From assembly GCA_017396895.1 (NCBI GenBank), contig JAFQKN010000074.1:1-57716 (forward strand): DNA of 57,716 bases, in the 5' to 3' direction. The notes below the pieces were generated by a model. The model saw nothing but the letters and a program-made list of their open reading frames with translations, had not been told where the DNA came from and made no database searches. Position numbers and translations under genes: made by a program. Origin of the DNA: Clostridia bacterium (GTDB lineage: Bacteria > Bacillota > Clostridia > Oscillospirales > Acutalibacteraceae). Below, piece by piece: positions 1 through 57,716 of the stretch. Positions within the stretch are counted from its first letter, which is position 1. Each line of letters opens with the position of its first letter.

Positions 1-635
1 ACACCGCGTCCCCAGTCAAGCGTTGCAAAGTCCTTACTGCCGTCAAAGACGTATTCTTTGCCGTCAAAGACGGCCTTGCCCGTGCAGGGCATACAGTTGA
101 TCTTGCGGTTGTAGTAGAATGCGGTGGGTTTTTCTTTCCACGGCGTTGCAATGACCAAAGAATCCATATCGGGTTCTTCGAGTGTAAGATCGACCGTCAG
201 CGTTTTTCCTTCAAAGAAATTTTTGTATTCGCAGGTGATACGACGGGTATGACCGTCCTTGACAAAATCCATTTTCAGGCGTTTATCGTGGTAAGACACA
301 TTGCCCTTGTCGGCGCTGGGCGGCAGGCGGAGTTTGCCCATGGGGAATGCATTGAGGATGGTTTCGGTGTGTTCCCAGCCCTTGTTGAAATCAAGCAGAC
401 TTGCTGACTGCAGACCGATGTAGCCGTCATCGGAAATTGTGAAGGCCACACCGTAATTTCCGTCCGAGGAGATGGCAATGTAGTAATCCCATTCCTTGAT
501 GCGGAATTTCGGGGCTTTGATGTCGGCGCGGTCATAGATCTGGAACTGCTTTCTGGACCAGCCGGGTTCGGCAATATGACCGTCGGCATTCAAAAGGCGT
601 TGTACTTTTGTAATTTCATGGTTTCTTTCAGACAT
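1..635 (-). CDS. DUF2804 family protein, C-terminus cut by window edge
   Basis: The reading frame stays open from an ATG at 635 to the window edge, so about 211 residues of the N-terminal part are present and the end is missing. The start follows an AGGAGGAAATTGCT ribosome site, and the translation begins MSERNHEITKVQ. The middle holds segments such as ATPWKEKPTAFYYNRK and INCMPCTGKAVFDGKEY, followed by LDWGRG, which match what I remember of the DUF2804 family; its biochemical role is unknown. The gene lies 20 bp downstream of the yhaM-like gene on the same strand, so the two are probably cotranscribed. I see no signal peptide, so the protein is likely cytosolic. Confidence 0.8.
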   Translation of the reverse strand, partial: MSERNHEITKVQRLLNADGHIAEPGWSRKQFQIYDRADIKAPKFRIKEWDYYIAISSDGNYGVAFTISDDGYIGLQSASLLDFNKGWEHTETILNAFPMGKLRLPPSADKGNVSYHDKRLKMDFVKDGHTRRITCEYKNFFEGKTLTVDLTLEEPDMDSLVIATPWKEKPTAFYYNRKINCMPCTGKAVFDGKEYVFDGSKDFATLDWGRG

Positions 636-655
636 AGCAATTTCCTCCTGTAAAA

Positions 656-1627
656 CTATAATTTAACATCGGTTGTAATGGGCTTTCTGCCGTGGTGATA
701 GAATTTTCTGTCCTGCAAAGACCACATACGAGAGGTAAATTCACCGGGCGCGATGCTGCCCAAAGCGGAAGTGATCTCGTAAATATTGGCATCCAGCACG
801 TCCAGCTGCGAAAGAATTTCCGCTTCCAGGAACAGCGGTCTGACGGCGGCGCCGTATTCGGGTTCGCCGTGGTGAGACGCGATCATGTGCTGTACGAGCA
901 TCACCGTATCGGGGTTCAGATTCAGTTGTTCACCGTATTTCTGCACAAGCATCGCACCGCCCACGAGATGCCCGACCAGTGTTCCGCGCACGGTGTAACT
1001 TTCTACAAGCCCCGCCGCAGACACATTGAACTCACTGAGTTTTTCAATATCGTGCAGCAGTGCGCCGCACAGCAGAAGATCTCTGTCCACGGTGGGATAC
1101 AGAGAAGCGGCGGCGTCGGCCAGTTTCATAATGGACAGCGTGTGCATCAGCAATCCGCCGCGAATGGCATGGTGCAGTTTGTAAGCCGCAGGCCACACGC
1201 ACATTTTTTCACCGAAATCGGCAAGCACGGCATTGCACAGTTTGCGCAGATCCGTGTCCTGAAAAGAATCTATGTAAGCGTGTACCTTGCGCAGCATATC
1301 CTCAGCCGAGAACGATGCACTCGGTACAAAATCCGCCATATTGATATTGTCGCGTTCCTCGCTCTGGCGATAGCGGTCAATGCGCATCTGCGGTGCATTG
1401 TTGTAGGTGGTGATCAGGCCGCGCACGAGAATGACGGTGTTGACAACGGGCATGGCCGCATCGTCCCCCTTGTAATCCCATACTTTTGCATTGATCTCAC
1501 CGTCGGAATCGGACAGAATGATATCTAAATAAAACGATCCGTTCTTGGATGTTTTCTTATCGCACGAACGCACAAGTGCAAAGCCCTGCACGGTGCCGTT
1601 TTTTTCGTCAATGACCTTAAAATTCAT
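656..1627 (-). CDS. yhaM: 3'-5' exoribonuclease, YhaM family (OB fold + HD domain)
   Basis: This 323-aa protein has an N-terminal OB-fold (residues about 8-85, with SDGEINAKVWDY) followed by an HD phosphohydrolase domain. The HD pair falls in GALLHDIEKLSEF at about H192-D193, with further histidines in HHAIRGGLLMHTL and QHMIASHHGEPEYG. This order and length are those of YhaM/CBF1, a metal-dependent 3'-5' exoribonuclease of Firmicutes that acts in RNA turnover in the cytosol. The start ATG at 1627 has only a short GGTGA ribosome site. A promoter with TTGACT and TATTAT boxes lies just upstream. RNase Y, encoded near the other end of the window, is another RNA decay enzyme. Confidence 0.9.
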   Translation of the reverse strand: MNFKVIDEKNGTVQGFALVRSCDKKTSKNGSFYLDIILSDSDGEINAKVWDYKGDDAAMPVVNTVILVRGLITTYNNAPQMRIDRYRQSEERDNINMADFVPSASFSAEDMLRKVHAYIDSFQDTDLRKLCNAVLADFGEKMCVWPAAYKLHHAIRGGLLMHTLSIMKLADAAASLYPTVDRDLLLCGALLHDIEKLSEFNVSAAGLVESYTVRGTLVGHLVGGAMLVQKYGEQLNLNPDTVMLVQHMIASHHGEPEYGAAVRPLFLEAEILSQLDVLDANIYEITSALGSIAPGEFTSRMWSLQDRKFYHHGRKPITTDVKL

Positions 1628-1659
1628 TCATTCACCTTCTGCAAAATATAGTTATCTTT

Positions 1660-1688
1660 ATAATAACATAATAAACTACAGAAGTCAA
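1660..1688 (-). promoter_or_regulatory. Sigma-A type promoter for yhaM/DUF2804
   Basis: Read on the minus strand, TTGACT (1683-1688) and TATTAT (1660-1665) are separated by 17 bp. They lie about 35 bp upstream of the yhaM start. Confidence 0.6.
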
Positions 1689-1699
1689 AGAAAAAATAT

Positions 1700-2644
1700 T
1701 CAGGCAGGAAGATCCGTAAGTGCGCAAAACACATAGCCTTTGTCGCGCGCATGGTCGATGATCTGTCCCATGGCCGCGGCGTTGTCGGCAGACACGGAAT
1801 GCAGCAGCAAAATCATGCCGGGGTGCAGTTGATTTGTGACTTGCTCAAAGGCATACTGCGCCCCTTTTTGCTTGCTTGTATCCCAATCACTGTATGCGGC
1901 AGACCAGAAAATACAGGAAAAACCGAGCGAATTTGCAAGTTGCACGGCATTGAGATTATATCTGCCTTCGGGAAAGCGGAAATACAGACTCGAATAGCCG
2001 AAATTCTCACGCATATAGGTGTCAAAGCCCATCAGTTCTTCCGCCATTTGAGTACGGGAAATGGTAGTAAAATCCGCGTGAGAGACGGAATGGTTGCCGA
2101 CAATATGACCTTCTTTTATCATTCTTGCAATCAGTTCGGGCGCACTTTTGATTTCGTGCAAAGTACAGAAAAAAGCGGCCGGCACCTGTTTTTCTTTCAG
2201 CACGTCCAGTATTTTTGCGGTGTTGCCGTTTTCGTAACCGCAATCAAAGGTCAGATAAATTCGCTTTTCCTGCGATTTGGCATCATACACCACCGCATCG
2301 AGTTTTTCACGTTCAAAGATCTGCTGAAAATCTCGGCTGTAGGCGTGCACCTGCCCGTTTTTCGCCTTTCCGAAGTAGTGATCGACCGCATCTTCCTTAT
2401 ATCCGGCCGCATTTTCGGGATCGGATACGGTATAAGACAAGGGCGGCAACGCTGACAGTCCCGACAGAGTATTACCGCCTTGCTCACCGTAAAAGACTTT
2501 TGGGGTGCGTTGTTCGCCCTGCACGGTCAATGCCTGTTCGGACGGTTCTGCGGCTGGCAAAGATACGGTATCATCGGTCGAAGCACAGCCGCCGAAAAAC
2601 AAAAGAGTCAGAAACAAAGATAAAATTCGTTTACAACGGTGCAT
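1700..2644 (-). CDS. PdaA-like polysaccharide deacetylase, lipoprotein
   Basis: The 314-aa product starts with a lipoprotein signal (MHRCKRILSLFLTLLFFGGC, lipobox FGGC, Cys20), so it should be anchored outside the cytoplasmic membrane. The carbohydrate esterase 4 (NodB) fold covers residues about 125-310, with motif 1 TFDCGYENG, motif 2 GNHSVSHADFT (metal His pair) and motif 3 YFRFPEGRYN. PdaA enzymes of Bacillus carry a similar TFDNGYENG and deacetylate muramic acid residues of peptidoglycan. The residue after the first Asp is Cys here, as variable in the PdaA branch. The role is therefore probably cell-wall modification. The ATG at 2644 is preceded by GGAAATTTGCC, a weak ribosome site. Confidence 0.88.
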   Translation of the reverse strand: MHRCKRILSLFLTLLFFGGCASTDDTVSLPAAEPSEQALTVQGEQRTPKVFYGEQGGNTLSGLSALPPLSYTVSDPENAAGYKEDAVDHYFGKAKNGQVHAYSRDFQQIFEREKLDAVVYDAKSQEKRIYLTFDCGYENGNTAKILDVLKEKQVPAAFFCTLHEIKSAPELIARMIKEGHIVGNHSVSHADFTTISRTQMAEELMGFDTYMRENFGYSSLYFRFPEGRYNLNAVQLANSLGFSCIFWSAAYSDWDTSKQKGAQYAFEQVTNQLHPGMILLLHSVSADNAAAMGQIIDHARDKGYVFCALTDLPA

Positions 2645-2659
2645 GGCAAATTTCCTTTC

Positions 2660-2688
2660 AAAAAATATGTACCGGTCGGAGGACCGGT
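2660..2688 (-). terminator. Probable terminator after the 61-aa gene
   Basis: ACCGGTC-GGAG-GACCGGT (2671-2688) is a perfect 7-bp stem. On the minus strand it is followed by ACATATTTTTT. It lies between the small protein gene and the deacetylase gene. Confidence 0.5.
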
Positions 2689-2697
2689 GAAGTTGGT

Positions 2698-2883
2698 TTA
2701 CTTCATTAAATTCTGTACGCTGGTTATGATCTCATCCACGGTGTCAATGGCTCTGTTTGCCGTTTTTTTGGCTTTTTTCTTCATGGCATTGCCTGCTACC
2801 ATGCCTGTACCCATCATAGCGGCTCCGCCGATGGTCATAACGGCGCCGACACCTTTCATAACGGTTCCGATTTTCGTTTTCAT
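2698..2883 (-). CDS. Small glycine-rich membrane-associated protein (61 aa)
   Basis: The ATG at 2883 sits 6 nt after a strong AAAGGAGGG site; the longer frame from 2937 lacks a good ribosome site. The product MKTKIGTVMKGVGAVMTI... has one hydrophobic glycine/alanine/methionine helix (residues about 8-30) followed by a basic KKKAKK stretch and a short helical tail. I do not recognise a family. The helix and basic edge suggest a single-pass or peripheral membrane peptide. Neighbours do not indicate a role. Confidence 0.65.
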   Translation of the reverse strand: MKTKIGTVMKGVGAVMTIGGAAMMGTGMVAGNAMKKKAKKTANRAIDTVDEIITSVQNLMK

Positions 2884-3001
2884 TCTGTTCCCTCCTTTTT
2901 CCGTAGTATTTGCGCCGTGTTTCAAATTATTCAACACGATGATTGAAAAACAGCATTTTGCGTGCTATACTGAAAAGAAAAAACGGAGAAATCAAATCAT
3001 T

Positions 3002-3505
3002 ATGGCACAACTGAACATCGTGCTCGTAGAGCCTGAAATACCGCAAAACACCGGCAATATTGCACGCACCTGCGCCTGCACGGGTGCAAAACTGCACCTT
3101 GTGGAACCGATGGGCTTCAAGGTAGATGATCGCAAACTCAAACGCGCCGGCCTTGACTACTGGCACTTATTGGATATTACATACCATGCCTCGTTGGAAG
3201 ATTTTTTCAAAAATACGGCAGGCGGAACCTACTTTTATTTTTCCACAAAAGCCAATCACGATTACACGCAGGTAGCGTACCCCGACAATGCCTATCTCGT
3301 ATTCGGCAAAGAAACGGCAGGCTTACCCGAATGGCTTCTGCACGAAAACCCCGACACGACGGTGCGTATTCCGATGATCTCGGAGGTACGAAGTCTGAAC
3401 CTTTCCAATTCCGTTGCGGTGGGTGTGTTTGAAGCCTTGCGCCAATGGGGGTTCCCCGAATTGCAGAACAAAGGCAAACTGAGAGAATTCGACTGGAACG
3501 ACTGA
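3002..3505 (+). CDS. trmL: tRNA (cytidine(34)-2'-O)-methyltransferase TrmL
   Basis: The start ATG at 3002 gives MAQLNIVLVEPEIPQNTGNI, the typical N-terminus of TrmL/SpoU-type methyltransferases. The 167-aa length is that of the minimal SPOUT family. Motifs NTGNIARTC, VFGKETAGLP and RIPM...RSLNLSNSVAVG form the trefoil-knot SAM site (residues about 95-150). The enzyme 2'-O-methylates the wobble nucleotide of tRNA-Leu in E. coli. The longer frame upstream is open by chance and overlaps the divergent small gene. The GH38 gene follows after 28 bp. Confidence 0.92.
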   Translation: MAQLNIVLVEPEIPQNTGNIARTCACTGAKLHLVEPMGFKVDDRKLKRAGLDYWHLLDITYHASLEDFFKNTAGGTYFYFSTKANHDYTQVAYPDNAYLVFGKETAGLPEWLLHENPDTTVRIPMISEVRSLNLSNSVAVGVFEALRQWGFPELQNKGKLREFDWND

Positions 3506-3533
3506 TTCCGTTTATATTCAAGGAGGGATTCTT

Positions 3534-6500
3534 ATGCATACCGTAAAACCCGGCGTTCTCAAGCACATGATCAAACAGATCCCGCGTTTTATTTATCCGC
3601 AATCCTTATCCGTTTGCGTTTGGCACAGCCACACCGGACGGCATATCGCGCCCAACACGTTCACACACAATGACGATGAAGTGCAGATGCAGTTGGGCGA
3701 TTTCTGGCGCGGCGGTTACGACGACGTGCGCTGGTTTTGTGCAGATGTAACCGTGCCTGCCGCATTTGCAGGCAAGAAGGTATATCTGCAACTTGATTTC
3801 GGCGGCGAAGCACTCGTGCGCATCAACGGAAAAATTGTCGGTGCGGTCAGTTCCATGGACGGTGCGGCATGGGTACACAGAGATATGCTCCTGTTGCCCG
3901 TGCTCCGAGACGGCGAAGAACTGCACATTGAATCGGAAAACTCGGTATGTTGCGGCGGATTCTGCGATGCCGCCATGGATGGGGCAAAAGATATGCAGAT
4001 GCAGATGCGCACTGCACAATTGCTGACGGTGGACGAAAAAACGGAAGAACTGTATTTTCTCGTCAGCCGCGTGTATGATGCACTCGATTGCATTGATGAC
4101 AGTGTCCTGCGTACAAAAGTGTACAATGCATTGGATGATGCCCTGCATATTCTTGATTTTGATTTTGACAATGAAACTTTTTACCGCAGTGCGCCCAAAG
4201 CACTTGCGTTTTTACAGCAATCTTTACAGGCGATCGCGCCTTTTGCGCCGGGCGAAGTGATCCTGACGGGACACAGCCATCTTGATGTTGCATGGCTGTG
4301 GACGGTGTTGGAGATCACCCGTAAGACCGCACGCACGTTTTCAAACAACCTTGCACTCATGGATGCCTACCCCGATTTCCGCTTTGCACAAAGTCAGGCG
4401 GTGCTGTATGATTTTATGAAAAAACACTACCCCGATATTTTTGAACGGGTGAAAGAGAAAGTAAAAAACGGACAGTGGTGTATTACGGGGAATACGTGGG
4501 TGGAAGCAGACACCAATCTTGCTTCGGGCGAATCCCTTGTGCGGCAACTGCTGTTCGGAAGAAATTTCTTCCTTAAAGAATTCGGCGTTGCATCCGACAT
4601 TTACTGGCTGCCCGACTGTTTCGGTTTTACATGGGCCTTACCGCAAATTATCCGAAAATCGGGCATGAAATATTTTGTCACCGCAAAACTGCAAAACAAC
4701 GACACTTCCCCATTCCCGCACTCAGTGTTCCGTTGGCGCGCACACAGCGGCGATGAAGTGCTCGCCTACGTACAGAGCGTACACTACGAGGGTGAAGCAG
4801 ATCCGCGCTATATTTACAACTGCCATCACTCCAACCGTCAGAAAGCCGAAACGGGCGTTTCTCACGGTATGTTCGGTTACGGTGACGGAGGCGGCGGATG
4901 CACCTATGACATGGCAGAATCCGCACGTGCCGTTGCACAGATCCCCGGTATGCCGAAAGTGCGCATGGATATGCCCGATGTATTTTTCAAAAAGGCGGAA
5001 GAATCCATACAGGAACTGCCCGTATGGGACGGTGAACTGTATTACGAAAATCACCGCGGCACCTACACAAGTCAGGCTTTCGTAAAGAAAAACAACCGCA
5101 AAGGCGAATACCTTTTACGAAATGCGGAACTGACCGGTGTGTTGGCTGCACTGACAGACGGTGCGCCTTATCCGAAAGCACAGTTGGACGAAACATGGAA
5201 ACTGTTGCTGATCAATCAGTTCCACGATATTTTACCGGGCACGTCCATCCATGAAGTGTATGAGAACACAAAACTGGAATATGAAAAAATGAATACAGAC
5301 GGTCAAATGCTGTTGGATCATGCTCTGCAAAGCGTATTGCGCCATGTACAAAGTGAGGACGGTGACGTGGCCGTATTCAATTTCCTGCCGTGGGAAGTCA
5401 CGACACCCGTGGAGGATGCACACGGACGGTTTTTGGCCTGTGTGCCTGCCTGCGGTTACCGCGTTTACAAAAAGAAGGACCGCCCGTCATGGAAACAGGG
5501 TGTGCGCGTCGGTGCAAACAGCATCGAAAACCGTTTTCTGCGTGTACAATGGGATGCCGACGGTCTGCTGACAAGCATTTTCGACAAAGAAAACGACCGT
5601 GAACTGCTCAGCACGCCCGACGGCAATCTGCTGTGTGTTTTCCAGGATAAGCCCATTCACGAAAGCGCATGGAATATGGAACTCAATTATCGCAAAAAAT
5701 GTTGGGAACTGCTAGAGGCCGAAAGCATTGCAATAGCGGAAAACAGCCCTGAACGCGCTTGCGTGCGTATGGTGCGCCGTTTCAACAAAAGCGTCATCAC
5801 ACAGGATATAAGCCTGTGTGCCGATGACCGTTTTGTTCATTTTGACGTGTCTGCCGATTGGCAGGAGACCGAAAAAACACTCAAAGCCGCTTTCAGGCTG
5901 AACATACGCTCCGTGAGAGCGACCTATGAGATCGCACACGGCAGTTGCGAACGGCCGACACACATGAATACACTGTATGACCGCGCCAAATTTGAAAACT
6001 GCGCACACAAATGGGTGGATCTCTCCGAAGGAGATTACGGCGTATCCCTGCTCAATGAAAGCAAATACGGACACGATATTGAAAATAACCTGCTTCGCAT
6101 CACATTGCTTCGTTCTCCGATCTGTCCCGACCGTACGGCCGATCACGGACAGCATTCATTCTCCTACCGCCTGTATCCGCACACGGGCACGTGGCAACAG
6201 GCAAAAACCGTACGTATGGCAAATGAATTCAACTGTCCGCTTGCTGTTTTGCCGTTACAGACAAACCAATGCGGCGATTTGTCGGATACACAATCTTTCA
6301 TAGCCGTCAGTGATGAATGCCTTGTGTTGGATGCTTTCAAAGCGGCGGAAGACGGCAAGGGACTGATCCTGCGCATATATGAAGCACACGGTACGAGAGG
6401 CAACAGAACGGTCACACTCGGGTTCCCCTTTGCCGACGTTTACGAATGCGATCTCATGGAAGACGGAATGACGGCCGTTCAAACAACAGAAAACGGTTTT

Positions 6501-6554
6501 ACATTCTTCTGCACACCCAACGAAGTGAAAACATTCCGCATTCTGCTGAAATAA
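3534..6554 (+). CDS. GH38 alpha-mannosidase
   Basis: The 1006-aa protein starts at an ATG after AAGGAGGGATTCTT. An N-terminal beta-sandwich (residues about 40-150) precedes the GH38 catalytic domain. The zinc-binding motif GHSHLDVAWLW lies at about 246-256 and the probable nucleophile Asp is in WLPDCFGF at about 361. The mid-domain signature FHDILPGTSIHEV (about 562-574) and a C-terminal beta domain complete the family order, and the length is typical. There is no signal peptide, so it acts in the cytosol on imported mannosides, for example fragments of N-glycans. The downstream GPH symporter has its own promoter but may supply the substrate. Confidence 0.93.
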   Translation: MHTVKPGVLKHMIKQIPRFIYPQSLSVCVWHSHTGRHIAPNTFTHNDDEVQMQLGDFWRGGYDDVRWFCADVTVPAAFAGKKVYLQLDFGGEALVRINGKIVGAVSSMDGAAWVHRDMLLLPVLRDGEELHIESENSVCCGGFCDAAMDGAKDMQMQMRTAQLLTVDEKTEELYFLVSRVYDALDCIDDSVLRTKVYNALDDALHILDFDFDNETFYRSAPKALAFLQQSLQAIAPFAPGEVILTGHSHLDVAWLWTVLEITRKTARTFSNNLALMDAYPDFRFAQSQAVLYDFMKKHYPDIFERVKEKVKNGQWCITGNTWVEADTNLASGESLVRQLLFGRNFFLKEFGVASDIYWLPDCFGFTWALPQIIRKSGMKYFVTAKLQNNDTSPFPHSVFRWRAHSGDEVLAYVQSVHYEGEADPRYIYNCHHSNRQKAETGVSHGMFGYGDGGGGCTYDMAESARAVAQIPGMPKVRMDMPDVFFKKAEESIQELPVWDGELYYENHRGTYTSQAFVKKNNRKGEYLLRNAELTGVLAALTDGAPYPKAQLDETWKLLLINQFHDILPGTSIHEVYENTKLEYEKMNTDGQMLLDHALQSVLRHVQSEDGDVAVFNFLPWEVTTPVEDAHGRFLACVPACGYRVYKKKDRPSWKQGVRVGANSIENRFLRVQWDADGLLTSIFDKENDRELLSTPDGNLLCVFQDKPIHESAWNMELNYRKKCWELLEAESIAIAENSPERACVRMVRRFNKSVITQDISLCADDRFVHFDVSADWQETEKTLKAAFRLNIRSVRATYEIAHGSCERPTHMNTLYDRAKFENCAHKWVDLSEGDYGVSLLNESKYGHDIENNLLRITLLRSPICPDRTADHGQHSFSYRLYPHTGTWQQAKTVRMANEFNCPLAVLPLQTNQCGDLSDTQSFIAVSDECLVLDAFKAAEDGKGLILRIYEAHGTRGNRTVTLGFPFADVYECDLMEDGMTAVQTTENGFTFFCTPNEVKTFRILLK

Positions 6555-6558
6555 AAAG

Positions 6559-6587
6559 TTTACAAGCGTGTTTTTTTGTGTTATAAT
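6559..6587 (+). promoter_or_regulatory. Promoter for the first GPH symporter
   Basis: TTTACA (6559-6564) and TATAAT (6582-6587) are separated by 17 bp, just upstream of the GPH gene. Confidence 0.7.
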
Positions 6588-6618
6588 CCATGCATAAAAG
6601 GAAAGGACGAAATTCATT

Positions 6619-8139
6619 ATGGCTAAAGAGAAAACCAAAACACCGCGTCCCGGATATGTAGTACCGAAAAAAGAACTGTCCATGTTTGCATTCGGCGCCA
6701 TGGGACAGGGCATGATCTATGCAATGATGTCCAGCTACATCAGCGACTATTACGTAAACATTCTGCAGCTTCCGCTGTCGTTCGTTTTGATTCTGATGCT
6801 TCTTGCCCGTGTGTGGGATGCCATCAACGATCCGCTGATGGGCATTCTTGCCGACCGCAGAGAACCCACAAAACGCGGCAAAATGAAAAAATACATTCTG
6901 TATGCCGCCGTGCCGATCGCATTGCTGACATTGCTGATGTATTTAAGTCCCGACATGAGTCAGACACCGCTGATGATCTTCTCGGCCGTGGTCTATATTC
7001 TTTGGGGTATGAGTTACACCATGGCGGATGTTCCGTTCTGGAGCATTCCGAACTTCATGACACCCAATGCGGAAGAACGCGGTTATGTCATTTCGTTCAC
7101 CAAAAACCTCAACGGTATCGGCTCCGCCATTCCGGAAGTGCTGTTCCTGGTGGCAGGTTTCACACTGCCTTCCCTGTTGGGCACAACCGGAACGCAGTTT
7201 GAAAAACAAAAATATTTCATCATTGCCGCCGTCACCGTTGCCATCGGGATCGTGATGTATGTCAACTCCTATTTCCACATCAAGGAACGCATCATCCCGC
7301 CCGTGCAACACAGGCAACCCGGTGAACCGAGCACACTTTCGCGTATTTTCAAATGCAAACCGCTGATGCTCGTGGTCGCCATGGGCATTCTCTCCAGCGG
7401 CAGATACATGGTACAGGCCGCCGCCATTCACGTGGCACGTTACGCTTTTTACATAGGTCCCGAACTGACCTCTGCCATGACCGAAGCCGAGCGCAACGGC
7501 TACATTCAGGCGAGCATTTCGTCCGTCAAGACCGTTTTCCAAGTCTGCGCCATTGTGGGTATGTTCGGCGCAATGCTCCTGATGCCCAAACTCATGCGCA
7601 AATTCGATTACAAAAAGATCGTTATCACAACCTGCCTTTTGGGTTTCGTTGCAAGCATCTTCACCACACTGATCGGCTGGTTCACCAACAATCTCTATAT
7701 CTGCACACCGTTTATTCTCATTTCCTGCATCCCGCTGGGCGTTCTCAACGTGGTCTCCAACGCCATGATCTGCGACTGTCTGGATTATATCGAACTGGAA
7801 ACGGGCTATCGTGACAACGGTCTGGGTTCGGCCTGCCAGGGCTTCGTAAACAAACTGGGCAATGCACTTGCCACCTGCGGCATCATCGTGATGTATATGT
7901 TCATCGGTCTGGATCCCAGCCAGATGTATTCGCAGGATGCCATTCTCATCGCGACGGATCTTACGAGAACGCAGAATTTTGCCATGTTCTCGCTCGTATC
8001 CCTCATCCCCGGTATCAGCATGCTTTTGTGCTCGATTCCGATGTTCTTCTATAAGATCTCGGGCAAGGAAAAAGAACGCATTGTAAACGAACTTGCCGAA
8101 AGAAGAGCCGAAGAAAGTGCAATTATCACAAATAATTGA
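6619..8139 (+). CDS. GPH-family (MFS_2) sugar:cation symporter
   Basis: The 506-aa protein has about 12 membrane helices. The N-terminal helices carry YISDYYVN and the loop motif DAINDPLMGILADR (about residues 70-85), typical of the glycoside-pentoside-hexuronide:cation symporter family related to MelB. A second conserved segment, YIELETGYRDNGLGSA, lies around residues 390-405 and resembles the family's loop 10-11. Such proteins import glycosides with sodium or protons. The gene stands directly after the GH38 alpha-mannosidase, so a mannoside is a reasonable guess, not shown. The start ATG follows AAAGGAAAGGACG. Confidence 0.88.
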   Translation: MAKEKTKTPRPGYVVPKKELSMFAFGAMGQGMIYAMMSSYISDYYVNILQLPLSFVLILMLLARVWDAINDPLMGILADRREPTKRGKMKKYILYAAVPIALLTLLMYLSPDMSQTPLMIFSAVVYILWGMSYTMADVPFWSIPNFMTPNAEERGYVISFTKNLNGIGSAIPEVLFLVAGFTLPSLLGTTGTQFEKQKYFIIAAVTVAIGIVMYVNSYFHIKERIIPPVQHRQPGEPSTLSRIFKCKPLMLVVAMGILSSGRYMVQAAAIHVARYAFYIGPELTSAMTEAERNGYIQASISSVKTVFQVCAIVGMFGAMLLMPKLMRKFDYKKIVITTCLLGFVASIFTTLIGWFTNNLYICTPFILISCIPLGVLNVVSNAMICDCLDYIELETGYRDNGLGSACQGFVNKLGNALATCGIIVMYMFIGLDPSQMYSQDAILIATDLTRTQNFAMFSLVSLIPGISMLLCSIPMFFYKISGKEKERIVNELAERRAEESAIITNN

Positions 8140-8173
8140 GCAACAAAAACAACACTATTGTAAAAAAATGTTA

Positions 8174-8202
8174 TTGCATTCCCTGTTTTTGTGTGCTATA
8201 AT
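8174..8202 (+). promoter_or_regulatory. Promoter for the 32-aa peptide gene
   Basis: TTGCAT (8174-8179) and TATAAT (8197-8202) are separated by 17 bp. The peptide start is 40 bp downstream. Confidence 0.55.
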
Positions 8203-8241
8203 TTGATTGTAGAAAAAAAATATCAAACGGAGGATTTTACC

Positions 8242-8340
8242 ATGGACTTTTTACAGCAATTCATTGATTTCATTATGAGCATCATCGACACCATCAAGCA
8301 GTTGGTCGCAGACATCCGCGCAAAGAACGACGCTGAATAA
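8242..8340 (+). CDS. 32-aa amphipathic peptide
   Basis: A short frame MDFLQQFIDFIMSIIDTIKQ... of 32 residues begins 9 nt after ACGGAGG, has its own TATAAT promoter, and ends 10 bp before a strong hairpin with a T-run. The product is one continuous helix with hydrophobic I/F/M/L positions on one face and D/K/R/E on the other, similar in style to phenol-soluble-modulin-like or membrane-surface peptides. I do not recognise a family. The promoter, ribosome site and terminator around so short a frame are the main reason to believe it is a real gene. Confidence 0.6.
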   Translation: MDFLQQFIDFIMSIIDTIKQLVADIRAKNDAE

Positions 8341-8350
8341 GCAAAAAACC

Positions 8351-8382
8351 AAAAGAGTTACCGAAACGGTAACTCTTTTTTT
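8351..8382 (+). terminator. Rho-independent terminator after the 32-aa gene
   Basis: AAAAGAGTTACCG-AAA-CGGTAACTCTTTTTTT forms a 13-bp stem with a T-tract. The next gene begins only 14 bp later, so read-through or a second promoter would be needed for it. Confidence 0.85.
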
Positions 8383-8396
8383 GGGAGATATACGGT

Positions 8397-8693
8397 ATGA
8401 ACGAAATTTTTGAAGCGGCCATGGTGATCTGCTTCGGCGCATCCTGGCCTTTGAATCTTTACAAATCGATCAAATCAAAAACCGCAAAAGGCAAAAGTCT
8501 GCTTTTTGAAGTGCTCATTGCAATCGGTTACGTGTGCGGCATTGTGGGGAAAATTTATTCCTATACGGTGTTGGATGCCCCCGTCACCTATCCGTTTGTT
8601 TTTTACATTCTGAATCTTGTGATGGTCACGGCTGACATTGTGCTGACATTGCACAACCGCAAACTGGACAAAGTTGCAGAAAAAGGAGAATAA
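8397..8693 (+). CDS. PQ-loop / SemiSWEET-like small membrane protein
   Basis: The 98-aa protein has three hydrophobic helices (about 5-20, 38-55 and 62-82). The first carries FGASWPLNLYKSIKSKTAKG, which matches the PQ-loop pattern of SemiSWEET sugar carriers (proline after the first helix, then a polar K-S-K-T loop). SemiSWEETs are three-helix units of similar length that dimerise to move sugars. The assignment rests on this motif and topology only. The start ATG follows GGGAGATATACGGT. The Dabb gene follows after 3 bp, so they share a transcript. Confidence 0.65.
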   Translation: MNEIFEAAMVICFGASWPLNLYKSIKSKTAKGKSLLFEVLIAIGYVCGIVGKIYSYTVLDAPVTYPFVFYILNLVMVTADIVLTLHNRKLDKVAEKGE

Positions 8694-8696
8694 GCC

Positions 8697-8987
8697 ATGC
8701 TCAAACACATCGTCTGCTTCAAACTCAAAGACAACAGCCCCGAAAATTGCGAAAAAGCAAAAGAAGTGCTCCTGTCCATGCAGGACAAGGTGGATCTTCT
8801 GCGTGAGATCCGCGTCGGGATCGACATTCTGCACTCCGAACGGTCATACGATCTGATTTTGGAAGTCGTCCTGGACGACGAAGCGGCTCTTGAAGCCTAT
8901 CAGCAGCATCCCTATCATGTGCAGGTGGTCAAAAAACATATGCACGCCGTGCGTGAAACAAGTGTCGCGGTAGACTATATTTTTTAA
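8697..8987 (+). CDS. Dabb (stress-responsive A/B barrel) family protein
   Basis: The 96-aa protein begins MLKHIVCFKLKD and has the ferredoxin-like alpha+beta pattern of Dabb domains, including the conserved YDLILEVVLDDEAALEAYQQ and HPYHVQVVKKH segments. Dabb proteins are usually dimers; a few are enzymes, most have no known role. The start lies 3 bp after the PQ-loop gene and overlaps its ribosome site GGAGAA. Cytosolic. Confidence 0.88.
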   Translation: MLKHIVCFKLKDNSPENCEKAKEVLLSMQDKVDLLREIRVGIDILHSERSYDLILEVVLDDEAALEAYQQHPYHVQVVKKHMHAVRETSVAVDYIF

Positions 8988-9115
8988 GTACCGAGCACAC
9001 CGTGCAAAACGCTGAACGAACGGAAAAAGATAATTTCTTCTTCTCTGTAAGTTTAATACATTTTCCAATATGATATTGAAATGTAAAAATGACACAGCGG
9101 ACAAATTGTTTTACT

Positions 9116-9143
9116 CGTTTAGCGTTTATCGTTTATCGTTTAG
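9116..9143. repeat. Four copies of a 7-bp direct repeat
   Basis: CGTTTAG-CGTTTAT-CGTTTAT-CGTTTAG is a perfect head-to-tail microrepeat in the region between the convergent Dabb and antiporter genes. Confidence 0.8.
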
Positions 9144-9151
9144 CATTTTTT

Positions 9152-9192
9152 ACGGGACAGCATCAACACTGCGATGCTGTCCCGTATTTTTA
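9152..9192 (+). terminator. Rho-independent terminator after Dabb gene
   Basis: A 13-bp stem (9152-9164 with 9173-9185) is followed by ATTTTTATT. It overlaps the last codon of the convergent antiporter gene. Confidence 0.8.
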
Positions 9193-10527
9193 TTGCTGTT
9201 CTTTTTTGCGGTGGATGGCGTGACTGTAATGCGGAAAATGCGAACGCTCGGTGACTTTTTTGATCTGAATATCGCCCGAACGGACAAGTGCCCACTTCGT
9301 AAGCGACGGGCCGACCAATTCATAGATCAAAATGCCAAACAGCGTAATATTACGGATAATAAGTCCCTGTGCACCGAATTCATTTTCGGCGATCAGCGAA
9401 AGGCCCAGTGCAACGCCTGCCTGCGGAAACAGCGTGATGCCGAGATAGCGGCTGACATTGTCCTCAATTTTCAGCATTTTGCAGGAGCCGTATGCACCGA
9501 TATACTTACCTGCACTGCGCACCAACACATACACAATGCCGATGATGATAATGGCCGGCTCTTTGAAGATGCTGAAATCAAGTCCCGCACCGGATTGAAC
9601 GAAGAAGAAAATAAGCAAGGGGGCTGTCCAACTGTCGGCTCTGGCCATGAGTTCTTCCGAAAAATCACAACAGTTGCAGAACACCGCACCGAGCATCATG
9701 CACACAAGAAGCGGAGAAAAAGCAACGTGCAGACTGCCGACCGAAAATGAAAGCATGGAAACGGCAACGGTGAAAAAGACAAAGGTGACGGAAACGCTCA
9801 GACGCTTGGAATTGGATTTGAAAAAGCGTTCGACAAACGTAAACAGACCGCCGATCACCGCACCGAGCAGTAAGGATGCAAACACCTCAATAAGCGGCTC
9901 GGCAAGAACACTGACCAGATCGACCGCACCGCTGTCCAACGATTTTGCAATACCGAATGAAATTGCAAATACCATCAGACACACCGCATCGTCCAGTGCA
10001 ACAATGGGCAACAACAGATCGGTCAGTTTGCCTTTGGCCTTGTACTGTTTGACGACCATCAGCGTTGCGGCAGGTGCGGTTGCGGCGGCAATGGCACCCA
10101 TGGTGATCGCAACGGGCATGGTAACAACATCAGGAAACACGAAGTGCATTCCGATGAGAGCCGCATCCGTCAGCAGGGTTGCGACACAAGCCTGCAGAAC
10201 ACCGACTACGACCGTAGCCTTACCCGTATGTTTAAGATGCTCCAAACGGAATTCGTTGCCGATGGTAAAACCGATGAAGCCCAATGCGCAATCGGCAAGC
10301 AGATCGAATGCTTTTACGTTTTCAGCCGACGTAAAGCCGAGGCCGGGAATATCCAGCGCACCAAGGCAATACGGGCCGACCAGAATACCTGCCACCAGAT
10401 AAGCCGTGACCGCCGGCAGATTTACTTTTTTTGCCAGACGCGACAGCAAAAGACCTGCGACCATGGCAAAAGCCAACGTAAACAGCGTTACGGATATTTC
10501 GGATGCATGAAAATATTGAGTAAGCAT
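9190..10527 (-). CDS. CPA2-type cation:proton antiporter
   Basis: The start at 10527 (MLTQYFHASEIS) follows AGGTGAACGT and gives 445 aa; a longer frame exists but lacks a ribosome site. There are about 12 helices. The Na+/H+ exchanger fold shows in LAKKVNLPAVTAYLVAGILVGPY, DCALGFIGFTIGNEF and the hinge region ALDDAVCLMVFAISFG, where the paired Asp residues are expected to carry ions. It lacks a KTN/RCK C-terminal domain, ending soon after the last helix with a basic tail rich in His and Lys. The role is monovalent cation or pH homeostasis at the cell membrane. It stands alone, convergent with the Dabb gene. Confidence 0.88.
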   Translation of the reverse strand: MLTQYFHASEISVTLFTLAFAMVAGLLLSRLAKKVNLPAVTAYLVAGILVGPYCLGALDIPGLGFTSAENVKAFDLLADCALGFIGFTIGNEFRLEHLKHTGKATVVVGVLQACVATLLTDAALIGMHFVFPDVVTMPVAITMGAIAAATAPAATLMVVKQYKAKGKLTDLLLPIVALDDAVCLMVFAISFGIAKSLDSGAVDLVSVLAEPLIEVFASLLLGAVIGGLFTFVERFFKSNSKRLSVSVTFVFFTVAVSMLSFSVGSLHVAFSPLLVCMMLGAVFCNCCDFSEELMARADSWTAPLLIFFFVQSGAGLDFSIFKEPAIIIIGIVYVLVRSAGKYIGAYGSCKMLKIEDNVSRYLGITLFPQAGVALGLSLIAENEFGAQGLIIRNITLFGILIYELVGPSLTKWALVRSGDIQIKKVTERSHFPHYSHAIHRKKEQQ

Positions 10528-10709
10528 ACGTTCACCTGATTCAAAATTATATTTAAAAGCACACAAAGAATACCACGAAAGTAAACTCTTTACAAGAACA
10601 AAAAATAACAAAGAAATCCGTCTTTATCCGTAAAAATATGTGCAATTCTTCCCCTCACAAATAATCGGGCAAAACACACAAAAACCATTCTGTTTTTGCA
10701 TATTTTTTG

Positions 10710-10738
10710 TTGCGTTTTTTGTTTTGCTGTGATATATT
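10710..10738 (+). promoter_or_regulatory. Probable promoter for the FAD oxidoreductase
   Basis: TTGCGT (10710-10715) and TATATT (10733-10738) with a 17-bp spacer lie about 45 bp upstream of the gene, in an AT-rich stretch. Confidence 0.5.
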
Positions 10739-10784
10739 AAATTATATATATGCAAAATAAGGCATTTGCAAAGGAGAGGTTTTG

Positions 10785-12122
10785 ATGGCGAATAAAATTA
10801 TCGTAGCCGGCGGCGGTCACGGCGGCATTGCCGCGGCGGCTGTGCTTGCTGCCAACGGTTTTGACGTCACCGTTTATGAGAAAAACAAAAGGGAGGACAT
10901 GGGCTATGACTGGACGGACATTTTCGCACCGCAGGCATTGGATCGCATAGGTTTGCCCATGCCGCCCGAAAACAAATTTGAATACAAAAAAAACATGACA
11001 TTCTACGGGCCTTCTGCCAACACACCGCTCAGGCAGGATGTTCCCGAAGATGACCTTGAGATCAAAATGGAACGCAAGGACATTTATGCGATGCTCATCG
11101 CCAATGCCGAAAGCAACGGCGTACATTTTGAATACGAATGCGAAGTGCTCGCGCCCATTATGAGTGGCAACCGCGTGATCGGCATTCATACCTCAACAGG
11201 AGATCACTTTGCACCCATGGTCATCGATGCCTGCGGTGTGGATTCTCCCGTCCGTCGCAGATTGCCGGCCGCCTGCGGTATTGAAAAAGGAGCAGGAACA
11301 CTCGGCAAATTCATCGTGTACCGTGCATTTTTTGACAAGGTCGGAGAGATCGAAAACGATCCCTACCGTGTTTATTTCTTCCCCGCAGGCAGACTCGGCA
11401 TCGGTTGGGTTGCTACCGAAGAAGATACCACCGATATGCTCATCGGCTGTTTTGACAATCTGAGCGAAGATGATATTGAAGACGTAAGTCAATACCTGCG
11501 TGCCGCAAATCCGCAGATGGGTGAAAAGGTACTGCGCGGCGGACAGATCGTAAAAATTCCTGTCCGTCAACCGCTTGCCGTCATGGTAGCAGACGGATAT
11601 GCCGCCATCGGTGACAGCGCATTCATGACCGTTCCCGTGATCGGTTCCGGCATTGCAAACGCACTGAAAGCCGCAAGAATGCTTGCCGACACCATCATCG
11701 AAGACGAAGACAGAGTGTACACCTGTGAAACCCTTTGGAAATATCAAAAGCGTTATTTCAAAGCATTGGGTTCTTCACTGGCACCGCTTGCCTGCGTCAA
11801 ACTCCTGCTCACGAAACTGACGAGCGAGCAACTGGATTACCTCATCGACAACGGCGTTTTAACGGCGGATGATCTGACAATCGGTGCCAACAGCACAGGG
11901 CTTTCCGACTTTTTGAGTATGTCCCCCGCCTCTTTACCCGACCGCATCAAAGGGCTGGTAAAACGTCCCGACATTCTGAAAAAACTGTTGGTCTGCGGCA
12001 AAACGCTCGCACGTGTCATGACACTGACCGCCGCCATGCCTGCATATTGGGACAGAAGAAAAGTCTTTGCATGGGCGGCAAACTATTGCAGATGCTTCAG
12101 AGCATACTGCGCCGAGAAATAA
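10785..12122 (+). CDS. FAD-dependent oxidoreductase, geranylgeranyl-reductase-like
   Basis: The 445-aa protein starts at the ATG at 10785, 8 nt after AAGGAGAGG. The N-terminal Rossmann motif VAGGGHGGIAAAAVLAANGF binds FAD; a GD motif in YAAIGDSAFMTVPVIGSGIANAL (about residues 267-289) contacts the flavin ribityl chain. This layout is that of the FAD_binding_3 / geranylgeranyl reductase group, which act on alkenyl or aromatic substrates. The C-terminal 130 residues are less conserved and rich in Leu and Cys. The next gene, 42 bp downstream, encodes a tandem flavodoxin-like protein that could pass electrons to it (inference). The substrate cannot be told from sequence. Confidence 0.8.
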   Translation: MANKIIVAGGGHGGIAAAAVLAANGFDVTVYEKNKREDMGYDWTDIFAPQALDRIGLPMPPENKFEYKKNMTFYGPSANTPLRQDVPEDDLEIKMERKDIYAMLIANAESNGVHFEYECEVLAPIMSGNRVIGIHTSTGDHFAPMVIDACGVDSPVRRRLPAACGIEKGAGTLGKFIVYRAFFDKVGEIENDPYRVYFFPAGRLGIGWVATEEDTTDMLIGCFDNLSEDDIEDVSQYLRAANPQMGEKVLRGGQIVKIPVRQPLAVMVADGYAAIGDSAFMTVPVIGSGIANALKAARMLADTIIEDEDRVYTCETLWKYQKRYFKALGSSLAPLACVKLLLTKLTSEQLDYLIDNGVLTADDLTIGANSTGLSDFLSMSPASLPDRIKGLVKRPDILKKLLVCGKTLARVMTLTAAMPAYWDRRKVFAWAANYCRCFRAYCAEK

Positions 12123-12164
12123 GGCATTCAAAAGGCATTTACATGAGAGAGAGGATATCGACAA

Positions 12165-13517
12165 ATGAAAGTTTTGATAATCAACGGCAGCCCAAAGGGA
12201 AAATACAGTTGTACACTGCAGACCTCCCTGTTTCTTGAAAAAAAATTTCCCGATTGTGAATACACGGTCCTGCACTGCGCACAGCAGATCAGAAAATTTG
12301 AAAAAGATATTTCCCTGTTGACACAAGAGATCGAAAAAAACGATCTTGTGGTGTTCTCCTATCCCGTTTACACCTTCCTGTGCCCGTCGCAATTGCATAA
12401 GATCATTCACATTCTAAAGGAAAACAAGTATAACTTTGCAGGAAAATTCTGTACACAGATCTCCACGTCCAAGCATTTTTACGATGCAACGGCACACAAA
12501 TACATAGAAGAAAACGCACTTGATCTCGGTTTTTCATTTATCAAAGGGCTTTGTGCGGATATGGATGACTTAACCACCGAAAAAGGCCAGAAGGAGGCCG
12601 TTGATTTTTGGAATTACGTTCGTCACTGCATGAAAAACGGTCTGTGTGAACAGCCGCTTGCCCCCCGTGAACAGGCTGTCGCGGATTTCCGCGCAAGTGC
12701 AAAGCCGACCGCAAAGACCGAAAAATTCGACACCGTTATTGTAACCGATGCCGAAGACACGGACGAAAACCTTTTGCAGATGATCGAAGAATTCAAAGCA
12801 GTTTTCCCCTATCCCGTACGCACGGTCAATTTGCGTGATTTTCCGTTTGACGGCGGATGTCTGGGGTGTTTCAAATGTGCTGTCAGCGAAAAATGCGTGT
12901 ACAAAGACGGATTCGACGAGTACCTGCGCAACACCGTACAGAGTGCCGATGCTTTCGTTTATGCATTCCGCATTAAAGATCATTCTCCCGGCCCCGTTTT
13001 CAAGACGTTCAACGACCGCCAGTTCTGCAACGGTCACCGCACCGTGACCATGGGCAAACCCGTGGGTTATCTCATCAGCGGCCATTATCTGCAGGAGCAG
13101 AACGTGCGCACGGTGGTGGAAGCCCGTGCACAGGTGGGCGGCAACTTCTTCTGCGGTGCCGCCAGCGATGACAACGATCCCGCACGCGGCATCCGAAACA
13201 TGGCAGACCGGCTCACTTATGCGATCGAAAACGGCTACACACAGCCTGCCGATTTTTACGGCGTGGGCGGCATGAAGATCTTCCGCGACCTGATCTATGT
13301 GATGCGCGGTCTTATGAAGGCGGATCACAAGTTCTACAAGAAACACGGTTTCTATGACGATCTTCCCAACCGCCAGATCGGCCGTCTGCTTGCCATGAAA
13401 CTGGTGGGCAGCCTCTTTGCCGTTCCTGCCGTACAGCAAAAAGCGGCCGGCTATATGAACGAAGGGATGCTTATGCCCTACAAAAAAGTCCTGGAAAACG
13501 CAGATAAAAACAAATAA
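12165..13517 (+). CDS. Tandem flavodoxin-like / iron-sulfur flavoprotein
   Basis: The 450-aa protein has two flavodoxin-like domains. Domain 1 (residues 1-150) opens with MKVLIINGSPKGKYS, the FMN phosphate loop, and has FSYPVYTFLCPSQLHKI. Domain 2 (about 185-350) carries GGCLGCFKCAVSEKC, a CX2CX2CX5C pattern like the cluster motif of iron-sulfur flavoproteins, followed by VYKDGF. The last 100 residues hold a helical segment of unknown role. Family members are usually a single domain of about 200 aa, so this fusion is unusual. It follows the FAD oxidoreductase in the same direction, so an electron-transfer partnership is likely but unproven. No signal peptide: cytosolic. Confidence 0.8.
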   Translation: MKVLIINGSPKGKYSCTLQTSLFLEKKFPDCEYTVLHCAQQIRKFEKDISLLTQEIEKNDLVVFSYPVYTFLCPSQLHKIIHILKENKYNFAGKFCTQISTSKHFYDATAHKYIEENALDLGFSFIKGLCADMDDLTTEKGQKEAVDFWNYVRHCMKNGLCEQPLAPREQAVADFRASAKPTAKTEKFDTVIVTDAEDTDENLLQMIEEFKAVFPYPVRTVNLRDFPFDGGCLGCFKCAVSEKCVYKDGFDEYLRNTVQSADAFVYAFRIKDHSPGPVFKTFNDRQFCNGHRTVTMGKPVGYLISGHYLQEQNVRTVVEARAQVGGNFFCGAASDDNDPARGIRNMADRLTYAIENGYTQPADFYGVGGMKIFRDLIYVMRGLMKADHKFYKKHGFYDDLPNRQIGRLLAMKLVGSLFAVPAVQQKAAGYMNEGMLMPYKKVLENADKNK

Positions 13518-13590
13518 GCCTTTTGTTCAAAATATTCATTGTTGCATAGATGCTTTTCCCTTAAATACCGATGAAAGTGAGGATGTACCC

Positions 13591-15855
13591 ATGAAAAAAC
13601 TGTTCGTTCTTTTGCTCAGCGTTCTTTTGATTTCATTCTGTCTCCTCAGCGCACAAGCGGCCACGGCCGACGCAATGATCGTCATTTCCGAAAACGCAAC
13701 CGACACGGAAAAATATGCCGCACGGGTATTGCAGGACTATCTGCAACAGGGCGGTTTGGAACTGCCGATCGTTACGGATGCAACCGAAAAAACGGGATTC
13801 GAGATCCTTGTCGGCAAGACCGCACGCAACTACGGCTCCTTTACAAACACCATCGATGGTTCATACCGCATTGAAAGCATTGAAGACGGCATTCAGATCG
13901 TAGGGGCCGGCAATCGCGGTACGGTTTACGGGACGTATGCGTTTCTCGAAAAACTGTGCGGTTTTCATTGGTATGCGGCAGATGTCACGGTGATCCCCGA
14001 AGCAAAACTTCCGGATATGTCCGAAGACATCCTCATTGAATACGAACCTGCATTTGAATACACCGACACCGACTGGTTAAGCCCGCGCAACGATCAGTAT
14101 TCACTTGCAAACGGTCTCAACGGCGGCCCTTACCGCACGTTAAGTGCCGAACAGGGCGGTACGGTGGATTACATATCCAATTTCTGCCATACGCTCGCCA
14201 CACAGTTCTGCTCGCCCGATGTCTATTTTGAGGATCACCCCGAATATTTTGCCCTGCACAACGGGATTCGCACACCGAAACAGCTTTGTCTTTCCAATGA
14301 AACAGTGGTGCAGATCGTCACGGATGAGGTGTTGGCTCTGCTTGCGGAAAAGCACGATCCGACCGCGGCCGTACAGATCGTTTCGCTGACACAGCATGAC
14401 AATCAGGAATACTGTCAGTGCAAAAACTGCAAGGCAATCGACGATGCAAACGGCTCTGCGTCGGGTTCCATGATCACTTTTGTCAACCGGGTGGCCGCCG
14501 CTGTCAAAGACGCGGGCTACGACAACATTGCCATTGATACCTTTGCCTATCAGTACACGCGCAAAGCACCGACACAGGTTGTGCCGCTTGACAATGTCAT
14601 TGTGCGTCTTTGCACCATCGAATGCTGTTTCTCGCATCCTTTGAACGATGCAAACTGCGAACAGAATGCCGCCCTCAAAGCCGATCTTGAAAACTGGAAC
14701 GCCATCTGTGACCGCATTTACGTGTGGGATTATGCCACAAACTATGCCTATACACTCGGTCTGTTCCCCGATTTCGGGGTTCTGCAGAGCAATATGCAAT
14801 TTTTCCGTGACCACGGCGTAAAGGGTGTTTACGAAGAAGGCAATTACTACATGGCAAACAGCAACACAGAATTCGGTGATTTGCGCGCGTATATGCTTTC
14901 AAAACTCCTGCAGGATCCCGATTGCGATCTTGCCGCAGAAACAGAAGGATTCCTGAACACCTATTACGGGGAAGGCGGCAAAGCCATCGGCAGATTTTTG
15001 CAACTGATTACCGAAAACAGCGCAAAAACACATCACACGATTTACGTTAAAATGTCCGAAACGCTTTCACTGACCGACGAAGAAATTGAGATCTGCAATT
15101 CCTGCTGGGAAGAAGCAAAAGCAGTGACGGTCGATGATCCCGCAACCCTTGCCCGTGTCGAGAGAAGTGAACTTTCATGGCGTTTTTGGAAAGCCTGTAA
15201 CAGGGTAAGTGAATTCAAAGGCGTTTCCGCTTTTCGTCAAAACAGACAACTGTATCTGGACATACTGGCAGTGGGCACAACACAGTTCAGCGAAGGCAAT
15301 ACAACGCTTGCCTCTTTGTCGGAAATGAATACCTACTTCAGGCCCGAAAAGTGGAGCAATCCTGCTGAATCTCTCGTGGCTGAAGGGATCTCCGTCATTG
15401 CCTACGGTGCCGTTGTGTTGGCATCCGTTGCGCTGTTTGTGATTGCCGTTCAGAATAAGAAATATTTGTACGTTGCACATTTCCCCTTGATTGCCGTTTT
15501 TATTGAAATCGTGATGTGGAACCGCAGAGCCTATATCGCATGGCGCGATCTCGATGAACTGGCACTGACGATCATTCTGTTCTGTGGACTGTTCGCCTTC
15601 GTTGGGGCAACATACGCAAAAGCCGCAGGCGTTTCAAAAGGAAAACAGGCCATTGCAGGCATTACCTGCGGGGTATTGTTCATTGCGCTGTATTTTGTCC
15701 CCACTTACATCGTGAACATCGTCATATATAAAGCACTCGGCAATGCAAAAGCCATTGCCGCCGGCATTGCGGTTTACAGTGCCGCACTGCTCGGTCTTTT
15801 GATTGCAACGACACTGAAAATCAAGAATGAAGCAATGATGAAGGATAAAAAATGA
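13591..15855 (+). CDS. DUF4838 glycosidase-like protein with C-terminal membrane domain
   Basis: The 754-aa protein has a Sec signal peptide (residues 1-24, ending AQA). Residues about 30-145 resemble the N-terminal domain seen in alpha-glucuronidases (YAARVLQDYLQQ, GNRGTVYGTYAFLEKLCG). Residues about 180-480 match DUF4838, including the CQCKNCKAID motif near 275; this domain is related to glycoside hydrolases but its substrate is not established. From about residue 595 there are five hydrophobic helices, so the catalytic part would sit outside the cell on a membrane anchor. The stop overlaps the next start by 4 bp (ATGA), showing translational coupling to the DUF819 gene. Confidence 0.8.
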   Translation: MKKLFVLLLSVLLISFCLLSAQAATADAMIVISENATDTEKYAARVLQDYLQQGGLELPIVTDATEKTGFEILVGKTARNYGSFTNTIDGSYRIESIEDGIQIVGAGNRGTVYGTYAFLEKLCGFHWYAADVTVIPEAKLPDMSEDILIEYEPAFEYTDTDWLSPRNDQYSLANGLNGGPYRTLSAEQGGTVDYISNFCHTLATQFCSPDVYFEDHPEYFALHNGIRTPKQLCLSNETVVQIVTDEVLALLAEKHDPTAAVQIVSLTQHDNQEYCQCKNCKAIDDANGSASGSMITFVNRVAAAVKDAGYDNIAIDTFAYQYTRKAPTQVVPLDNVIVRLCTIECCFSHPLNDANCEQNAALKADLENWNAICDRIYVWDYATNYAYTLGLFPDFGVLQSNMQFFRDHGVKGVYEEGNYYMANSNTEFGDLRAYMLSKLLQDPDCDLAAETEGFLNTYYGEGGKAIGRFLQLITENSAKTHHTIYVKMSETLSLTDEEIEICNSCWEEAKAVTVDDPATLARVERSELSWRFWKACNRVSEFKGVSAFRQNRQLYLDILAVGTTQFSEGNTTLASLSEMNTYFRPEKWSNPAESLVAEGISVIAYGAVVLASVALFVIAVQNKKYLYVAHFPLIAVFIEIVMWNRRAYIAWRDLDELALTIILFCGLFAFVGATYAKAAGVSKGKQAIAGITCGVLFIALYFVPTYIVNIVIYKALGNAKAIAAGIAVYSAALLGLLIATTLKIKNEAMMKDKK

Positions 15856-17042
15856 TCAACATTCTCACTGTTCTCCTGTTTTGTGCGTCCCCGGCACTGA
15901 TCATATTTCTATGCGTGAAATGCAAGCCGCTGAATAAGATCGGCGTTGTTTTGCTGTGCTATTTTTTCGGTATGTGCATCGGCAACCTCGGCCTGCTTCC
16001 GCAAGCATTCACAACGCCCGCACAAAACGGCGGTGACAGTGTGTTAAGTCTTGTACAGAGCATCACCATCTGTCTGGGACTTCCGCTTGTATTGTTTTCC
16101 TTGGATATACGAACATTTTTCAAGGTCGCAAAGAAAGGTATGCTGTGCATGGCGCTTGCCTGTGTTTCGGTGGTTGCGGTCACGTTCGTACTGCATCTGC
16201 TCCTGCGCACGCAGACACCGCATTCGGCACAGTATGCCGCAGGTGCGGTCGCCGTTTATACGGGCGGCACGGTCAATTTCGGTGCCATACGCAATGCACT
16301 GGGCATTTCGCATAACGATTTTATTATTTTCAACACCTACGACTCCGTGGTTTCGGTGGTTTATATCTTCTTCCTTTCCACCGTCGGACGTACGTTTTTC
16401 ACAAAAGTGTTCCGTATGCGTCCGTACACGGATGAAACGCAACGGCAGACGCTTGACAGTTCCGTAGCGGATGAATCCGTTTACACCTACAAAGAACTGT
16501 TCAATAAAAAATATATCCCGGGGCTTGCTGCCGCATTCTGCTTGTCTGTGCTGATCTTCGGTGTATCCTATGGACTGAATATGCTCGTTTCAAAATACGA
16601 TGCGAGTCTGGGCATGACCGTGATGATGCTGAGCATTACCACTCTGGGAATTGCCTTTTCCTTCGTGCCGAAGATCCGCAACATTGCAAAAAGTTTTCAG
16701 CTCGGAATGTACATCATTTATATTTTCTGCTTTTCCGTTGCGGCAAGTGCCGATTTCAAAGCGTTGGCAACATTCAACCTGCCGATCTTCTGTTATGTAT
16801 TCATCACCATCGCGGCAGGACTTCTGTTGCACGCAGTGCTGAGCAAAATTTGTCGAATCGACACCGATACATTTATCATCACATCCGTTTCCGCTGTCTG
16901 TTCACCGCCGTTCGTGCCGTCCGTGGCGGCGGCTCTCAACAACAACGGCGTGTTGATCTCAGGGCTTGCAACGGGTGTTGTGGGTTATGCGCTCGGCAAT
17001 TATATCGGCCATGCTGTCTTTTATCTGTACTCCCTGATCTGA
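15852..17042 (+). CDS. DUF819 family membrane protein, putative transporter
   Basis: The 396-aa protein has about 10-12 hydrophobic helices and the length usual for DUF819 (YjcL-like). The segment GAVAVYTGGTVNFGAIRNALG (about residues 132-152) and the mirrored one near residues 345-375 (SVSAVCSPPFVPSVAAALNN) suggest two inverted repeats, as in carriers. DUF819 members are of unknown function; a transport role is inferred from topology. It overlaps the DUF4838 gene by 4 bp and is 11 bp from the PLP enzyme gene, so it likely moves a product of the former or substrate of the latter. Confidence 0.8.
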   Translation: MINILTVLLFCASPALIIFLCVKCKPLNKIGVVLLCYFFGMCIGNLGLLPQAFTTPAQNGGDSVLSLVQSITICLGLPLVLFSLDIRTFFKVAKKGMLCMALACVSVVAVTFVLHLLLRTQTPHSAQYAAGAVAVYTGGTVNFGAIRNALGISHNDFIIFNTYDSVVSVVYIFFLSTVGRTFFTKVFRMRPYTDETQRQTLDSSVADESVYTYKELFNKKYIPGLAAAFCLSVLIFGVSYGLNMLVSKYDASLGMTVMMLSITTLGIAFSFVPKIRNIAKSFQLGMYIIYIFCFSVAASADFKALATFNLPIFCYVFITIAAGLLLHAVLSKICRIDTDTFIITSVSAVCSPPFVPSVAAALNNNGVLISGLATGVVGYALGNYIGHAVFYLYSLI

Positions 17043-17053
17043 GGTGAAACCAA

Positions 17054-18592
17054 TTGAAAACCATTCCCGAATACGGCAGACCTTACGAGGATATTCTCAA
17101 AGAGCTGGATGCGTTCAGTGCGGACGATCCCGCTTACAAGGACAATAAAACATGGAGTCTTGTGTATTACAAAGACGAGGACTACACGCATTTTCTTGCT
17201 GAAAGTTATGAAAAATATATGTCTGCAAACGGTCTGAATCCCACCGCTTTCAAAAGCCTGAAGCGATTTGAAAATGACATTGTCGCATTCACGGCTGAAC
17301 TGTTGCACGGAGATGAGAACTGCGCAGGCTGTGTGACTTCCTGTGGGACGGAAAGTTGTATGTTGGCTGTCAAGACCTACCGTGATTGGGGCAAAGCGGT
17401 CAAGGGCATCCGTCACCCAGAAATGATCGTTGCCGAAACCGCCCATGTGGCGTGGTTCAAAGGGGCAGAGTATTTCGGCGTGAAAGTCCATACCGTTCCC
17501 GTGGACAAGGATTGGAAGATCGACATCAGGGCGGTCAAGCGCAAGATCAACCGCAATACCGTTCTTCTGCTCGGTTCCGCACCCGAATATCCGCACGGCA
17601 TCATCGACGACATCACCGCACTCGGTCAACTGGGGCGCAAACACAACATTCCCGTACACGTGGATGCCTGCGTGGGCGGTTATCTGTTGCCGTTCATGGA
17701 ACAGGCCGGAGCATCCCTTCCGCCGTTTGATTTTCGTGTTGACGGTGTCACATCCATCTCGGCAGATATCCATAAATACGGCTTTGCCGCTAAAGGGTGC
17801 AGTTGTATTCTTTACAAAAATCTTGATTTATTCAAATATCAGTGCTTCGTGCATCCCGATTGGCCGGGAGGGCTGTTTGCTTCTCCTGCCTTTTTGGGCA
17901 CCCGACCGGGCGGTGCGTATGCTGCGGCATGGGCGGCCATGCAGGCAAACGGCAGACAAGGCTACATTGAAATGGCAAAACAGACCATGGCCAATGCCGA
18001 ACGCATGAAAGAGGGCATTCGCGCCGTCAAAGAACTGGAGATCATCGGAGAACCGCAATGTTCCCTGATCGCCTACCGATCCAAAGATCCGTATCAGGTC
18101 AATATCTTTGCCGTAGGTGACATCATGCAGGAAAAAGGCTGGCACATCGACCGTCTTTTGCATCCCGACGGATTGCACGCCATGATCACCTGCTCGCATA
18201 CGGACGTGATCGATGCATACTTGCAGGACTTGCAAGAAGCGGTGTATGCGGTCAGAGGCAAACCCTGTTTAGCCATGCAGGGTGAAGCGGCGACCTATTC
18301 CACGGTCGGTCATATTCCGCTGAAAGGCATCGTACGAAACACCGTTCTCAACACATTCGCACAGTCGTATGAAGTATCAAAAGGATTGATCGACATTGCC
18401 GATTCCGCTACGCTTACGGGCAATGCAAAAGCAGACAAACTCATTCAAAAACTGATTATGCGCGACATAAAACGGCCCGGTTTTGCAAAAAATCTGGTCA
18501 GCGGAGTAAAAACAGCAGGTTGTGTGGGCTTATCGCTGACCGCCACAGGCGTTGCAACAGCAATATTACGAAAAAAAAGAAATAAGAGGTGA
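17054..18592 (+). CDS. Sphingosine-1-phosphate-lyase-like PLP enzyme
   Basis: The 512-aa protein starts at TTG (17054) after GAGGTGAAACC. It belongs to the group II PLP decarboxylase fold. The PLP-lysine segment SADIHKYGFAAKG (Lys about 241) and the preceding VDACVGGYLLPF (PLP-binding Asp and Ala) are very close to those of sphingosine-1-phosphate lyases (SADTHKYG in eukaryotes). TSCGTESCMLAVKTYR binds the phosphate. The C-terminal end has a 20-residue hydrophobic stretch (about 487-506) followed by RKKRNKR, a possible membrane tail anchor. S1P lyases cut phosphorylated sphingoid bases to phosphoethanolamine and an aldehyde. An amino-acid decarboxylase activity cannot be excluded. Confidence 0.8.
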   Translation: MKTIPEYGRPYEDILKELDAFSADDPAYKDNKTWSLVYYKDEDYTHFLAESYEKYMSANGLNPTAFKSLKRFENDIVAFTAELLHGDENCAGCVTSCGTESCMLAVKTYRDWGKAVKGIRHPEMIVAETAHVAWFKGAEYFGVKVHTVPVDKDWKIDIRAVKRKINRNTVLLLGSAPEYPHGIIDDITALGQLGRKHNIPVHVDACVGGYLLPFMEQAGASLPPFDFRVDGVTSISADIHKYGFAAKGCSCILYKNLDLFKYQCFVHPDWPGGLFASPAFLGTRPGGAYAAAWAAMQANGRQGYIEMAKQTMANAERMKEGIRAVKELEIIGEPQCSLIAYRSKDPYQVNIFAVGDIMQEKGWHIDRLLHPDGLHAMITCSHTDVIDAYLQDLQEAVYAVRGKPCLAMQGEAATYSTVGHIPLKGIVRNTVLNTFAQSYEVSKGLIDIADSATLTGNAKADKLIQKLIMRDIKRPGFAKNLVSGVKTAGCVGLSLTATGVATAILRKKRNKR

Positions 18593-18598
18593 AACCAG

Positions 18599-20098
18599 AT
18601 GCTTGAATCCTTTCTCCTTGTTTTCCTTTGTATCGTTTCCATGGCCTACGGTTGGGGGATGCGCGGAAGCATTCTCGGCGGTGAAAAAGGTGCCATGTTA
18701 CCCGGTGCCTTCGTCGGTCTGCTGATCGCCCGTTTTTCGGGCATTCCCGCCTTGCAGGACAACTGGTTTATTCTGACTTGCGCAGGTGCAAGCGGATTTT
18801 TCCTCGGCGGTTGCCAGACCTACGGTGAAACGCTGGGGCTGACCTTCGGCGGCTTCGGAACCCCCGGATTCAAACGGGGACTTACGGGTGTATTCGTCAA
18901 GGGATTTACATGGTTCGGTGTGGCGGCACAGATGTTCGGCATTGCCGTCGTATCGGGCGGCGGAAAGCACTACAGTACCACCGATCTGATTCTGACTTAC
19001 TGTGCGACCGTTCCCGCTTACTTCATCGGCAGAAGCCTCTTGAACCGTCCGCACAAACCGAAGGAAAACATTTTTCCGAAAATCTATTTCTCCAAAACAC
19101 GCGTTGAATACTGGGGCGGCAGTCTGTTTGTATTTCTGACATTCTTTGCACTGAACCTCGTCCGTCACGATTGGTTTACGGCAATTTATTCATGGATCGT
19201 GGCACTGACAGCAGGCTTGGGTTGGGTGATCGCACAGATCGTGCACGTTTATTCCCATCCGCGCACAAAACTGAAAAACGGCAAGTTCCTGTTCGGAAAA
19301 CTGCAGGAAAAAGGCCTCATTGAATCATGGAAATTCATGGAATGTCTCATCGGCGGTTTCGGCGGTCTTGCCATGTCCGCGGCCTTCCTCGGCTTGAAAC
19401 ACCTGCTGCCCTACACGGCAGAATCCACGCAATACATAGCCCCCTTTGCCTCTGCCGACAAGACCATGGCAATCGCATGGACGGTGCTGTTCCTCATCTA
19501 TTCCCTGCACGTCATCGTGGAGCCGATCCCGAAAAAGAACAGGATCGAAGAACTCTACAACTATGACCAACTCACAAAAGAGGAATATGAAAAAGAAATA
19601 AAAGCACTCGAAAAACCGCCGTTCTTAATGCAATACAGACCTTTGTTTGCAAACATTTACGAGGGAACGGAGTTTATTCTGCTCGGCTTTTTACCGCCGC
19701 TTCTGAGTATGCTCGGTTCGGCACAGACAGCAAGACTCGGCGCTGTTTTCGTACTGTTCTGGGTGCTGACGGATGAGATCTGCTTTGACCGCTTCATTTA
19801 CCGCAAATCAAGATACATTTTCCGCGTGTGTATGCTCGGCATCAGCGCGGCCCTGCTTGTCGGCATTCACCTTGTACCCGACTTTTTCACCTGCTCATTT
19901 GCTCTGCTTATGTATGCGGTCAGTTATGAACTGTTGCAATTCCTTTGGCAACAGCGGCCTGCACTCTTGAAAATAAGAAAAGAAAAAACAGGCTCCGTCA
20001 AAGGCATGATCCTGTCTTTCGGCGGTCAGTTGACCGTACAGGCATTCTTTTTGCCGACCTGTTTGCTTCTGGACATTCTTGCGCTGACGATCATCTGA
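18599..20098 (+). CDS. Polytopic membrane protein of unknown function
   Basis: The 499-aa protein has about 12 hydrophobic helices. Its N-terminus carries a striking glycine-rich motif, YGWGMRGSILGGEKGAMLPG (residues 17-36), and a second one, GETLGLTFGGFGTPGFKRG, around 81-100. I recall similar GWG-RG motifs in unannotated membrane proteins of other phyla but cannot name the family. A central cytosolic loop (about 315-350) is charged and helical. The ATG is 7 bp after the PLP enzyme stop with GAGGTG before it, so the two are cotranscribed. A transporter or membrane enzyme acting on lipids is possible; nothing in the sequence settles it. Confidence 0.75.
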   Translation: MLESFLLVFLCIVSMAYGWGMRGSILGGEKGAMLPGAFVGLLIARFSGIPALQDNWFILTCAGASGFFLGGCQTYGETLGLTFGGFGTPGFKRGLTGVFVKGFTWFGVAAQMFGIAVVSGGGKHYSTTDLILTYCATVPAYFIGRSLLNRPHKPKENIFPKIYFSKTRVEYWGGSLFVFLTFFALNLVRHDWFTAIYSWIVALTAGLGWVIAQIVHVYSHPRTKLKNGKFLFGKLQEKGLIESWKFMECLIGGFGGLAMSAAFLGLKHLLPYTAESTQYIAPFASADKTMAIAWTVLFLIYSLHVIVEPIPKKNRIEELYNYDQLTKEEYEKEIKALEKPPFLMQYRPLFANIYEGTEFILLGFLPPLLSMLGSAQTARLGAVFVLFWVLTDEICFDRFIYRKSRYIFRVCMLGISAALLVGIHLVPDFFTCSFALLMYAVSYELLQFLWQQRPALLKIRKEKTGSVKGMILSFGGQLTVQAFFLPTCLLLDILALTII

Positions 20099-20099
20099 T

Positions 20100-20759
20100 A
20101 TGGCAACTTTTTTAATGATGAACAAACCGCGCGGCGTGATCACTGCCTGCCGCGACGACACACACAGAACCGTCATGGAGTTCCTGCCACCGCAATACAG
20201 CCACCTGCGTCCCGTGGGCAGACTCGACAAAGAAACGGAAGGCTTATTGCTGTTCACCGATGACGGAAAATTCACGCAGTATTTACTCTCTCCCGAATCC
20301 CGCATTGCAAAAACCTATGCGTTTCTCTGTTTCGGAACTTTAACAGAAGAAGGAATGCAGGAATTGCGAAGCGGCACCACACTGTATGCTAACAACCGTC
20401 CCGCAAAGCCTGCCGAAGTGCTGTTGCAATGTCATTGCCGGGTGCGCAATGTAGGAAAATACATCAGCGAACGCCGCCGTGAACACCACCTGAACAACCC
20501 CGACGGGAATGCGTCACAGGGGATCATCCGCATCACGGAAGGGCAAAAACACGAAGTACGTCTTATGCTTCGCACCGTACACTGCGCGGTGTTGTACTTA
20601 AAACGGCTCTCGGTAGGCAATCTGCTGTTGGATACGAACCTGCAACCGGGCGAATGCCGTCTGATGACGGATGAAGAAGTGCAACGGCTGTTGCAGGATG
20701 CACCGCCGTTAACAGAACAGACCTACGGTGCACTTTTGCCCGTTCTTGATTTCAACTGA
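20100..20759 (+). CDS. RsuA/RluE-type pseudouridine synthase
   Basis: The 219-aa protein begins MATFLMMNKPRGVITACRDD and has the catalytic segment GRLDKETEGLLLFTDDG with Asp43. It lacks the N-terminal S4 domain, and its length is close to E. coli RluE. These enzymes isomerise uridine in rRNA. An insertion rich in Arg, His and Asn (residues about 117-140) interrupts the usual EGQKHEVRLML segment, which still follows. The start lies one base after the stop of the membrane protein gene, so it shares the same transcript, probably without a functional link. Confidence 0.85.
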   Translation: MATFLMMNKPRGVITACRDDTHRTVMEFLPPQYSHLRPVGRLDKETEGLLLFTDDGKFTQYLLSPESRIAKTYAFLCFGTLTEEGMQELRSGTTLYANNRPAKPAEVLLQCHCRVRNVGKYISERRREHHLNNPDGNASQGIIRITEGQKHEVRLMLRTVHCAVLYLKRLSVGNLLLDTNLQPGECRLMTDEEVQRLLQDAPPLTEQTYGALLPVLDFN

Positions 20760-20773
20760 AAGGATTTTTTTTC

Positions 20774-21142
20774 ATGGAATTTACCCAGGACTGGATCATG
20801 CGACAAATTCAGATGATCGCACAGATGCTTGCAAAATTACTGTTCGGCAAAGAGACCACCGACTACATCATTGAGGATGAAGACGACCTCAACGGCACGG
20901 ATCTTTTGTACAAAGCGATCTCGGAACTGTTGGCAAGCGGTGACATCTGCGGTGCGGAAGACCTGCTGTTTGAAGCACTCGAAAACGGCGGCAAAGAGAA
21001 TCTGGAAGTTGCAATTGATTTCTATGCAAAACTCAACAAAATGACGGATGCGCAACTGCAAGCAGGCAATTTCAGCCGCGAAGAAGCGGAAGACGGTCTG
21101 CGCAACGCCGCCGCATTGTTCGGATTGGAAGAATTTCTGTAA
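20774..21142 (+). CDS. Small acidic helical protein, DUF6483-like
   Basis: The 122-aa protein starts MEFTQDWIMRQIQMIAQMLAK and is acidic and mostly helical. The pattern DLLYKAISELLASGDICGAEDLLFEALE looks like one tetratricopeptide-type helix pair. It resembles DUF6483 proteins common in Clostridia as I recall them; I am not certain of the number. The function is unknown. The ATG follows AAAGGA and lies 14 bp after the pseudouridine synthase gene, ending the operon. Confidence 0.7.
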   Translation: MEFTQDWIMRQIQMIAQMLAKLLFGKETTDYIIEDEDDLNGTDLLYKAISELLASGDICGAEDLLFEALENGGKENLEVAIDFYAKLNKMTDAQLQAGNFSREEAEDGLRNAAALFGLEEFL

Positions 21143-21173
21143 AAAACGTAACATACATTTTCATACCGACAAA

Positions 21174-21205
21174 AGAGGACTGTTGCACGAAAGCAACAGT
21201 CCTCT
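21174..21205. terminator. Hairpin terminator between convergent genes
   Basis: A 13-bp stem (21174-21186 with 21193-21205) has a six-base loop. On the minus strand it is followed by TTTT, so it best serves the GH42 gene; on the plus strand it is followed only by GATTTATAT. Confidence 0.7.
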
Positions 21206-21225
21206 GATTTATATCTGCCTGTATT

Positions 21226-23235
21226 TTAATCCGTCAAAACGAGATACCCTCTCACGGGCAATTTTACAGTGCCTGCAATGCGTTCATTGCTGAGGACGGT
21301 GGTATACACTTTGCCGAGGGTGACCGTGGTTTCATTATCGGCAAAATTCATCACGAAGATGCAATTTCCGCGTTTGCGGATTTCCGTTTGCGCACCGTGT
21401 TCGATTTCGGGGGCATCCGCTTTTAAGCCCAGTTCCCCGACGATGTAATCGCAGAAATCACTGCACAGTTCGCCGTCATTGCGAAATGCAACATAATAAG
21501 CCTTTCCCATTCCGAAATCATTGACGGTCACTGCGGGACGGTCGGCATAAAAATCGGATTTATAGGTTCCGAGCACCGTGGCGGTATTTGCATGAATGAG
21601 ATCACACACAAAATCCACATCATACATCTTGCCGTTAAAAGTTGCCTTGTTCTTCATCCCCTGCGGCAAAGAATCGGTTTCTTCATTCCATATACCGAAC
21701 ACCTTTTTCAGATCATTTGCGGGCCAGCCGCCGAGATAGCACAGATCATTCTTATTGACGATGCCCGTCAGGTATGTTGCCACAAATGTACCGCCGTCGG
21801 CGACATATTTTTCAATGCGTTTGTCGGTGCCGTCCTTGAGCATATACAAAAACGGTGCGATCACAAGATCGTATTTTGAAAAATCGGCATCCATGGGAAT
21901 CACATCAACTGCAATCCCTTTTTTGCGCAAAGGCGCATACCATTTTCTGCATTCTTTGAGGTAATCACGGTTTTTGTTGTTGAAACCGCAGAATTCCTTG
22001 ATCGCCCAATCGTTTTCCCAGTCATATACGATCGCGGCTTTGCTGTCGGTACGTCCGCCTACAACAGCAGACAGTTTTTCGATCGCAAGCCCCGTGGCGG
22101 TCACATCGCGGAACACTCTTGTGTGCTCATGGCCGCAGTGATCGACCACTGCACCGTGGTATTTTTCGTGACTGCCGCGGCTTTTGCGCCACTGGAAATA
22201 CTGTACACTGTCTGCTCCGTGCGCAATGGCCTGTATGGCAGACAGCTGTTGCATACCCGACGCGGGCAGTTTGTTGACATCGTGCCAGTTGACCAAAGAG
22301 GGCGTACTTTCCATCATAAAAAACGGTTGACCGTTTTTCATAGAACGGAACACATCATGCACAAAGGCGGTGTTTTGGGCAACAAGCGCGTTTTCACCGT
22401 GATCCCATGCGGGATAATTGTCCCATGAGATCAGATCGAGATGTGAAGCGAATTTCTGATAGTCGATCCCGTCATACATATTCATAAAATTGGTGGTGAT
22501 CGGGATTTCGGGTGTCAGTTCGCGCAAAGGTGCGATCTCATTTTCATAAAAGGAAATATGGCTGTCCGACACGAATCTGCGCCATGCAAGACGAAGCGGA
22601 GAAGAACAGACTTCACCGCGGTATTTGGGTGAACGGATCTGGCTCCAATCGGTCACGGTATGCGACCAGAAATGGTTCCACCATTGCAGGTTCAGTTCGT
22701 CAAGATCATTGTTGTATTCCTTTTTCAGCCATTCAACAAATGCCTGCTGACACAGTTCGCAGTGGCATTCACCGCTGTATTCATTGGAGATGTGCCACAT
22801 TTTCACCGCCGGATGATCTTTATAACGCAAAGCAATGACACGGTTGATCTCACGCACTTTTTTGCGGTACAACGGCGAGGTCAGACAATGATTGTGCCGC
22901 ACACCGAAATCATTGCGGATGCCGTTTTCATCCACACGCAAAACCTCGGGGTACTTCGCCGCCAGCCAGTTCGGTCTTGCACCCGACGGGGTTGCAAGGA
23001 TCACGTCAATGCCGTTTGCGTGCAGTTTATCGAGCATGGTATCGAGCCATTCAAAATTATAAACTCCTTCTTCGGGTTCGATCATCGCCCATGAAAAAAT
23101 ACCGACGGTTGCACTGTTGATGTGGGCGAGTTTCATCAAGCGCATATCCTCATCCCATATTTCGGGCGTACGGATCCACTGTTCGGGATTGTAGTCACCG
23201 CCGTGTACGATATGATCAAAAAATACGTCTTTCAT
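21226..23235 (-). CDS. GH42 beta-galactosidase
   Basis: The 669-aa protein has a GH42 TIM barrel (residues about 10-380). The acid/base Glu is in HISNEYSG (about 152) and the nucleophile Glu in MMESTPSLVNW (about 313). The ECHCELC cluster near 156-162 with an earlier Cys (about 117) is the zinc site seen in many GH42 enzymes. A trimerisation domain and a C-terminal beta domain follow, and the length is typical. There is no signal peptide, so it hydrolyses imported galactosides in the cytosol. Two ATGs are possible; I chose 23235 because its distance from GAGGGG is better than that of 23241. The metallophosphoesterase lies just upstream in the same transcript. Confidence 0.92.
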   Translation of the reverse strand: MKDVFFDHIVHGGDYNPEQWIRTPEIWDEDMRLMKLAHINSATVGIFSWAMIEPEEGVYNFEWLDTMLDKLHANGIDVILATPSGARPNWLAAKYPEVLRVDENGIRNDFGVRHNHCLTSPLYRKKVREINRVIALRYKDHPAVKMWHISNEYSGECHCELCQQAFVEWLKKEYNNDLDELNLQWWNHFWSHTVTDWSQIRSPKYRGEVCSSPLRLAWRRFVSDSHISFYENEIAPLRELTPEIPITTNFMNMYDGIDYQKFASHLDLISWDNYPAWDHGENALVAQNTAFVHDVFRSMKNGQPFFMMESTPSLVNWHDVNKLPASGMQQLSAIQAIAHGADSVQYFQWRKSRGSHEKYHGAVVDHCGHEHTRVFRDVTATGLAIEKLSAVVGGRTDSKAAIVYDWENDWAIKEFCGFNNKNRDYLKECRKWYAPLRKKGIAVDVIPMDADFSKYDLVIAPFLYMLKDGTDKRIEKYVADGGTFVATYLTGIVNKNDLCYLGGWPANDLKKVFGIWNEETDSLPQGMKNKATFNGKMYDVDFVCDLIHANTATVLGTYKSDFYADRPAVTVNDFGMGKAYYVAFRNDGELCSDFCDYIVGELGLKADAPEIEHGAQTEIRKRGNCIFVMNFADNETTVTLGKVYTTVLSNERIAGTVKLPVRGYLVLTD

Positions 23236-23248
23236 CTGCATTCCCCTC

Positions 23249-24247
23249 TTACATCAACGTGCTTTCAAATTCGTACCCGTCCACGCATTCGCTTGAACGG
23301 ATCATATATGTTTTTGCATGCCACGGATCGTTTTCATCAATTTCCACGATCCTGCCGCCGCGAAGATCCCCTGCGCAGTAGCCGTCATACCCCAACCCTG
23401 CATCGTAGGTCAGTTTGATGCCGAGGTATTCGCCCTCGGTGTCGTTGATGTGATCGTGACCGCAGACAAGCGTTTTCACATCGCCGCGTTGCACGAGCGT
23501 TGCAAACAACCCGGTGTTGATCGGGCCGCTTCCGACAGTCTCACGCATGGTGCCTTTGTATTTTGTCTGTGCGGGATTGCGGTACGGCAAAACATATTCG
23601 GGAACGGCAATATGAAACACCATCATGCCCGGCACTTTGTAACCGTTTTCGGCTTCAATGCGTTTGGACTCGTTCCAATACCACATGATCTGATCGAAAC
23701 GGATCACGTCGTACCCCGAAGACACATACAGCGGATCTTCCAGTTTGGCAAGACGTGCATCACGTTCAAAACCGTAATCGGACAAAAACTCACCGATGCC
23801 GCGACCGGAATCCAGTCCCCAAATGTTGAAAACCGTTTTTTCGCCGTGTTCCTGTTTTACCTGCAGCACCCAGTTTCCCGTACCGCTGATATCTTCAGGG
23901 CCTGCCGAGGACAAACAGCCCGGCAGACTTTCGTAGATCGGTTGTTGGTCTTTAACAGTAAAGCCTTTTTCCGCATCGTGGTTGCCGAACACGTGCGCCC
24001 AAGGAATACTGCGTTCATGCAGCGGTGCGATCAATGCGGACATAAAATAGCGCAAGGTCTCTTCCGATTCGGCACCGTCATGCCAGACATTGTCACCTAA
24101 AAACAGGACCAGATCGGGTTCTGCTTTATCTACAATGGCGGTCAGATCACGCACGGCACGCTTGTCAAAATCCTTGATGCCGTGTACGTCCGAAACGCAT
24201 AACACTCTGAATTTTCCGTTTCTGAAACGCAGGGTTGTTTCATTCAT
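23249..24247 (-). CDS. Calcineurin-like metallophosphoesterase
   Basis: The 332-aa protein carries the metal-binding series VSDVHG (about 18-23), LFLGDNVWHDG (about 48-58), FGNHDAE (about 86-92) and VCGHDH (about 262-267), in that order. This defines the calcineurin-like phosphoesterase fold. The substrate is not clear; no signal peptide is seen. The ATG at 24247 follows GGAGGGAACGGT. A promoter with TTGACT and TATATA sits 35 bp upstream, and the GH42 gene begins about 13 bp after its stop, so the pair form an operon. Confidence 0.88.
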   Translation of the reverse strand: MNETTLRFRNGKFRVLCVSDVHGIKDFDKRAVRDLTAIVDKAEPDLVLFLGDNVWHDGAESEETLRYFMSALIAPLHERSIPWAHVFGNHDAEKGFTVKDQQPIYESLPGCLSSAGPEDISGTGNWVLQVKQEHGEKTVFNIWGLDSGRGIGEFLSDYGFERDARLAKLEDPLYVSSGYDVIRFDQIMWYWNESKRIEAENGYKVPGMMVFHIAVPEYVLPYRNPAQTKYKGTMRETVGSGPINTGLFATLVQRGDVKTLVCGHDHINDTEGEYLGIKLTYDAGLGYDGYCAGDLRGGRIVEIDENDPWHAKTYMIRSSECVDGYEFESTLM

Positions 24248-24279
24248 ACCGTTCCCTCCCGTATTTTCTTCTTACTTCA

Positions 24280-24308
24280 TATATAAAACAAGAAAAAGTA
24301 AAAGTCAA
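24280..24308 (-). promoter_or_regulatory. Promoter for the phosphoesterase-GH42 operon
   Basis: On the minus strand, TTGACT (24303-24308) and TATATA (24280-24285) are separated by 17 bp. Confidence 0.65.
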
Positions 24309-24317
24309 GAGCACAAA

Positions 24318-24359
24318 CAAAACCGCCCCCGTCGGCACGAGGGAGCAGTACCGACGGGG
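24318..24359 (-). terminator. Probable terminator after the SH3-C39 gene
   Basis: CCCCGTCGG (24327-24335) pairs with CCGACGGGG (24351-24359) across a 15-base loop. On the minus strand GCGGTTTTGTTT follows. The T-tract is imperfect. Confidence 0.6.
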
Positions 24360-24402
24360 ACGCTGATCAGCGATTACGCTGTATGGAATTGTCAGCCGTA
24401 GA

Positions 24403-25488
24403 TCAATAGCAGATCTTGAGGATCTTGGTTCTGTCTGCCTTGGAGCCGTTTGCAAGGAATGCACTCAGCGTTGTGCAGTTCTGTGAACCGGGATCGTTGA
24501 TGATGAAGTTGTTGGCGGAGAAAGAAGTGGTGCTCGTGCCGGTGTAGCCGGTGATGACGACCCAGTGCTGAGAGTTGCCGTTGGCATCCTGCGCACCGAT
24601 GATGACGGGCTTGCCTGCCTTGAGTTTGGAGTAGATGGTGCTCATAATGCTGTTGTTAAGGCTTCTGTTGTAGGTGGTGTAGGAAAGACCGAAGTTCTTC
24701 AGAGAGGACCAATAGAGGCTGTTACCGCTGAAACTCATCTTACGCATAGCGGCATCGGGATACACGGTTGTGCGCGTATTGTAGGAATATGCCATGGCAA
24801 TGGAAGTAATCAGGCAACCGACCTTTGCAATGGTCTTGGTGGAAATGTACTTGTATCCCCATCTGCTGTCGCCCTGCTTGTAAAGCGGAACGTTCAGTTT
24901 GATCGCAGCCGCGGAATTATTGTTGTTATTGTTGGTCGTCTGTCCCTTGTAAGTACAGTAGTCAAGGCAAACCCATCCGCTTTTGTAACCGTTGGTGCAC
25001 TTGATGGACGGAGTATAGCCCCACTTACCGCTGATCTTGGTCACGTTGAAAGTAACGCCCTTTGCAGCCGCACCGACTTTGGAGTAACCGGTGCCTGCGC
25101 CCGTGCGGATGTTACTGCCGCTGTTGGATGCGATTGCATATTTACCGACAGGCAACGAAGGTGTCGGGGCAGGAGCAGAGGCTTGCTTCTTGCAATAGTC
25201 AAGACAAACCCAACCGCTTCTGGTGCCGTTGGTACATTTGATGGAACTCGTATACCCCCAGTTGCCGCTTGTACGGCTTACGTAGAATTTCGTACCGTTG
25301 GATGCGGCACCGACTCTGGAATAACCGGAACCTGCGCCGGTACGGACGTTCAAACCACTGCTTGTGTTGATCATGTAATCACCCGTTGAATACGAGGCGG
25401 CGTTTGCCGAAATGATGAGTGTGCTGAAAAGTGTGACGAGGACAAGTGCGAGGGAAAGAATGCGGGTCAAAGTTTTTCTTTTGGTCAT
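24403..25488 (-). CDS. Secreted protein: two bacterial SH3 domains + C39-like peptidase
   Basis: The 361-aa protein starts at the ATG at 25488 (MTKRKTLTRIL) after GGAGATTTATTTCAAA. A Sec signal peptide ends ANAA near residue 31. Two SH3_3 repeats follow (about 33-95 and 115-175), each with GLNVRTGAG or GSNIRTGAG, a GNWGYT/GKWGYT core and SGWVCLDYC. An Asn-rich linker leads to a C39-like (papain-fold) domain with Cys in AKVGCLITSIAMAY (about 228) and His in SQHWVVITGY (about 312). The fold is that of cell-wall-bound endopeptidases. The paired Cys in each SH3 domain suggests disulfides. It is a single-gene unit with no clear partner. Confidence 0.88.
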   Translation of the reverse strand: MTKRKTLTRILSLALVLVTLFSTLIISANAASYSTGDYMINTSSGLNVRTGAGSGYSRVGAASNGTKFYVSRTSGNWGYTSSIKCTNGTRSGWVCLDYCKKQASAPAPTPSLPVGKYAIASNSGSNIRTGAGTGYSKVGAAAKGVTFNVTKISGKWGYTPSIKCTNGYKSGWVCLDYCTYKGQTTNNNNNNSAAAIKLNVPLYKQGDSRWGYKYISTKTIAKVGCLITSIAMAYSYNTRTTVYPDAAMRKMSFSGNSLYWSSLKNFGLSYTTYNRSLNNSIMSTIYSKLKAGKPVIIGAQDANGNSQHWVVITGYTGTSTTSFSANNFIINDPGSQNCTTLSAFLANGSKADRTKILKICY

Positions 25489-25901
25489 TTTGAAATAAAT
25501 CTCCTTTTTTAATTTTGTTTTGACCTTTTGTTTTGACGTTTTGCCGAGAACATGATTTGCTTCAAGAATCAATTACGCTGTTTCTTTGGCGATCGGTCTC
25601 CTTTCAAAAGACTCTGTCTGTTTGGTATGTTCTGATTATGCACGATGTTTTGAATCGACAAACGAGAGGGGGGGGGTGAAATTCCGATCTGCCGAAAAAA
25701 AACGCATGGTACAGCCGTCCCGGCTCCGACGGTAAAGACGCATAAAACCTTGGTTTATCCGTGCCGGAAAACGAAAACTTTAGTCTACCACAAGGCAATT
25801 CTTGCTCCAATACCCGTTTTTCGGCGTTTTCGGGCACCTTTTGCAGGAGGTAGACTAAATTTTATCCGGACACTTCACTTCATTCTGTATAATATTTACT
25901 C
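25489..25901. other. Gene-free region with interlocked inverted repeats
   Basis: No convincing gene is seen here. A run of nine G lies at 25668-25676. Two inverted-repeat pairs interlock: 25762-25773 pairs with 25825-25836 (11 of 12) and TTTAGTCTACC (25779-25789) pairs with GGTAGACTAAA (25849-25859, perfect). The order A-B-A'-B' would make a pseudoknot in RNA. Confidence 0.6.
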
Positions 25902-25936
25902 TTGACAGTACAAGAATTTGTTGTTATAATAACAAC
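25902..25936 (+). promoter_or_regulatory. Consensus promoter with overlapping palindrome, driving the repeat array
   Basis: TTGACA (25902-25907) and TATAAT (25925-25930) are perfect consensus boxes with a 17-bp spacer. The -10 box is embedded in GTTGTTA-TAA-TAACAAC (25920-25936), a perfect 7-bp inverted repeat that could be an operator. The expected start of transcription is about 25937, 17 bp before the first array repeat. Confidence 0.8.
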
Positions 25937-25953
25937 AGGTACGAAATGTTGTT

Positions 25954-26329
25954 CTACCTTACCTAATATTAGGGATTGATACGACACATTAGCGGTGTCT
26001 GTGAAGAGAAAACGGACATTGTCTACCTTACCTAATATTAGGGATTGATACAAAAGTCTGCCACAACGGGTACATTCTGCATTTGTTCTTGCCATCTACC
26101 TTACCTAATATTAGGGATTGATACTCTTCATGGGCGTGTGTGCAAATAACAAAATCAAGTTCATCAATACCCTGACTACCTTACCTAATATTAGGGATTG
26201 ATACCTTTGATTTCTCCGTTGTGCATTACTAATTTCCTACCTTACCTAATATTAGGGATTGATACAAAATTGTGCTGATAACAAGAAGTACTACTGCAAA
26301 CTACCTTACCTAATATTAGGGATTGATAC
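25954..26329 (+). CRISPR. CRISPR-like array, six identical 29-bp repeats, no cas genes nearby
   Basis: Six perfect copies of a 29-bp repeat start at 25954, 26023, 26096, 26176, 26237 and 26301. Each begins CTACCTTACC, has the internal palindrome CCTAATATTAGG, and ends GGGATTGATAC. The five unique spacers are 40, 44, 51, 32 and 35 bp. The last eight bases ATTGATAC resemble the ATTGAAAC handle left by Cas6 processing in class 1 systems, which fits plus-strand transcription from the promoter just upstream. Spacer lengths vary more than in most arrays, and no cas gene is seen in the window, so this is an orphan array or another kind of repeat array. Confidence 0.75.
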
Positions 26330-26461
26330 AAACAGGATCCGGAAGATAAATGCACTGATATATCCGTATATCTCAGTCACATTACCCGGGATTAAGTTCC
26401 GCTTTCCTGCGATTCCGCTTTTTTGAACCCCTCTCCCCAACTCCGTTGCATAAAAAAACAA

Positions 26462-26495
26462 CCGGACTTCACGCTCTGTGAGGTCCGGCTTTTTT
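26462..26495 (+). terminator. Rho-independent terminator downstream of the array
   Basis: CCGGACTTCAC and GTGAGGTCCGG form an 11-bp stem (one G-U pair) with a five-base loop, followed by CTTTTTT. It would end the array transcript about 560 nt after its start. A run of A before the stem makes it usable on the minus strand too. Confidence 0.85.
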
Positions 26496-26672
26496 AACCG
26501 ATTCAAAAGCAACAACCTTTCTTTTGTTCGTTCGATAAACCTTGATAAACCGTTTGTCTGCGGCGCTTTTGACCGTTGCAAAAACAACATTTTCCCATAC
26601 TCTCCCTCGGGAGCTGAAACGACTCCCCTACACGGCGTGGTGGGTTTTGTTCAATCACTTTTTTGTTTTGCG

Positions 26673-26702
26673 GTCGCATAAAACATCCCGACAAACTCCG
26701 AT
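26673..26702 (-). repeat. Second copy of the end of the MITE-like element
   Basis: Read on the minus strand this 30-bp segment (starting ATCGGAGTTTGTCGGGATG) matches 28 of 30 bases at 32184-32213, the left end of the inverted-repeat element there. The flanking sequence here is different, so it may be a diverged or partial copy. The rest of 26496-26774 shows no gene. Confidence 0.65.
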
Positions 26703-26774
26703 CTGCAGGTATACCGCCGCAAAAAAACCGTTTTTTACTCACAACGACAAATTGATTTTTTCTTCCGAAATCGG

Positions 26775-26803
26775 TTTACAAGAAAAAAGGTTCATGCTAT
26801 AAT
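26775..26803 (+). promoter_or_regulatory. Promoter for the GH43-HAD genes
   Basis: TTTACA (26775-26780) and TATAAT (26798-26803) are separated by 17 bp, 34 bp upstream of the GH43 start. Confidence 0.7.
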
Positions 26804-26837
26804 TATTTTGATTATACATAATCAGGAGGCTGTAAGC

Positions 26838-27710
26838 ATGAAATGCTGTGACATCAACATCCGTGATCCTTTTGTACTGCCTTATGAGGGAACCTATTAC
26901 CTGTTCGGCACCCCCGGTCAGTTTGCATGGTCGGGCGCAGGCGGATTTTGGTGCTATACTTCAAAAGATCTCAAAGAATGGTCCGAGCCGATCAAGTGCT
27001 TCACACCGCCCGCTGATTTTTGGGCAGACCGCAATTTCTGGGCACCCGAAGTGCACATTTACAATGGAAGATTTTATATGTTTGCCTCCTTTTATTCAGA
27101 AAACAGAAACCGCTGTACGCAGATCCTGGCGGCGGATCATCCCGCAGGCCCCTACGAAGTATGGAGCGAGCCGATCACACCGCCCGATCGGATGTGTCTG
27201 GACGGTACGTTTTACATCGAAAACGGTACTCCTTACATGGTTTTCTGCCATGAACACGTGCAGATCGGCACAGGGACGATCTGTGCGATCGAACTCAGCA
27301 CTGATTTGCGCAAACCCATCGGTGAAGCCGTTACCCTGTTCGGCGCAGACGAAGCACCGTGGGTAACATACGACAAAAATAATATTGTAAACGGAAAACC
27401 GCGAATTGTAACCGATGGCCCGTTTATGTACAATGACGGAAAAGAACTGACGATGTTCTGGGCAAGTTTCCGCAACCACAGTTATGCCGAGGGCATTGCC
27501 GTCTCTTTAAACGGCTCGGTGCTCGGCCCGTGGAAACAACTCGAAAAACCGCTTTTCGACAAAGACGGCGGCCACGGTATGCTTTTCAAGACCTTTGACG
27601 GAGAAATGGTGTTCACACTGCATTCTCCCAACGAGAACCCCCTGGAACGCCCCGTTTTCTTCCGCATCACCAAAGATGCGGACGGCTGGCACAAGGGTGA
27701 ACAACTGTAA
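26838..27710 (+). CDS. GH43-like glycoside hydrolase
   Basis: The 290-aa protein starts at the ATG at 26838 after CAGGAGG. It shows the five-bladed propeller signature of clan GH-F: an early Asp in IRDPFVLPYEGTYYLFGT (about residue 9), the blade motif FWAPEVHIYNGRFYMF (about 64-79), LDGTFYIENGTPYMVFCHE (about 120-138, with the Asp and acid Glu), and the C-terminal HGMLFKTFDGEMVFTLH. It is close to the minimal length of the family and has no signal peptide. Likely substrates are arabinosides, xylosides or galactosides; sequence alone does not choose. The HAD gene follows after 12 bp. Confidence 0.85.
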   Translation: MKCCDINIRDPFVLPYEGTYYLFGTPGQFAWSGAGGFWCYTSKDLKEWSEPIKCFTPPADFWADRNFWAPEVHIYNGRFYMFASFYSENRNRCTQILAADHPAGPYEVWSEPITPPDRMCLDGTFYIENGTPYMVFCHEHVQIGTGTICAIELSTDLRKPIGEAVTLFGADEAPWVTYDKNNIVNGKPRIVTDGPFMYNDGKELTMFWASFRNHSYAEGIAVSLNGSVLGPWKQLEKPLFDKDGGHGMLFKTFDGEMVFTLHSPNENPLERPVFFRITKDADGWHKGEQL

Positions 27711-27722
27711 GAGGTGAAAACT

Positions 27723-28346
27723 TTGATCCTGACCGATTTTATATGGGATTTTGACGGAATGCTGTTTGATTCCTATCCCCACATTACCGAAGCGTTCATG
27801 CAGGCCTACAAGCGTCTGCACAAACAGGACATTGACAGACAACAGTGTTATGATCTGTTCAAAGACTCTTTCCGTGCCGCCTACGAATTCTATCAGCCGA
27901 GCGAAGCGTGCAAACTGCTGTTCAGAGCCATTGAAAGCAACACCGAACTCCAACCGCCCGTCCTTCCCTATCCGGGCATTCCGGAAGTGCTCAAAGCGGT
28001 CTGCGAACACGGCGGCAGAAATTACCTGAATACCCACCGCGATTCGATCGCTCTGGTATATCTGGCGCAATATGACCTGTTGCAGTATTTTACCGATGCC
28101 GTGACAAGTGAACTCAACGGCATTGCGCACAAACCTGCGCCGGATACCAATTTGTATCTGCTGAAAAAATATAACCTCGATCCCCAAACCACCGTCATGA
28201 TCGGTGACCGTGACGTGGATATTGACTCGGGTGCATCTGCCGGCATCAAGACCTGCCTGTTTGATGAATTCGGAAAACTCGGACACATTGTCTGCGATTA
28301 CCGCGTGACAGACACCCGCGATCTGGCAAAAACCTTCGGTTTTTGA
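27723..28346 (+). CDS. HAD-IA phosphatase
   Basis: The 207-aa protein starts best at TTG 27723, 6 nt after GAGGTG, giving MILTDFIWDFDGMLFDS; the GTG at 27714 overlaps its own ribosome site. The HAD motifs are WDFDGMLFDSY (motif I, with nucleophile Asp), NTHRDS (II), a Lys in AHKPAPD (III) and IGDRDVDIDSGASAG (IV). The helical cap between motifs I and II marks subfamily IA (phosphoglycolate phosphatase-like). The substrate is unknown. It is cotranscribed with the GH43 gene, so a sugar phosphate is a guess. Confidence 0.85.
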   Translation: MILTDFIWDFDGMLFDSYPHITEAFMQAYKRLHKQDIDRQQCYDLFKDSFRAAYEFYQPSEACKLLFRAIESNTELQPPVLPYPGIPEVLKAVCEHGGRNYLNTHRDSIALVYLAQYDLLQYFTDAVTSELNGIAHKPAPDTNLYLLKKYNLDPQTTVMIGDRDVDIDSGASAGIKTCLFDEFGKLGHIVCDYRVTDTRDLAKTFGF

Positions 28347-28415
28347 GGTTTTCAACAAAACAAAGGCTTGTTATTTGTTAAAAACAGGCAAAGTTTTTTT
28401 TGCACTTTGTGGAAA

Positions 28416-28444
28416 TTTACAAAAAAACAATGTATACTATATAC
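28416..28444 (+). promoter_or_regulatory. nadA promoter with palindrome over the -10 box
   Basis: TTTACA (28416-28421) and TATATA (28438-28443) are separated by 16 bp. GTATA-CTA-TATAC (28432-28444) is an inverted repeat covering the -10 box and may be a repressor site. Confidence 0.5.
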
Positions 28445-28468
28445 CAATGAGAAAGAGGGGTGCTTTTT

Positions 28469-29380
28469 ATGAGTGAACACCTGCGTGAGCGGATCGAACA
28501 AAGAAAAAAAGAGACGGATACCGTCATTCTTGCACATACCTATCAGCCGCCGCAGATCATAGACCTTGCCGATATCACCGGTGACAGTTTTGCGCTTGCA
28601 AAGGCCGCCGCAAAACTGCCGCATAAACGTGTCATTATGTGTGGCGTACGGTTCATGGCAGAAAGCGTCAAAATCTTAGCCCCCGAAAAACAGGTCATTC
28701 TGCCGGCACCCGATGCAGGATGCGGCATGGCAAGAATGATAAAGCCCGAAGACATCCTCGCCTGGAAAGCACAGCACCCGAACGCCGCCGTGTGTGCCTA
28801 TATCAACACCACCGCCGCGGTGAAAGCGGTTTGCGATGTGTGCGTGACCTCCTCCAGCGCACTCAAGATCGTTTCCAAGTTGGAACAAGACGAGATCCTC
28901 TTTTTGCCCGACCGCAATTTGGGCGGATGGATCGCCGCACAACTGCCCGAAAAGAACATCACCCTGTGGAACGGCTACTGCCCCGTGCATGACGAACTGA
29001 CCGAAGCACAGGTGCTGGCGGCAAAAGCAGAACACCCCGATGCGCTTCTTGCGGTGCATCCCGAATGCCGAGAGGAAGTGGTGCGCCATGCGGATATGGC
29101 AGGTTCCACGGCCGAGATCATCACCTTTGCCCTGCAAAGCGACAAGCCCGTGATCATCGGCACCGAACGCGGTGTGGCGGACACTTTGACACAAAAATAC
29201 CCCGACAGAGCGTTCTATTACCTGTGCCCCGAAACGCTGACCTGTCCGGATATGAAATATATCAGCCCCGAACTGCTCCTTGCCGCCGTCAACGGTGAAC
29301 AGGGAGAGAGCATCGAATTGGACGAAACACTTCGTCTGCAGGCAAAAAAAAGCATTGACCGTATGTTGGAGTTGGGATAA
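28469..29380 (+). CDS. nadA: Quinolinate synthase NadA
   Basis: The 303-aa protein starts at the ATG at 28469 (MSEHLRERIEQ), 7 nt after GAGGGGTG. It condenses iminoaspartate with dihydroxyacetone phosphate to quinolinate. Family marks include ILAHTYQPPQIIDLADITGDS (about 20-40), the cluster Cys regions IMCGVRFMAESVKIL, NGYCPVHDELT and LCPETLTCPDMKY, and HPECREEV. The three Cys around 61, 172 and 256 are the expected ligands of the [4Fe-4S] cluster. The length is typical. The stop and the nadB start share a base, so translation is coupled. Confidence 0.95.
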   Translation: MSEHLRERIEQRKKETDTVILAHTYQPPQIIDLADITGDSFALAKAAAKLPHKRVIMCGVRFMAESVKILAPEKQVILPAPDAGCGMARMIKPEDILAWKAQHPNAAVCAYINTTAAVKAVCDVCVTSSSALKIVSKLEQDEILFLPDRNLGGWIAAQLPEKNITLWNGYCPVHDELTEAQVLAAKAEHPDALLAVHPECREEVVRHADMAGSTAEIITFALQSDKPVIIGTERGVADTLTQKYPDRAFYYLCPETLTCPDMKYISPELLLAAVNGEQGESIELDETLRLQAKKSIDRMLELG

Positions 29381-30849
29381 TGGATATTTACGAAAATAAC
29401 AAATGTTATGATGTGCTCATCGTCGGCAGCGGTGTTGCCGGTATGTACGGTGCACTGCAGTTCGACAGTGACGTGTCGGTCTGCATTTTGTCCAAGTACG
29501 GCAAAACCGTTTCCAACAGCAATCTCGCACAGGGCGGTGTTGCCTGCGTGCTCGATTTTGAGGACGATTCATTTGATCTGCACATCAAAGATACCTTTAT
29601 TGCAGGCCGTCACGAAAATGACCCCGAAGCGGTGGATACCCTTGTGCGTGAAGGTCCCGACGACGTGCGCAAAACCATGGAACTCGGTGTGGTGTACGAC
29701 CGCAACGAGGACGGCGAACTGGACAAGACGCTGGAAGGCGGTCACTGCAGACGCCGCATTGTGCACTACAAAGACTGCACGGGTGCCGAACTTGTGCGCG
29801 GACTGCTTGCACAGGTGGAACAAAAGACGAACATCGACTACCGTGAAAACACGGTACTTGTAAAACTGACACAGGTCAGAAGCGGATTCAGAGCAGATCT
29901 GCTGACGGACGGAAAACTGTGTTCGGTGTTCTGCTCCTACTGTATGCTTTGCACGGGCGGTATCGGCAGAGTTTACAAATACACGACCAATCCCAAGAGT
30001 GCCACGGGTGACGGCATACGCATCGCCTATGAACTGGGCGCACGCATCAAAGACCTGCATTATGTGCAGTTCCATCCCACGGCATTCAACTCCGAGGACG
30101 GAGAGCAGTTCCTCATCAGCGAATCCGTACGCGGTGAGGGAGCCTATCTTCTCAATTGCAATTTAGAACGGTTCATGGACCGTTATGATGAACGGCTGGA
30201 ACTGGCACCGCGTGACGTGGTTTCCAAGTCCATTCTGTTGGAAGCAAGACGCACGGGCAGTAATCAGTTCTATCTTGACATTCGCCATGAAGACGCCGAT
30301 TTCCTGCGTGCACGCTTCCCTGCCATTTACGAGGGCTGCATGCGCTACGGTGTAGATATCACCAAAGACCTGATCCCCATTTTCCCCTGTCAGCACTATC
30401 TCATGGGCGGCATCGAAGTGGACATCGACTCCAAAACCAACATTCCGCGTCTGTACGCCTGCGGCGAATGCTCCAACACGGGCGTACACGGCAGAAACCG
30501 ACTTGCAAGCAACTCGCTTCTGGAGGCACTCGTGTATTCACGCAGAGCCGCTGAGGACATCAAACGCTGTATGCAGAACGGTTTTGCCGCAGTATCGGCA
30601 CTTCCCGTGAACCTCACGGCAGACGGCGCACCGTTGCCCGACGGCATATTCAAAGAGATCCGTTCCATTATGCAACGTGCCGCGTTTGTCATGCCCGATG
30701 CGGGGGCGGTACGTTACGGCATCAAACAGATCGACAACATTCTCAAACGCTTAAAGGGCGGACGTTTTGCAACCACCACTGCCTATCTTGAAGCCCTGTC
30801 CTTGGCAACCGTTGCCTATATCATCTTAAAGGAGCTGGATGAAGCATGA
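29380..30849 (+). CDS. nadB: L-aspartate oxidase NadB
   Basis: The 489-aa flavoprotein oxidises aspartate to iminoaspartate for NadA. The N-terminal dinucleotide motif is VLIVGSGVAGMYGAL (about 11-25), followed by SNSNLAQGGVACVL (about 44-57). HYVQFHPTAF and ESVRGEGAYLLN are active-site segments, with FPCQHYLMGGI and YACGECSNTGVHGRNRLASN further on. Usual members have GAN where this one has GRN. It is somewhat shorter than many NadB proteins (about 530 aa), lacking part of the C-terminal helical region. It overlaps nadC by 4 bp. Confidence 0.94.
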   Translation: MDIYENNKCYDVLIVGSGVAGMYGALQFDSDVSVCILSKYGKTVSNSNLAQGGVACVLDFEDDSFDLHIKDTFIAGRHENDPEAVDTLVREGPDDVRKTMELGVVYDRNEDGELDKTLEGGHCRRRIVHYKDCTGAELVRGLLAQVEQKTNIDYRENTVLVKLTQVRSGFRADLLTDGKLCSVFCSYCMLCTGGIGRVYKYTTNPKSATGDGIRIAYELGARIKDLHYVQFHPTAFNSEDGEQFLISESVRGEGAYLLNCNLERFMDRYDERLELAPRDVVSKSILLEARRTGSNQFYLDIRHEDADFLRARFPAIYEGCMRYGVDITKDLIPIFPCQHYLMGGIEVDIDSKTNIPRLYACGECSNTGVHGRNRLASNSLLEALVYSRRAAEDIKRCMQNGFAAVSALPVNLTADGAPLPDGIFKEIRSIMQRAAFVMPDAGAVRYGIKQIDNILKRLKGGRFATTTAYLEALSLATVAYIILKELDEA

Positions 30850-31685
30850 TCTTACCGCAGTTTTACGTTGACGATATCATCCGCAATGCGATCAAAGAGG
30901 ACATCAACTACATAGATGTGTCCACCGTGTTCGTCATCCCCGAAACCCAACAGGGCACAGCCCGTTTCATTTCCAAAGCAGACGGTGTGCTGTGCGGATT
31001 GGAAATTGCCATGCGCGTTTTTCAGTTATTGGATGACACGTTCGGCTATGAAGCGTATTTCAAAGACGGCGACGAAGTGAAAAAAGGCGATCTGATCGCC
31101 GTTTTCAAGGGCAAAACCGCCTGTCTGTTGCAGGGTGAACGCACGGCGTTGAATCTGCTTCAGCACCTTTCGGGCATTGCAACCGCCACCCTCGCTTGCG
31201 TAAAAGCAGTTGAAGGAACAAAAGCAAGCATTGCCGAAACACGCAAGACTTTGCCCGGTCTGCGCGCGTTGCAAAAATACGCCGTGACCTGCGGCGGCGG
31301 CAGAAATCACCGCTACAATCTGTCCGATGCTGCCATGCTCAAGGACAACCACATCGATGCCGGCGGCGGCATCACAAAAACGGTTGCATTACTGCGCCAA
31401 AAACTCGGCCACACGGTCAAGATCGAAGTGGAAACACGCAACATGGACGAAGTGCGTGAAGCGGTTGAAGCCGGTGCGGACATCATTATGCTTGACAACA
31501 TGAGCAATGACGAAATGCGTGAAGCGTGTGCATTCATCGACGGCAGAGCCGTGACGGAAGCATCGGGCAACGTAACACTTGCAACCATTCATGAAGTTGC
31601 CCAAACGGGTGTGGATATCATTTCGCTCGGCGCACTCACGCATTCGGTCAAGGCTTTTGACATCTCCATGCGTATTGATAAATAA
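30846..31685 (+). CDS. nadC: Nicotinate-nucleotide diphosphorylase (carboxylating) NadC
   Basis: The 279-aa enzyme turns quinolinate and PRPP into nicotinate mononucleotide. Motifs include LLQGERTALNLLQHLSGIAT (about 96-115), AETRKTLPGLRALQKYAV, CGGGRNHRYNL and LKDNHI (about 164), IEVETRNMDE, and the C-terminal SLGALTHSVKAFDISM. Length and order are those of NadC. With NadA and NadB it completes the de novo NAD route as one translationally coupled operon. Confidence 0.95.
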   Translation: MILPQFYVDDIIRNAIKEDINYIDVSTVFVIPETQQGTARFISKADGVLCGLEIAMRVFQLLDDTFGYEAYFKDGDEVKKGDLIAVFKGKTACLLQGERTALNLLQHLSGIATATLACVKAVEGTKASIAETRKTLPGLRALQKYAVTCGGGRNHRYNLSDAAMLKDNHIDAGGGITKTVALLRQKLGHTVKIEVETRNMDEVREAVEAGADIIMLDNMSNDEMREACAFIDGRAVTEASGNVTLATIHEVAQTGVDIISLGALTHSVKAFDISMRIDK

Positions 31686-31749
31686 AGTACAGCCACATTT
31701 AAGAAACACTGCTATAATATTTTTGAAAAAACCACACAGGAGTGCGTTT

Positions 31750-32103
31750 ATGAACAAAGCAAACAAAATTTTCAGCACAGCCACCTGCGTATGGGCTGTT
31801 TTCATGCTCATCCTTTTCATTTTCCTGTCCCTTTGCGTGGAACTGCGTTGGACGTTTATTAACAACTTACCTTCCGCTTTGGATTGGGTGCTTCGCAATG
31901 TGTTTGTGGTGCTGTTCAAAGCAGGACGCATCGGCGTGCCGATTCTTTCGGTGGGCACTGTCGCACTGACAGCCGCGCAGTGCATCAAAGACAAAGGCAC
32001 AAAATCGGTGGATATTGCTTTCATCGGAACAAGCGTGATCTTTGCGATCACGGCAAGCATCATTGCCGCCATCGACACCAGTGTCATCACACAGTTTTCC
32101 TGA
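31750..32103 (+). CDS. Small membrane protein with three helices (117 aa)
   Basis: The ATG at 31750 follows CAGGAGTGCGTTT; the longer upstream frame overlaps nadC and lacks a ribosome site. A TATAAT box is at 31713-31718. The product MNKANKIFSTATCVWAVFMLIL has helices at about 10-32, 50-75 and 88-110 and short loops. I do not recognise a family. It ends beside a strong terminator, so it forms a single-gene unit downstream of nadC. Confidence 0.65.
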   Translation: MNKANKIFSTATCVWAVFMLILFIFLSLCVELRWTFINNLPSALDWVLRNVFVVLFKAGRIGVPILSVGTVALTAAQCIKDKGTKSVDIAFIGTSVIFAITASIIAAIDTSVITQFS

Positions 32104-32111
32104 ATACGCAC

Positions 32112-32142
32112 AAAAAGGTTCCGAAAAAACGGAACCTTTTTT
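32112..32142 (+). terminator. Rho-independent terminator
   Basis: AAAAAGGTTCCG and CGGAACCTTTTTT form a 12-bp stem with a six-A loop and a T-tract. Confidence 0.88.
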
Positions 32143-32178
32143 CATTTCTTCGCGGAAAGTGATGGGTTTTACAGGTAA

Positions 32179-32477
32179 GACAAATCGGAGTTTGGCGGGA
32201 TGTTTTATGTGACTGAAAGACCACGCGCACCCCTTGTCGCCCCTGAAAGGGGAGATGTCTGCGGGAGCAGACAGAGGGGTTTAGACGGTAATATCAAACT
32301 TTACTGACCGACTTTGTGCAAACTTGGTAAACCCTGAAGTCACTTCGTGACATCTTTTTCTCCGAAAACGGGCACCCTTTTGTCTGCTACGCAGACATTT
32401 CCCCTAGCAGGGGAATAACCTTTCAGGGGCGACAAGTATTTGAGGGGTGCATTCACCCCGTCAAACCGTAATTTGTC
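32179..32477. mobile_element. MITE-like inverted-repeat element (about 299 bp)
   Basis: The ends are imperfect inverted repeats: GACAAATCGGAGTTTGGCGGG on the left (from 32179) and CCCCGTCAAACCGTAATTTGTC on the right (to 32477). Inside, CACCCCTTGTCGCCCCTGAAAGG (32229 onward) is mirrored by CCTTTCAGGGGCGACA (from 32419) and AGGGGTG, and two GTCTGC/GCAGAC hairpins lie near 32257 and 32382. No coding frame spans it. I see no clear target-site duplication. The left end recurs at 26673-26702, which argues for a dispersed repeat family. Confidence 0.7.
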
Positions 32478-32488
32478 GGATTCTTTTC

Positions 32489-32517
32489 TTGCTTTTTCGG
32501 CAGGATGAATATATAAT
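32489..32517 (+). promoter_or_regulatory. Promoter for gtrA-like gene
   Basis: TTGCTT (32489-32494) and TATAAT (32512-32517) are 17 bp apart, 33 bp before the start codon. Confidence 0.6.
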
Positions 32518-32550
32518 GGATATATCTCATATACACGGAGGTTTGCTGTT

Positions 32551-32964
32551 ATGAAAAAAAGTGATGGCGTACAAGCGCTCAAATTCGCGTTGTTCTCGGC
32601 TTCGGCAGGCATTATTCAGATTCTTGCAAGCACCCTGTTGCTCGAAGTCGCCAAACTGCCCTACTGGCCGTCCTACCTGATCGCACTGGTGCTGTCGGTG
32701 ATCTGGAACTTCACTTTCAACCGCCGTTATACCTTCCGTTCCGCCGCAAACGTGCCCGTGGCCATGGCAAAGGTGTTCGGTTTTTATCTTGTGTTCACAC
32801 CGCTGTCCACGTGGCTGGGTGACATGGCAACGGATGCCGGCATCAACGAATACATCGTGCTGGCCGTGACCATGCTTTCCAACTTCGTGCTCGAATACCT
32901 GTTCTGCAAATTCATCGTCTACCGCGGACAGGAAAACACCCGCGAAGAAAAACCGAAGAAATAA
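32551..32964 (+). CDS. GtrA-like membrane protein
   Basis: The 137-aa protein has four helices (about 10-32, 38-55, 72-92 and 102-125) and the GtrA motifs FALFSASAGIIQI and IWNFTFNRRYTFRS. GtrA proteins are small membrane proteins thought to flip or move lipid-linked sugars during surface glycan decoration. The start ATG follows CGGAGGTTTGCTGTT. No glycosyltransferase gene is adjacent. The tail is polar and basic. Confidence 0.9.
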   Translation: MKKSDGVQALKFALFSASAGIIQILASTLLLEVAKLPYWPSYLIALVLSVIWNFTFNRRYTFRSAANVPVAMAKVFGFYLVFTPLSTWLGDMATDAGINEYIVLAVTMLSNFVLEYLFCKFIVYRGQENTREEKPKK

Positions 32965-32982
32965 AACTTTATAATCAACATA

Positions 32983-33016
32983 GAATCCCGATCGGTCGGT
33001 CGGGGTTCCTTTTTTT
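32983..33016 (+). terminator. Terminator after gtrA-like gene
   Basis: GAATCCCGA and TCGGGGTTC (32983-33008) pair around a short TCGG repeat and are followed by CTTTTTTT. Confidence 0.75.
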
Positions 33017-33042
33017 GCAACCAATCGGGAGGGCTTTGACAA

Positions 33043-33266
33043 ATGATATATCCGCATTCGCGGATATGCTATATCTATGTATGATGAATGATATATTTGC
33101 AAAGGCAAATATGAAGGGGCGTTTACGCTCCGATTGATAGAATGATTATATAGAGCGAAGCGGAACAGCGACAGCATCCGACATATTTGTGAAACAAATA
33201 TATCATTCGCAACGCGTATATCATGCACGAAGTGTATATCATGCGCACCAACGGTGCGTATATCAT
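33043..33266. repeat. Array of short hairpins separated by ATATCAT-like spacers
   Basis: At least six small hairpins follow each other: TATCCGC/GCGGATA, ATTTGC/GCAAAT, GGGGCGT/ACGCTCC, ATTTGT/ACAAAT, GCAC/GTGT and GCGCACC/GGTGCGT. Most are joined by ATATCAT or its reverse. I recall similar intergenic palindrome arrays in other Clostridia. There is no coding potential. Confidence 0.75.
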
Positions 33267-33294
33267 TTTTTCTGTCGCCACATCGGGATTTTTG

Positions 33295-33323
33295 TTGCAA
33301 ATCGCGGGCGGTTGTGATATACT
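33295..33323 (+). promoter_or_regulatory. Promoter for the ABC exporter operon
   Basis: TTGCAA (33295-33300) and TATACT (33318-33323) are separated by 17 bp, 45 bp before the start codon. Confidence 0.6.
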
Positions 33324-33368
33324 GTTTGATTGGTAAAAACAAATTTGTTTTTCGGGGAGTGAAAATCA

Positions 33369-35174
33369 ATGGCAAAAGCGGCTCAGAATACCGCACAGGA
33401 ACAAAAAGAAAATGTGTACAAGCACAACGCACCGATGAAAAGCATCATCGGTCGGTTTTTGCCGTACTACAAAAAATACCGCAAGACCTTTGCTTTCGAC
33501 CTGTGCTGTGCGGCACTGACGACCGTGTGCGAATTGGTGTTGCCGATGATCGTACGTGCCATTACCAATGCCGCCACGGGCGAGGACGGTGCGGTGCTCA
33601 CGCCGGGGCTGATCTTAGGCATGGGCGGTGCATACCTGTTCATGCGCGTCATTGACACGTTTGCCAACTACTATATGGCCGCCATGGGACACATTATGGG
33701 CACGAAGATCGAGACCGATCTTCGCCGTGATCTGTTCGGCCATCTGCAAAAACTCTCGTTTTCCTATTTCAACAACGCAAAAGTGGGCGTGCTGATGTCG
33801 CGCCTTACAAACGACCTGTTTGACATCACCGAATTTGCCCACCACTGCCCCGAAGAATTCTTCATTGCCGGCATCAAGATCCTCGGCTCGGGCATCATAT
33901 TGAGTTTTATCAACATTCCGCTGACACTGATCATTCTGTGCATGATCCCCGTTATGATCCTGTGTCTGCTGCGTGTCAACCGCCGTATGCGTGACGGTTT
34001 CCGTGAACAGCGCAAAAAAGTGGGCGAACTGAACGCCGACATTGAGGATTCGCTGTTGGGCATTCATGTGGTCAAGGCATTCAGCGGCGAAGAAAAGGAA
34101 AAAGAAAAGTTCCGCAAAGGCAACGAAGCCTTTTTGGCGGTCAAGTCTGCCGTATACAAACTGATGGGACAGTTTTCAAGCACCTCGCGTTTCTTTGACG
34201 GTGCGATGTACATTGTTGTTGTCGTGCTGGGTGCGTTCTTCATTCTGTGGGGCAAAATCAATGCCGCCGATCTGTTTGCATATTTGCTGTATGTGACCAC
34301 CCTGTTCGCCTCCGTGCGCAGGATCGTGGACTTTTCCGAACAGTTCAACCGCGGTCTTACGGGCATTGAACGCTTCACTGAGATCATGGACACCGAACCC
34401 GACATTGAGGATGCACCGCAGGCGGTGGAGATCGGCAGAGCCGAAGGCAACATCACTTTCAACAACGTCAGTTTTCACTACAACGACGGCACGGACGTCA
34501 TTCACAATTTCAATTTAGATGTCAAAAAAGGACAGAGCATTGCCCTTGTCGGCCCGTCGGGTGCAGGCAAGACCACACTGTGCAGTCTGATCCCGCGTTT
34601 TTATGAGATCAGCGGCGGTGAGATCCTGCTCGACGGCATGGATATACGTAACATGACACTGCGCTCTCTGCGCGAAAACATCGGCATTGTGGAGCAGGAC
34701 GTGTATCTGTTCTCCGGTTCCGTAAAGGATAACATTCTTTACGGCAAGCCCGATGCGACCGAAGAAGAAGTTATGGAAGCGGCAAAATTGGCAGGCGCGT
34801 ATGAATTCATCAGCGAACTGCCCGACGGATTTGACACCTATGTGGGTGAACGCGGCGTACGCCTTTCGGGCGGTCAGAAACAGCGCATTTCCATCGCGCG
34901 CGTGTTCTTAAAAAATCCCCCCGTGTTGCTGTTGGATGAAGCCACCAGTGCACTCGACAACGAAAGTGAACGCCTTGTGCAGCAATCCCTGCAGGCCCTT
35001 GCAAAGGGCAGGACCACATTCACGGTCGCCCACCGCTTAACCACCATTCGCAATGCCGAGCGTATTTTGGTGCTGACCAAAGACGGCGTTGCCGAACAGG
35101 GATCGCACAACGAACTGATGCAACAAGGCGGACTTTACGCCAATATGTATAATATGTACACAACAACCATGTAA
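33369..35174 (+). CDS. ABC transporter, fused permease-ATPase (exporter type)
   Basis: The 601-aa protein has six helices in the N-terminal ABC transmembrane domain (residues about 35-335) and one ATPase domain (about 360-595). Walker A is GPSGAGKTTL, the Q-loop region VEQDVYLFSGS, the signature LSGGQKQR and Walker B VLLLDEATSALD with the following H-loop AHRLTT. It is a half transporter of the MsbA/multidrug class that would act as a homodimer. The substrate is not evident. An MscS channel gene follows 14 bp later. Confidence 0.93.
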   Translation: MAKAAQNTAQEQKENVYKHNAPMKSIIGRFLPYYKKYRKTFAFDLCCAALTTVCELVLPMIVRAITNAATGEDGAVLTPGLILGMGGAYLFMRVIDTFANYYMAAMGHIMGTKIETDLRRDLFGHLQKLSFSYFNNAKVGVLMSRLTNDLFDITEFAHHCPEEFFIAGIKILGSGIILSFINIPLTLIILCMIPVMILCLLRVNRRMRDGFREQRKKVGELNADIEDSLLGIHVVKAFSGEEKEKEKFRKGNEAFLAVKSAVYKLMGQFSSTSRFFDGAMYIVVVVLGAFFILWGKINAADLFAYLLYVTTLFASVRRIVDFSEQFNRGLTGIERFTEIMDTEPDIEDAPQAVEIGRAEGNITFNNVSFHYNDGTDVIHNFNLDVKKGQSIALVGPSGAGKTTLCSLIPRFYEISGGEILLDGMDIRNMTLRSLRENIGIVEQDVYLFSGSVKDNILYGKPDATEEEVMEAAKLAGAYEFISELPDGFDTYVGERGVRLSGGQKQRISIARVFLKNPPVLLLDEATSALDNESERLVQQSLQALAKGRTTFTVAHRLTTIRNAERILVLTKDGVAEQGSHNELMQQGGLYANMYNMYTTTM

Positions 35175-35188
35175 AGGAGACAACACAA

Positions 35189-36130
35189 ATGAAATTATTA
35201 CCTCTTGCCGCAGGAATCGACACTTCCGAAGCCGCAACCGCCATCAGCGAAGCACTCAGTGACGTAAAAGACACCGTGACGGATCTGCCTGAAAGCGCAT
35301 CCGAGATCGGGGATTATCTGTCGGGTGTTTTTGACGTGATCGCAGAATATGCCATCAGTTACGGCGGAAGATTGCTCGCAGCCATCGTATTGCTGCTCAT
35401 CGGCTTCCGTCTCATCAAGGTGCTGAACAAGAAACTGAGCAGCGCAAAAGCATTCAATAAGATCGAATCGTCCACCAAAAACTTCATGTTCAAAGTGTTC
35501 GATGTTGTTGCCAAGGTGTTTATTGTCATTCTTGCCGCATCCGTCATGGGAGTTCCCATGGCATCGGTGGTTGCCGTGATCGGTTCGGCAGGTCTGGCCA
35601 TCGGCCTTGCATTGGAAGGAAGTCTGGGCAACATTGCAAGCGGTGTCGTGCTCATGGTAACAAAGCCTTTCAAAGAAGGTGACTTCATCATCGTCGGCGG
35701 CAATGACGGCGGCACGGTAGACGATATCGGCATTTTCTACACCTCCATCACAACCCCTGACAATCGCAGGATCGTCTATCCCAACAGTGCCATTGCAGGT
35801 GCAACACTTGTGAACGTGTCGGCTGAAAAACAACGCCGTGTGGATCATGTTTTCACCACCTCTTACAACGCAGACGTAAACAAAGTCAAATCATGCATCG
35901 AAGATGTTATTGCGAAACACGATCTTATCAAGAAAGATCCCGAGCCGTTCGTCCGTCTTTCCAAACACGGCGACAGCGCACTCGAATTCACCGTTCGTGC
36001 ATGGTGCGAAGCGGACGATTACTGGACGGTCTACTTCGATCTGCTTGAACAGGTCAAAGCCGCATTCGATGCCAACGGCATTGAGATCCCCTATCCGCAG
36101 ATGGACGTGCACATTAAAGAAAAAAAGTAA
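35189..36130 (+). CDS. MscS-type mechanosensitive channel
   Basis: The 313-aa protein has an N-terminal acidic amphipathic stretch, then helices at about 62-82, 103-123 and 128-160. The pore helix carries the glycine/alanine pattern IGSAGLAIGLALEGSLGNIASG typical of MscS TM3 (shown in part: GSAGLAIGLALEGSLGN). The beta domain has KPFKEGDFI and VYPNSAI. The length is close to E. coli MscS (286 aa) with an extended start. It releases solutes under osmotic down-shock. ATG 35189 follows AAAGGAGA. Confidence 0.93.
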   Translation: MKLLPLAAGIDTSEAATAISEALSDVKDTVTDLPESASEIGDYLSGVFDVIAEYAISYGGRLLAAIVLLLIGFRLIKVLNKKLSSAKAFNKIESSTKNFMFKVFDVVAKVFIVILAASVMGVPMASVVAVIGSAGLAIGLALEGSLGNIASGVVLMVTKPFKEGDFIIVGGNDGGTVDDIGIFYTSITTPDNRRIVYPNSAIAGATLVNVSAEKQRRVDHVFTTSYNADVNKVKSCIEDVIAKHDLIKKDPEPFVRLSKHGDSALEFTVRAWCEADDYWTVYFDLLEQVKAAFDANGIEIPYPQMDVHIKEKK

Positions 36131-36153
36131 AGTGACATAAAAGGAGAAACAGT

Positions 36154-36636
36154 ATGCTTTTTTACACAAAAGACGGTGAAATTTTCACCCCCGAACGCAT
36201 CAACCCCCAGTTGGCACAGTTGGCCAAAGCCATCATCAAATCCTGCCATCTTGAATTCAAGTACAAGATGAAATCCAACGCGCTCATCAACTGCCAAAAG
36301 GAAGGCAATGTTGAAAAAATGCTCGACACCATGCAGAAATGCCTTGCCAAAAACCGTGCTATGTACGATTCCGACATGACACTTGCAGGCGTTGTGGTTG
36401 CAGAGGTTGACGACGCATTCTTTGCTGATAAGGATGCCGCATTCTTCAAAGACCAATTGCAGGTACTCATTGATTTCGCCGCCATCAACACCGTGGTGGA
36501 ATCGCGTATGTTTGCACTCATGAGTGCCGCCTGCGAGAGAACGTTCAACAAACCCATCAACGAAATGCTGTTCTTCACCAACCAGACCGAAATTCTCGTT
36601 GCGGATGACGAAGACGAAGCCGCTGCCGAAGAATAA
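36154..36636 (+). CDS. Cytosolic protein of unknown function (160 aa)
   Basis: This acidic protein (MLFYTKDGEIFTPERINPQL) is predicted mostly helical and ends in DDEDEAAAEE. I do not recognise a family. There is no signal peptide or membrane segment. It begins 23 bp after the MscS gene with AAAAGGAGAAAC before its ATG, and is the last gene before a bidirectional terminator, so it shares the ABC-MscS transcript. Confidence 0.75.
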   Translation: MLFYTKDGEIFTPERINPQLAQLAKAIIKSCHLEFKYKMKSNALINCQKEGNVEKMLDTMQKCLAKNRAMYDSDMTLAGVVVAEVDDAFFADKDAAFFKDQLQVLIDFAAINTVVESRMFALMSAACERTFNKPINEMLFFTNQTEILVADDEDEAAAEE

Positions 36637-36653
36637 AAACAGCGCAAAAACAC

Positions 36654-36699
36654 GCCCGTATTGCTGCCAAACGGTAAGCAATACGGGCATTTGTTTTTT
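36654..36699. terminator. Bidirectional terminator between convergent genes
   Basis: GCCCGTATTGCT pairs with AGCAATACGGGC (36654-36688) and is followed by ATTTGTTTTTTT. An A-rich stretch on the other side lets it serve the luxR-like gene too. Confidence 0.85.
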
Positions 36700-36703
36700 T
36701 ATT

Positions 36704-38134
36704 TTACTGTTCCTGCAACATACGGTTGACCTTCGTAATCAGTTCAATACGGTTGTGGACGTCCAATTTGCGGTAAATGTTCTTGACGTGATCCTTAACC
36801 GTATGCTCGGAAATGAACAGCCGTTTTGCAATATCGGCGTTGGTACAACCCATACCGAGCAAATCGACCACTTCCCGTTCGCGGTTCGTTAAAACGGCAA
36901 GCGGTGCACGTACCGTCGGCTGTTCCGCCTGTGCCGTTTCGTCTTCTGCCGTTTGCGCAATGCAAACATCCTCACACTCTCCGGCAGTTTCTGCAAAATC
37001 ACGCTTCAATGTATATAACAGCATCGGTTCAAGCGGCAAATAAAGCAGTGCCATTACGATCACGAGAAACAGATACGCCAAATTCAAAAACAGCGGTGCA
37101 TCGCGGAAAATTTCCACGATCACAGAATGCACGATCACCGCCACCATGGCAAGCACAATAATGACGGGTGCTATAAAGCGGCTCGGATATTGCATTCTCA
37201 ACACAACACCGTACAATGGCGCAAGCGAACAGACCGTCATTCCTGCACCCATCAAAAAACAGGCAGGCAGTGCAAGTTGCGGCACGAACAGGGAAACGAA
37301 ATACAGAAGATAGCCGATCGCCGCAAAAATAATAACAAATACAAGCAGATGCAGCGGATGTCTGCCCTTAACCTTATAGATCACAAAAACGGAAACGGCA
37401 AAGACGACACAACCGATATAGAGCAACGATACGCCGTGGGGTGTCTGTGCGGCAACAGCAGGCCCGACCACACCGAGTATGGAACCGAGAAACGCAAGCA
37501 AATAAACACCAGTAAACAGTTTTTTCGGAAAGAGCAACGCATCTTCTTTTTTGGCAAAATGCAGTGCGGCGTTGCACGGCATCGTAAAATAAAACACCGA
37601 CAGCAAAACCAGCATCGCCACCGTAAAGAAACGGAAAACGGAAAACTCAAACTTCACAAAGTCATTCTGCAACACCGCAATTGCCGCATAAGAAACGGGA
37701 TATGCCGCAAACAAATGCATTACGGTCGACTTTTCCGAAAAATAATAAACGATCGTTGCCGTTTCAAAACCGATCATAAAACAACAGCTGAAGCAGTGCA
37801 CGTAGATCAGTCCCGTCAGCACCGATGCCGAAAGCGGCATAAACCAACTCAGCGCGGTCAGCAGAGCGATCACACAGGAGATACGCGAAAACAAGATCAC
37901 CCTGCGCGGCAAAAGCATCATTATGATAATGGAGCACACGTAAGCCGCCACGATGAGAAGCGTGATATTGTCCATGGAGATCGGCAGTGGCACTCGTCCG
38001 TCAATACTCAGCGACGGACCGCAGAAATAAATAAATCCCATCTGCCAAATGGAGAACATAACAAAGCAAATCAATTTCCAAAACGGAAGATCCATTTTCT
38101 CTTTTTCATTTTCGATCTGCAGATTCCGAGTCAA
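36704..38134 (-). CDS. Membrane-embedded LuxR-type transcription regulator
   Basis: The 476-aa protein has about 12 hydrophobic helices (residues about 18-385) followed by an acidic linker and a LuxR/GerE helix-turn-helix at about 413-470: LTNREREVVDLLGMGCTNAD and HTVKDHVKNIYRKLDV. Such MFS-like membrane plus LuxR fusions occur in some Actinobacteria and Clostridia and are thought to sense a ligand or membrane state; the target genes are not known. The start at TTG 38134 fits GAGGTG 8 nt upstream. It is divergent from the dockerin-protein gene, an obvious candidate target. Confidence 0.85.
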   Translation of the reverse strand: MTRNLQIENEKEKMDLPFWKLICFVMFSIWQMGFIYFCGPSLSIDGRVPLPISMDNITLLIVAAYVCSIIIMMLLPRRVILFSRISCVIALLTALSWFMPLSASVLTGLIYVHCFSCCFMIGFETATIVYYFSEKSTVMHLFAAYPVSYAAIAVLQNDFVKFEFSVFRFFTVAMLVLLSVFYFTMPCNAALHFAKKEDALLFPKKLFTGVYLLAFLGSILGVVGPAVAAQTPHGVSLLYIGCVVFAVSVFVIYKVKGRHPLHLLVFVIIFAAIGYLLYFVSLFVPQLALPACFLMGAGMTVCSLAPLYGVVLRMQYPSRFIAPVIIVLAMVAVIVHSVIVEIFRDAPLFLNLAYLFLVIVMALLYLPLEPMLLYTLKRDFAETAGECEDVCIAQTAEDETAQAEQPTVRAPLAVLTNREREVVDLLGMGCTNADIAKRLFISEHTVKDHVKNIYRKLDVHNRIELITKVNRMLQEQ

Positions 38135-38187
38135 TACACAATCACCTCGCTGTCAAAAATATCAACTGCCTTCATCTTAATAAGTGA

Positions 38188-38216
38188 ATTATAGCACAAA
38201 CGGAATCGCTTTGCAA
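38188..38216 (-). promoter_or_regulatory. Promoter for the luxR-like gene
   Basis: On the minus strand TTGCAA (38211-38216) and TATAAT (38188-38193) are 17 bp apart. The region to 38405 also holds a CCCCC-GTTC-GGGGG hairpin near 38324 and no gene. Confidence 0.65.
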
Positions 38217-38405
38217 GCGTCAAAAGCAACAAATATTCCATCGACGAAAAAACACAAGAATATTCAATAGAAAAGTGAAATATCGGCATAATTTAATAAA
38301 AAGTATGGGTGGGGACTGCAATTCCCCCCGTTCGGGGGATACAAAATCAAGAAAAAATCATCTATACTGATCTTACACAACAAACAGAAAGGATGATTCG
38401 GAACC

Positions 38406-41069
38406 ATGAAAAAAACATTTATGATCTTACTGACCGCCGCGTTTCTGCTGTGTGCGTTTGTCTGCTTTGCAAGCGCGTATACGTTGGACACAGGAACGAG
38501 TCTGCCCAAACCCACGCAAGCACCCGAGATCTATTACGTTGCAAACGATGCCAGATCTAGCGGCGACATTGTGAAAGCCTACTATTTCAACACCCAAGAG
38601 ATCGTTGATATGCAACGTGAGATCAGCGTGCTGGGCGAAGAAGCCTTCCTGCAGAAATACGGTCTTGCGATCGACACCTCGGAAGAATCGTACGACTACG
38701 CCTCCATTGATTATTACATTCAGTTTGCATGGTCGTTTGACAACGTCAACTGGATCAACGCCGGTGACTACGAGGAAGAAAACGACACCTCCTGGCTGCC
38801 GTCTTCCGTTTACGATTATGAAAAGGAACAGTATACCTACGTCAATCTTCCCAATTCGGACAATACTTACAATTGGTTTGATGATATTACCGTGCTCAAT
38901 CTCACCGGTCTCATTGAATGGTATTATGAAGGTTACCATGCCCAACTGGCAAGCAATATGACGCAGGGCAACGCTTTCCGCATCAACGCAAACGATGAAG
39001 ATACGGGTTACAGCATCAACTTCAACAACAAAACGCTCTACGTCAAGGCAAGATACCGTGCATGGTACTACACAAGCGTAGGCGGAAACCGTGCATACAA
39101 CGTCTTTTATTCCCCGTGGTCGGACGTCGTGTCCTACAACAACGGCACAAAGGGTCTGACCTATGAGATGCCGACACGCGGCAATCTGACCGCCGCCCCC
39201 GCGATCGAACACATCCGCACACGCACCTATAACAATGAAAGTTTTACTTACTATGTTTCGGTGGATCTTCCCGATACGCTTAAAAAAGCCGCGGCAGCCG
39301 CCGACGCCGCCTATTCCGACCATGACGATACCTTTGAGATCTTCACCGACGACGATTACTATTGGTACAGATACATCTGCTTTGAGTTCAAGGTCAACGA
39401 CGGGCAGTGGTATGAATACACCACGCAGTGGCCCGGCTACACCACCGAAGATTTCTCAAACCAGTACCTGACCGAATTCTTTGAGGACGAAGGCATTGTT
39501 TACGAACAGGGCGATACGGTGTATCTGCGTGCACGCATGATGATCGGTGATTATTCCTACAACGATTACGGCAGAGAACCCAACGCCGACACCTATTGGG
39601 TTTCTGCGTATTCCGATCCCATCGTCATTCCTTTGGACGGCTATTACAGAATCCGCTATTACCTCAATTCCGGCGATTTTGACTACGGTGCCGACATTGT
39701 GGATCAGTTTACGGAAGAATCCACTCTTGTGATCGACCTGACGGCAGAAGATTACATTCCCTCCCGTTACGGTTACAAATTTGAGGGCTGGTACACCACG
39801 GAAGATTTCCGTGACGGAACGAAAGTGACGAGCATCGACACCTCTGCCGAAAAGAACCACACCCTGTATGCCAGATGGTCCGCGACCGAATACATAGTGA
39901 CCTACGTAAACGGCACCAAACGCTATGTTTCCAACTCCAACCGTACGCTCGTGACCACGTATATGGACGATGAAACATTGAGAGAACCATCCTGCTCGGG
40001 ACTTGAATTCCTCGGCTTCTACACAACGCCCGATTTCAAAGCAGGCACCGAGATCACGGCTATCCGGTGTTCCGAACTGACGGGTGATCTGACACTCTAT
40101 CTGAAATGGAATCTGCCCACCTACACCGTCACGTATGTGCTCAACGGCGGCACCAATGCCGCAGGCAATCCGACCTCTTTTACCGTAGATATTGACGATG
40201 AAGAGAATTACATCAACATCAAAGCCCCCACCAAGACGGGTATGCTGTTTGACGGCTGGTTCTATTACGACGATTTCACGGGTGCACTCACCAAAACCGA
40301 CAACGGTTATAATATGCACCGCTACGGTCATAACATCACCCTGTATGCAAAGTGGATCAAAGGCAGATATGCTTTGCATTACGTGCAACCCGCGGCATTG
40401 GAAAGTGTTTACAATCCCAATCCGGGCGAATATACCTACGGCGATACGGTAACCTTGCGCGAACTGTCCCACACGGGCTATGTCTTTGACGGATGGTACA
40501 GTGATGCCGCATTCACCACCGCCGCCGTACCCGTCACAGCCACCGATGAGGGTGAAAAGACCTTCTATGCAAAATGGACGGAAAACACGTATACTATTAC
40601 TTATGTCCACGACACCATTGCCGAACTGGCACCGCCCGCAGAAAAGATCAACAACGCAAACCCCTCAACAAGGCTCTATTCGCAGAAAGTGACCCTCACG
40701 GCTCCCTACACGGGCGACGGCATCTTTGAATTCATGGGCTGGTACAACAACGTCAATTTCCAGGGTGAAAAGGTCACGGAGATCCCCGGAAACCGCGCCG
40801 AACACAACACCGTATATGCAAAATGGTTCGTCTATCAGTGGGGAGATGTAAATCTCGACGGTTTTGTAACCACTGCGGATGCAAGAATCGCACTTCGCCA
40901 CGCGGTCAGTCTTGAAACGGTTGAAGGCAACGCATTTTATTGGGGCGATATGACCATGGACGGAAAGATCGGCGTTGACGATGCAAGAATCATTCTGCGT
41001 ATGTCGGTCAGCCTTGACACGGTTGAATCGCTCAATCTCCCCGAATTGCCGCCCGCGCTGAAAAAATAA
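38406..41069 (+). CDS. Secreted protein with InlB_B-type repeats and type I dockerin
   Basis: The 887-aa protein has a signal peptide (residues 1-24). A long N-terminal part (about 30-410) is rich in Tyr, Asp and Trp, with two similar segments containing IQFAWSFDNVNW and CFEFKVNDGQW. At about 415-810 there are five or six Listeria-Bacteroides (InlB_B / flg_new) repeats, each ending in a GYKFEGWY...LYARW pattern. The C-terminus (about 814-880) is a dockerin: WGDVNLDGFVTTADARIALR and WGDMTMDGKIGVDDARIILR, two calcium-loop units. It would be exported and either attach to a cohesin or fold alone. No cohesin gene is in the window. Confidence 0.88.
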   Translation: MKKTFMILLTAAFLLCAFVCFASAYTLDTGTSLPKPTQAPEIYYVANDARSSGDIVKAYYFNTQEIVDMQREISVLGEEAFLQKYGLAIDTSEESYDYASIDYYIQFAWSFDNVNWINAGDYEEENDTSWLPSSVYDYEKEQYTYVNLPNSDNTYNWFDDITVLNLTGLIEWYYEGYHAQLASNMTQGNAFRINANDEDTGYSINFNNKTLYVKARYRAWYYTSVGGNRAYNVFYSPWSDVVSYNNGTKGLTYEMPTRGNLTAAPAIEHIRTRTYNNESFTYYVSVDLPDTLKKAAAAADAAYSDHDDTFEIFTDDDYYWYRYICFEFKVNDGQWYEYTTQWPGYTTEDFSNQYLTEFFEDEGIVYEQGDTVYLRARMMIGDYSYNDYGREPNADTYWVSAYSDPIVIPLDGYYRIRYYLNSGDFDYGADIVDQFTEESTLVIDLTAEDYIPSRYGYKFEGWYTTEDFRDGTKVTSIDTSAEKNHTLYARWSATEYIVTYVNGTKRYVSNSNRTLVTTYMDDETLREPSCSGLEFLGFYTTPDFKAGTEITAIRCSELTGDLTLYLKWNLPTYTVTYVLNGGTNAAGNPTSFTVDIDDEENYINIKAPTKTGMLFDGWFYYDDFTGALTKTDNGYNMHRYGHNITLYAKWIKGRYALHYVQPAALESVYNPNPGEYTYGDTVTLRELSHTGYVFDGWYSDAAFTTAAVPVTATDEGEKTFYAKWTENTYTITYVHDTIAELAPPAEKINNANPSTRLYSQKVTLTAPYTGDGIFEFMGWYNNVNFQGEKVTEIPGNRAEHNTVYAKWFVYQWGDVNLDGFVTTADARIALRHAVSLETVEGNAFYWGDMTMDGKIGVDDARIILRMSVSLDTVESLNLPELPPALKK

Positions 41070-41108
41070 GTGCATCCTGCTCACAAATGCTCGGAACGGG
41101 GGTGTTGT

Positions 41109-41441
41109 ATGCGCCGTTTTTATAAAAACGTACAAGCAGATGTAAACAAGAAACGTCTGTTTTATGTCTGTCCGATCTGTAAACAGAAATATCATTCCGC
41201 ACTCCTGCCGTTTTATTTCAAAGGAACAACCGATCAAAAACGCGACGATCACGGCAGGAACATGGCCGCACAACTCGCCGTCAATAAATGCACAGCCTTT
41301 GCGGTACGCAGATTTTCTTTGCGCTTCAACCGCTGTACCGTTTGCGGCGAGTGGGTGTGCGACAAGTGTTTTCTTTCAAAAGAGGAAAACGATATCTGTA
41401 AATACTGCAAATCCGGTCCGTGTGAACGGACAGAAGACTGA
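41109..41441 (+). CDS. Small cysteine-rich (zinc-ribbon) protein
   Basis: The 110-aa protein starts at ATG 41109 after a GGGGGTG site. It has CxxC motifs in VCPICKQK (about 17-22), CTVCGEWVCDKC (about 75-86) and CKYCKSGPC (about 97-105), enough for two zinc sites. It is basic with no membrane segment. I do not recognise a family. The next gene begins 12 bp downstream and also has zinc ribbons, so the two may function together. Confidence 0.7.
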   Translation: MRRFYKNVQADVNKKRLFYVCPICKQKYHSALLPFYFKGTTDQKRDDHGRNMAAQLAVNKCTAFAVRRFSLRFNRCTVCGEWVCDKCFLSKEENDICKYCKSGPCERTED

Positions 41442-41453
41442 GGAGGTATTGAA

Positions 41454-42311
41454 ATGGGCTTTTTAGAAAGAGCGATCCGCCGTGGCATCAGTCAGGGAAT
41501 CGGGAATGCAATCGGCAGTGCCGTACAACAGGCGATCGAGCCTGCCGCATCCCAACTGGCCAACAAGGCCGCACAGCATCTGGATCAGGCCGCACAATCG
41601 GCAACGCAATCCGCCGCACAAACAGCGGCTCCCGTCGGCGGTCTGCAGGGAGCGTTTGCAAATCTTGAACGCGCCGCGCAGGAATATACCACGCAAATGA
41701 GCAAAAACATGAAAATCTGTTCTTCCTGCGGCGAGGCAACCACGGCAGACAAGACATTCTGTCCGTCCTGCGGTGCACAGTTACCCGAGCAGACGGTTGC
41801 CCAAGGTGCACTGTGCCCGTCCTGCGGTAAACAGAACACGCTCGGCGCAAAATTCTGCGAAGATTGCGGAACCAAACTGCCTGCGACCGTACAGAATGAG
41901 CAAATGCAACAGGCAAACGATGCCGCCGTGCTTGCCGCATGGAATGAAAAACTTTCCGCCTATCCGCAATGGATCTGCGGCGGTACGGACTACTGCATAG
42001 ATGATATGGACGGCTATTGTATATTCTGTGCAACTTTCGATTCCTACGCATCCGCACAGCAGGCAATCTCGCAATACCGTTCCCTGCTGTTGCAAAGCGG
42101 GTTCACGCAGGCAGGTAAATATCCGAGTGCCGAGCATCTTTACAAAAAAGAAAACGGAATTTGCTGTCACGTTGACACCGAGCATTGCTTTGAAGGGGAT
42201 CCGAACCGACCGAGCATCTGTTTCAGCAATGATGAACCGACCGGAGGATTTGAATACAAAGAGCCCGAACCGAAAAAACCGACTTCATTCAGAGATCTGT
42301 TCGGTTTCTGA
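41454..42311 (+). CDS. Double zinc-ribbon protein with amphipathic N-terminus
   Basis: The 285-aa protein begins with an Ala/Gln-rich helical segment (residues 1-65). Two zinc ribbons follow: CSSCGEATTADKTFCPSCGA (about 87-106) and CPSCGKQNTLGAKFCEDCGT (about 121-140). The C-terminal 120 residues form an unassigned alpha+beta domain with several Cys and Trp. The ATG follows GAGGAGG. Proteins with such ribbons often act as cytosolic adaptors or precede membrane domains; the role here is unknown. Confidence 0.75.
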   Translation: MGFLERAIRRGISQGIGNAIGSAVQQAIEPAASQLANKAAQHLDQAAQSATQSAAQTAAPVGGLQGAFANLERAAQEYTTQMSKNMKICSSCGEATTADKTFCPSCGAQLPEQTVAQGALCPSCGKQNTLGAKFCEDCGTKLPATVQNEQMQQANDAAVLAAWNEKLSAYPQWICGGTDYCIDDMDGYCIFCATFDSYASAQQAISQYRSLLLQSGFTQAGKYPSAEHLYKKENGICCHVDTEHCFEGDPNRPSICFSNDEPTGGFEYKEPEPKKPTSFRDLFGF

Positions 42312-42345
42312 AAGATTCCGAAAAACAAAAAAGGAGGAATCAACA

Positions 42346-43068
42346 ATGAAAAAATTCGCTATATTTATCTTCATGATGCTTCTTGTGCTGCTTCTTGTTT
42401 CGTGCGGAAGTGAAGCCGATCCCACATCCCCGTCGAACGGTGAAGATGCAACTTTGGATGTCATGCAGGCTGTCGATGATGCACTGCAGGAAGCCGAAGA
42501 ATTCAATTCTTTCAGTGAAGAAGCGGTCGCATATTACTTTGAAAAAGCCGCAGGGCTTCAATTGGAGAATGTAAAGCCCGATTGGGACTACACGGTGGGT
42601 GCATACTCCGCTTATGCGGATTCACCGGAATCCGGATACGGACACGGTGTGATTGCATTCACAAAAGCGGACGGAGAAGTCTCGGATGAACTTTACGACG
42701 CGTGGCTTAACAAGGTTTTCAATGCAACCGCCGCCGTTTCGCAGGACGGTTTCAACTGCATCGGATATGAATTTGCCTCCGACGGTGAAGACGCACTTGC
42801 GCAAACAACTCTTGAAGAAGCAATAGGCGGTTTTATGAGTGGTTGGGCATTCCGTTACAATGACAAAATGATGGTCGTTTACGTGGACAGAGAATACGAC
42901 AACGACAAAGAAAGTGAAATCGGTTCCTTGTTTTTCTATGACGGCGTAAGCATTGACATCGGTGTCGGCCTGCAAAAAAGCTGGAGTGACACAATGGACG
43001 AAGCCGAACAATATTTCGAAGAAAACGCAGACGAAATCAGCGACGCACTCAGCGACTACCTCAGTTAA
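42346..43068 (+). CDS. Lipoprotein of unknown function
   Basis: The 240-aa protein starts at ATG 42346 after AAAAGGAGGAATC. It has a lipoprotein signal ending LLLVSCGSEAD (lipobox LVSC, Cys20). The mature part is acidic, predicted alpha+beta, without a motif I recognise. It stands 34 bp after the zinc-ribbon gene and 56 bp before a zinc-ribbon membrane gene, so it is likely part of the same cluster. Confidence 0.75.
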   Translation: MKKFAIFIFMMLLVLLLVSCGSEADPTSPSNGEDATLDVMQAVDDALQEAEEFNSFSEEAVAYYFEKAAGLQLENVKPDWDYTVGAYSAYADSPESGYGHGVIAFTKADGEVSDELYDAWLNKVFNATAAVSQDGFNCIGYEFASDGEDALAQTTLEEAIGGFMSGWAFRYNDKMMVVYVDREYDNDKESEIGSLFFYDGVSIDIGVGLQKSWSDTMDEAEQYFEENADEISDALSDYLS

Positions 43069-43124
43069 GGGGACGAACAGAATCCGAATCGATACACAAA
43101 AAAAGAAAAAAGGAGGAACACGCA

Positions 43125-43607
43125 ATGACAACCTGCAGCAATTGTAATGCCCAAGTACAGGAAGAACTTGCCTTTTGTCCGCAATGCGGTACGGCGGTCA
43201 ATGCATCGGAAGCGGCAACACCCGCACAGTCCGAAGCAAATGCATCCGCTGATCTTTCCCAGAAACTCTCAGTTCTCAACAACACCGCTGACACCACGGA
43301 AGAATACGACGTACAGGACATTGAAAAAAATAAAATTATGGCGGTATTGGCATATATTATTTTCTTAATTCCGCTTATCGCAGCCAAGGATTCCCCCTTT
43401 GCAAGATTTCACACCAATCAAGGTCTGATTATATTTATTGCCGCGCTTATCTCGTCCGTTGCGGCGATCATTCCCATAATCGGCTGGATTCTTGCCCCCA
43501 TCATCGGTGTAGCCGTCACGGTTCTGGCTGTTATCGGTATCATCAACGCACTGGGCGGCAAAGCAAAAGAACTGCCTATTGTCGGAAAATTCAAGATTCT
43601 CAAATAA
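43125..43607 (+). CDS. Zinc-ribbon plus membrane domain protein (DUF4870/Tic20-like)
   Basis: The 160-aa protein opens with a zinc ribbon CSNCNAQVQEELAFCPQCGT (residues 4-23), then a polar linker. Residues 68-155 contain three hydrophobic helices and the segment SPFARFHTNQGLIIF, which matches the short membrane domain called DUF4870. The function of that family is not known. The ATG follows AAAAGGAGGAAC. It ends 20 bp before a strong terminator, closing the cluster. Confidence 0.82.
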   Translation: MTTCSNCNAQVQEELAFCPQCGTAVNASEAATPAQSEANASADLSQKLSVLNNTADTTEEYDVQDIEKNKIMAVLAYIIFLIPLIAAKDSPFARFHTNQGLIIFIAALISSVAAIIPIIGWILAPIIGVAVTVLAVIGIINALGGKAKELPIVGKFKILK

Positions 43608-43626
43608 CCCATCCTTTCTAAAAAAG

Positions 43627-43669
43627 GGATGCATGGCACCGTTCAGACGGGAGTCATGCATCCTTTTTT
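43627..43669. terminator. Terminator between convergent genes
   Basis: GGATGCATG (43627-43635) and CATGCATCC (43655-43663) pair and are followed by TTTTTTAT. The run AAAAAAGG before the stem allows use on the minus strand. Confidence 0.8.
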
Positions 43670-44381
43670 ATATTTTTATAACCGCCGTGTGCGGACGGTG
43701 ATCGGAGACCACCCATGCGGGAATATCCGCGCACAGCACATCTATGGACTTGCTCACAAAAATATAGTCGATCTTTTTTTGCGGTTGATCCGACGGAAAA
43801 CTGCAAAGCGGTTGCGTGAACCGTTCGGCAGCATCCTGCAGACATTCACGGATGGGGGTAAGCACACGGTCCTCGGGGCATACATTGAAATCCCCCATCA
43901 GAACCAGTTTTTCATCCCCCAAATGCGCACAAACGGTTTTCACGGCGTTTTTCTGTTCGCTTCCATTGAGACCGAAGTGTGTGACAAGTACGGTCAGACC
44001 GCCGGCAACATCGATTTTTGCTTTCAGCAGACAGCGTGTTTCAAAACCGCTGCCGATGCGGATCGGCGGATCGGGAATGGGAACGGTTTCAGCCGACAGG
44101 ATCGGATACCGTGAAAGCAGTGCATTCCCGTAAGGATTGTTTCCGCCCACATCAATGGCTTTGGCAAAATAACAATAAAATCCTGTTTTTTCGGCGAGGA
44201 TCTGCGCCTGCGCCTGATAATCATCCCGTTCGCCGTCACCGCGCACCTCATTCAGGCCTATGATATCGGCTCCGCTTTGCGTGATCACTTGGGCAAAACG
44301 GTCAAAATCAATGCGTTTCTCCTTATACAGTTCACAATGCAGAATATTAAAACTCATTATTTTTAATTGCACGGACAACAA
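43668..44381 (-). CDS. Endonuclease/exonuclease/phosphatase family hydrolase
   Basis: The 237-aa protein has the EEP motifs in order: MSFNILHCE (about 9-17), IIGLNEVRG (metal Glu about 44), LVTHFGLNG (about 132), LMGDFNVCPED (about 159) and VSDHRPHTAVI (about 225). This fold includes DNase I, exonuclease III and sphingomyelinases; the substrate here is not clear, and no signal peptide is present. The start is a TTG at 44381 or 44378 after GGGGG; the ATG at 44357 would remove 8 residues but lacks a ribosome site. Confidence 0.85.
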   Translation of the reverse strand: MLSVQLKIMSFNILHCELYKEKRIDFDRFAQVITQSGADIIGLNEVRGDGERDDYQAQAQILAEKTGFYCYFAKAIDVGGNNPYGNALLSRYPILSAETVPIPDPPIRIGSGFETRCLLKAKIDVAGGLTVLVTHFGLNGSEQKNAVKTVCAHLGDEKLVLMGDFNVCPEDRVLTPIRECLQDAAERFTQPLCSFPSDQPQKKIDYIFVSKSIDVLCADIPAWVVSDHRPHTAVIKI

Positions 44382-44471
44382 CCCCCTTTTTTTCTATTCT
44401 ATCAATTCATTTGCACAAAAACAAGATTCATTTTTCGTGTTTTTCAACAAATTTTGCAAGCGTTTTTTTTC

Positions 44472-44500
44472 TTGCATTATTGACGGCGATATGATAAAAT
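44472..44500 (+). promoter_or_regulatory. Promoter for the second GPH symporter
   Basis: TTGCAT (44472-44477) and TAAAAT (44495-44500) are 17 bp apart. Confidence 0.55.
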
Positions 44501-44532
44501 GTAACGTACATTATCAGACAGGAGGGAATACA

Positions 44533-46092
44533 TTGGCAACCGAACCCAACAACACCGCCGAACAGTTGACGGATGAACAATTATCATACGTTTATCAGAA
44601 CCGCCGTTACGTCGGTCTGAAAGAAACTGTCGGTTTTGTGCTGTGGGATGCAGCACAGTCTTTCAATATCAACGCATTTTCATCCCGCTTTGTGAACAAC
44701 ATTTTTGAATTGCCCTTGAGTTTGTCCGCATTGGCTGCCACCATCAATACACCGTGGGATATGCTCAACGACGTTCTCTTTGCCACCATCGTGGACAAGA
44801 CCCGTACCCGTTGGGGTAAATTCAGACCGTACCTGCTGGCTCTTGCCATTCCCGGCCTCATCGGCACACTCGCCTATTGGTTCCAGCCGGTATTCCTGCT
44901 CAATGCAAATAAGTGGATCAAATTCGCCTTTTATCTGTTTTTGACCATGGTGCGTGACGGTATCGGCACGTTCCAGGATATTTCAAGAACCGGCCTGATG
45001 TCAACCATCACACCGCACCCCGTTGACCGAATAAGGCTCGTTACCCTCGCCAACTGGGCATCGGGACAGTTCGGTGAAAAATTGCCCGAACAGATCTTCA
45101 CGGTGGTGCTGGATATCATCGACAACCGCAAACACGATGCCGGCAGAAGCAAGACTCTTATTACGTCCTTTGTCGGCATGGGCACGTTCACAACGCTCGT
45201 ATCCAGCGGTATGTCCTTCTGGTTCTTCATGAACTCACAGGAACGCATCCTGCAATCCGTCAAGCCCCCCTCAATCAAAATGGGTATCGAGTCCATCGTC
45301 AAGAACAAGCCGATGCTTCTGCTCACACTTTCCCAGATGCTCAACAGTTTCGGTATCGGCGGCAGCAAGACGAACTATTACACCGACGTTCTGCATTTCA
45401 ACTCTCTGACGATGATCGCAGGTATCCCTGCGGCTCCCATCAGTCCCTTGAGTTTTGCACTTGTTCCCTATTTCCGCCGCAAGTTCTCTACGAAGTTCCT
45501 GTATTTCGTGGGTAACTATTCTTCCAAGATCCTCATGGTTCCCGTTTTCCTGTTCGGCTGTATCGGCATGGATTGGAAAACGAAAGCAGGCGGTATGTAT
45601 CAAAAGGTGGTTCCCATGGGCATTGCCATGGCTATCGAAGAATTTATCTGGACGTTCTTCTACGGCACGGGTAAAGTTATCGACACCGAAATGTACAACG
45701 AATGCATGGACTACTGCGAATGGAAGATGGGTTACCGTACAGAGGCCATGACAGGTGTTGCAAAAGGTCTGGCAACAAAACTTGCAGGTGCATTCACCAA
45801 CATCATCAATACTTTGCTCATGCAAGTGTTCAATTACGACCAGTCCGCTTACAAAGCAGGTAAGGAACAGACCGATGCAGTCAAATTCTTCCTGTTTGCA
45901 TACTTTGCGATCGTTCCCACCATTACGGGTTCGTTCGGCATGATCCCGATGCTGTTCTACGATCTGTCCGGCGAAAAGAGAGAAAGAATGTATGCAGAGC
46001 TTCTTGTCCGCCGTGCAGAAGTTTCTGCCGTTGCTTCGCAAGGCAATGCAGAGGATCTCAGCCGCCTGGCAGACGAACAACTTTCCAATTAA
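44533..46092 (+). CDS. GPH-family sugar:cation symporter, second copy
   Basis: The 519-aa protein starts at TTG 44533, 7 nt after CAGGAGGG; the longer frame upstream overlaps the divergent gene. About 12 helices are present. The loop motif NTPWDMLNDVLFATIVDKTRTRWGK (residues about 74-98) and a polar segment DYCEWKMGYRTEAMTG (about 396-411) are the GPH hallmarks and match the first copy at 6.6 kb in position. The likely cargo is a sugar or glycoside. No hydrolase is directly adjacent, so the substrate remains open. Confidence 0.85.
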   Translation: MATEPNNTAEQLTDEQLSYVYQNRRYVGLKETVGFVLWDAAQSFNINAFSSRFVNNIFELPLSLSALAATINTPWDMLNDVLFATIVDKTRTRWGKFRPYLLALAIPGLIGTLAYWFQPVFLLNANKWIKFAFYLFLTMVRDGIGTFQDISRTGLMSTITPHPVDRIRLVTLANWASGQFGEKLPEQIFTVVLDIIDNRKHDAGRSKTLITSFVGMGTFTTLVSSGMSFWFFMNSQERILQSVKPPSIKMGIESIVKNKPMLLLTLSQMLNSFGIGGSKTNYYTDVLHFNSLTMIAGIPAAPISPLSFALVPYFRRKFSTKFLYFVGNYSSKILMVPVFLFGCIGMDWKTKAGGMYQKVVPMGIAMAIEEFIWTFFYGTGKVIDTEMYNECMDYCEWKMGYRTEAMTGVAKGLATKLAGAFTNIINTLLMQVFNYDQSAYKAGKEQTDAVKFFLFAYFAIVPTITGSFGMIPMLFYDLSGEKRERMYAELLVRRAEVSAVASQGNAEDLSRLADEQLSN

Positions 46093-46156
46093 ACCGGCAC
46101 AGGGTGGCGGATTCTTGTCCGTCACCCTGCATTCCGTTTTGAAATGAGGTTTTTCC

Positions 46157-47077
46157 ATGGACAAAAAAAAGAAAATTGCGATCATTGCCGCCGCCTGTGC
46201 GGCAGTTGTTGCGATCATTGTGGCTGTCATTTGCATTGTAGGCGGCAACTCCGATCCTTTTAAAGATCTCCCCGTACAGGGCATTGCTGCAGGTGAATAT
46301 CACACGAGCGTGCTGTATGCTGACGGCACGGTTGCAACCGTGGGCGGCAAAAATGATCTGCTCAGTTACGAATGTGCACAGTGGACGGACGTACAATCCA
46401 TTGCCGCAGGTTCGGATTTTACCGCCGTCATTCTGAACAACGGATTCGTGCAAACCACATCCGCTTTTCAAGGCAACACAACGTTTTGGCGCAACATCAC
46501 GGCCATTGCCGCAGGTCCGGATCATTTGGTCGGTCTGTGTGAAGACGGGACGGTCGTTGCAACGGGCAACAGCCTCAACACCGCAAAATACGCGGTTGAA
46601 GATTGGACAGACATCGTTGCCGTTGCGGCAGGTGAAAAATACACCGCAGGTCTTAAAAGCGACGGAACGGTCGTTTTGGCGGGCGCACTGAACGGCGATG
46701 TTTCCGAATTGGAAAACATCACAGCCATTGCAGGCGGATATACCCATCTGGTTGCCCTCACCGAAAAGGGCAAGGTCAAGGTGATCGGTGACACGAGTGC
46801 CGATTACGTTGATGTGGATTGGTCGGGCGTCAAATCCGTTTCTGCCGGCAAAGAGATCACGGTGGGCATCAAAAAGAACGGTAACGTGCTGATCGCCGGG
46901 GACAACAAACTCGGCAGATGCTTCGTAGAAGATTGGTCGGATTGCATTGCTGTGTCATGCGGATTATACCACACGACAGCCGTCAAAAGTAACGGCAAAC
47001 TGCTGTCTACGCAGGTGCTTTCGGGCAACGAAAACAATCTTGTCGGACAGGATGATGTTGCCTCGTTGCAGAAATAA
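46157..47077 (+). CDS. Membrane-anchored RCC1-repeat protein
   Basis: The 306-aa protein has a basic start (MDKKKK) and one membrane helix (about 7-29), placing the rest outside the cell. From about residue 40 there are seven blade-like repeats of roughly 38-45 residues with the pattern ITAIAAGPDHLVGLCEDGTV, typical of RCC1 beta-propellers. Such domains bind partner proteins or surfaces; no catalytic motif is seen. The ATG follows AATGAGGTTTTTCC. It stands downstream of the symporter and ends at a strong terminator. Confidence 0.85.
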   Translation: MDKKKKIAIIAAACAAVVAIIVAVICIVGGNSDPFKDLPVQGIAAGEYHTSVLYADGTVATVGGKNDLLSYECAQWTDVQSIAAGSDFTAVILNNGFVQTTSAFQGNTTFWRNITAIAAGPDHLVGLCEDGTVVATGNSLNTAKYAVEDWTDIVAVAAGEKYTAGLKSDGTVVLAGALNGDVSELENITAIAGGYTHLVALTEKGKVKVIGDTSADYVDVDWSGVKSVSAGKEITVGIKKNGNVLIAGDNKLGRCFVEDWSDCIAVSCGLYHTTAVKSNGKLLSTQVLSGNENNLVGQDDVASLQK

Positions 47078-47091
47078 AACAAAAAAAACAG

Positions 47092-47138
47092 GGCTTGTAT
47101 CAGCACTCCGAACGGAGCAATGATACAAGCCTTTTTTT
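47092..47138. terminator. Bidirectional terminator
   Basis: GGCTTGTATCA (47092-47102) and TGATACAAGCC (47121-47131) pair, with an inner GCTCCG-type hairpin, followed by TTTTTTTG. A-rich sequence precedes it, so it can serve the convergent HAD gene as well. Confidence 0.87.
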
Positions 47139-47144
47139 GTTTGC

Positions 47145-47903
47145 TTAAAAAGCACCCGTTGCTGCCATTTCCAGTTCAATCAGTTCGGTCACGCTTTCCA
47201 CGGTCGCATCGGCAATTTGTATGACTTCCGACACACCGTTGGCCATGGCATAAGACCGATATGCTTTGAGCATAGCAAGGTCATTGACGTTATCTCCCAC
47301 CGTAACAACATCTTCATGCATCGCACCGCACAGGGTGAGCAGATCTTCAATGCCTTTGGCCTTGTCCATGCCGGCAGGTACGATATCAAGACACGTGCCG
47401 TTCTGCAACGGATTCACAATACCCGAAAAACGGCTTGCGATCACCGCGGCTACACGTGCGGATTCTTCAAAAGTCGGCAGTGCAGTGCTGACCTGATTAA
47501 AATAGGAAAACCGTCCGATGTCTGCGACCGTTTTTCCGTCCCTCGGCTTCGCAACTGCCGTATCAGACCATATACGTACCGTTTCATCGGCGCAGACCGT
47601 TGCCCATTCGCAACCGAGTGCAAACAGTTCGGCAATGAGGTTTTGCAACACATTCTGCCCGCACTGCTTCTGTGCAAGCACTTCAAAGCGGCTGTTGAGG
47701 ATCAGTGCACCGTTGCAGGCAAGATAATAATCGAACATTATGCCGCTTTTCTCCTGCATTTCGGGGCAAAACTGCTTATCTCTGCCCGTTACGACAACGA
47801 ACAGATTCCCTTGCTTCTGCCAGCGTTCCACTGCGTTGCGTTTTGCATCATCCACACCGCCGTAATTGAGCGTTCCGTCATAGTCACTTGCAATGATCCT
47901 CAT
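47145..47903 (-). CDS. Cof-type HAD-IIB phosphatase
   Basis: The 252-aa protein has motif I IIASDYDGTLNYGG (residues 3-16), motif II VVTGRDK (about 38-44), motif III Lys in MDKAKGIEDLL, and motif IV VVTVGDNVNDLAMLKAY (about 196-212). The cap between motifs II and III marks subfamily IIB, sugar- or cofactor-phosphate phosphatases. The substrate is unknown. The ribosome site before the ATG at 47903 is weak. The gene lies 87 bp downstream of the acyl-CoA synthetase gene and may be cotranscribed with it. Confidence 0.88.
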   Translation of the reverse strand: MRIIASDYDGTLNYGGVDDAKRNAVERWQKQGNLFVVVTGRDKQFCPEMQEKSGIMFDYYLACNGALILNSRFEVLAQKQCGQNVLQNLIAELFALGCEWATVCADETVRIWSDTAVAKPRDGKTVADIGRFSYFNQVSTALPTFEESARVAAVIASRFSGIVNPLQNGTCLDIVPAGMDKAKGIEDLLTLCGAMHEDVVTVGDNVNDLAMLKAYRSYAMANGVSEVIQIADATVESVTELIELEMAATGAF

Positions 47904-47990
47904 ACATTTTCCGCCGCGCCGTCACCGAACGGACAACGGCACGGCATCTCCTTTTCGTTTTTTTATTGCCGAACAGTCTGCTTTATATGC

Positions 47991-50291
47991 TTATTTCTGC
48001 ATTTTTGCCATGTCATTTTTACGGATCTCAACACGTCTGACTTTGCCGCTGATGGTCTTGGGAAGTTCATCTGCAAATTCCACGATTCGCGGATATTTAT
48101 AAGGTGCCGTATGTGTTTTGACGTATTCCTGCACCTCTTTTTTCAGTGCATCACTGCCAACCGTTCCTTTCACCAGGACAATCGTTGCCTTAACGATCTG
48201 TCCGCGCACTTCATCGGGAACCGGTGTAACTGCACATTCCAGTACATAGGGCAATTCCATGATAACACTTTCGATCTCAAAGGGCCCGATGCGGTAACCG
48301 GAAGATTTGATAACATCATCAATGCGGCCGACGTACCAAAGATAACCGTCTTCGTCCATCGTTGCCTGATCTCCGGTATGATAGTAACCGTCGTGCCAGA
48401 CTTCATTGGTCTTTTCTTCATCCAGATAATAGCCGATAAACAGTCCGCATGGAGCATTTTCCTTGGTACGGATGCAGATTTCACCCGTATCACCTGTTTT
48501 GCATTCATTGCCGTCGGGATCCAGAATCACAACGTCATAAAGCGGACTCGGTCTGCCCATGGAACCGATTTTCGGAGTTGAACCGACAAAATTTGCGATC
48601 GACAGCGTTGTTTCGGTCTGTCCGAACCCTTCCATGATGGTCAGGCCCGTTGCATTTTTGAACTGATTGAATACCTCGGGGTTCAATGCTTCACCGGCCG
48701 TTGTTGCGTATTCGATGGACGACAAGTCATACTTTGAAAGATCCTCTTTGATAAAGAACCGGTACATGGTCGGGGGAGCGCAGAACGTGGTGATATGATA
48801 CTTTGCAAACATCGGCAAAATATCTTCGGAACGGAATCTGTCAAAGTCATAGGTAAATACGGCCGCTTCACAGAGCCACTGTCCGTAAAGTTTGCCCCAC
48901 AGCGCTTTTCCCCAACCGGTATCGGAGATCGTAAAATGCAATCCGTTGGGTTTTACGTTGTGCCAATGTTTGGCTGTCGGATAATGTCCCAATGCATACT
49001 TATAAGAATGCGTTGCGATACGCGGATAACCGGTCGTACCCGAAGTAAAGAGCATCAGCATCGGATCATTGCCGCAGGGAGCGTTTTCGGTACGCAGGAA
49101 ATGCGTGCTGAAGCGTTCCATTTCCACGTTAAAATCGTGCCATCCGTCTTTCTTGCCGCCAACCAGAATTTTAAGCATTCCCGGGAAATTCACTGCGGCC
49201 TTTTCTGCTTCAGCCGCCACATCACCGTCTGCAGTGCATACGATCGCTTTCACTTTTGCGGCTTTATATCTGTAATCAAAATCATGTTCAACAAGTTGAT
49301 TGGTTGCGGGAATTGCGATCGCTCCGATCTTATGCAATGCGAGCATACAGAACCAGAACTGATAATGCCGTTTGAGCACCAACATGACCGTATCGCCTCT
49401 TTGGATGCCGAGCGATTCAAAATAGTTGGCAGTCTTTGCCGAATACTTTTTCAAATCACCAAAGGTGAATCTGCGGTCGGTTTTATCGTTTGCAACCCAC
49501 AGCATGGCAAGTTTGTCGGGTGTCTTTTCCGCGATGGCATCCACACAGTCAAACGCAAAATTAAACCGATCGGCATTTTTGAAGTCGATGCCGCTGAACA
49601 CACCGTTCTCATCATAGTAAGACGCAACAAATTGATCGGCAACGGTCGTTTCGGCAACGGTCGTATCAACCGTTCTCGCGGGTGTAAAGGGCATTTCGGG
49701 ATATTCCTCACTCACCTGTCCGTCTTGCGGATTGAGGACCACGGCATAAAACTCACAACCGCCTTCACTGACAGCGATCATACCGTGCGGGATCTGACTG
49801 TTATAAAAAATCGAATCTCCCTCATGAAGCACGTCTACGTGATTGCCGATCTGCACTTTCAATGCCCCTTTGACGATCACATCGAACTCCTGTCCGTTGT
49901 GTGAACTGAGTTTCAAGGGTGCTTGCTGTTCTTCAGGCAAAAAGGGGAAATTCACAAGGAAGGGTTCTGCCTGTTTATCTTTGAATTTGGGTGCAAGATT
50001 ATTATACACGACGCCGTGCTTTTTGACAATCTGCAAACCTTCCCCTTTCCTGGTAACGGCAAATGAGGTCAATGTGCTGCTTCTTCCCTCCAGCAAATCG
50101 ACAACCTCTACATCGCAGGCTTTGGCACACTTATAAATAAAAGTAAAACTGAAATCGGTTTCACCCTGTTCCAAAACCCGCAATTCATCGACAGACACAC
50201 CTGTGAGTTTCGCAAGTTCGGCTTGCGTATAGCCCTTTGCCTCACGCAGATCTTTGATTCTTCCTGCAACTTCTTTCAAACTGTAATCCAT
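47991..50291 (-). CDS. XRE-cupin-acyl-CoA synthetase fusion protein
   Basis: The 766-aa protein joins three parts. Residues 1-70 are an XRE helix-turn-helix (RIKDLREAKGYTQAELAKLTG). Residues about 125-190 are a cupin (HNGQEFDVIVKGALKVQIG, then GDSIFYNSQIPHG). Residues about 235-766 are an AMP-forming acyl-CoA synthetase with LFTSGTTGYPRIATHS, GFGQTETTL, YHTGDQATMDEDGY, GRIDDVIKSSGYRIGPFE and the catalytic Lys750 in PKTISGKVRR. The enzyme part resembles medium-chain acyl-CoA synthetases. XRE-cupin regulators are common as separate proteins; fusion to a ligase is unusual and suggests a sensor of its own substrate. A T-box leader precedes it. Confidence 0.88.
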   Translation of the reverse strand: MDYSLKEVAGRIKDLREAKGYTQAELAKLTGVSVDELRVLEQGETDFSFTFIYKCAKACDVEVVDLLEGRSSTLTSFAVTRKGEGLQIVKKHGVVYNNLAPKFKDKQAEPFLVNFPFLPEEQQAPLKLSSHNGQEFDVIVKGALKVQIGNHVDVLHEGDSIFYNSQIPHGMIAVSEGGCEFYAVVLNPQDGQVSEEYPEMPFTPARTVDTTVAETTVADQFVASYYDENGVFSGIDFKNADRFNFAFDCVDAIAEKTPDKLAMLWVANDKTDRRFTFGDLKKYSAKTANYFESLGIQRGDTVMLVLKRHYQFWFCMLALHKIGAIAIPATNQLVEHDFDYRYKAAKVKAIVCTADGDVAAEAEKAAVNFPGMLKILVGGKKDGWHDFNVEMERFSTHFLRTENAPCGNDPMLMLFTSGTTGYPRIATHSYKYALGHYPTAKHWHNVKPNGLHFTISDTGWGKALWGKLYGQWLCEAAVFTYDFDRFRSEDILPMFAKYHITTFCAPPTMYRFFIKEDLSKYDLSSIEYATTAGEALNPEVFNQFKNATGLTIMEGFGQTETTLSIANFVGSTPKIGSMGRPSPLYDVVILDPDGNECKTGDTGEICIRTKENAPCGLFIGYYLDEEKTNEVWHDGYYHTGDQATMDEDGYLWYVGRIDDVIKSSGYRIGPFEIESVIMELPYVLECAVTPVPDEVRGQIVKATIVLVKGTVGSDALKKEVQEYVKTHTAPYKYPRIVEFADELPKTISGKVRRVEIRKNDMAKMQK

Positions 50292-50329
50292 GTTCGCTGT
50301 CTCCTTTTATCTGAATATCCAATTTGAAT

Positions 50330-50613
50330 AAAACAAAAAACCCGTCTCAAAAGAAAACCTTTGAGACGAGTATGAAACCCGCGGTACCACTCAAATTACG
50401 GAAAAATATTCCGTCACTTTCCGGGCTCAAACAAGCCCTTTGCTTTTACGCAGCATTACGGAAGGAGTCTACTTGCATTCGCTTTCGGTCCTCCGACTCA
50501 GAAGGGATAAGTCATTGGAAAGATTCGCTGTTGTCTCGCACCAAAACGACAACTCTCTGTGAGTTACACTTTCCGACCGTCTTCATCACAGTCGTTTTGT
50601 GATATTCAAATTT
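50330..50613 (-). promoter_or_regulatory. T-box riboswitch with terminator, upstream of the fusion gene
   Basis: On the minus strand the leader contains the T-box sequence TTGAGTGGTACCGCGGG (near 50395-50379), the distal Stem I part CAGAGAG...GGTGCGAG (50560-50530), a Stem II with an AGTA turn (GAGTC/GACTC), and Stem III GGGCTTGTTTGAGCCC. The terminator is CTCGTCTCAAAGG...TTTGAGACGGGTTTTTT (50370-50335). Uncharged tRNA would bind and allow read-through into the synthetase gene. By position in the TGA-NNN-ATCCC pattern the specifier could be CTT (Leu), but I cannot fold it here; other codons such as GAC are possible. Confidence 0.9.
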
Positions 50614-50619
50614 GACATG

Positions 50620-50648
50620 ATTTTAGCACGTCATAGTGCAAAAGTCAA
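50620..50648 (-). promoter_or_regulatory. Promoter for the T-box leader
   Basis: On the minus strand TTGACT (50643-50648) and TAAAAT (50620-50625) are 17 bp apart, so transcription should start near 50613. The T-box gene is therefore a separate transcript from the ACT-MBL gene. Confidence 0.65.
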
Positions 50649-50672
50649 GTGTTTTTTTTATTTTTTTCTGTT

Positions 50673-52109
50673 TTATGCATTGACAGAATAATCTTTTTTA
50701 AATCCGTGTGCTCCGAAGATCTGCCACGAACCGACACCGAGCCGACCGATGACTGCTTTTCTTTCCTCTGCACAAAGTTTGGGATCGGTATCAACGGAAG
50801 TCATCAATATCGGAGCATACTGATTATATGCTGCCTGTTCGGGGGTTAATCCATGCAGATTGATATAAATATCGCCGGTCAGAGCAATATGATGCGTATA
50901 GTCGATCAATACGATCTCTCCCGGCAAATGACCGCCTTTTCCCTCGTAGACCTCAAAATGCAATTCTTCGAAATCAAAAAAGCCGATCTGCGTAAGCGGT
51001 TGTGTCAGATGATCGACATTCGGCCATGGGGTTTTTATTTTTTTCGGATCGGTCGGTTCGTATGACGTAAGAATTTTACAGATGTTTATATACGGTCTGT
51101 GCAATGGATTCTTTTCCCGATAACCGTCATTTCCGAGATACTCATTTTGCAGGCAAAGAGCTGTTTTGGGACTTGCGATAACCTCATCGAACAACGGCAA
51201 CAATCCGCAATGGTCCACATCGGCATGGGTTACGAGCACCGTTTTTTTGATTTCGTTAAAATCGGGCAACACCTTGTGTATCACACCGAGCATCTCCTCT
51301 TTGTAGCAGGCATAGCCGCTGTCAACAAACAATACCCTCTCATTGCTCTTTATTATAATGGTATTACTGCCGCAAGGCGGTTCAATCAGAATGATCTGCG
51401 TATGCTCGGTTATTTTGTGGTTGCTGACTCTCGGCGCAAACGACGCGCCTTTTGAAGCACCGAGCAATTCTGCAAATTTACTGATGCTGTCAAACGTTCT
51501 GTAAGGTGACAAGCCTTTTTCATCAAGCGTTTGCATGGCAAGATTCACGTGCACCAACAATTCACGGCTTATTTCTTCCGACAGCCCCATGATCTGCGAC
51601 AAACCTATAACATAGGTATGATAAAAAATACTGTTATCATAAACCTTTGTTGAACTGTTATAGTTGATTACCCGCACTTTGCACAGTTTTTCGGCTTCCG
51701 CAAGAAATTCGGAGATCTTATCCATATCATCAACATACAAGCCCATTTTGAAGTATTGATAATCTGTTCCGTTCTCTTGTGAACTGATATAGGAAATATT
51801 GAAATTAAAACGGCTGATCAACGTCAGCACATTCGTAACACTGCCCGGGATATCCGCAAGACAGAATTCAATCAAAACAATTCCGGTTTTGCTGTCATTA
51901 TTTTGCAGATATCCGATCCTTTCAAGTTCAACATCCGCTTTTTCCAATTGCTCGCTCGTGCCTTCCGCATCAATAAATAGCGTGTGGGAATCAACAGCCT
52001 TGTTATAACTCACACGTGTGATATTTATGCCCAACGCAGAAAAACATTTGCTTGCCTTCAAAAAAGCACCTATATGATCCGGCATGGACGTGATATATGT
52101 CTTTTTCAT
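50673..52109 (-). CDS. ACT-domain plus metallo-beta-lactamase fusion protein
   Basis: The 478-aa protein starts at ATG 52109 (MKKTYITSMPDHIG), 6 nt after AAGGAGG. Two ACT-like modules (about 3-75 and 77-150) come first, the second with FCLADIPGSVTNVLTLISRF. Then comes a linker of about 80 residues and an MBL fold (about 235-450) with VTHADVDHCGLLPLF (the HxDxDH-like metal motif), and GKGGHLPGEIVL and LTGDIYI for further ligands. ACT domains bind amino acids; MBL hydrolases act on esters, thioesters or nucleotides. The combination suggests an amino-acid-controlled hydrolase (inference). It lies between ilvE and the T-box gene on the same strand. Confidence 0.82.
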   Translation of the reverse strand: MKKTYITSMPDHIGAFLKASKCFSALGINITRVSYNKAVDSHTLFIDAEGTSEQLEKADVELERIGYLQNNDSKTGIVLIEFCLADIPGSVTNVLTLISRFNFNISYISSQENGTDYQYFKMGLYVDDMDKISEFLAEAEKLCKVRVINYNSSTKVYDNSIFYHTYVIGLSQIMGLSEEISRELLVHVNLAMQTLDEKGLSPYRTFDSISKFAELLGASKGASFAPRVSNHKITEHTQIILIEPPCGSNTIIIKSNERVLFVDSGYACYKEEMLGVIHKVLPDFNEIKKTVLVTHADVDHCGLLPLFDEVIASPKTALCLQNEYLGNDGYREKNPLHRPYINICKILTSYEPTDPKKIKTPWPNVDHLTQPLTQIGFFDFEELHFEVYEGKGGHLPGEIVLIDYTHHIALTGDIYINLHGLTPEQAAYNQYAPILMTSVDTDPKLCAEERKAVIGRLGVGSWQIFGAHGFKKDYSVNA

Positions 52110-52130
52110 CTGCGGCCTCCTTATTTTCAA

Positions 52131-52264
52131 GAAAACGGCTTCACCGTACGTCTACGGCGACCGTTTTCGATTTGTCGCACGCCTTAGGCGGGACATAAAA
52201 ATTTTTTTTGCTTTATAGGAGGAATTTCCTATAAAGCAATAAACGACCGGGCCCCCGGTCGTTT
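52131..52264 (-). other. Cluster of hairpins between ilvE and the ACT-MBL gene
   Basis: Four inverted repeats follow one another: AAACGACCGG/CCGGTCGTTT (52241-52264) and TTGCTTTATAGGA/TCCTATAAAGCAA (52208-52239), likely ending ilvE transcription; then CGCC/GGCG (near 52179-52191), and GAAAACGG/CCGTTTTC (52131-52168) with inner CCGT/ACGG, placed in the leader of the ACT-MBL gene. It could be terminator plus attenuator; I match it to no known family. Confidence 0.6.
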
Positions 52265-52271
52265 ATCAGTT

Positions 52272-53297
52272 TTACATGATTTCTTCGATCCAGCCTTCGG
52301 GAGCAGGAAGTTTGCCCATCTGAATACCGGTGAGCGTATCATAAAGTTTCTTGGTAACAGGACCCATTTCCTGCATACCTGCGGGGAAGCAGATCTCTTT
52401 GCCGTGATCGACGATCTTGCCGACGGGAGAAATGACTGCCGCCGTACCGCAAAGACCGCATTCTGCAAAATCGGAGATTTCAGCCAGTTCGATCTCGCGT
52501 TCTTCGACTTCGAGTCCGAGATATTCTTTTGCAACGTACATCAGAGAACGGCGCGTGATGGACGGCAGAATGCTGTCGGACTTGGGAGTAAGCACTTTGT
52601 TGTCCTTGGTCACGAACAGAATGTTGGCACCGCCCGTTTCTTCGATCTTGGTGCGTGTGCCGGGATCAAGATAGATGTTTTCATCGAATCCGCAGTTGTG
52701 GGCGTCAACGATGTTATAAAGGCTCATAGCATAGTTAAGACCGGCTTTGATGTTGCCCGTTCCTTTAGGTGCGGCACGGTCAAGATCACTGATGCGAACG
52801 GTCAGAGGCTTTACACCGCCTTTGAAATAAGGGCCGACAGGGGTGCAAAGAATGCGGAACTGATATTCCGTGGCAGGTTTGACACCGATGACGGCATCCG
52901 AACCGAACATATAAGGACGCAGATAAAGCGTTGCACCCGAACCGAAGGGCGGAACAAATGCGGCATTGGCTTTGACCACTTCACGAACGGCTTCAATGAA
53001 GCGTTCTTTCGGGAACACGGGCATCTGCAAACGCTTGCAGGAAGCCTCCAGACGGTCTGCATTGAGGTCGGGACGGAAGCAGACGATGCGGCCGTCTTCC
53101 GTAGTGTAAGCCTTCAAACCTTCAAAAACGGTCTGGGCATACTGCAGAACACCTGCGCATTCACTGATGCATACCATAGGATCGGTGCTCAATGTGCCTT
53201 CATCCCATGCGCCGTTTTTCCAGTTGGACACAAAGCGGTAATCGGTCGGCATATAACCGAAACCGAGTTCACCCCAGTTGATATCTTTCTTTTCCAT
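52272..53297 (-). CDS. ilvE: Branched-chain amino acid aminotransferase IlvE
   Basis: The 341-aa protein carries the class IV transaminase fold: YAQTVFEGLKAY (about 53-64), the PLP Lys region GTGNIKAGLNYAMSL (about 182-196, Lys187), the conserved DPGTRTKIEETGGANI (about 212-227) and the C-terminal CGTAAVISPVGKI (phosphate cup). The length matches the type II IlvE group. It makes and breaks down Leu, Ile and Val with 2-oxoglutarate. Transcription starts from a consensus TTGACA-17-TATAAT promoter; no T-box is seen before it. Confidence 0.94.
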   Translation of the reverse strand: MEKKDINWGELGFGYMPTDYRFVSNWKNGAWDEGTLSTDPMVCISECAGVLQYAQTVFEGLKAYTTEDGRIVCFRPDLNADRLEASCKRLQMPVFPKERFIEAVREVVKANAAFVPPFGSGATLYLRPYMFGSDAVIGVKPATEYQFRILCTPVGPYFKGGVKPLTVRISDLDRAAPKGTGNIKAGLNYAMSLYNIVDAHNCGFDENIYLDPGTRTKIEETGGANILFVTKDNKVLTPKSDSILPSITRRSLMYVAKEYLGLEVEEREIELAEISDFAECGLCGTAAVISPVGKIVDHGKEICFPAGMQEMGPVTKKLYDTLTGIQMGKLPAPEGWIEEIM

Positions 53298-53337
53298 TAT
53301 AAAAACCTCTTTTCAAAAAAGATCATATTTTTAGTAA

Positions 53338-53366
53338 ATTATAGGGCAGAGAAATAGGTTTGTCAA
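53338..53366 (-). promoter_or_regulatory. Consensus promoter for ilvE
   Basis: On the minus strand TTGACA (53361-53366) and TATAAT (53338-53343) are perfect boxes with a 17-bp spacer. Confidence 0.8.
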
Positions 53367-53462
53367 GTCCCGACTTATACGTTAGCAGAGATCCCCGATT
53401 ATTATTTATAAGCAATAAGAATAAAAAAATTTGCAACAACCGACTTTTTTACCGTTTCGTTA

Positions 53463-53491
53463 TTGACTTTTTTTTGTTAAAGTTGTACAAT
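53463..53491 (+). promoter_or_regulatory. Promoter for rny-ymdB
   Basis: TTGACT (53463-53468) and TACAAT (53486-53491) are 17 bp apart. The leader to 53704 is about 207 nt and holds no gene I can support. Confidence 0.6.
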
Positions 53492-53704
53492 AACAAAGAT
53501 AATGCAGAAGAATATCTGTTTTGTCGGAATCAGATGTTTTTCGTTAAATATAAATTCTATATTTTGCATTATTCTATTCTTTCCGCACAAAAACGACCGT
53601 TTTCGGTATGTTTTGCAGTGCGGTATTCATAACGATTCCTTTCAGAGTGACGGGGCAATCCGCCCCCTTGGAGGAACGCCATTTTTTACAGGAGGTACAC
53701 CCCA

Positions 53705-55264
53705 GTGCAAATTTCAATCGGCGTGGCCATCATCATCGCAGTTATTGCGGCGGTGGTCAGCGGTGTTGTTTGCTTCTTTGTCGGCGGCCTCGTTCGCCGC
53801 AAAACCGCCGAAAAAGCCATCGGCTCGGCAACCGAAGAAGCAAATCGCATCATCAGCAATGCCATTGCGCAAGCTGAACAAAAGAAAAAAGAAGCCATTC
53901 TGGAGGCAAAAGACGAAATTCACAAAGAACGCACCGAACTTGAACGCGAACTCAAAGAGCGTCGCGCGGAAGTACAGCGTCAGGAACGCCGTCTGAACCA
54001 GAAGGAAGAAACCCTCGACAAGAAAACAGAGAACCTTGAAAAGAAAGAAGAATTGCTTCAGAAGAAGATCGCAGAAGCCGAAGCAAAACTCGCAGAAGCC
54101 GAAGCACTCAAAAGAAGCCAGTTCGATATGCTTGAAAAGATCTCCGGATTCTCCAAAGAGCAGGCAAAAGAACTGCTCATCAAGAGCCTTGAAGGCGAAC
54201 TCACCCACGAAAAAGCACTCAAAATCCTTGAAATTGAACAGAAAACACGCGACGAAGCGGATACGCTTGCCCGCGAGATCATTTGCGGTGCCATTCAGCG
54301 TTGTGCGGCAGACCATGCGGCAGAAGCCACGGTTTCTGTTGTTGAACTTCCCAATGACGACATGAAGGGCCGCATCATCGGTCGTGAAGGCCGCAACATC
54401 CGTACCCTTGAAACCATTACGGGCGTGGATCTGATCATCGACGACACCCCCGAAACCATCACCGTTTCCAGTTTTGATCCCATCCGCCGCGAAGTGGCAA
54501 GACTGACACTCGAAAAACTCATTGTGGACGGCAGAATTCATCCCAGCCGCATTGAGGAAATGTATGCAAAGAGCAAAAAAGAAGTCGAACAGGCTGTCAA
54601 ACAGGCAGGCGAACGCGCTGTTGTGGATGCAGGTGTAAACGGAGTCCACGGCGAACTGGTCAAACTTCTGGGCAGACTGAAATACCGCACCAGTTACGGT
54701 CAGAACGTGCTGAATCATTCTCTGGAAGTTTCTTATCTTGCAGGTTTGATGGCAGCAGAGATCGGCGCGGATGTCAAACTTGCAAAACGCGCAGGTCTGT
54801 TGCATGACATCGGTAAGGCCATTGACCACGAACAGGACGGCACGCACATTTCTCTGGGTGTGGATGCGGCTCGTAAATACAAAGAAAATGAAGCCGTTAT
54901 TCACGCCATTCACGCACACCACGGCGATGTGGAAGCAAAATCGATCGTTGCCATTCTCGTACAGGCTGCCGATGCCATTTCTGCGGCCCGTCCCGGTGCC
55001 CGCCGTGAAAACGTACAGAACTACATCAAGCGTTTGCAGCAACTCGAAGAGATCTGCACTTCCTTCAACGGTGTTGACAAGTCCTTCGCCATTCAGGCCG
55101 GCCGTGAAGTACGTATCATGGTCAAACCCGAAATCGTTTCCGACGACAACATGGTCATTCTTGCAAGAGACATTGCCAAGAAGATCGAAGAAGAACTTGA
55201 ATATCCCGGACAGATCAAAGTGCACATCATTCGTGAGAACCGTGCATTCGATTACGCAAAATAA
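53705..55264 (+). CDS. rny: Ribonuclease Y
   Basis: The 519-aa protein starts at GTG 53705, 7 nt after AGGAGGT. It has the N-terminal membrane helix (about 4-27), a long coiled coil rich in Lys, Glu and Ala (about 35-195), a KH domain with [15 protein letters not shown] (about 221-235), and an HD domain with [10 protein letters not shown] (about 366-375). The order, length and motifs are those of RNase Y, the endonuclease that starts mRNA decay in Firmicutes at the membrane. The next gene, ymdB, is its usual neighbour. Confidence 0.96.
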
Positions 55265-55270
55265 TTCCGA

Positions 55271-55296
55271 AAGGCGGCCCCGGCCGCCTTTTTTTG
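55271..55296 (+). terminator. Short terminator-like hairpin between rny and ymdB
   Basis: AAGGCGGCCCCGGCCGCCTTTTTTT is a GC-rich hairpin with a T-tract. It could partly end transcription of rny, so ymdB may be read at lower level. Confidence 0.7.
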
Positions 55297-55316
55297 CAGA
55301 AAGGAATCTTTCTTGT

Positions 55317-56093
55317 ATGCTTATTCTTTTCATCGGGGACGTTGTCGGCGCACCCGGTTGCGAATGCCTGCGCCGCATTCTCCCTGCATACAAAAAAATG
55401 AAAAACATTGATTTTTGCATCGTCAACGGCGAAAACAGTGCCCCCGGAAACGGTATTCTGCCGCAATCGGCGGATCATCTGTTTGCAAGCGGTGCGGATC
55501 TCATCACAACGGGAAACCATGCATTGCGCAGACATGAGATCTATCCCGTGCTTGACGGACACCTTCCCATTATCCGACCGTTGAATTTTCACCGTGAAGC
55601 GCCCGGCAGAGGTTGGGATATCGTGGAAAAACGCGGAATGCGGCTGGCGGTCATCAATCTGATGGGATCTTTGTATATGGATTATTCGGAAAATCCGTTT
55701 GATGCAATCGAAAAAGCCTTGCAGGAGATCAACAAAGAGGGAATACGGCATATTCTCGTTGATTTTCATGCGGAAGCCACGGCCGAAAAGCGTGCCATGG
55801 GTTTTTGGTTGGACGGAAAAGTGAGTGCCGTGGTCGGTACGCACACCCATGTACAGACCGCCGATGCGCAGATCCTCCCGAACAAGACCGCCTACATTAC
55901 GGATGCAGGCATGACGGGCGTTATCCATTCGGTATTGGGCGTCAGCATCCGAAATTCGACCGACCGCATCCGTACGGGCTTACCTATCCGCTTTGAACAG
56001 TGTGAGGGCGATTGCCGTCTGGAAGGTGTTTTGATCGAGACCGACAACAAAACAGGAAAGGCTGTCAACATTGAAAGAGTTTCGCTTACTTAA
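55317..56093 (+). CDS. ymdB: YmdB family metallophosphoesterase
   Basis: The 258-aa protein starts at ATG 55317 after AAAGGAATC. It shows IGDVVGAPGCE (about 6-16), CIVNGENSAPGNGI, LITTGNHALRRHE, VDFHAEATAEKRAMGFWLDG and VVGTHTHVQTADAQIL (about 177-192), the motif set of the TIGR00282/YmdB family. YmdB of B. subtilis is a cyclic-nucleotide phosphodiesterase that affects RNase Y-linked gene expression. The gene order rny-ymdB is typical. Its 3' end overlaps the next gene by 23 bp. Confidence 0.94.
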   Translation: MLILFIGDVVGAPGCECLRRILPAYKKMKNIDFCIVNGENSAPGNGILPQSADHLFASGADLITTGNHALRRHEIYPVLDGHLPIIRPLNFHREAPGRGWDIVEKRGMRLAVINLMGSLYMDYSENPFDAIEKALQEINKEGIRHILVDFHAEATAEKRAMGFWLDGKVSAVVGTHTHVQTADAQILPNKTAYITDAGMTGVIHSVLGVSIRNSTDRIRTGLPIRFEQCEGDCRLEGVLIETDNKTGKAVNIERVSLT

Positions 56094-57642
56094 CAAGGTA
56101 CTTGCCGTTTTACTGACATTATTGATGTTTGCTTCCTGCACGCAAACTCTGCCGACGGTGATCATACAGACACCGACCGCTGAACCGACGGGTTCTTTGT
56201 CCCTGCCTTATTGCGCGTCCGACAGCCTGAATCCGTTTTTCAGCGAAGGAACGGACAATCAGCAATTATGGCCGCTTGCATTTCTGCCGTTATATGAATT
56301 GGATGAAAACTTCACCCCACAACCGATCTTAGCGGATTCGGCCGTACAAAACGGAAATTCCCTGCAGATCACACTGCGCGCAGGCATTCTGACCGCGCAA
56401 GGTACACCGCTTTCCATTGCAGACGTGTTGTATTCATTCCGTCTTGCAAAAGAATCACCCGCCTTCAAACGGCAACTTTCGGTTTTTACGAACATTGCGA
56501 TCGGGCAGACGGCAGATGTTCTGCTGTTTACTCTGTCACGGCCGAACATCAACGCTTGCAGTCTGCTGACCTTCCCCATCGTGCAGTACGGAACGGCAGA
56601 CAAAGCGTCGGATCTTCCCGCAGGTGCAGGCCCGTATTCATACATAAAAACCGTGGACGGCGTTTCCATGGTCTATAATCCGAACTATTATGACGGCAAC
56701 GCTCGTACCGCATCCATCACGTTGGTGGATGCCGCCGCCGATGCTTCCAAAGTTTTCTCACTGAAAAGCGAACGCATTGACGCTACGTTCAATGATCTGT
56801 ATGACGGTGAAATATTGCGACTGTCTGCAACGGCTACGGTCATACCGATGGCAAATCTTGTTTTTCTCGGTGTCAACGCAAACAATACGCACACGTCTTC
56901 TGCCGTGTTCAGAAAATTGCTCTCGGCATCTTTGGATCGTCAAAGCATTGTCGAACACGCCTTTTGCGGTTATGCACAGGCGACTTGTTTACCCGTGCAT
57001 CCGTCATGGAGCGCATTGGAAAACGAAGCATTCACAGACAGCAAACAGGCAGACGCGGAAAAGGCCGATCAACTGCTCAAGCAGTATGAAAGCGGCGATG
57101 ACTACGAAAGCGAACTGTCAGACGGCGAAGAACCGGAAGCCGAAGACCTGTTAAAACCCGAACAAACAAATTATGTGCTTAAACTGATCTGTTGCAAAGG
57201 CAATGATTTCAAGACAGGTGCGGCGGCACAGGTCAGTGAGCAGCTTTCTGTCGCAAATATTAACGTCAGCGTTGTTGAACTGGAAGAAGAAGCCTATTAC
57301 GAAGCCATTCGTGAGGGAAATTACGATCTTTATCTCGGTGAAGTCAGAATGTCTGCCGACATGGATCAATCCGTATTTCTTGTTTCGGGTGGTTCTTTAG
57401 GCTGGGGAATCGACAATGAAAGCATCACCTGCGGTGCCATGTGGGACGCATATTGCGCCGGCACGGTCACGCTCGGTGATTATTTGTCCGCCTTTGCAAA
57501 AGAACTCCCCTTTATTCCGCTGTGTTTCCGTCAAGGCATTTTCTATACCGCCCGTTCACTTGTGAATGAAGTGTTCTGCACCCCGGAGAATCTGTACAAA
57601 AACATTACCGTTTGGGAAAAAGCACTCACAGAAGAACCATAA
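56071..57642 (+). CDS. ABC-type peptide-binding lipoprotein (SBP_bac_5)
   Basis: The 523-aa protein starts at TTG 56071, inside the end of ymdB. It has a lipoprotein signal (LLMFASC, Cys near 23). The family 5 solute-binding fold shows in SLSLPYCASDSLNPFFS, LAFLPLYELDENFTPQPILADS and ILTAQGTPLSIADVLYSFRLA (in part), with the C-terminal lobe from about residue 370. An acidic insertion, ESGDDYESELSDGEEPEAED (about 346-365), is unusual. No permease or ATPase genes follow within the window, so its transporter is unseen. Peptides are the usual ligand. Confidence 0.86.
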   Translation: MKEFRLLNKVLAVLLTLLMFASCTQTLPTVIIQTPTAEPTGSLSLPYCASDSLNPFFSEGTDNQQLWPLAFLPLYELDENFTPQPILADSAVQNGNSLQITLRAGILTAQGTPLSIADVLYSFRLAKESPAFKRQLSVFTNIAIGQTADVLLFTLSRPNINACSLLTFPIVQYGTADKASDLPAGAGPYSYIKTVDGVSMVYNPNYYDGNARTASITLVDAAADASKVFSLKSERIDATFNDLYDGEILRLSATATVIPMANLVFLGVNANNTHTSSAVFRKLLSASLDRQSIVEHAFCGYAQATCLPVHPSWSALENEAFTDSKQADAEKADQLLKQYESGDDYESELSDGEEPEAEDLLKPEQTNYVLKLICCKGNDFKTGAAAQVSEQLSVANINVSVVELEEEAYYEAIREGNYDLYLGEVRMSADMDQSVFLVSGGSLGWGIDNESITCGAMWDAYCAGTVTLGDYLSAFAKELPFIPLCFRQGIFYTARSLVNEVFCTPENLYKNITVWEKALTEEP

Positions 57643-57716
57643 AAAAAAGGGTTCTTCACGGAAAGTTGGGGGATCGGAAAAAAGATAAATTATGATTTAG
57701 CGTTGTACGCACAATG

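Follow-up and report, generated by a model that had tools for sequence, protein, structure and literature searches.

In a 57,716-nucleotide stretch of DNA from a Clostridia bacterium (the whole stretch that was analysed, here called the window), a real T-box leader precedes the gene for an acyl-CoA synthetase that carries XRE-type DNA-binding and cupin domains of its own. Both the control and the pathway in which it would take part are of known kinds, and a T-box target of this sort was absent from the literature searched. The draft genome of this gut bacterium seems to be without the usual isoleucine pathway. The window enzyme would be switched on by a shortage of isoleucine, and its probable role is to activate 2-methylbutyrate taken from the surroundings, which can serve as a starting point for making isoleucine again.

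The fusion gene and its leader

Read 5' to 3' along the minus strand, a promoter-like site is followed by the T-box, a terminator-like stem and an open reading frame of 766 amino acids. These and the neighbouring features are as follows (classes A and B of homologues are defined below).

50620..50648, minus strand: promoter-like site of sigma-70 type, TTGACT-17-TAAAAT; a TG precedes the second hexamer (motif search and ortholog alignment)
50599..50613, minus strand: 15-mer AAATTTGAATATCAC at the transcript start, which may be an operator bound by the XRE domain, or else a 5' RNA element (ortholog comparison)
50359..50598, minus strand: T-box leader (RF00230), full length (covariance-model match)
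50506..50508, minus strand: specifier codon AUC, isoleucine (Rfam alignment column and close orthologues)
50380..50389, minus strand: T-box sequence UGGUACCGCG, antiterminator bulge (sequence and Rfam alignment)
50340..50371, minus strand: intrinsic-terminator-like stem of 14 pairs, then a T run (sequence search)
47991..50291, minus strand: XRE-HTH/cupin/AMP-forming acyl-CoA synthetase fusion, 766 aa (ORF, Pfam and NCBIfam)
50097..50258, minus strand: HTH_3, residues 12-65 (Pfam, 44.1 bits, cut-off 23)
49740..49910, minus strand: Cupin_2, residues 128-184 (Pfam, 37.7 bits, cut-off 27.2)
48042..49538, minus strand: AMP-binding (residues 252-621) and AMP-binding_C (672-750) (Pfam, both over cut-off)
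48909..48911, minus strand: codon of Gly461 (Gly in Ile-type and Ala in Val-type proteins, with one exception)
50673..52130, minus strand: ACT plus metallo-beta-lactamase-fold protein (Pfam; cluster found near 19 of 80 class-A anchors)
52272..53297, minus strand: ilvE, branched-chain aminotransferase (NF009897 and TIGR01123 over cut-off)

An earlier note on this DNA, made from the letters alone, had recognised a T-box before an XRE-cupin-acyl-CoA synthetase fusion and had placed it correctly: the RF00230 match is complete and the protein domains score over their cut-offs. The two domains of the AMP-forming acyl-CoA synthetases (PF00501 and PF13193) are each above cut-off, and the same protein carries the combination of HTH and cupin that marks XRE-cupin regulators. 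The proximity of ilvE, also pointed out in that note, is real; it lies on the same strand as the fusion gene, with the gene for the ACT/metallo-beta-lactamase-fold protein in between.

The full RF00230 model (1-219 of 219 positions) matched at 50598-50359 on the minus strand with 92.2 bits (E 6.8e-21), and the same T-box was recovered when the whole genome was searched with RF00230. A default Rfam scan of the window came back empty because the T-box score lies 0.8 bit below the gathering cut-off (93); among relatives' loci, 9 of 20 passed the curated Rfam T-box cut-off and 11 gave nothing at it, so that routine annotation would miss many such T-boxes. The leader RNA has a predicted fold of -107.5 kcal/mol (z -4.0), and none of 100 shuffles was that low. 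Both a UGGN-ACC antiterminator bulge and a competing terminator-like stem are present in it, and the U of the UGGUACCGCG bulge would pair with the discriminator base A73 of the tRNA. The promoter-like site is weak taken alone, since shuffled sequences average 0.7 matches to its pattern against the one observed, and both of its hexamers are conserved across an alignment of 79 orthologous leaders.

The leader has much in common with the known branched-chain T-boxes of RF00230 (those of ileS, ilv-leu and branched-chain amino-acid transporters): the Stem I specifier, the AG bulge, the GGUG loop, the UGGUACCGCG sequence, the terminator and a match to the whole Rfam model. It differs in its target, which in those cases is a tRNA synthetase, a classical biosynthetic gene or an amino-acid transporter, whereas here the gene controlled codes for an acyl-CoA synthetase that probably takes part in acid scavenging.

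The specifier codon and its tRNA

Which amino acid does the leader sense? In the Rfam alignment, the window specifier AUC sits six bases before GAG, and AUC is also read, at an equal distance from GAG, in the T-box that precedes ileS in this genome. The search with RF00230 found eight T-boxes in this genome, and the other controls among them read UAC (tyrS), UUC (pheS) and UGG (a trpB-like gene), the genes below these control T-boxes having been identified by reading translations and not by profile. A further T-box, reading CUC (leucine), precedes a gene whose translation, judged by eye, looks like the leuA-like family found in the relatives. In a comparison of flanking bases, which used leaders matched by a pattern itself containing ATC, the window has C directly 3' of the specifier, most orthologues have A there, and the preceding bases vary between C and T. 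AUC itself does not vary between the orthologues, and the leucine readings CUU and UUA were rejected on these grounds. The earlier note had supposed that a shortage of a branched-chain amino acid would be sensed, and AUC, as an isoleucine codon, fits that supposition. The tRNAs detected in the draft genome (90% complete) did not include tRNA-Ile; tRNA-Val(GAC) with A73, matching the T-box of the Val-type paralogue described below, was present.

Conservation of the leader among homologues

Homologues were taken from the genomes of relatives and from 80 added loci on genome contigs, which are MAGs of ruminant gut and similar sources where titles name a source. Matches were required to cover the query from residue 40 to residue 700: from 166 matches, 153 were kept, 140 of these were unique, and 133 were at least 700 aa long. 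The specifier could be read before 126 of these 133 distinct full-length fused proteins (isoleucine in 109, valine in 17, any other amino acid in none), counting specifiers set by hand for L031 and L147 (ATC) and with L058 set as unreadable; two of the seven unread leaders (L043 and L058) are cut by contig ends. The leader is thus conserved before homologues, as the reading put forward in the earlier note demanded. Conservation is most complete in class A, the 85 close orthologues with 84-90% identity to the window protein, where ATC was found in 83, that is, in every readable leader, and the remaining two are cut by contig ends. The class-B anchors are 55-64% identical to the window protein. 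The T-box sequences of L127 and L147 are degenerate.

Some fused genes have no T-box: five of the 133, with upstream sequence present. In the tree set of 101, 10 leaders were unreadable. A third paralogue in the same genome (L120, at G000:C112; 59% identity) has no T-box leader. Seven far relatives (42-49% identity) have only an ORF of 182-187 aa at their start and no T-box; in L150, the one of them that was profiled, the cupin domain scores over cut-off. No T-box motif was found by motif search within 300 nt of any of 14 stand-alone synthetases (about 550 aa, with no XRE-cupin part), these leaders and the newly added ones being judged by motif and not by covariance model. At the level of the class, 176 of 391 genomes gave a match at E <= 1e-190, to the fused gene or to the ligase part alone.

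Isoleucine-type and valine-type genes

A paralogue in the same genome (G000:C110), 59% identical to the window protein, has a T-box that reads GUC, for valine. In a tree of 101 fused proteins (60 Ile-type, 31 Val-type, 10 with no specifier), two Ile/Val changes suffice to account for the specifiers, as against a mean of 26.8 in 500 shuffles of the Val labels, none of which was as low as two. This tree is made up of 48 class-B proteins, 12 of the 85 class-A proteins and 41 new ones from 40 further loci (leaving out new proteins above 80% identity, those shorter than 700 aa and six loci repeating earlier genes); an earlier tree held 70 of the 133 proteins (48 of class B and 22 of the 85 of class A). 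The Val leaders form two groups, of 27 and 4, the smaller of which includes the paralogue from the same genome, and at some loci (L122, L123, L132 and L134) Ile-type and Val-type genes stand in tandem.

A comparison of alignment columns brought out a single ligase position, 461, with a residue fixed in both Val groups and nearly absent from the Ile group: in the 101-protein set it is Ala in all 31 Val-type proteins and Gly in 59 of the 60 Ile-type ones. The exception is the Ile-type L033 (encountered again as L218, in genome G047), which has Ala; L234 also has Ala461, and its leader is unreadable. Position 72, outside the ligase, separates the types almost as well (Pro in all 17 Val-type proteins and in 3 of the 109 Ile-type ones), and of 40 pairs of clades compared as a control, 16 also had one or more separating columns of this kind. 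With only two independent Ile/Val switches as well, the link between residue 461 and the specifier stands as a correlation, and the idea of giving it statistical weight was dropped.

The likely substrate

The closest solved sequence to the ligase part is 3etc (MacsMa, the medium-chain acyl-CoA synthetase of Methanosarcina acetivorans), with 671.8 bits against 377 for the next; the alignment runs over residues 237-762, so that it covers the ligase part only and the XRE-HTH and cupin fall outside it. MacsMa is reported to prefer 2-methylbutyrate, and to adenylate C3-C8 acids (PMC10455477). The best NCBIfam model over the ligase part is MbcS of Staphylococcus aureus (NF047394), at 444.6 bits and a cut-off of 850, which makes the window enzyme a relative and not a member. 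MbcS is described as selectively activating 2-methylbutyrate and isobutyrate, with poor activity on butyrate and isovalerate; it serves branched-chain lipids, and the abstract of that paper mentions no T-box (PMC10026030). In the rumen, 2-methylbutyrate is given as a precursor of isoleucine and isobutyrate as a precursor of valine (PMC7356843). These enzyme preferences and precursor roles together connect the Ile specifier with 2-methylbutyrate and the Val specifier with isobutyrate. The earlier note had offered 2-methylbutyrate and isovalerate as examples of the branched acid: the first of these is upheld by the isoleucine specifier and by its use by MacsMa and MbcS, and the second is not the acid to which an isoleucine specifier points.

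Position 461 lies within the motif T-G-W-[G/A]-K-x-x-W, the second Trp of which, four residues further on, aligns with Trp259 of MacsMa (in the numbering of PMC10455477, which has YHTGD at 431-435 and Lys461), a residue reported there to be critical for substrate binding. The region of position 461 was also aligned to GWVTG of 9g79. Presumably, position 461 corresponds to an acyl-pocket residue of acetyl-CoA synthetase (AcsSe Val310, AcsMt Ile312). Ile312 is listed as one of four pocket residues (PMC3477478). Ala461 would fit with a smaller space for a smaller acid.

Might the enzyme instead be broad, or serve another acid such as isovalerate, phenylacetate or butyrate, with the Ile T-box acting as a general starvation signal? 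The range of acids taken by MacsMa leaves room for this, and near some homologues there are a TIM-barrel/AMP-ligase fusion and a leuA-like gene below a Leu T-box, so that nearby genes may deal with acids of other kinds. We regard such a role as improbable, however, as the specifiers read only isoleucine or valine and track the protein tree (two changes over 101 proteins), and as MbcS handles butyrate and isovalerate poorly.

Pathway genes and the proposed mechanism

We think it likely that the Ile T-box switches on the activation of 2-methylbutyrate for the rebuilding of isoleucine, and that its Val-type paralogue does likewise with isobutyrate for valine. The window leader would be a T-box riboswitch that acts on transcription and responds specifically to tRNA-Ile. 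Under isoleucine shortage, this tRNA in its uncharged form would pair with AUC and with the UGGU bulge, the terminator would not form, and the synthetase would be made. The enzyme would convert 2-methylbutyrate, one of the branched acids present in the gut of ruminants, which would enter the cell from outside, to 2-methylbutyryl-CoA; a 2-oxoacid oxidoreductase, VorABC, with ferredoxin would then yield 3-methyl-2-oxopentanoate by reductive carboxylation, and IlvE would aminate this to isoleucine. The paralogue with the Val (GUC) T-box and Ala at 461 would take isobutyrate to valine by the same route.

Candidate genes for an acid:CoA ligase, a 2-oxoacid:ferredoxin oxidoreductase and a transaminase are all present in this genome. 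Immediately after the Val-type paralogue, and on the same strand, come genes for a P-loop NTPase, a ferredoxin (small, its cysteines in two clusters) and VorB-, VorA- and VorC-like proteins (VorB was found by search and VorA, VorC and the others by eye, domains having been profiled in the relatives). Clustering of neighbours over up to 8 kb per side, often less, and with neighbours shared by tandem genes counted twice, placed VorB near 16 of 35 class-B anchors (at 13 loci), VorA near 13, VorC near 10 and ilvE near 11. Around the 80 class-A anchors, by the same procedure, the ACT/metallo-beta-lactamase-fold gene was found near 19, the TIM-barrel/AMP-ligase fusion near 16, the leuA-like gene near 14 and ilvE near 2; Vor genes were near none within the sequence covered, so that the window gene shares a genome with Vor and is not seen in an operon with it. 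Of 98 genomes, 70 have VorB relatives, and since many of these 70 have no fused gene, Vor alone is no marker.

Neither ilvC nor ilvD has a match in the draft genome, and each was found in all 14 control genomes; with the draft 90% complete, this is not proof of absence. For ilvB there is only a match below cut-off. More widely, an ilvC match above cut-off is present in 5 of the 41 genomes that have the fused gene and in 32 of the 57 that lack it (Fisher p 7e-6, kinship ignored; five genomes with fragments only, G002, G007, G010, G015 and G020, were counted as lacking it, a choice that tells against the result). Chain elongation as a way to leucine was considered and rejected: the leuB- and leuC-type matches, which adjoin on one contig, are below cut-off and ambiguous.

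Rebuilding of the amino acid by reductive carboxylation, as first proposed in the earlier note, is thus supported from several sides: by Vor-like genes and ilvE near the T-box-synthetase genes of many relatives, by the VorB/VorA/VorC-like genes right after the genome's own Val-type paralogue, and by the gap at ilvC and ilvD together with the use of 2-methylbutyrate and isobutyrate by the closest characterised relatives.

The same genes bear on two other roles for the synthetase. In the first, it would supply branched acyl-CoA primers for branched-chain fatty acids, like MbcS, and the T-box would report a shortage of the amino acid that is the source of the primer. MbcS is after all the best NCBIfam model (below its cut-off), its product is reported to be used by FabH (PMC10026030), and acyl-CoA could feed both routes. 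A primer role is nevertheless made unlikely (if a little less so than a broad enzyme) by the ferredoxin and Vor-like genes that follow the Val-type paralogue, by ilvE near 11 of the 35 class-B anchors and by the lack of an ilvC or ilvD match in the draft, on account of which branched oxoacids must come from elsewhere.

In the second, the pathway would run in the oxidative direction, fermenting amino acids to branched acids with a gain of energy. Vor enzymes are reversible and are used for oxidative catabolism in many anaerobes. An AMP-forming synthetase, on the other hand, is not the usual energy-conserving step, a T-box that activates on lack of an amino acid has the wrong sign for catabolism, and ilvC and ilvD are again without a match in the draft; we consider a fermentative role still less probable than either of the other alternatives.

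A conserved 15-mer at the transcript start

The earlier note had added that the protein may regulate itself. In close orthologues the 15-mer AAATTTGAATATCAC lies between the -10 hexamer and Stem I, and it is conserved with at most two mismatches in 75 of the 81 that have enough sequence; in class-B leaders the best match has at least four mismatches in 40 of 40. The HTH region of the protein has a mean column conservation of 0.91 over 83 close orthologues. As a suggestion only, the 15-mer may be an operator for the protein's own XRE domain.

The 13-base core of the 15-mer has one exact copy in this genome and 12 one-mismatch sites, an excess over the one site of the reversed pattern. A wider regulon was considered and rejected, all seven of the one-mismatch sites examined being inside mechanical ORFs of at least 100 aa. 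A long-range helix in which the 15-mer would pair with TATTCAAATT, downstream of the terminator, was likewise rejected for lack of covariation, the 5' arm being nearly fixed and the 3' arm variable; in class-B leaders a repeat of this kind is no stronger than in shuffled sequences (mean 6.1, shuffles 5.7).

A bolder proposal, which we put forward tentatively and hold to be rather doubtful as a whole, is that the specifier codon names the acid, the tRNA sensed and the acyl pocket having changed together (Ile with Gly461 for 2-methylbutyrate, Val with Ala461 for isobutyrate), and that the XRE-cupin half would be a second switch acting on the 15-mer, so that expression would need both a shortage of the amino acid and a supply of the acid.

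Implications for branched-chain amino acid synthesis in gut anaerobes

That rumen anaerobes can build branched-chain amino acids out of short branched acids is long established. The classical work on how they form isoleucine from 2-methylbutyrate and valine from isobutyrate (Allison, Robinson, Peel; 1966-1971, cited in PMC7356843) describes the same chemistry as is proposed here, to which candidate genes and a predicted control by tRNA sensing can now be put. For the control by T-boxes of Ile- and Val-coded paralogues, no precedent was found in the literature searched: none of the literature matches listed had a T-box before an acyl-CoA synthetase (the surveys of Vitreschak 2008 and Gutierrez-Preciado 2009 were outside this scope), and the term 'acyl-CoA' is absent from the main texts of three T-box papers (PMC2494555, PMC7778990 and PMC3766115).

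The ligases, Vor, ferredoxin and ilvE make up a concrete candidate gene set for the route from acid to amino acid in the rumen. The range of T-box targets would be widened to the scavenging of acids, and the acid that an organism uses would be predictable from a codon in a leader.

Neighbours and leader of the synthetase gene

Two features lie upstream of the coding region of the isoleucine T-box gene, which encodes the XRE-HTH/cupin/AMP-ligase fusion, and a third stands beside its Val-type paralogue elsewhere in the same genome:

50673-52130, minus strand: gene for an ACT and metallo-beta-lactamase-fold protein, with ilvE on one side and the T-box gene on the other
50613-50599, minus strand: 15-mer AAATTTGAATATCAC, kept at the transcript 5' end in close orthologues
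L165 (G000:C110) 5590-6270, reverse: ParA-like P-loop NTPase, 3' of the synthetase and 5' of the ferredoxin/VorB genes

When neighbours were clustered (up to 8 kb each side, often less, with tandem genes counting the same neighbours twice), 19 of the 80 class-A anchors (synthetase genes of close orthologues) had a member of the ACT/metallo-beta-lactamase-fold cluster nearby; the protein is perhaps a hydrolase responsive to branched-chain amino acids. The NTPase cluster was represented near 20/35 anchors of the more divergent class B. The 15-mer was not found in class B leaders; its core has 12 one-mismatch copies in the organism's own genome, against one for the reversed pattern.

Other leaders and ligase fusions

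L100:4121-6601 and relatives, and L084:2756-4144: xylose-isomerase-like TIM barrel fused to an AMP-forming ligase, with a leuA-like gene beside
L002 1501-1741: T-box leader of an aspS-like gene (gene identified by eye)

Leaders of the leuA-like gene, read by eye, carry a leucine specifier (CTC A CCGC G GAG), and at some loci they stand upstream of the isoleucine T-box gene; fusion and leuA-like gene are perhaps the leucine arm. The aspS-like gene's T-box has the specifier AAC (Asn) in the Rfam alignment, and RF00168 lysine riboswitches lie near three Val-type genes (L026, L027 and L032).

In the far relatives (L149, L150, L152-L155 and L157), the N-terminal part stops at 182-187 amino acids, with no continuation into the ligase, and this separate state is possibly the ancestral one from which the fusion arose.
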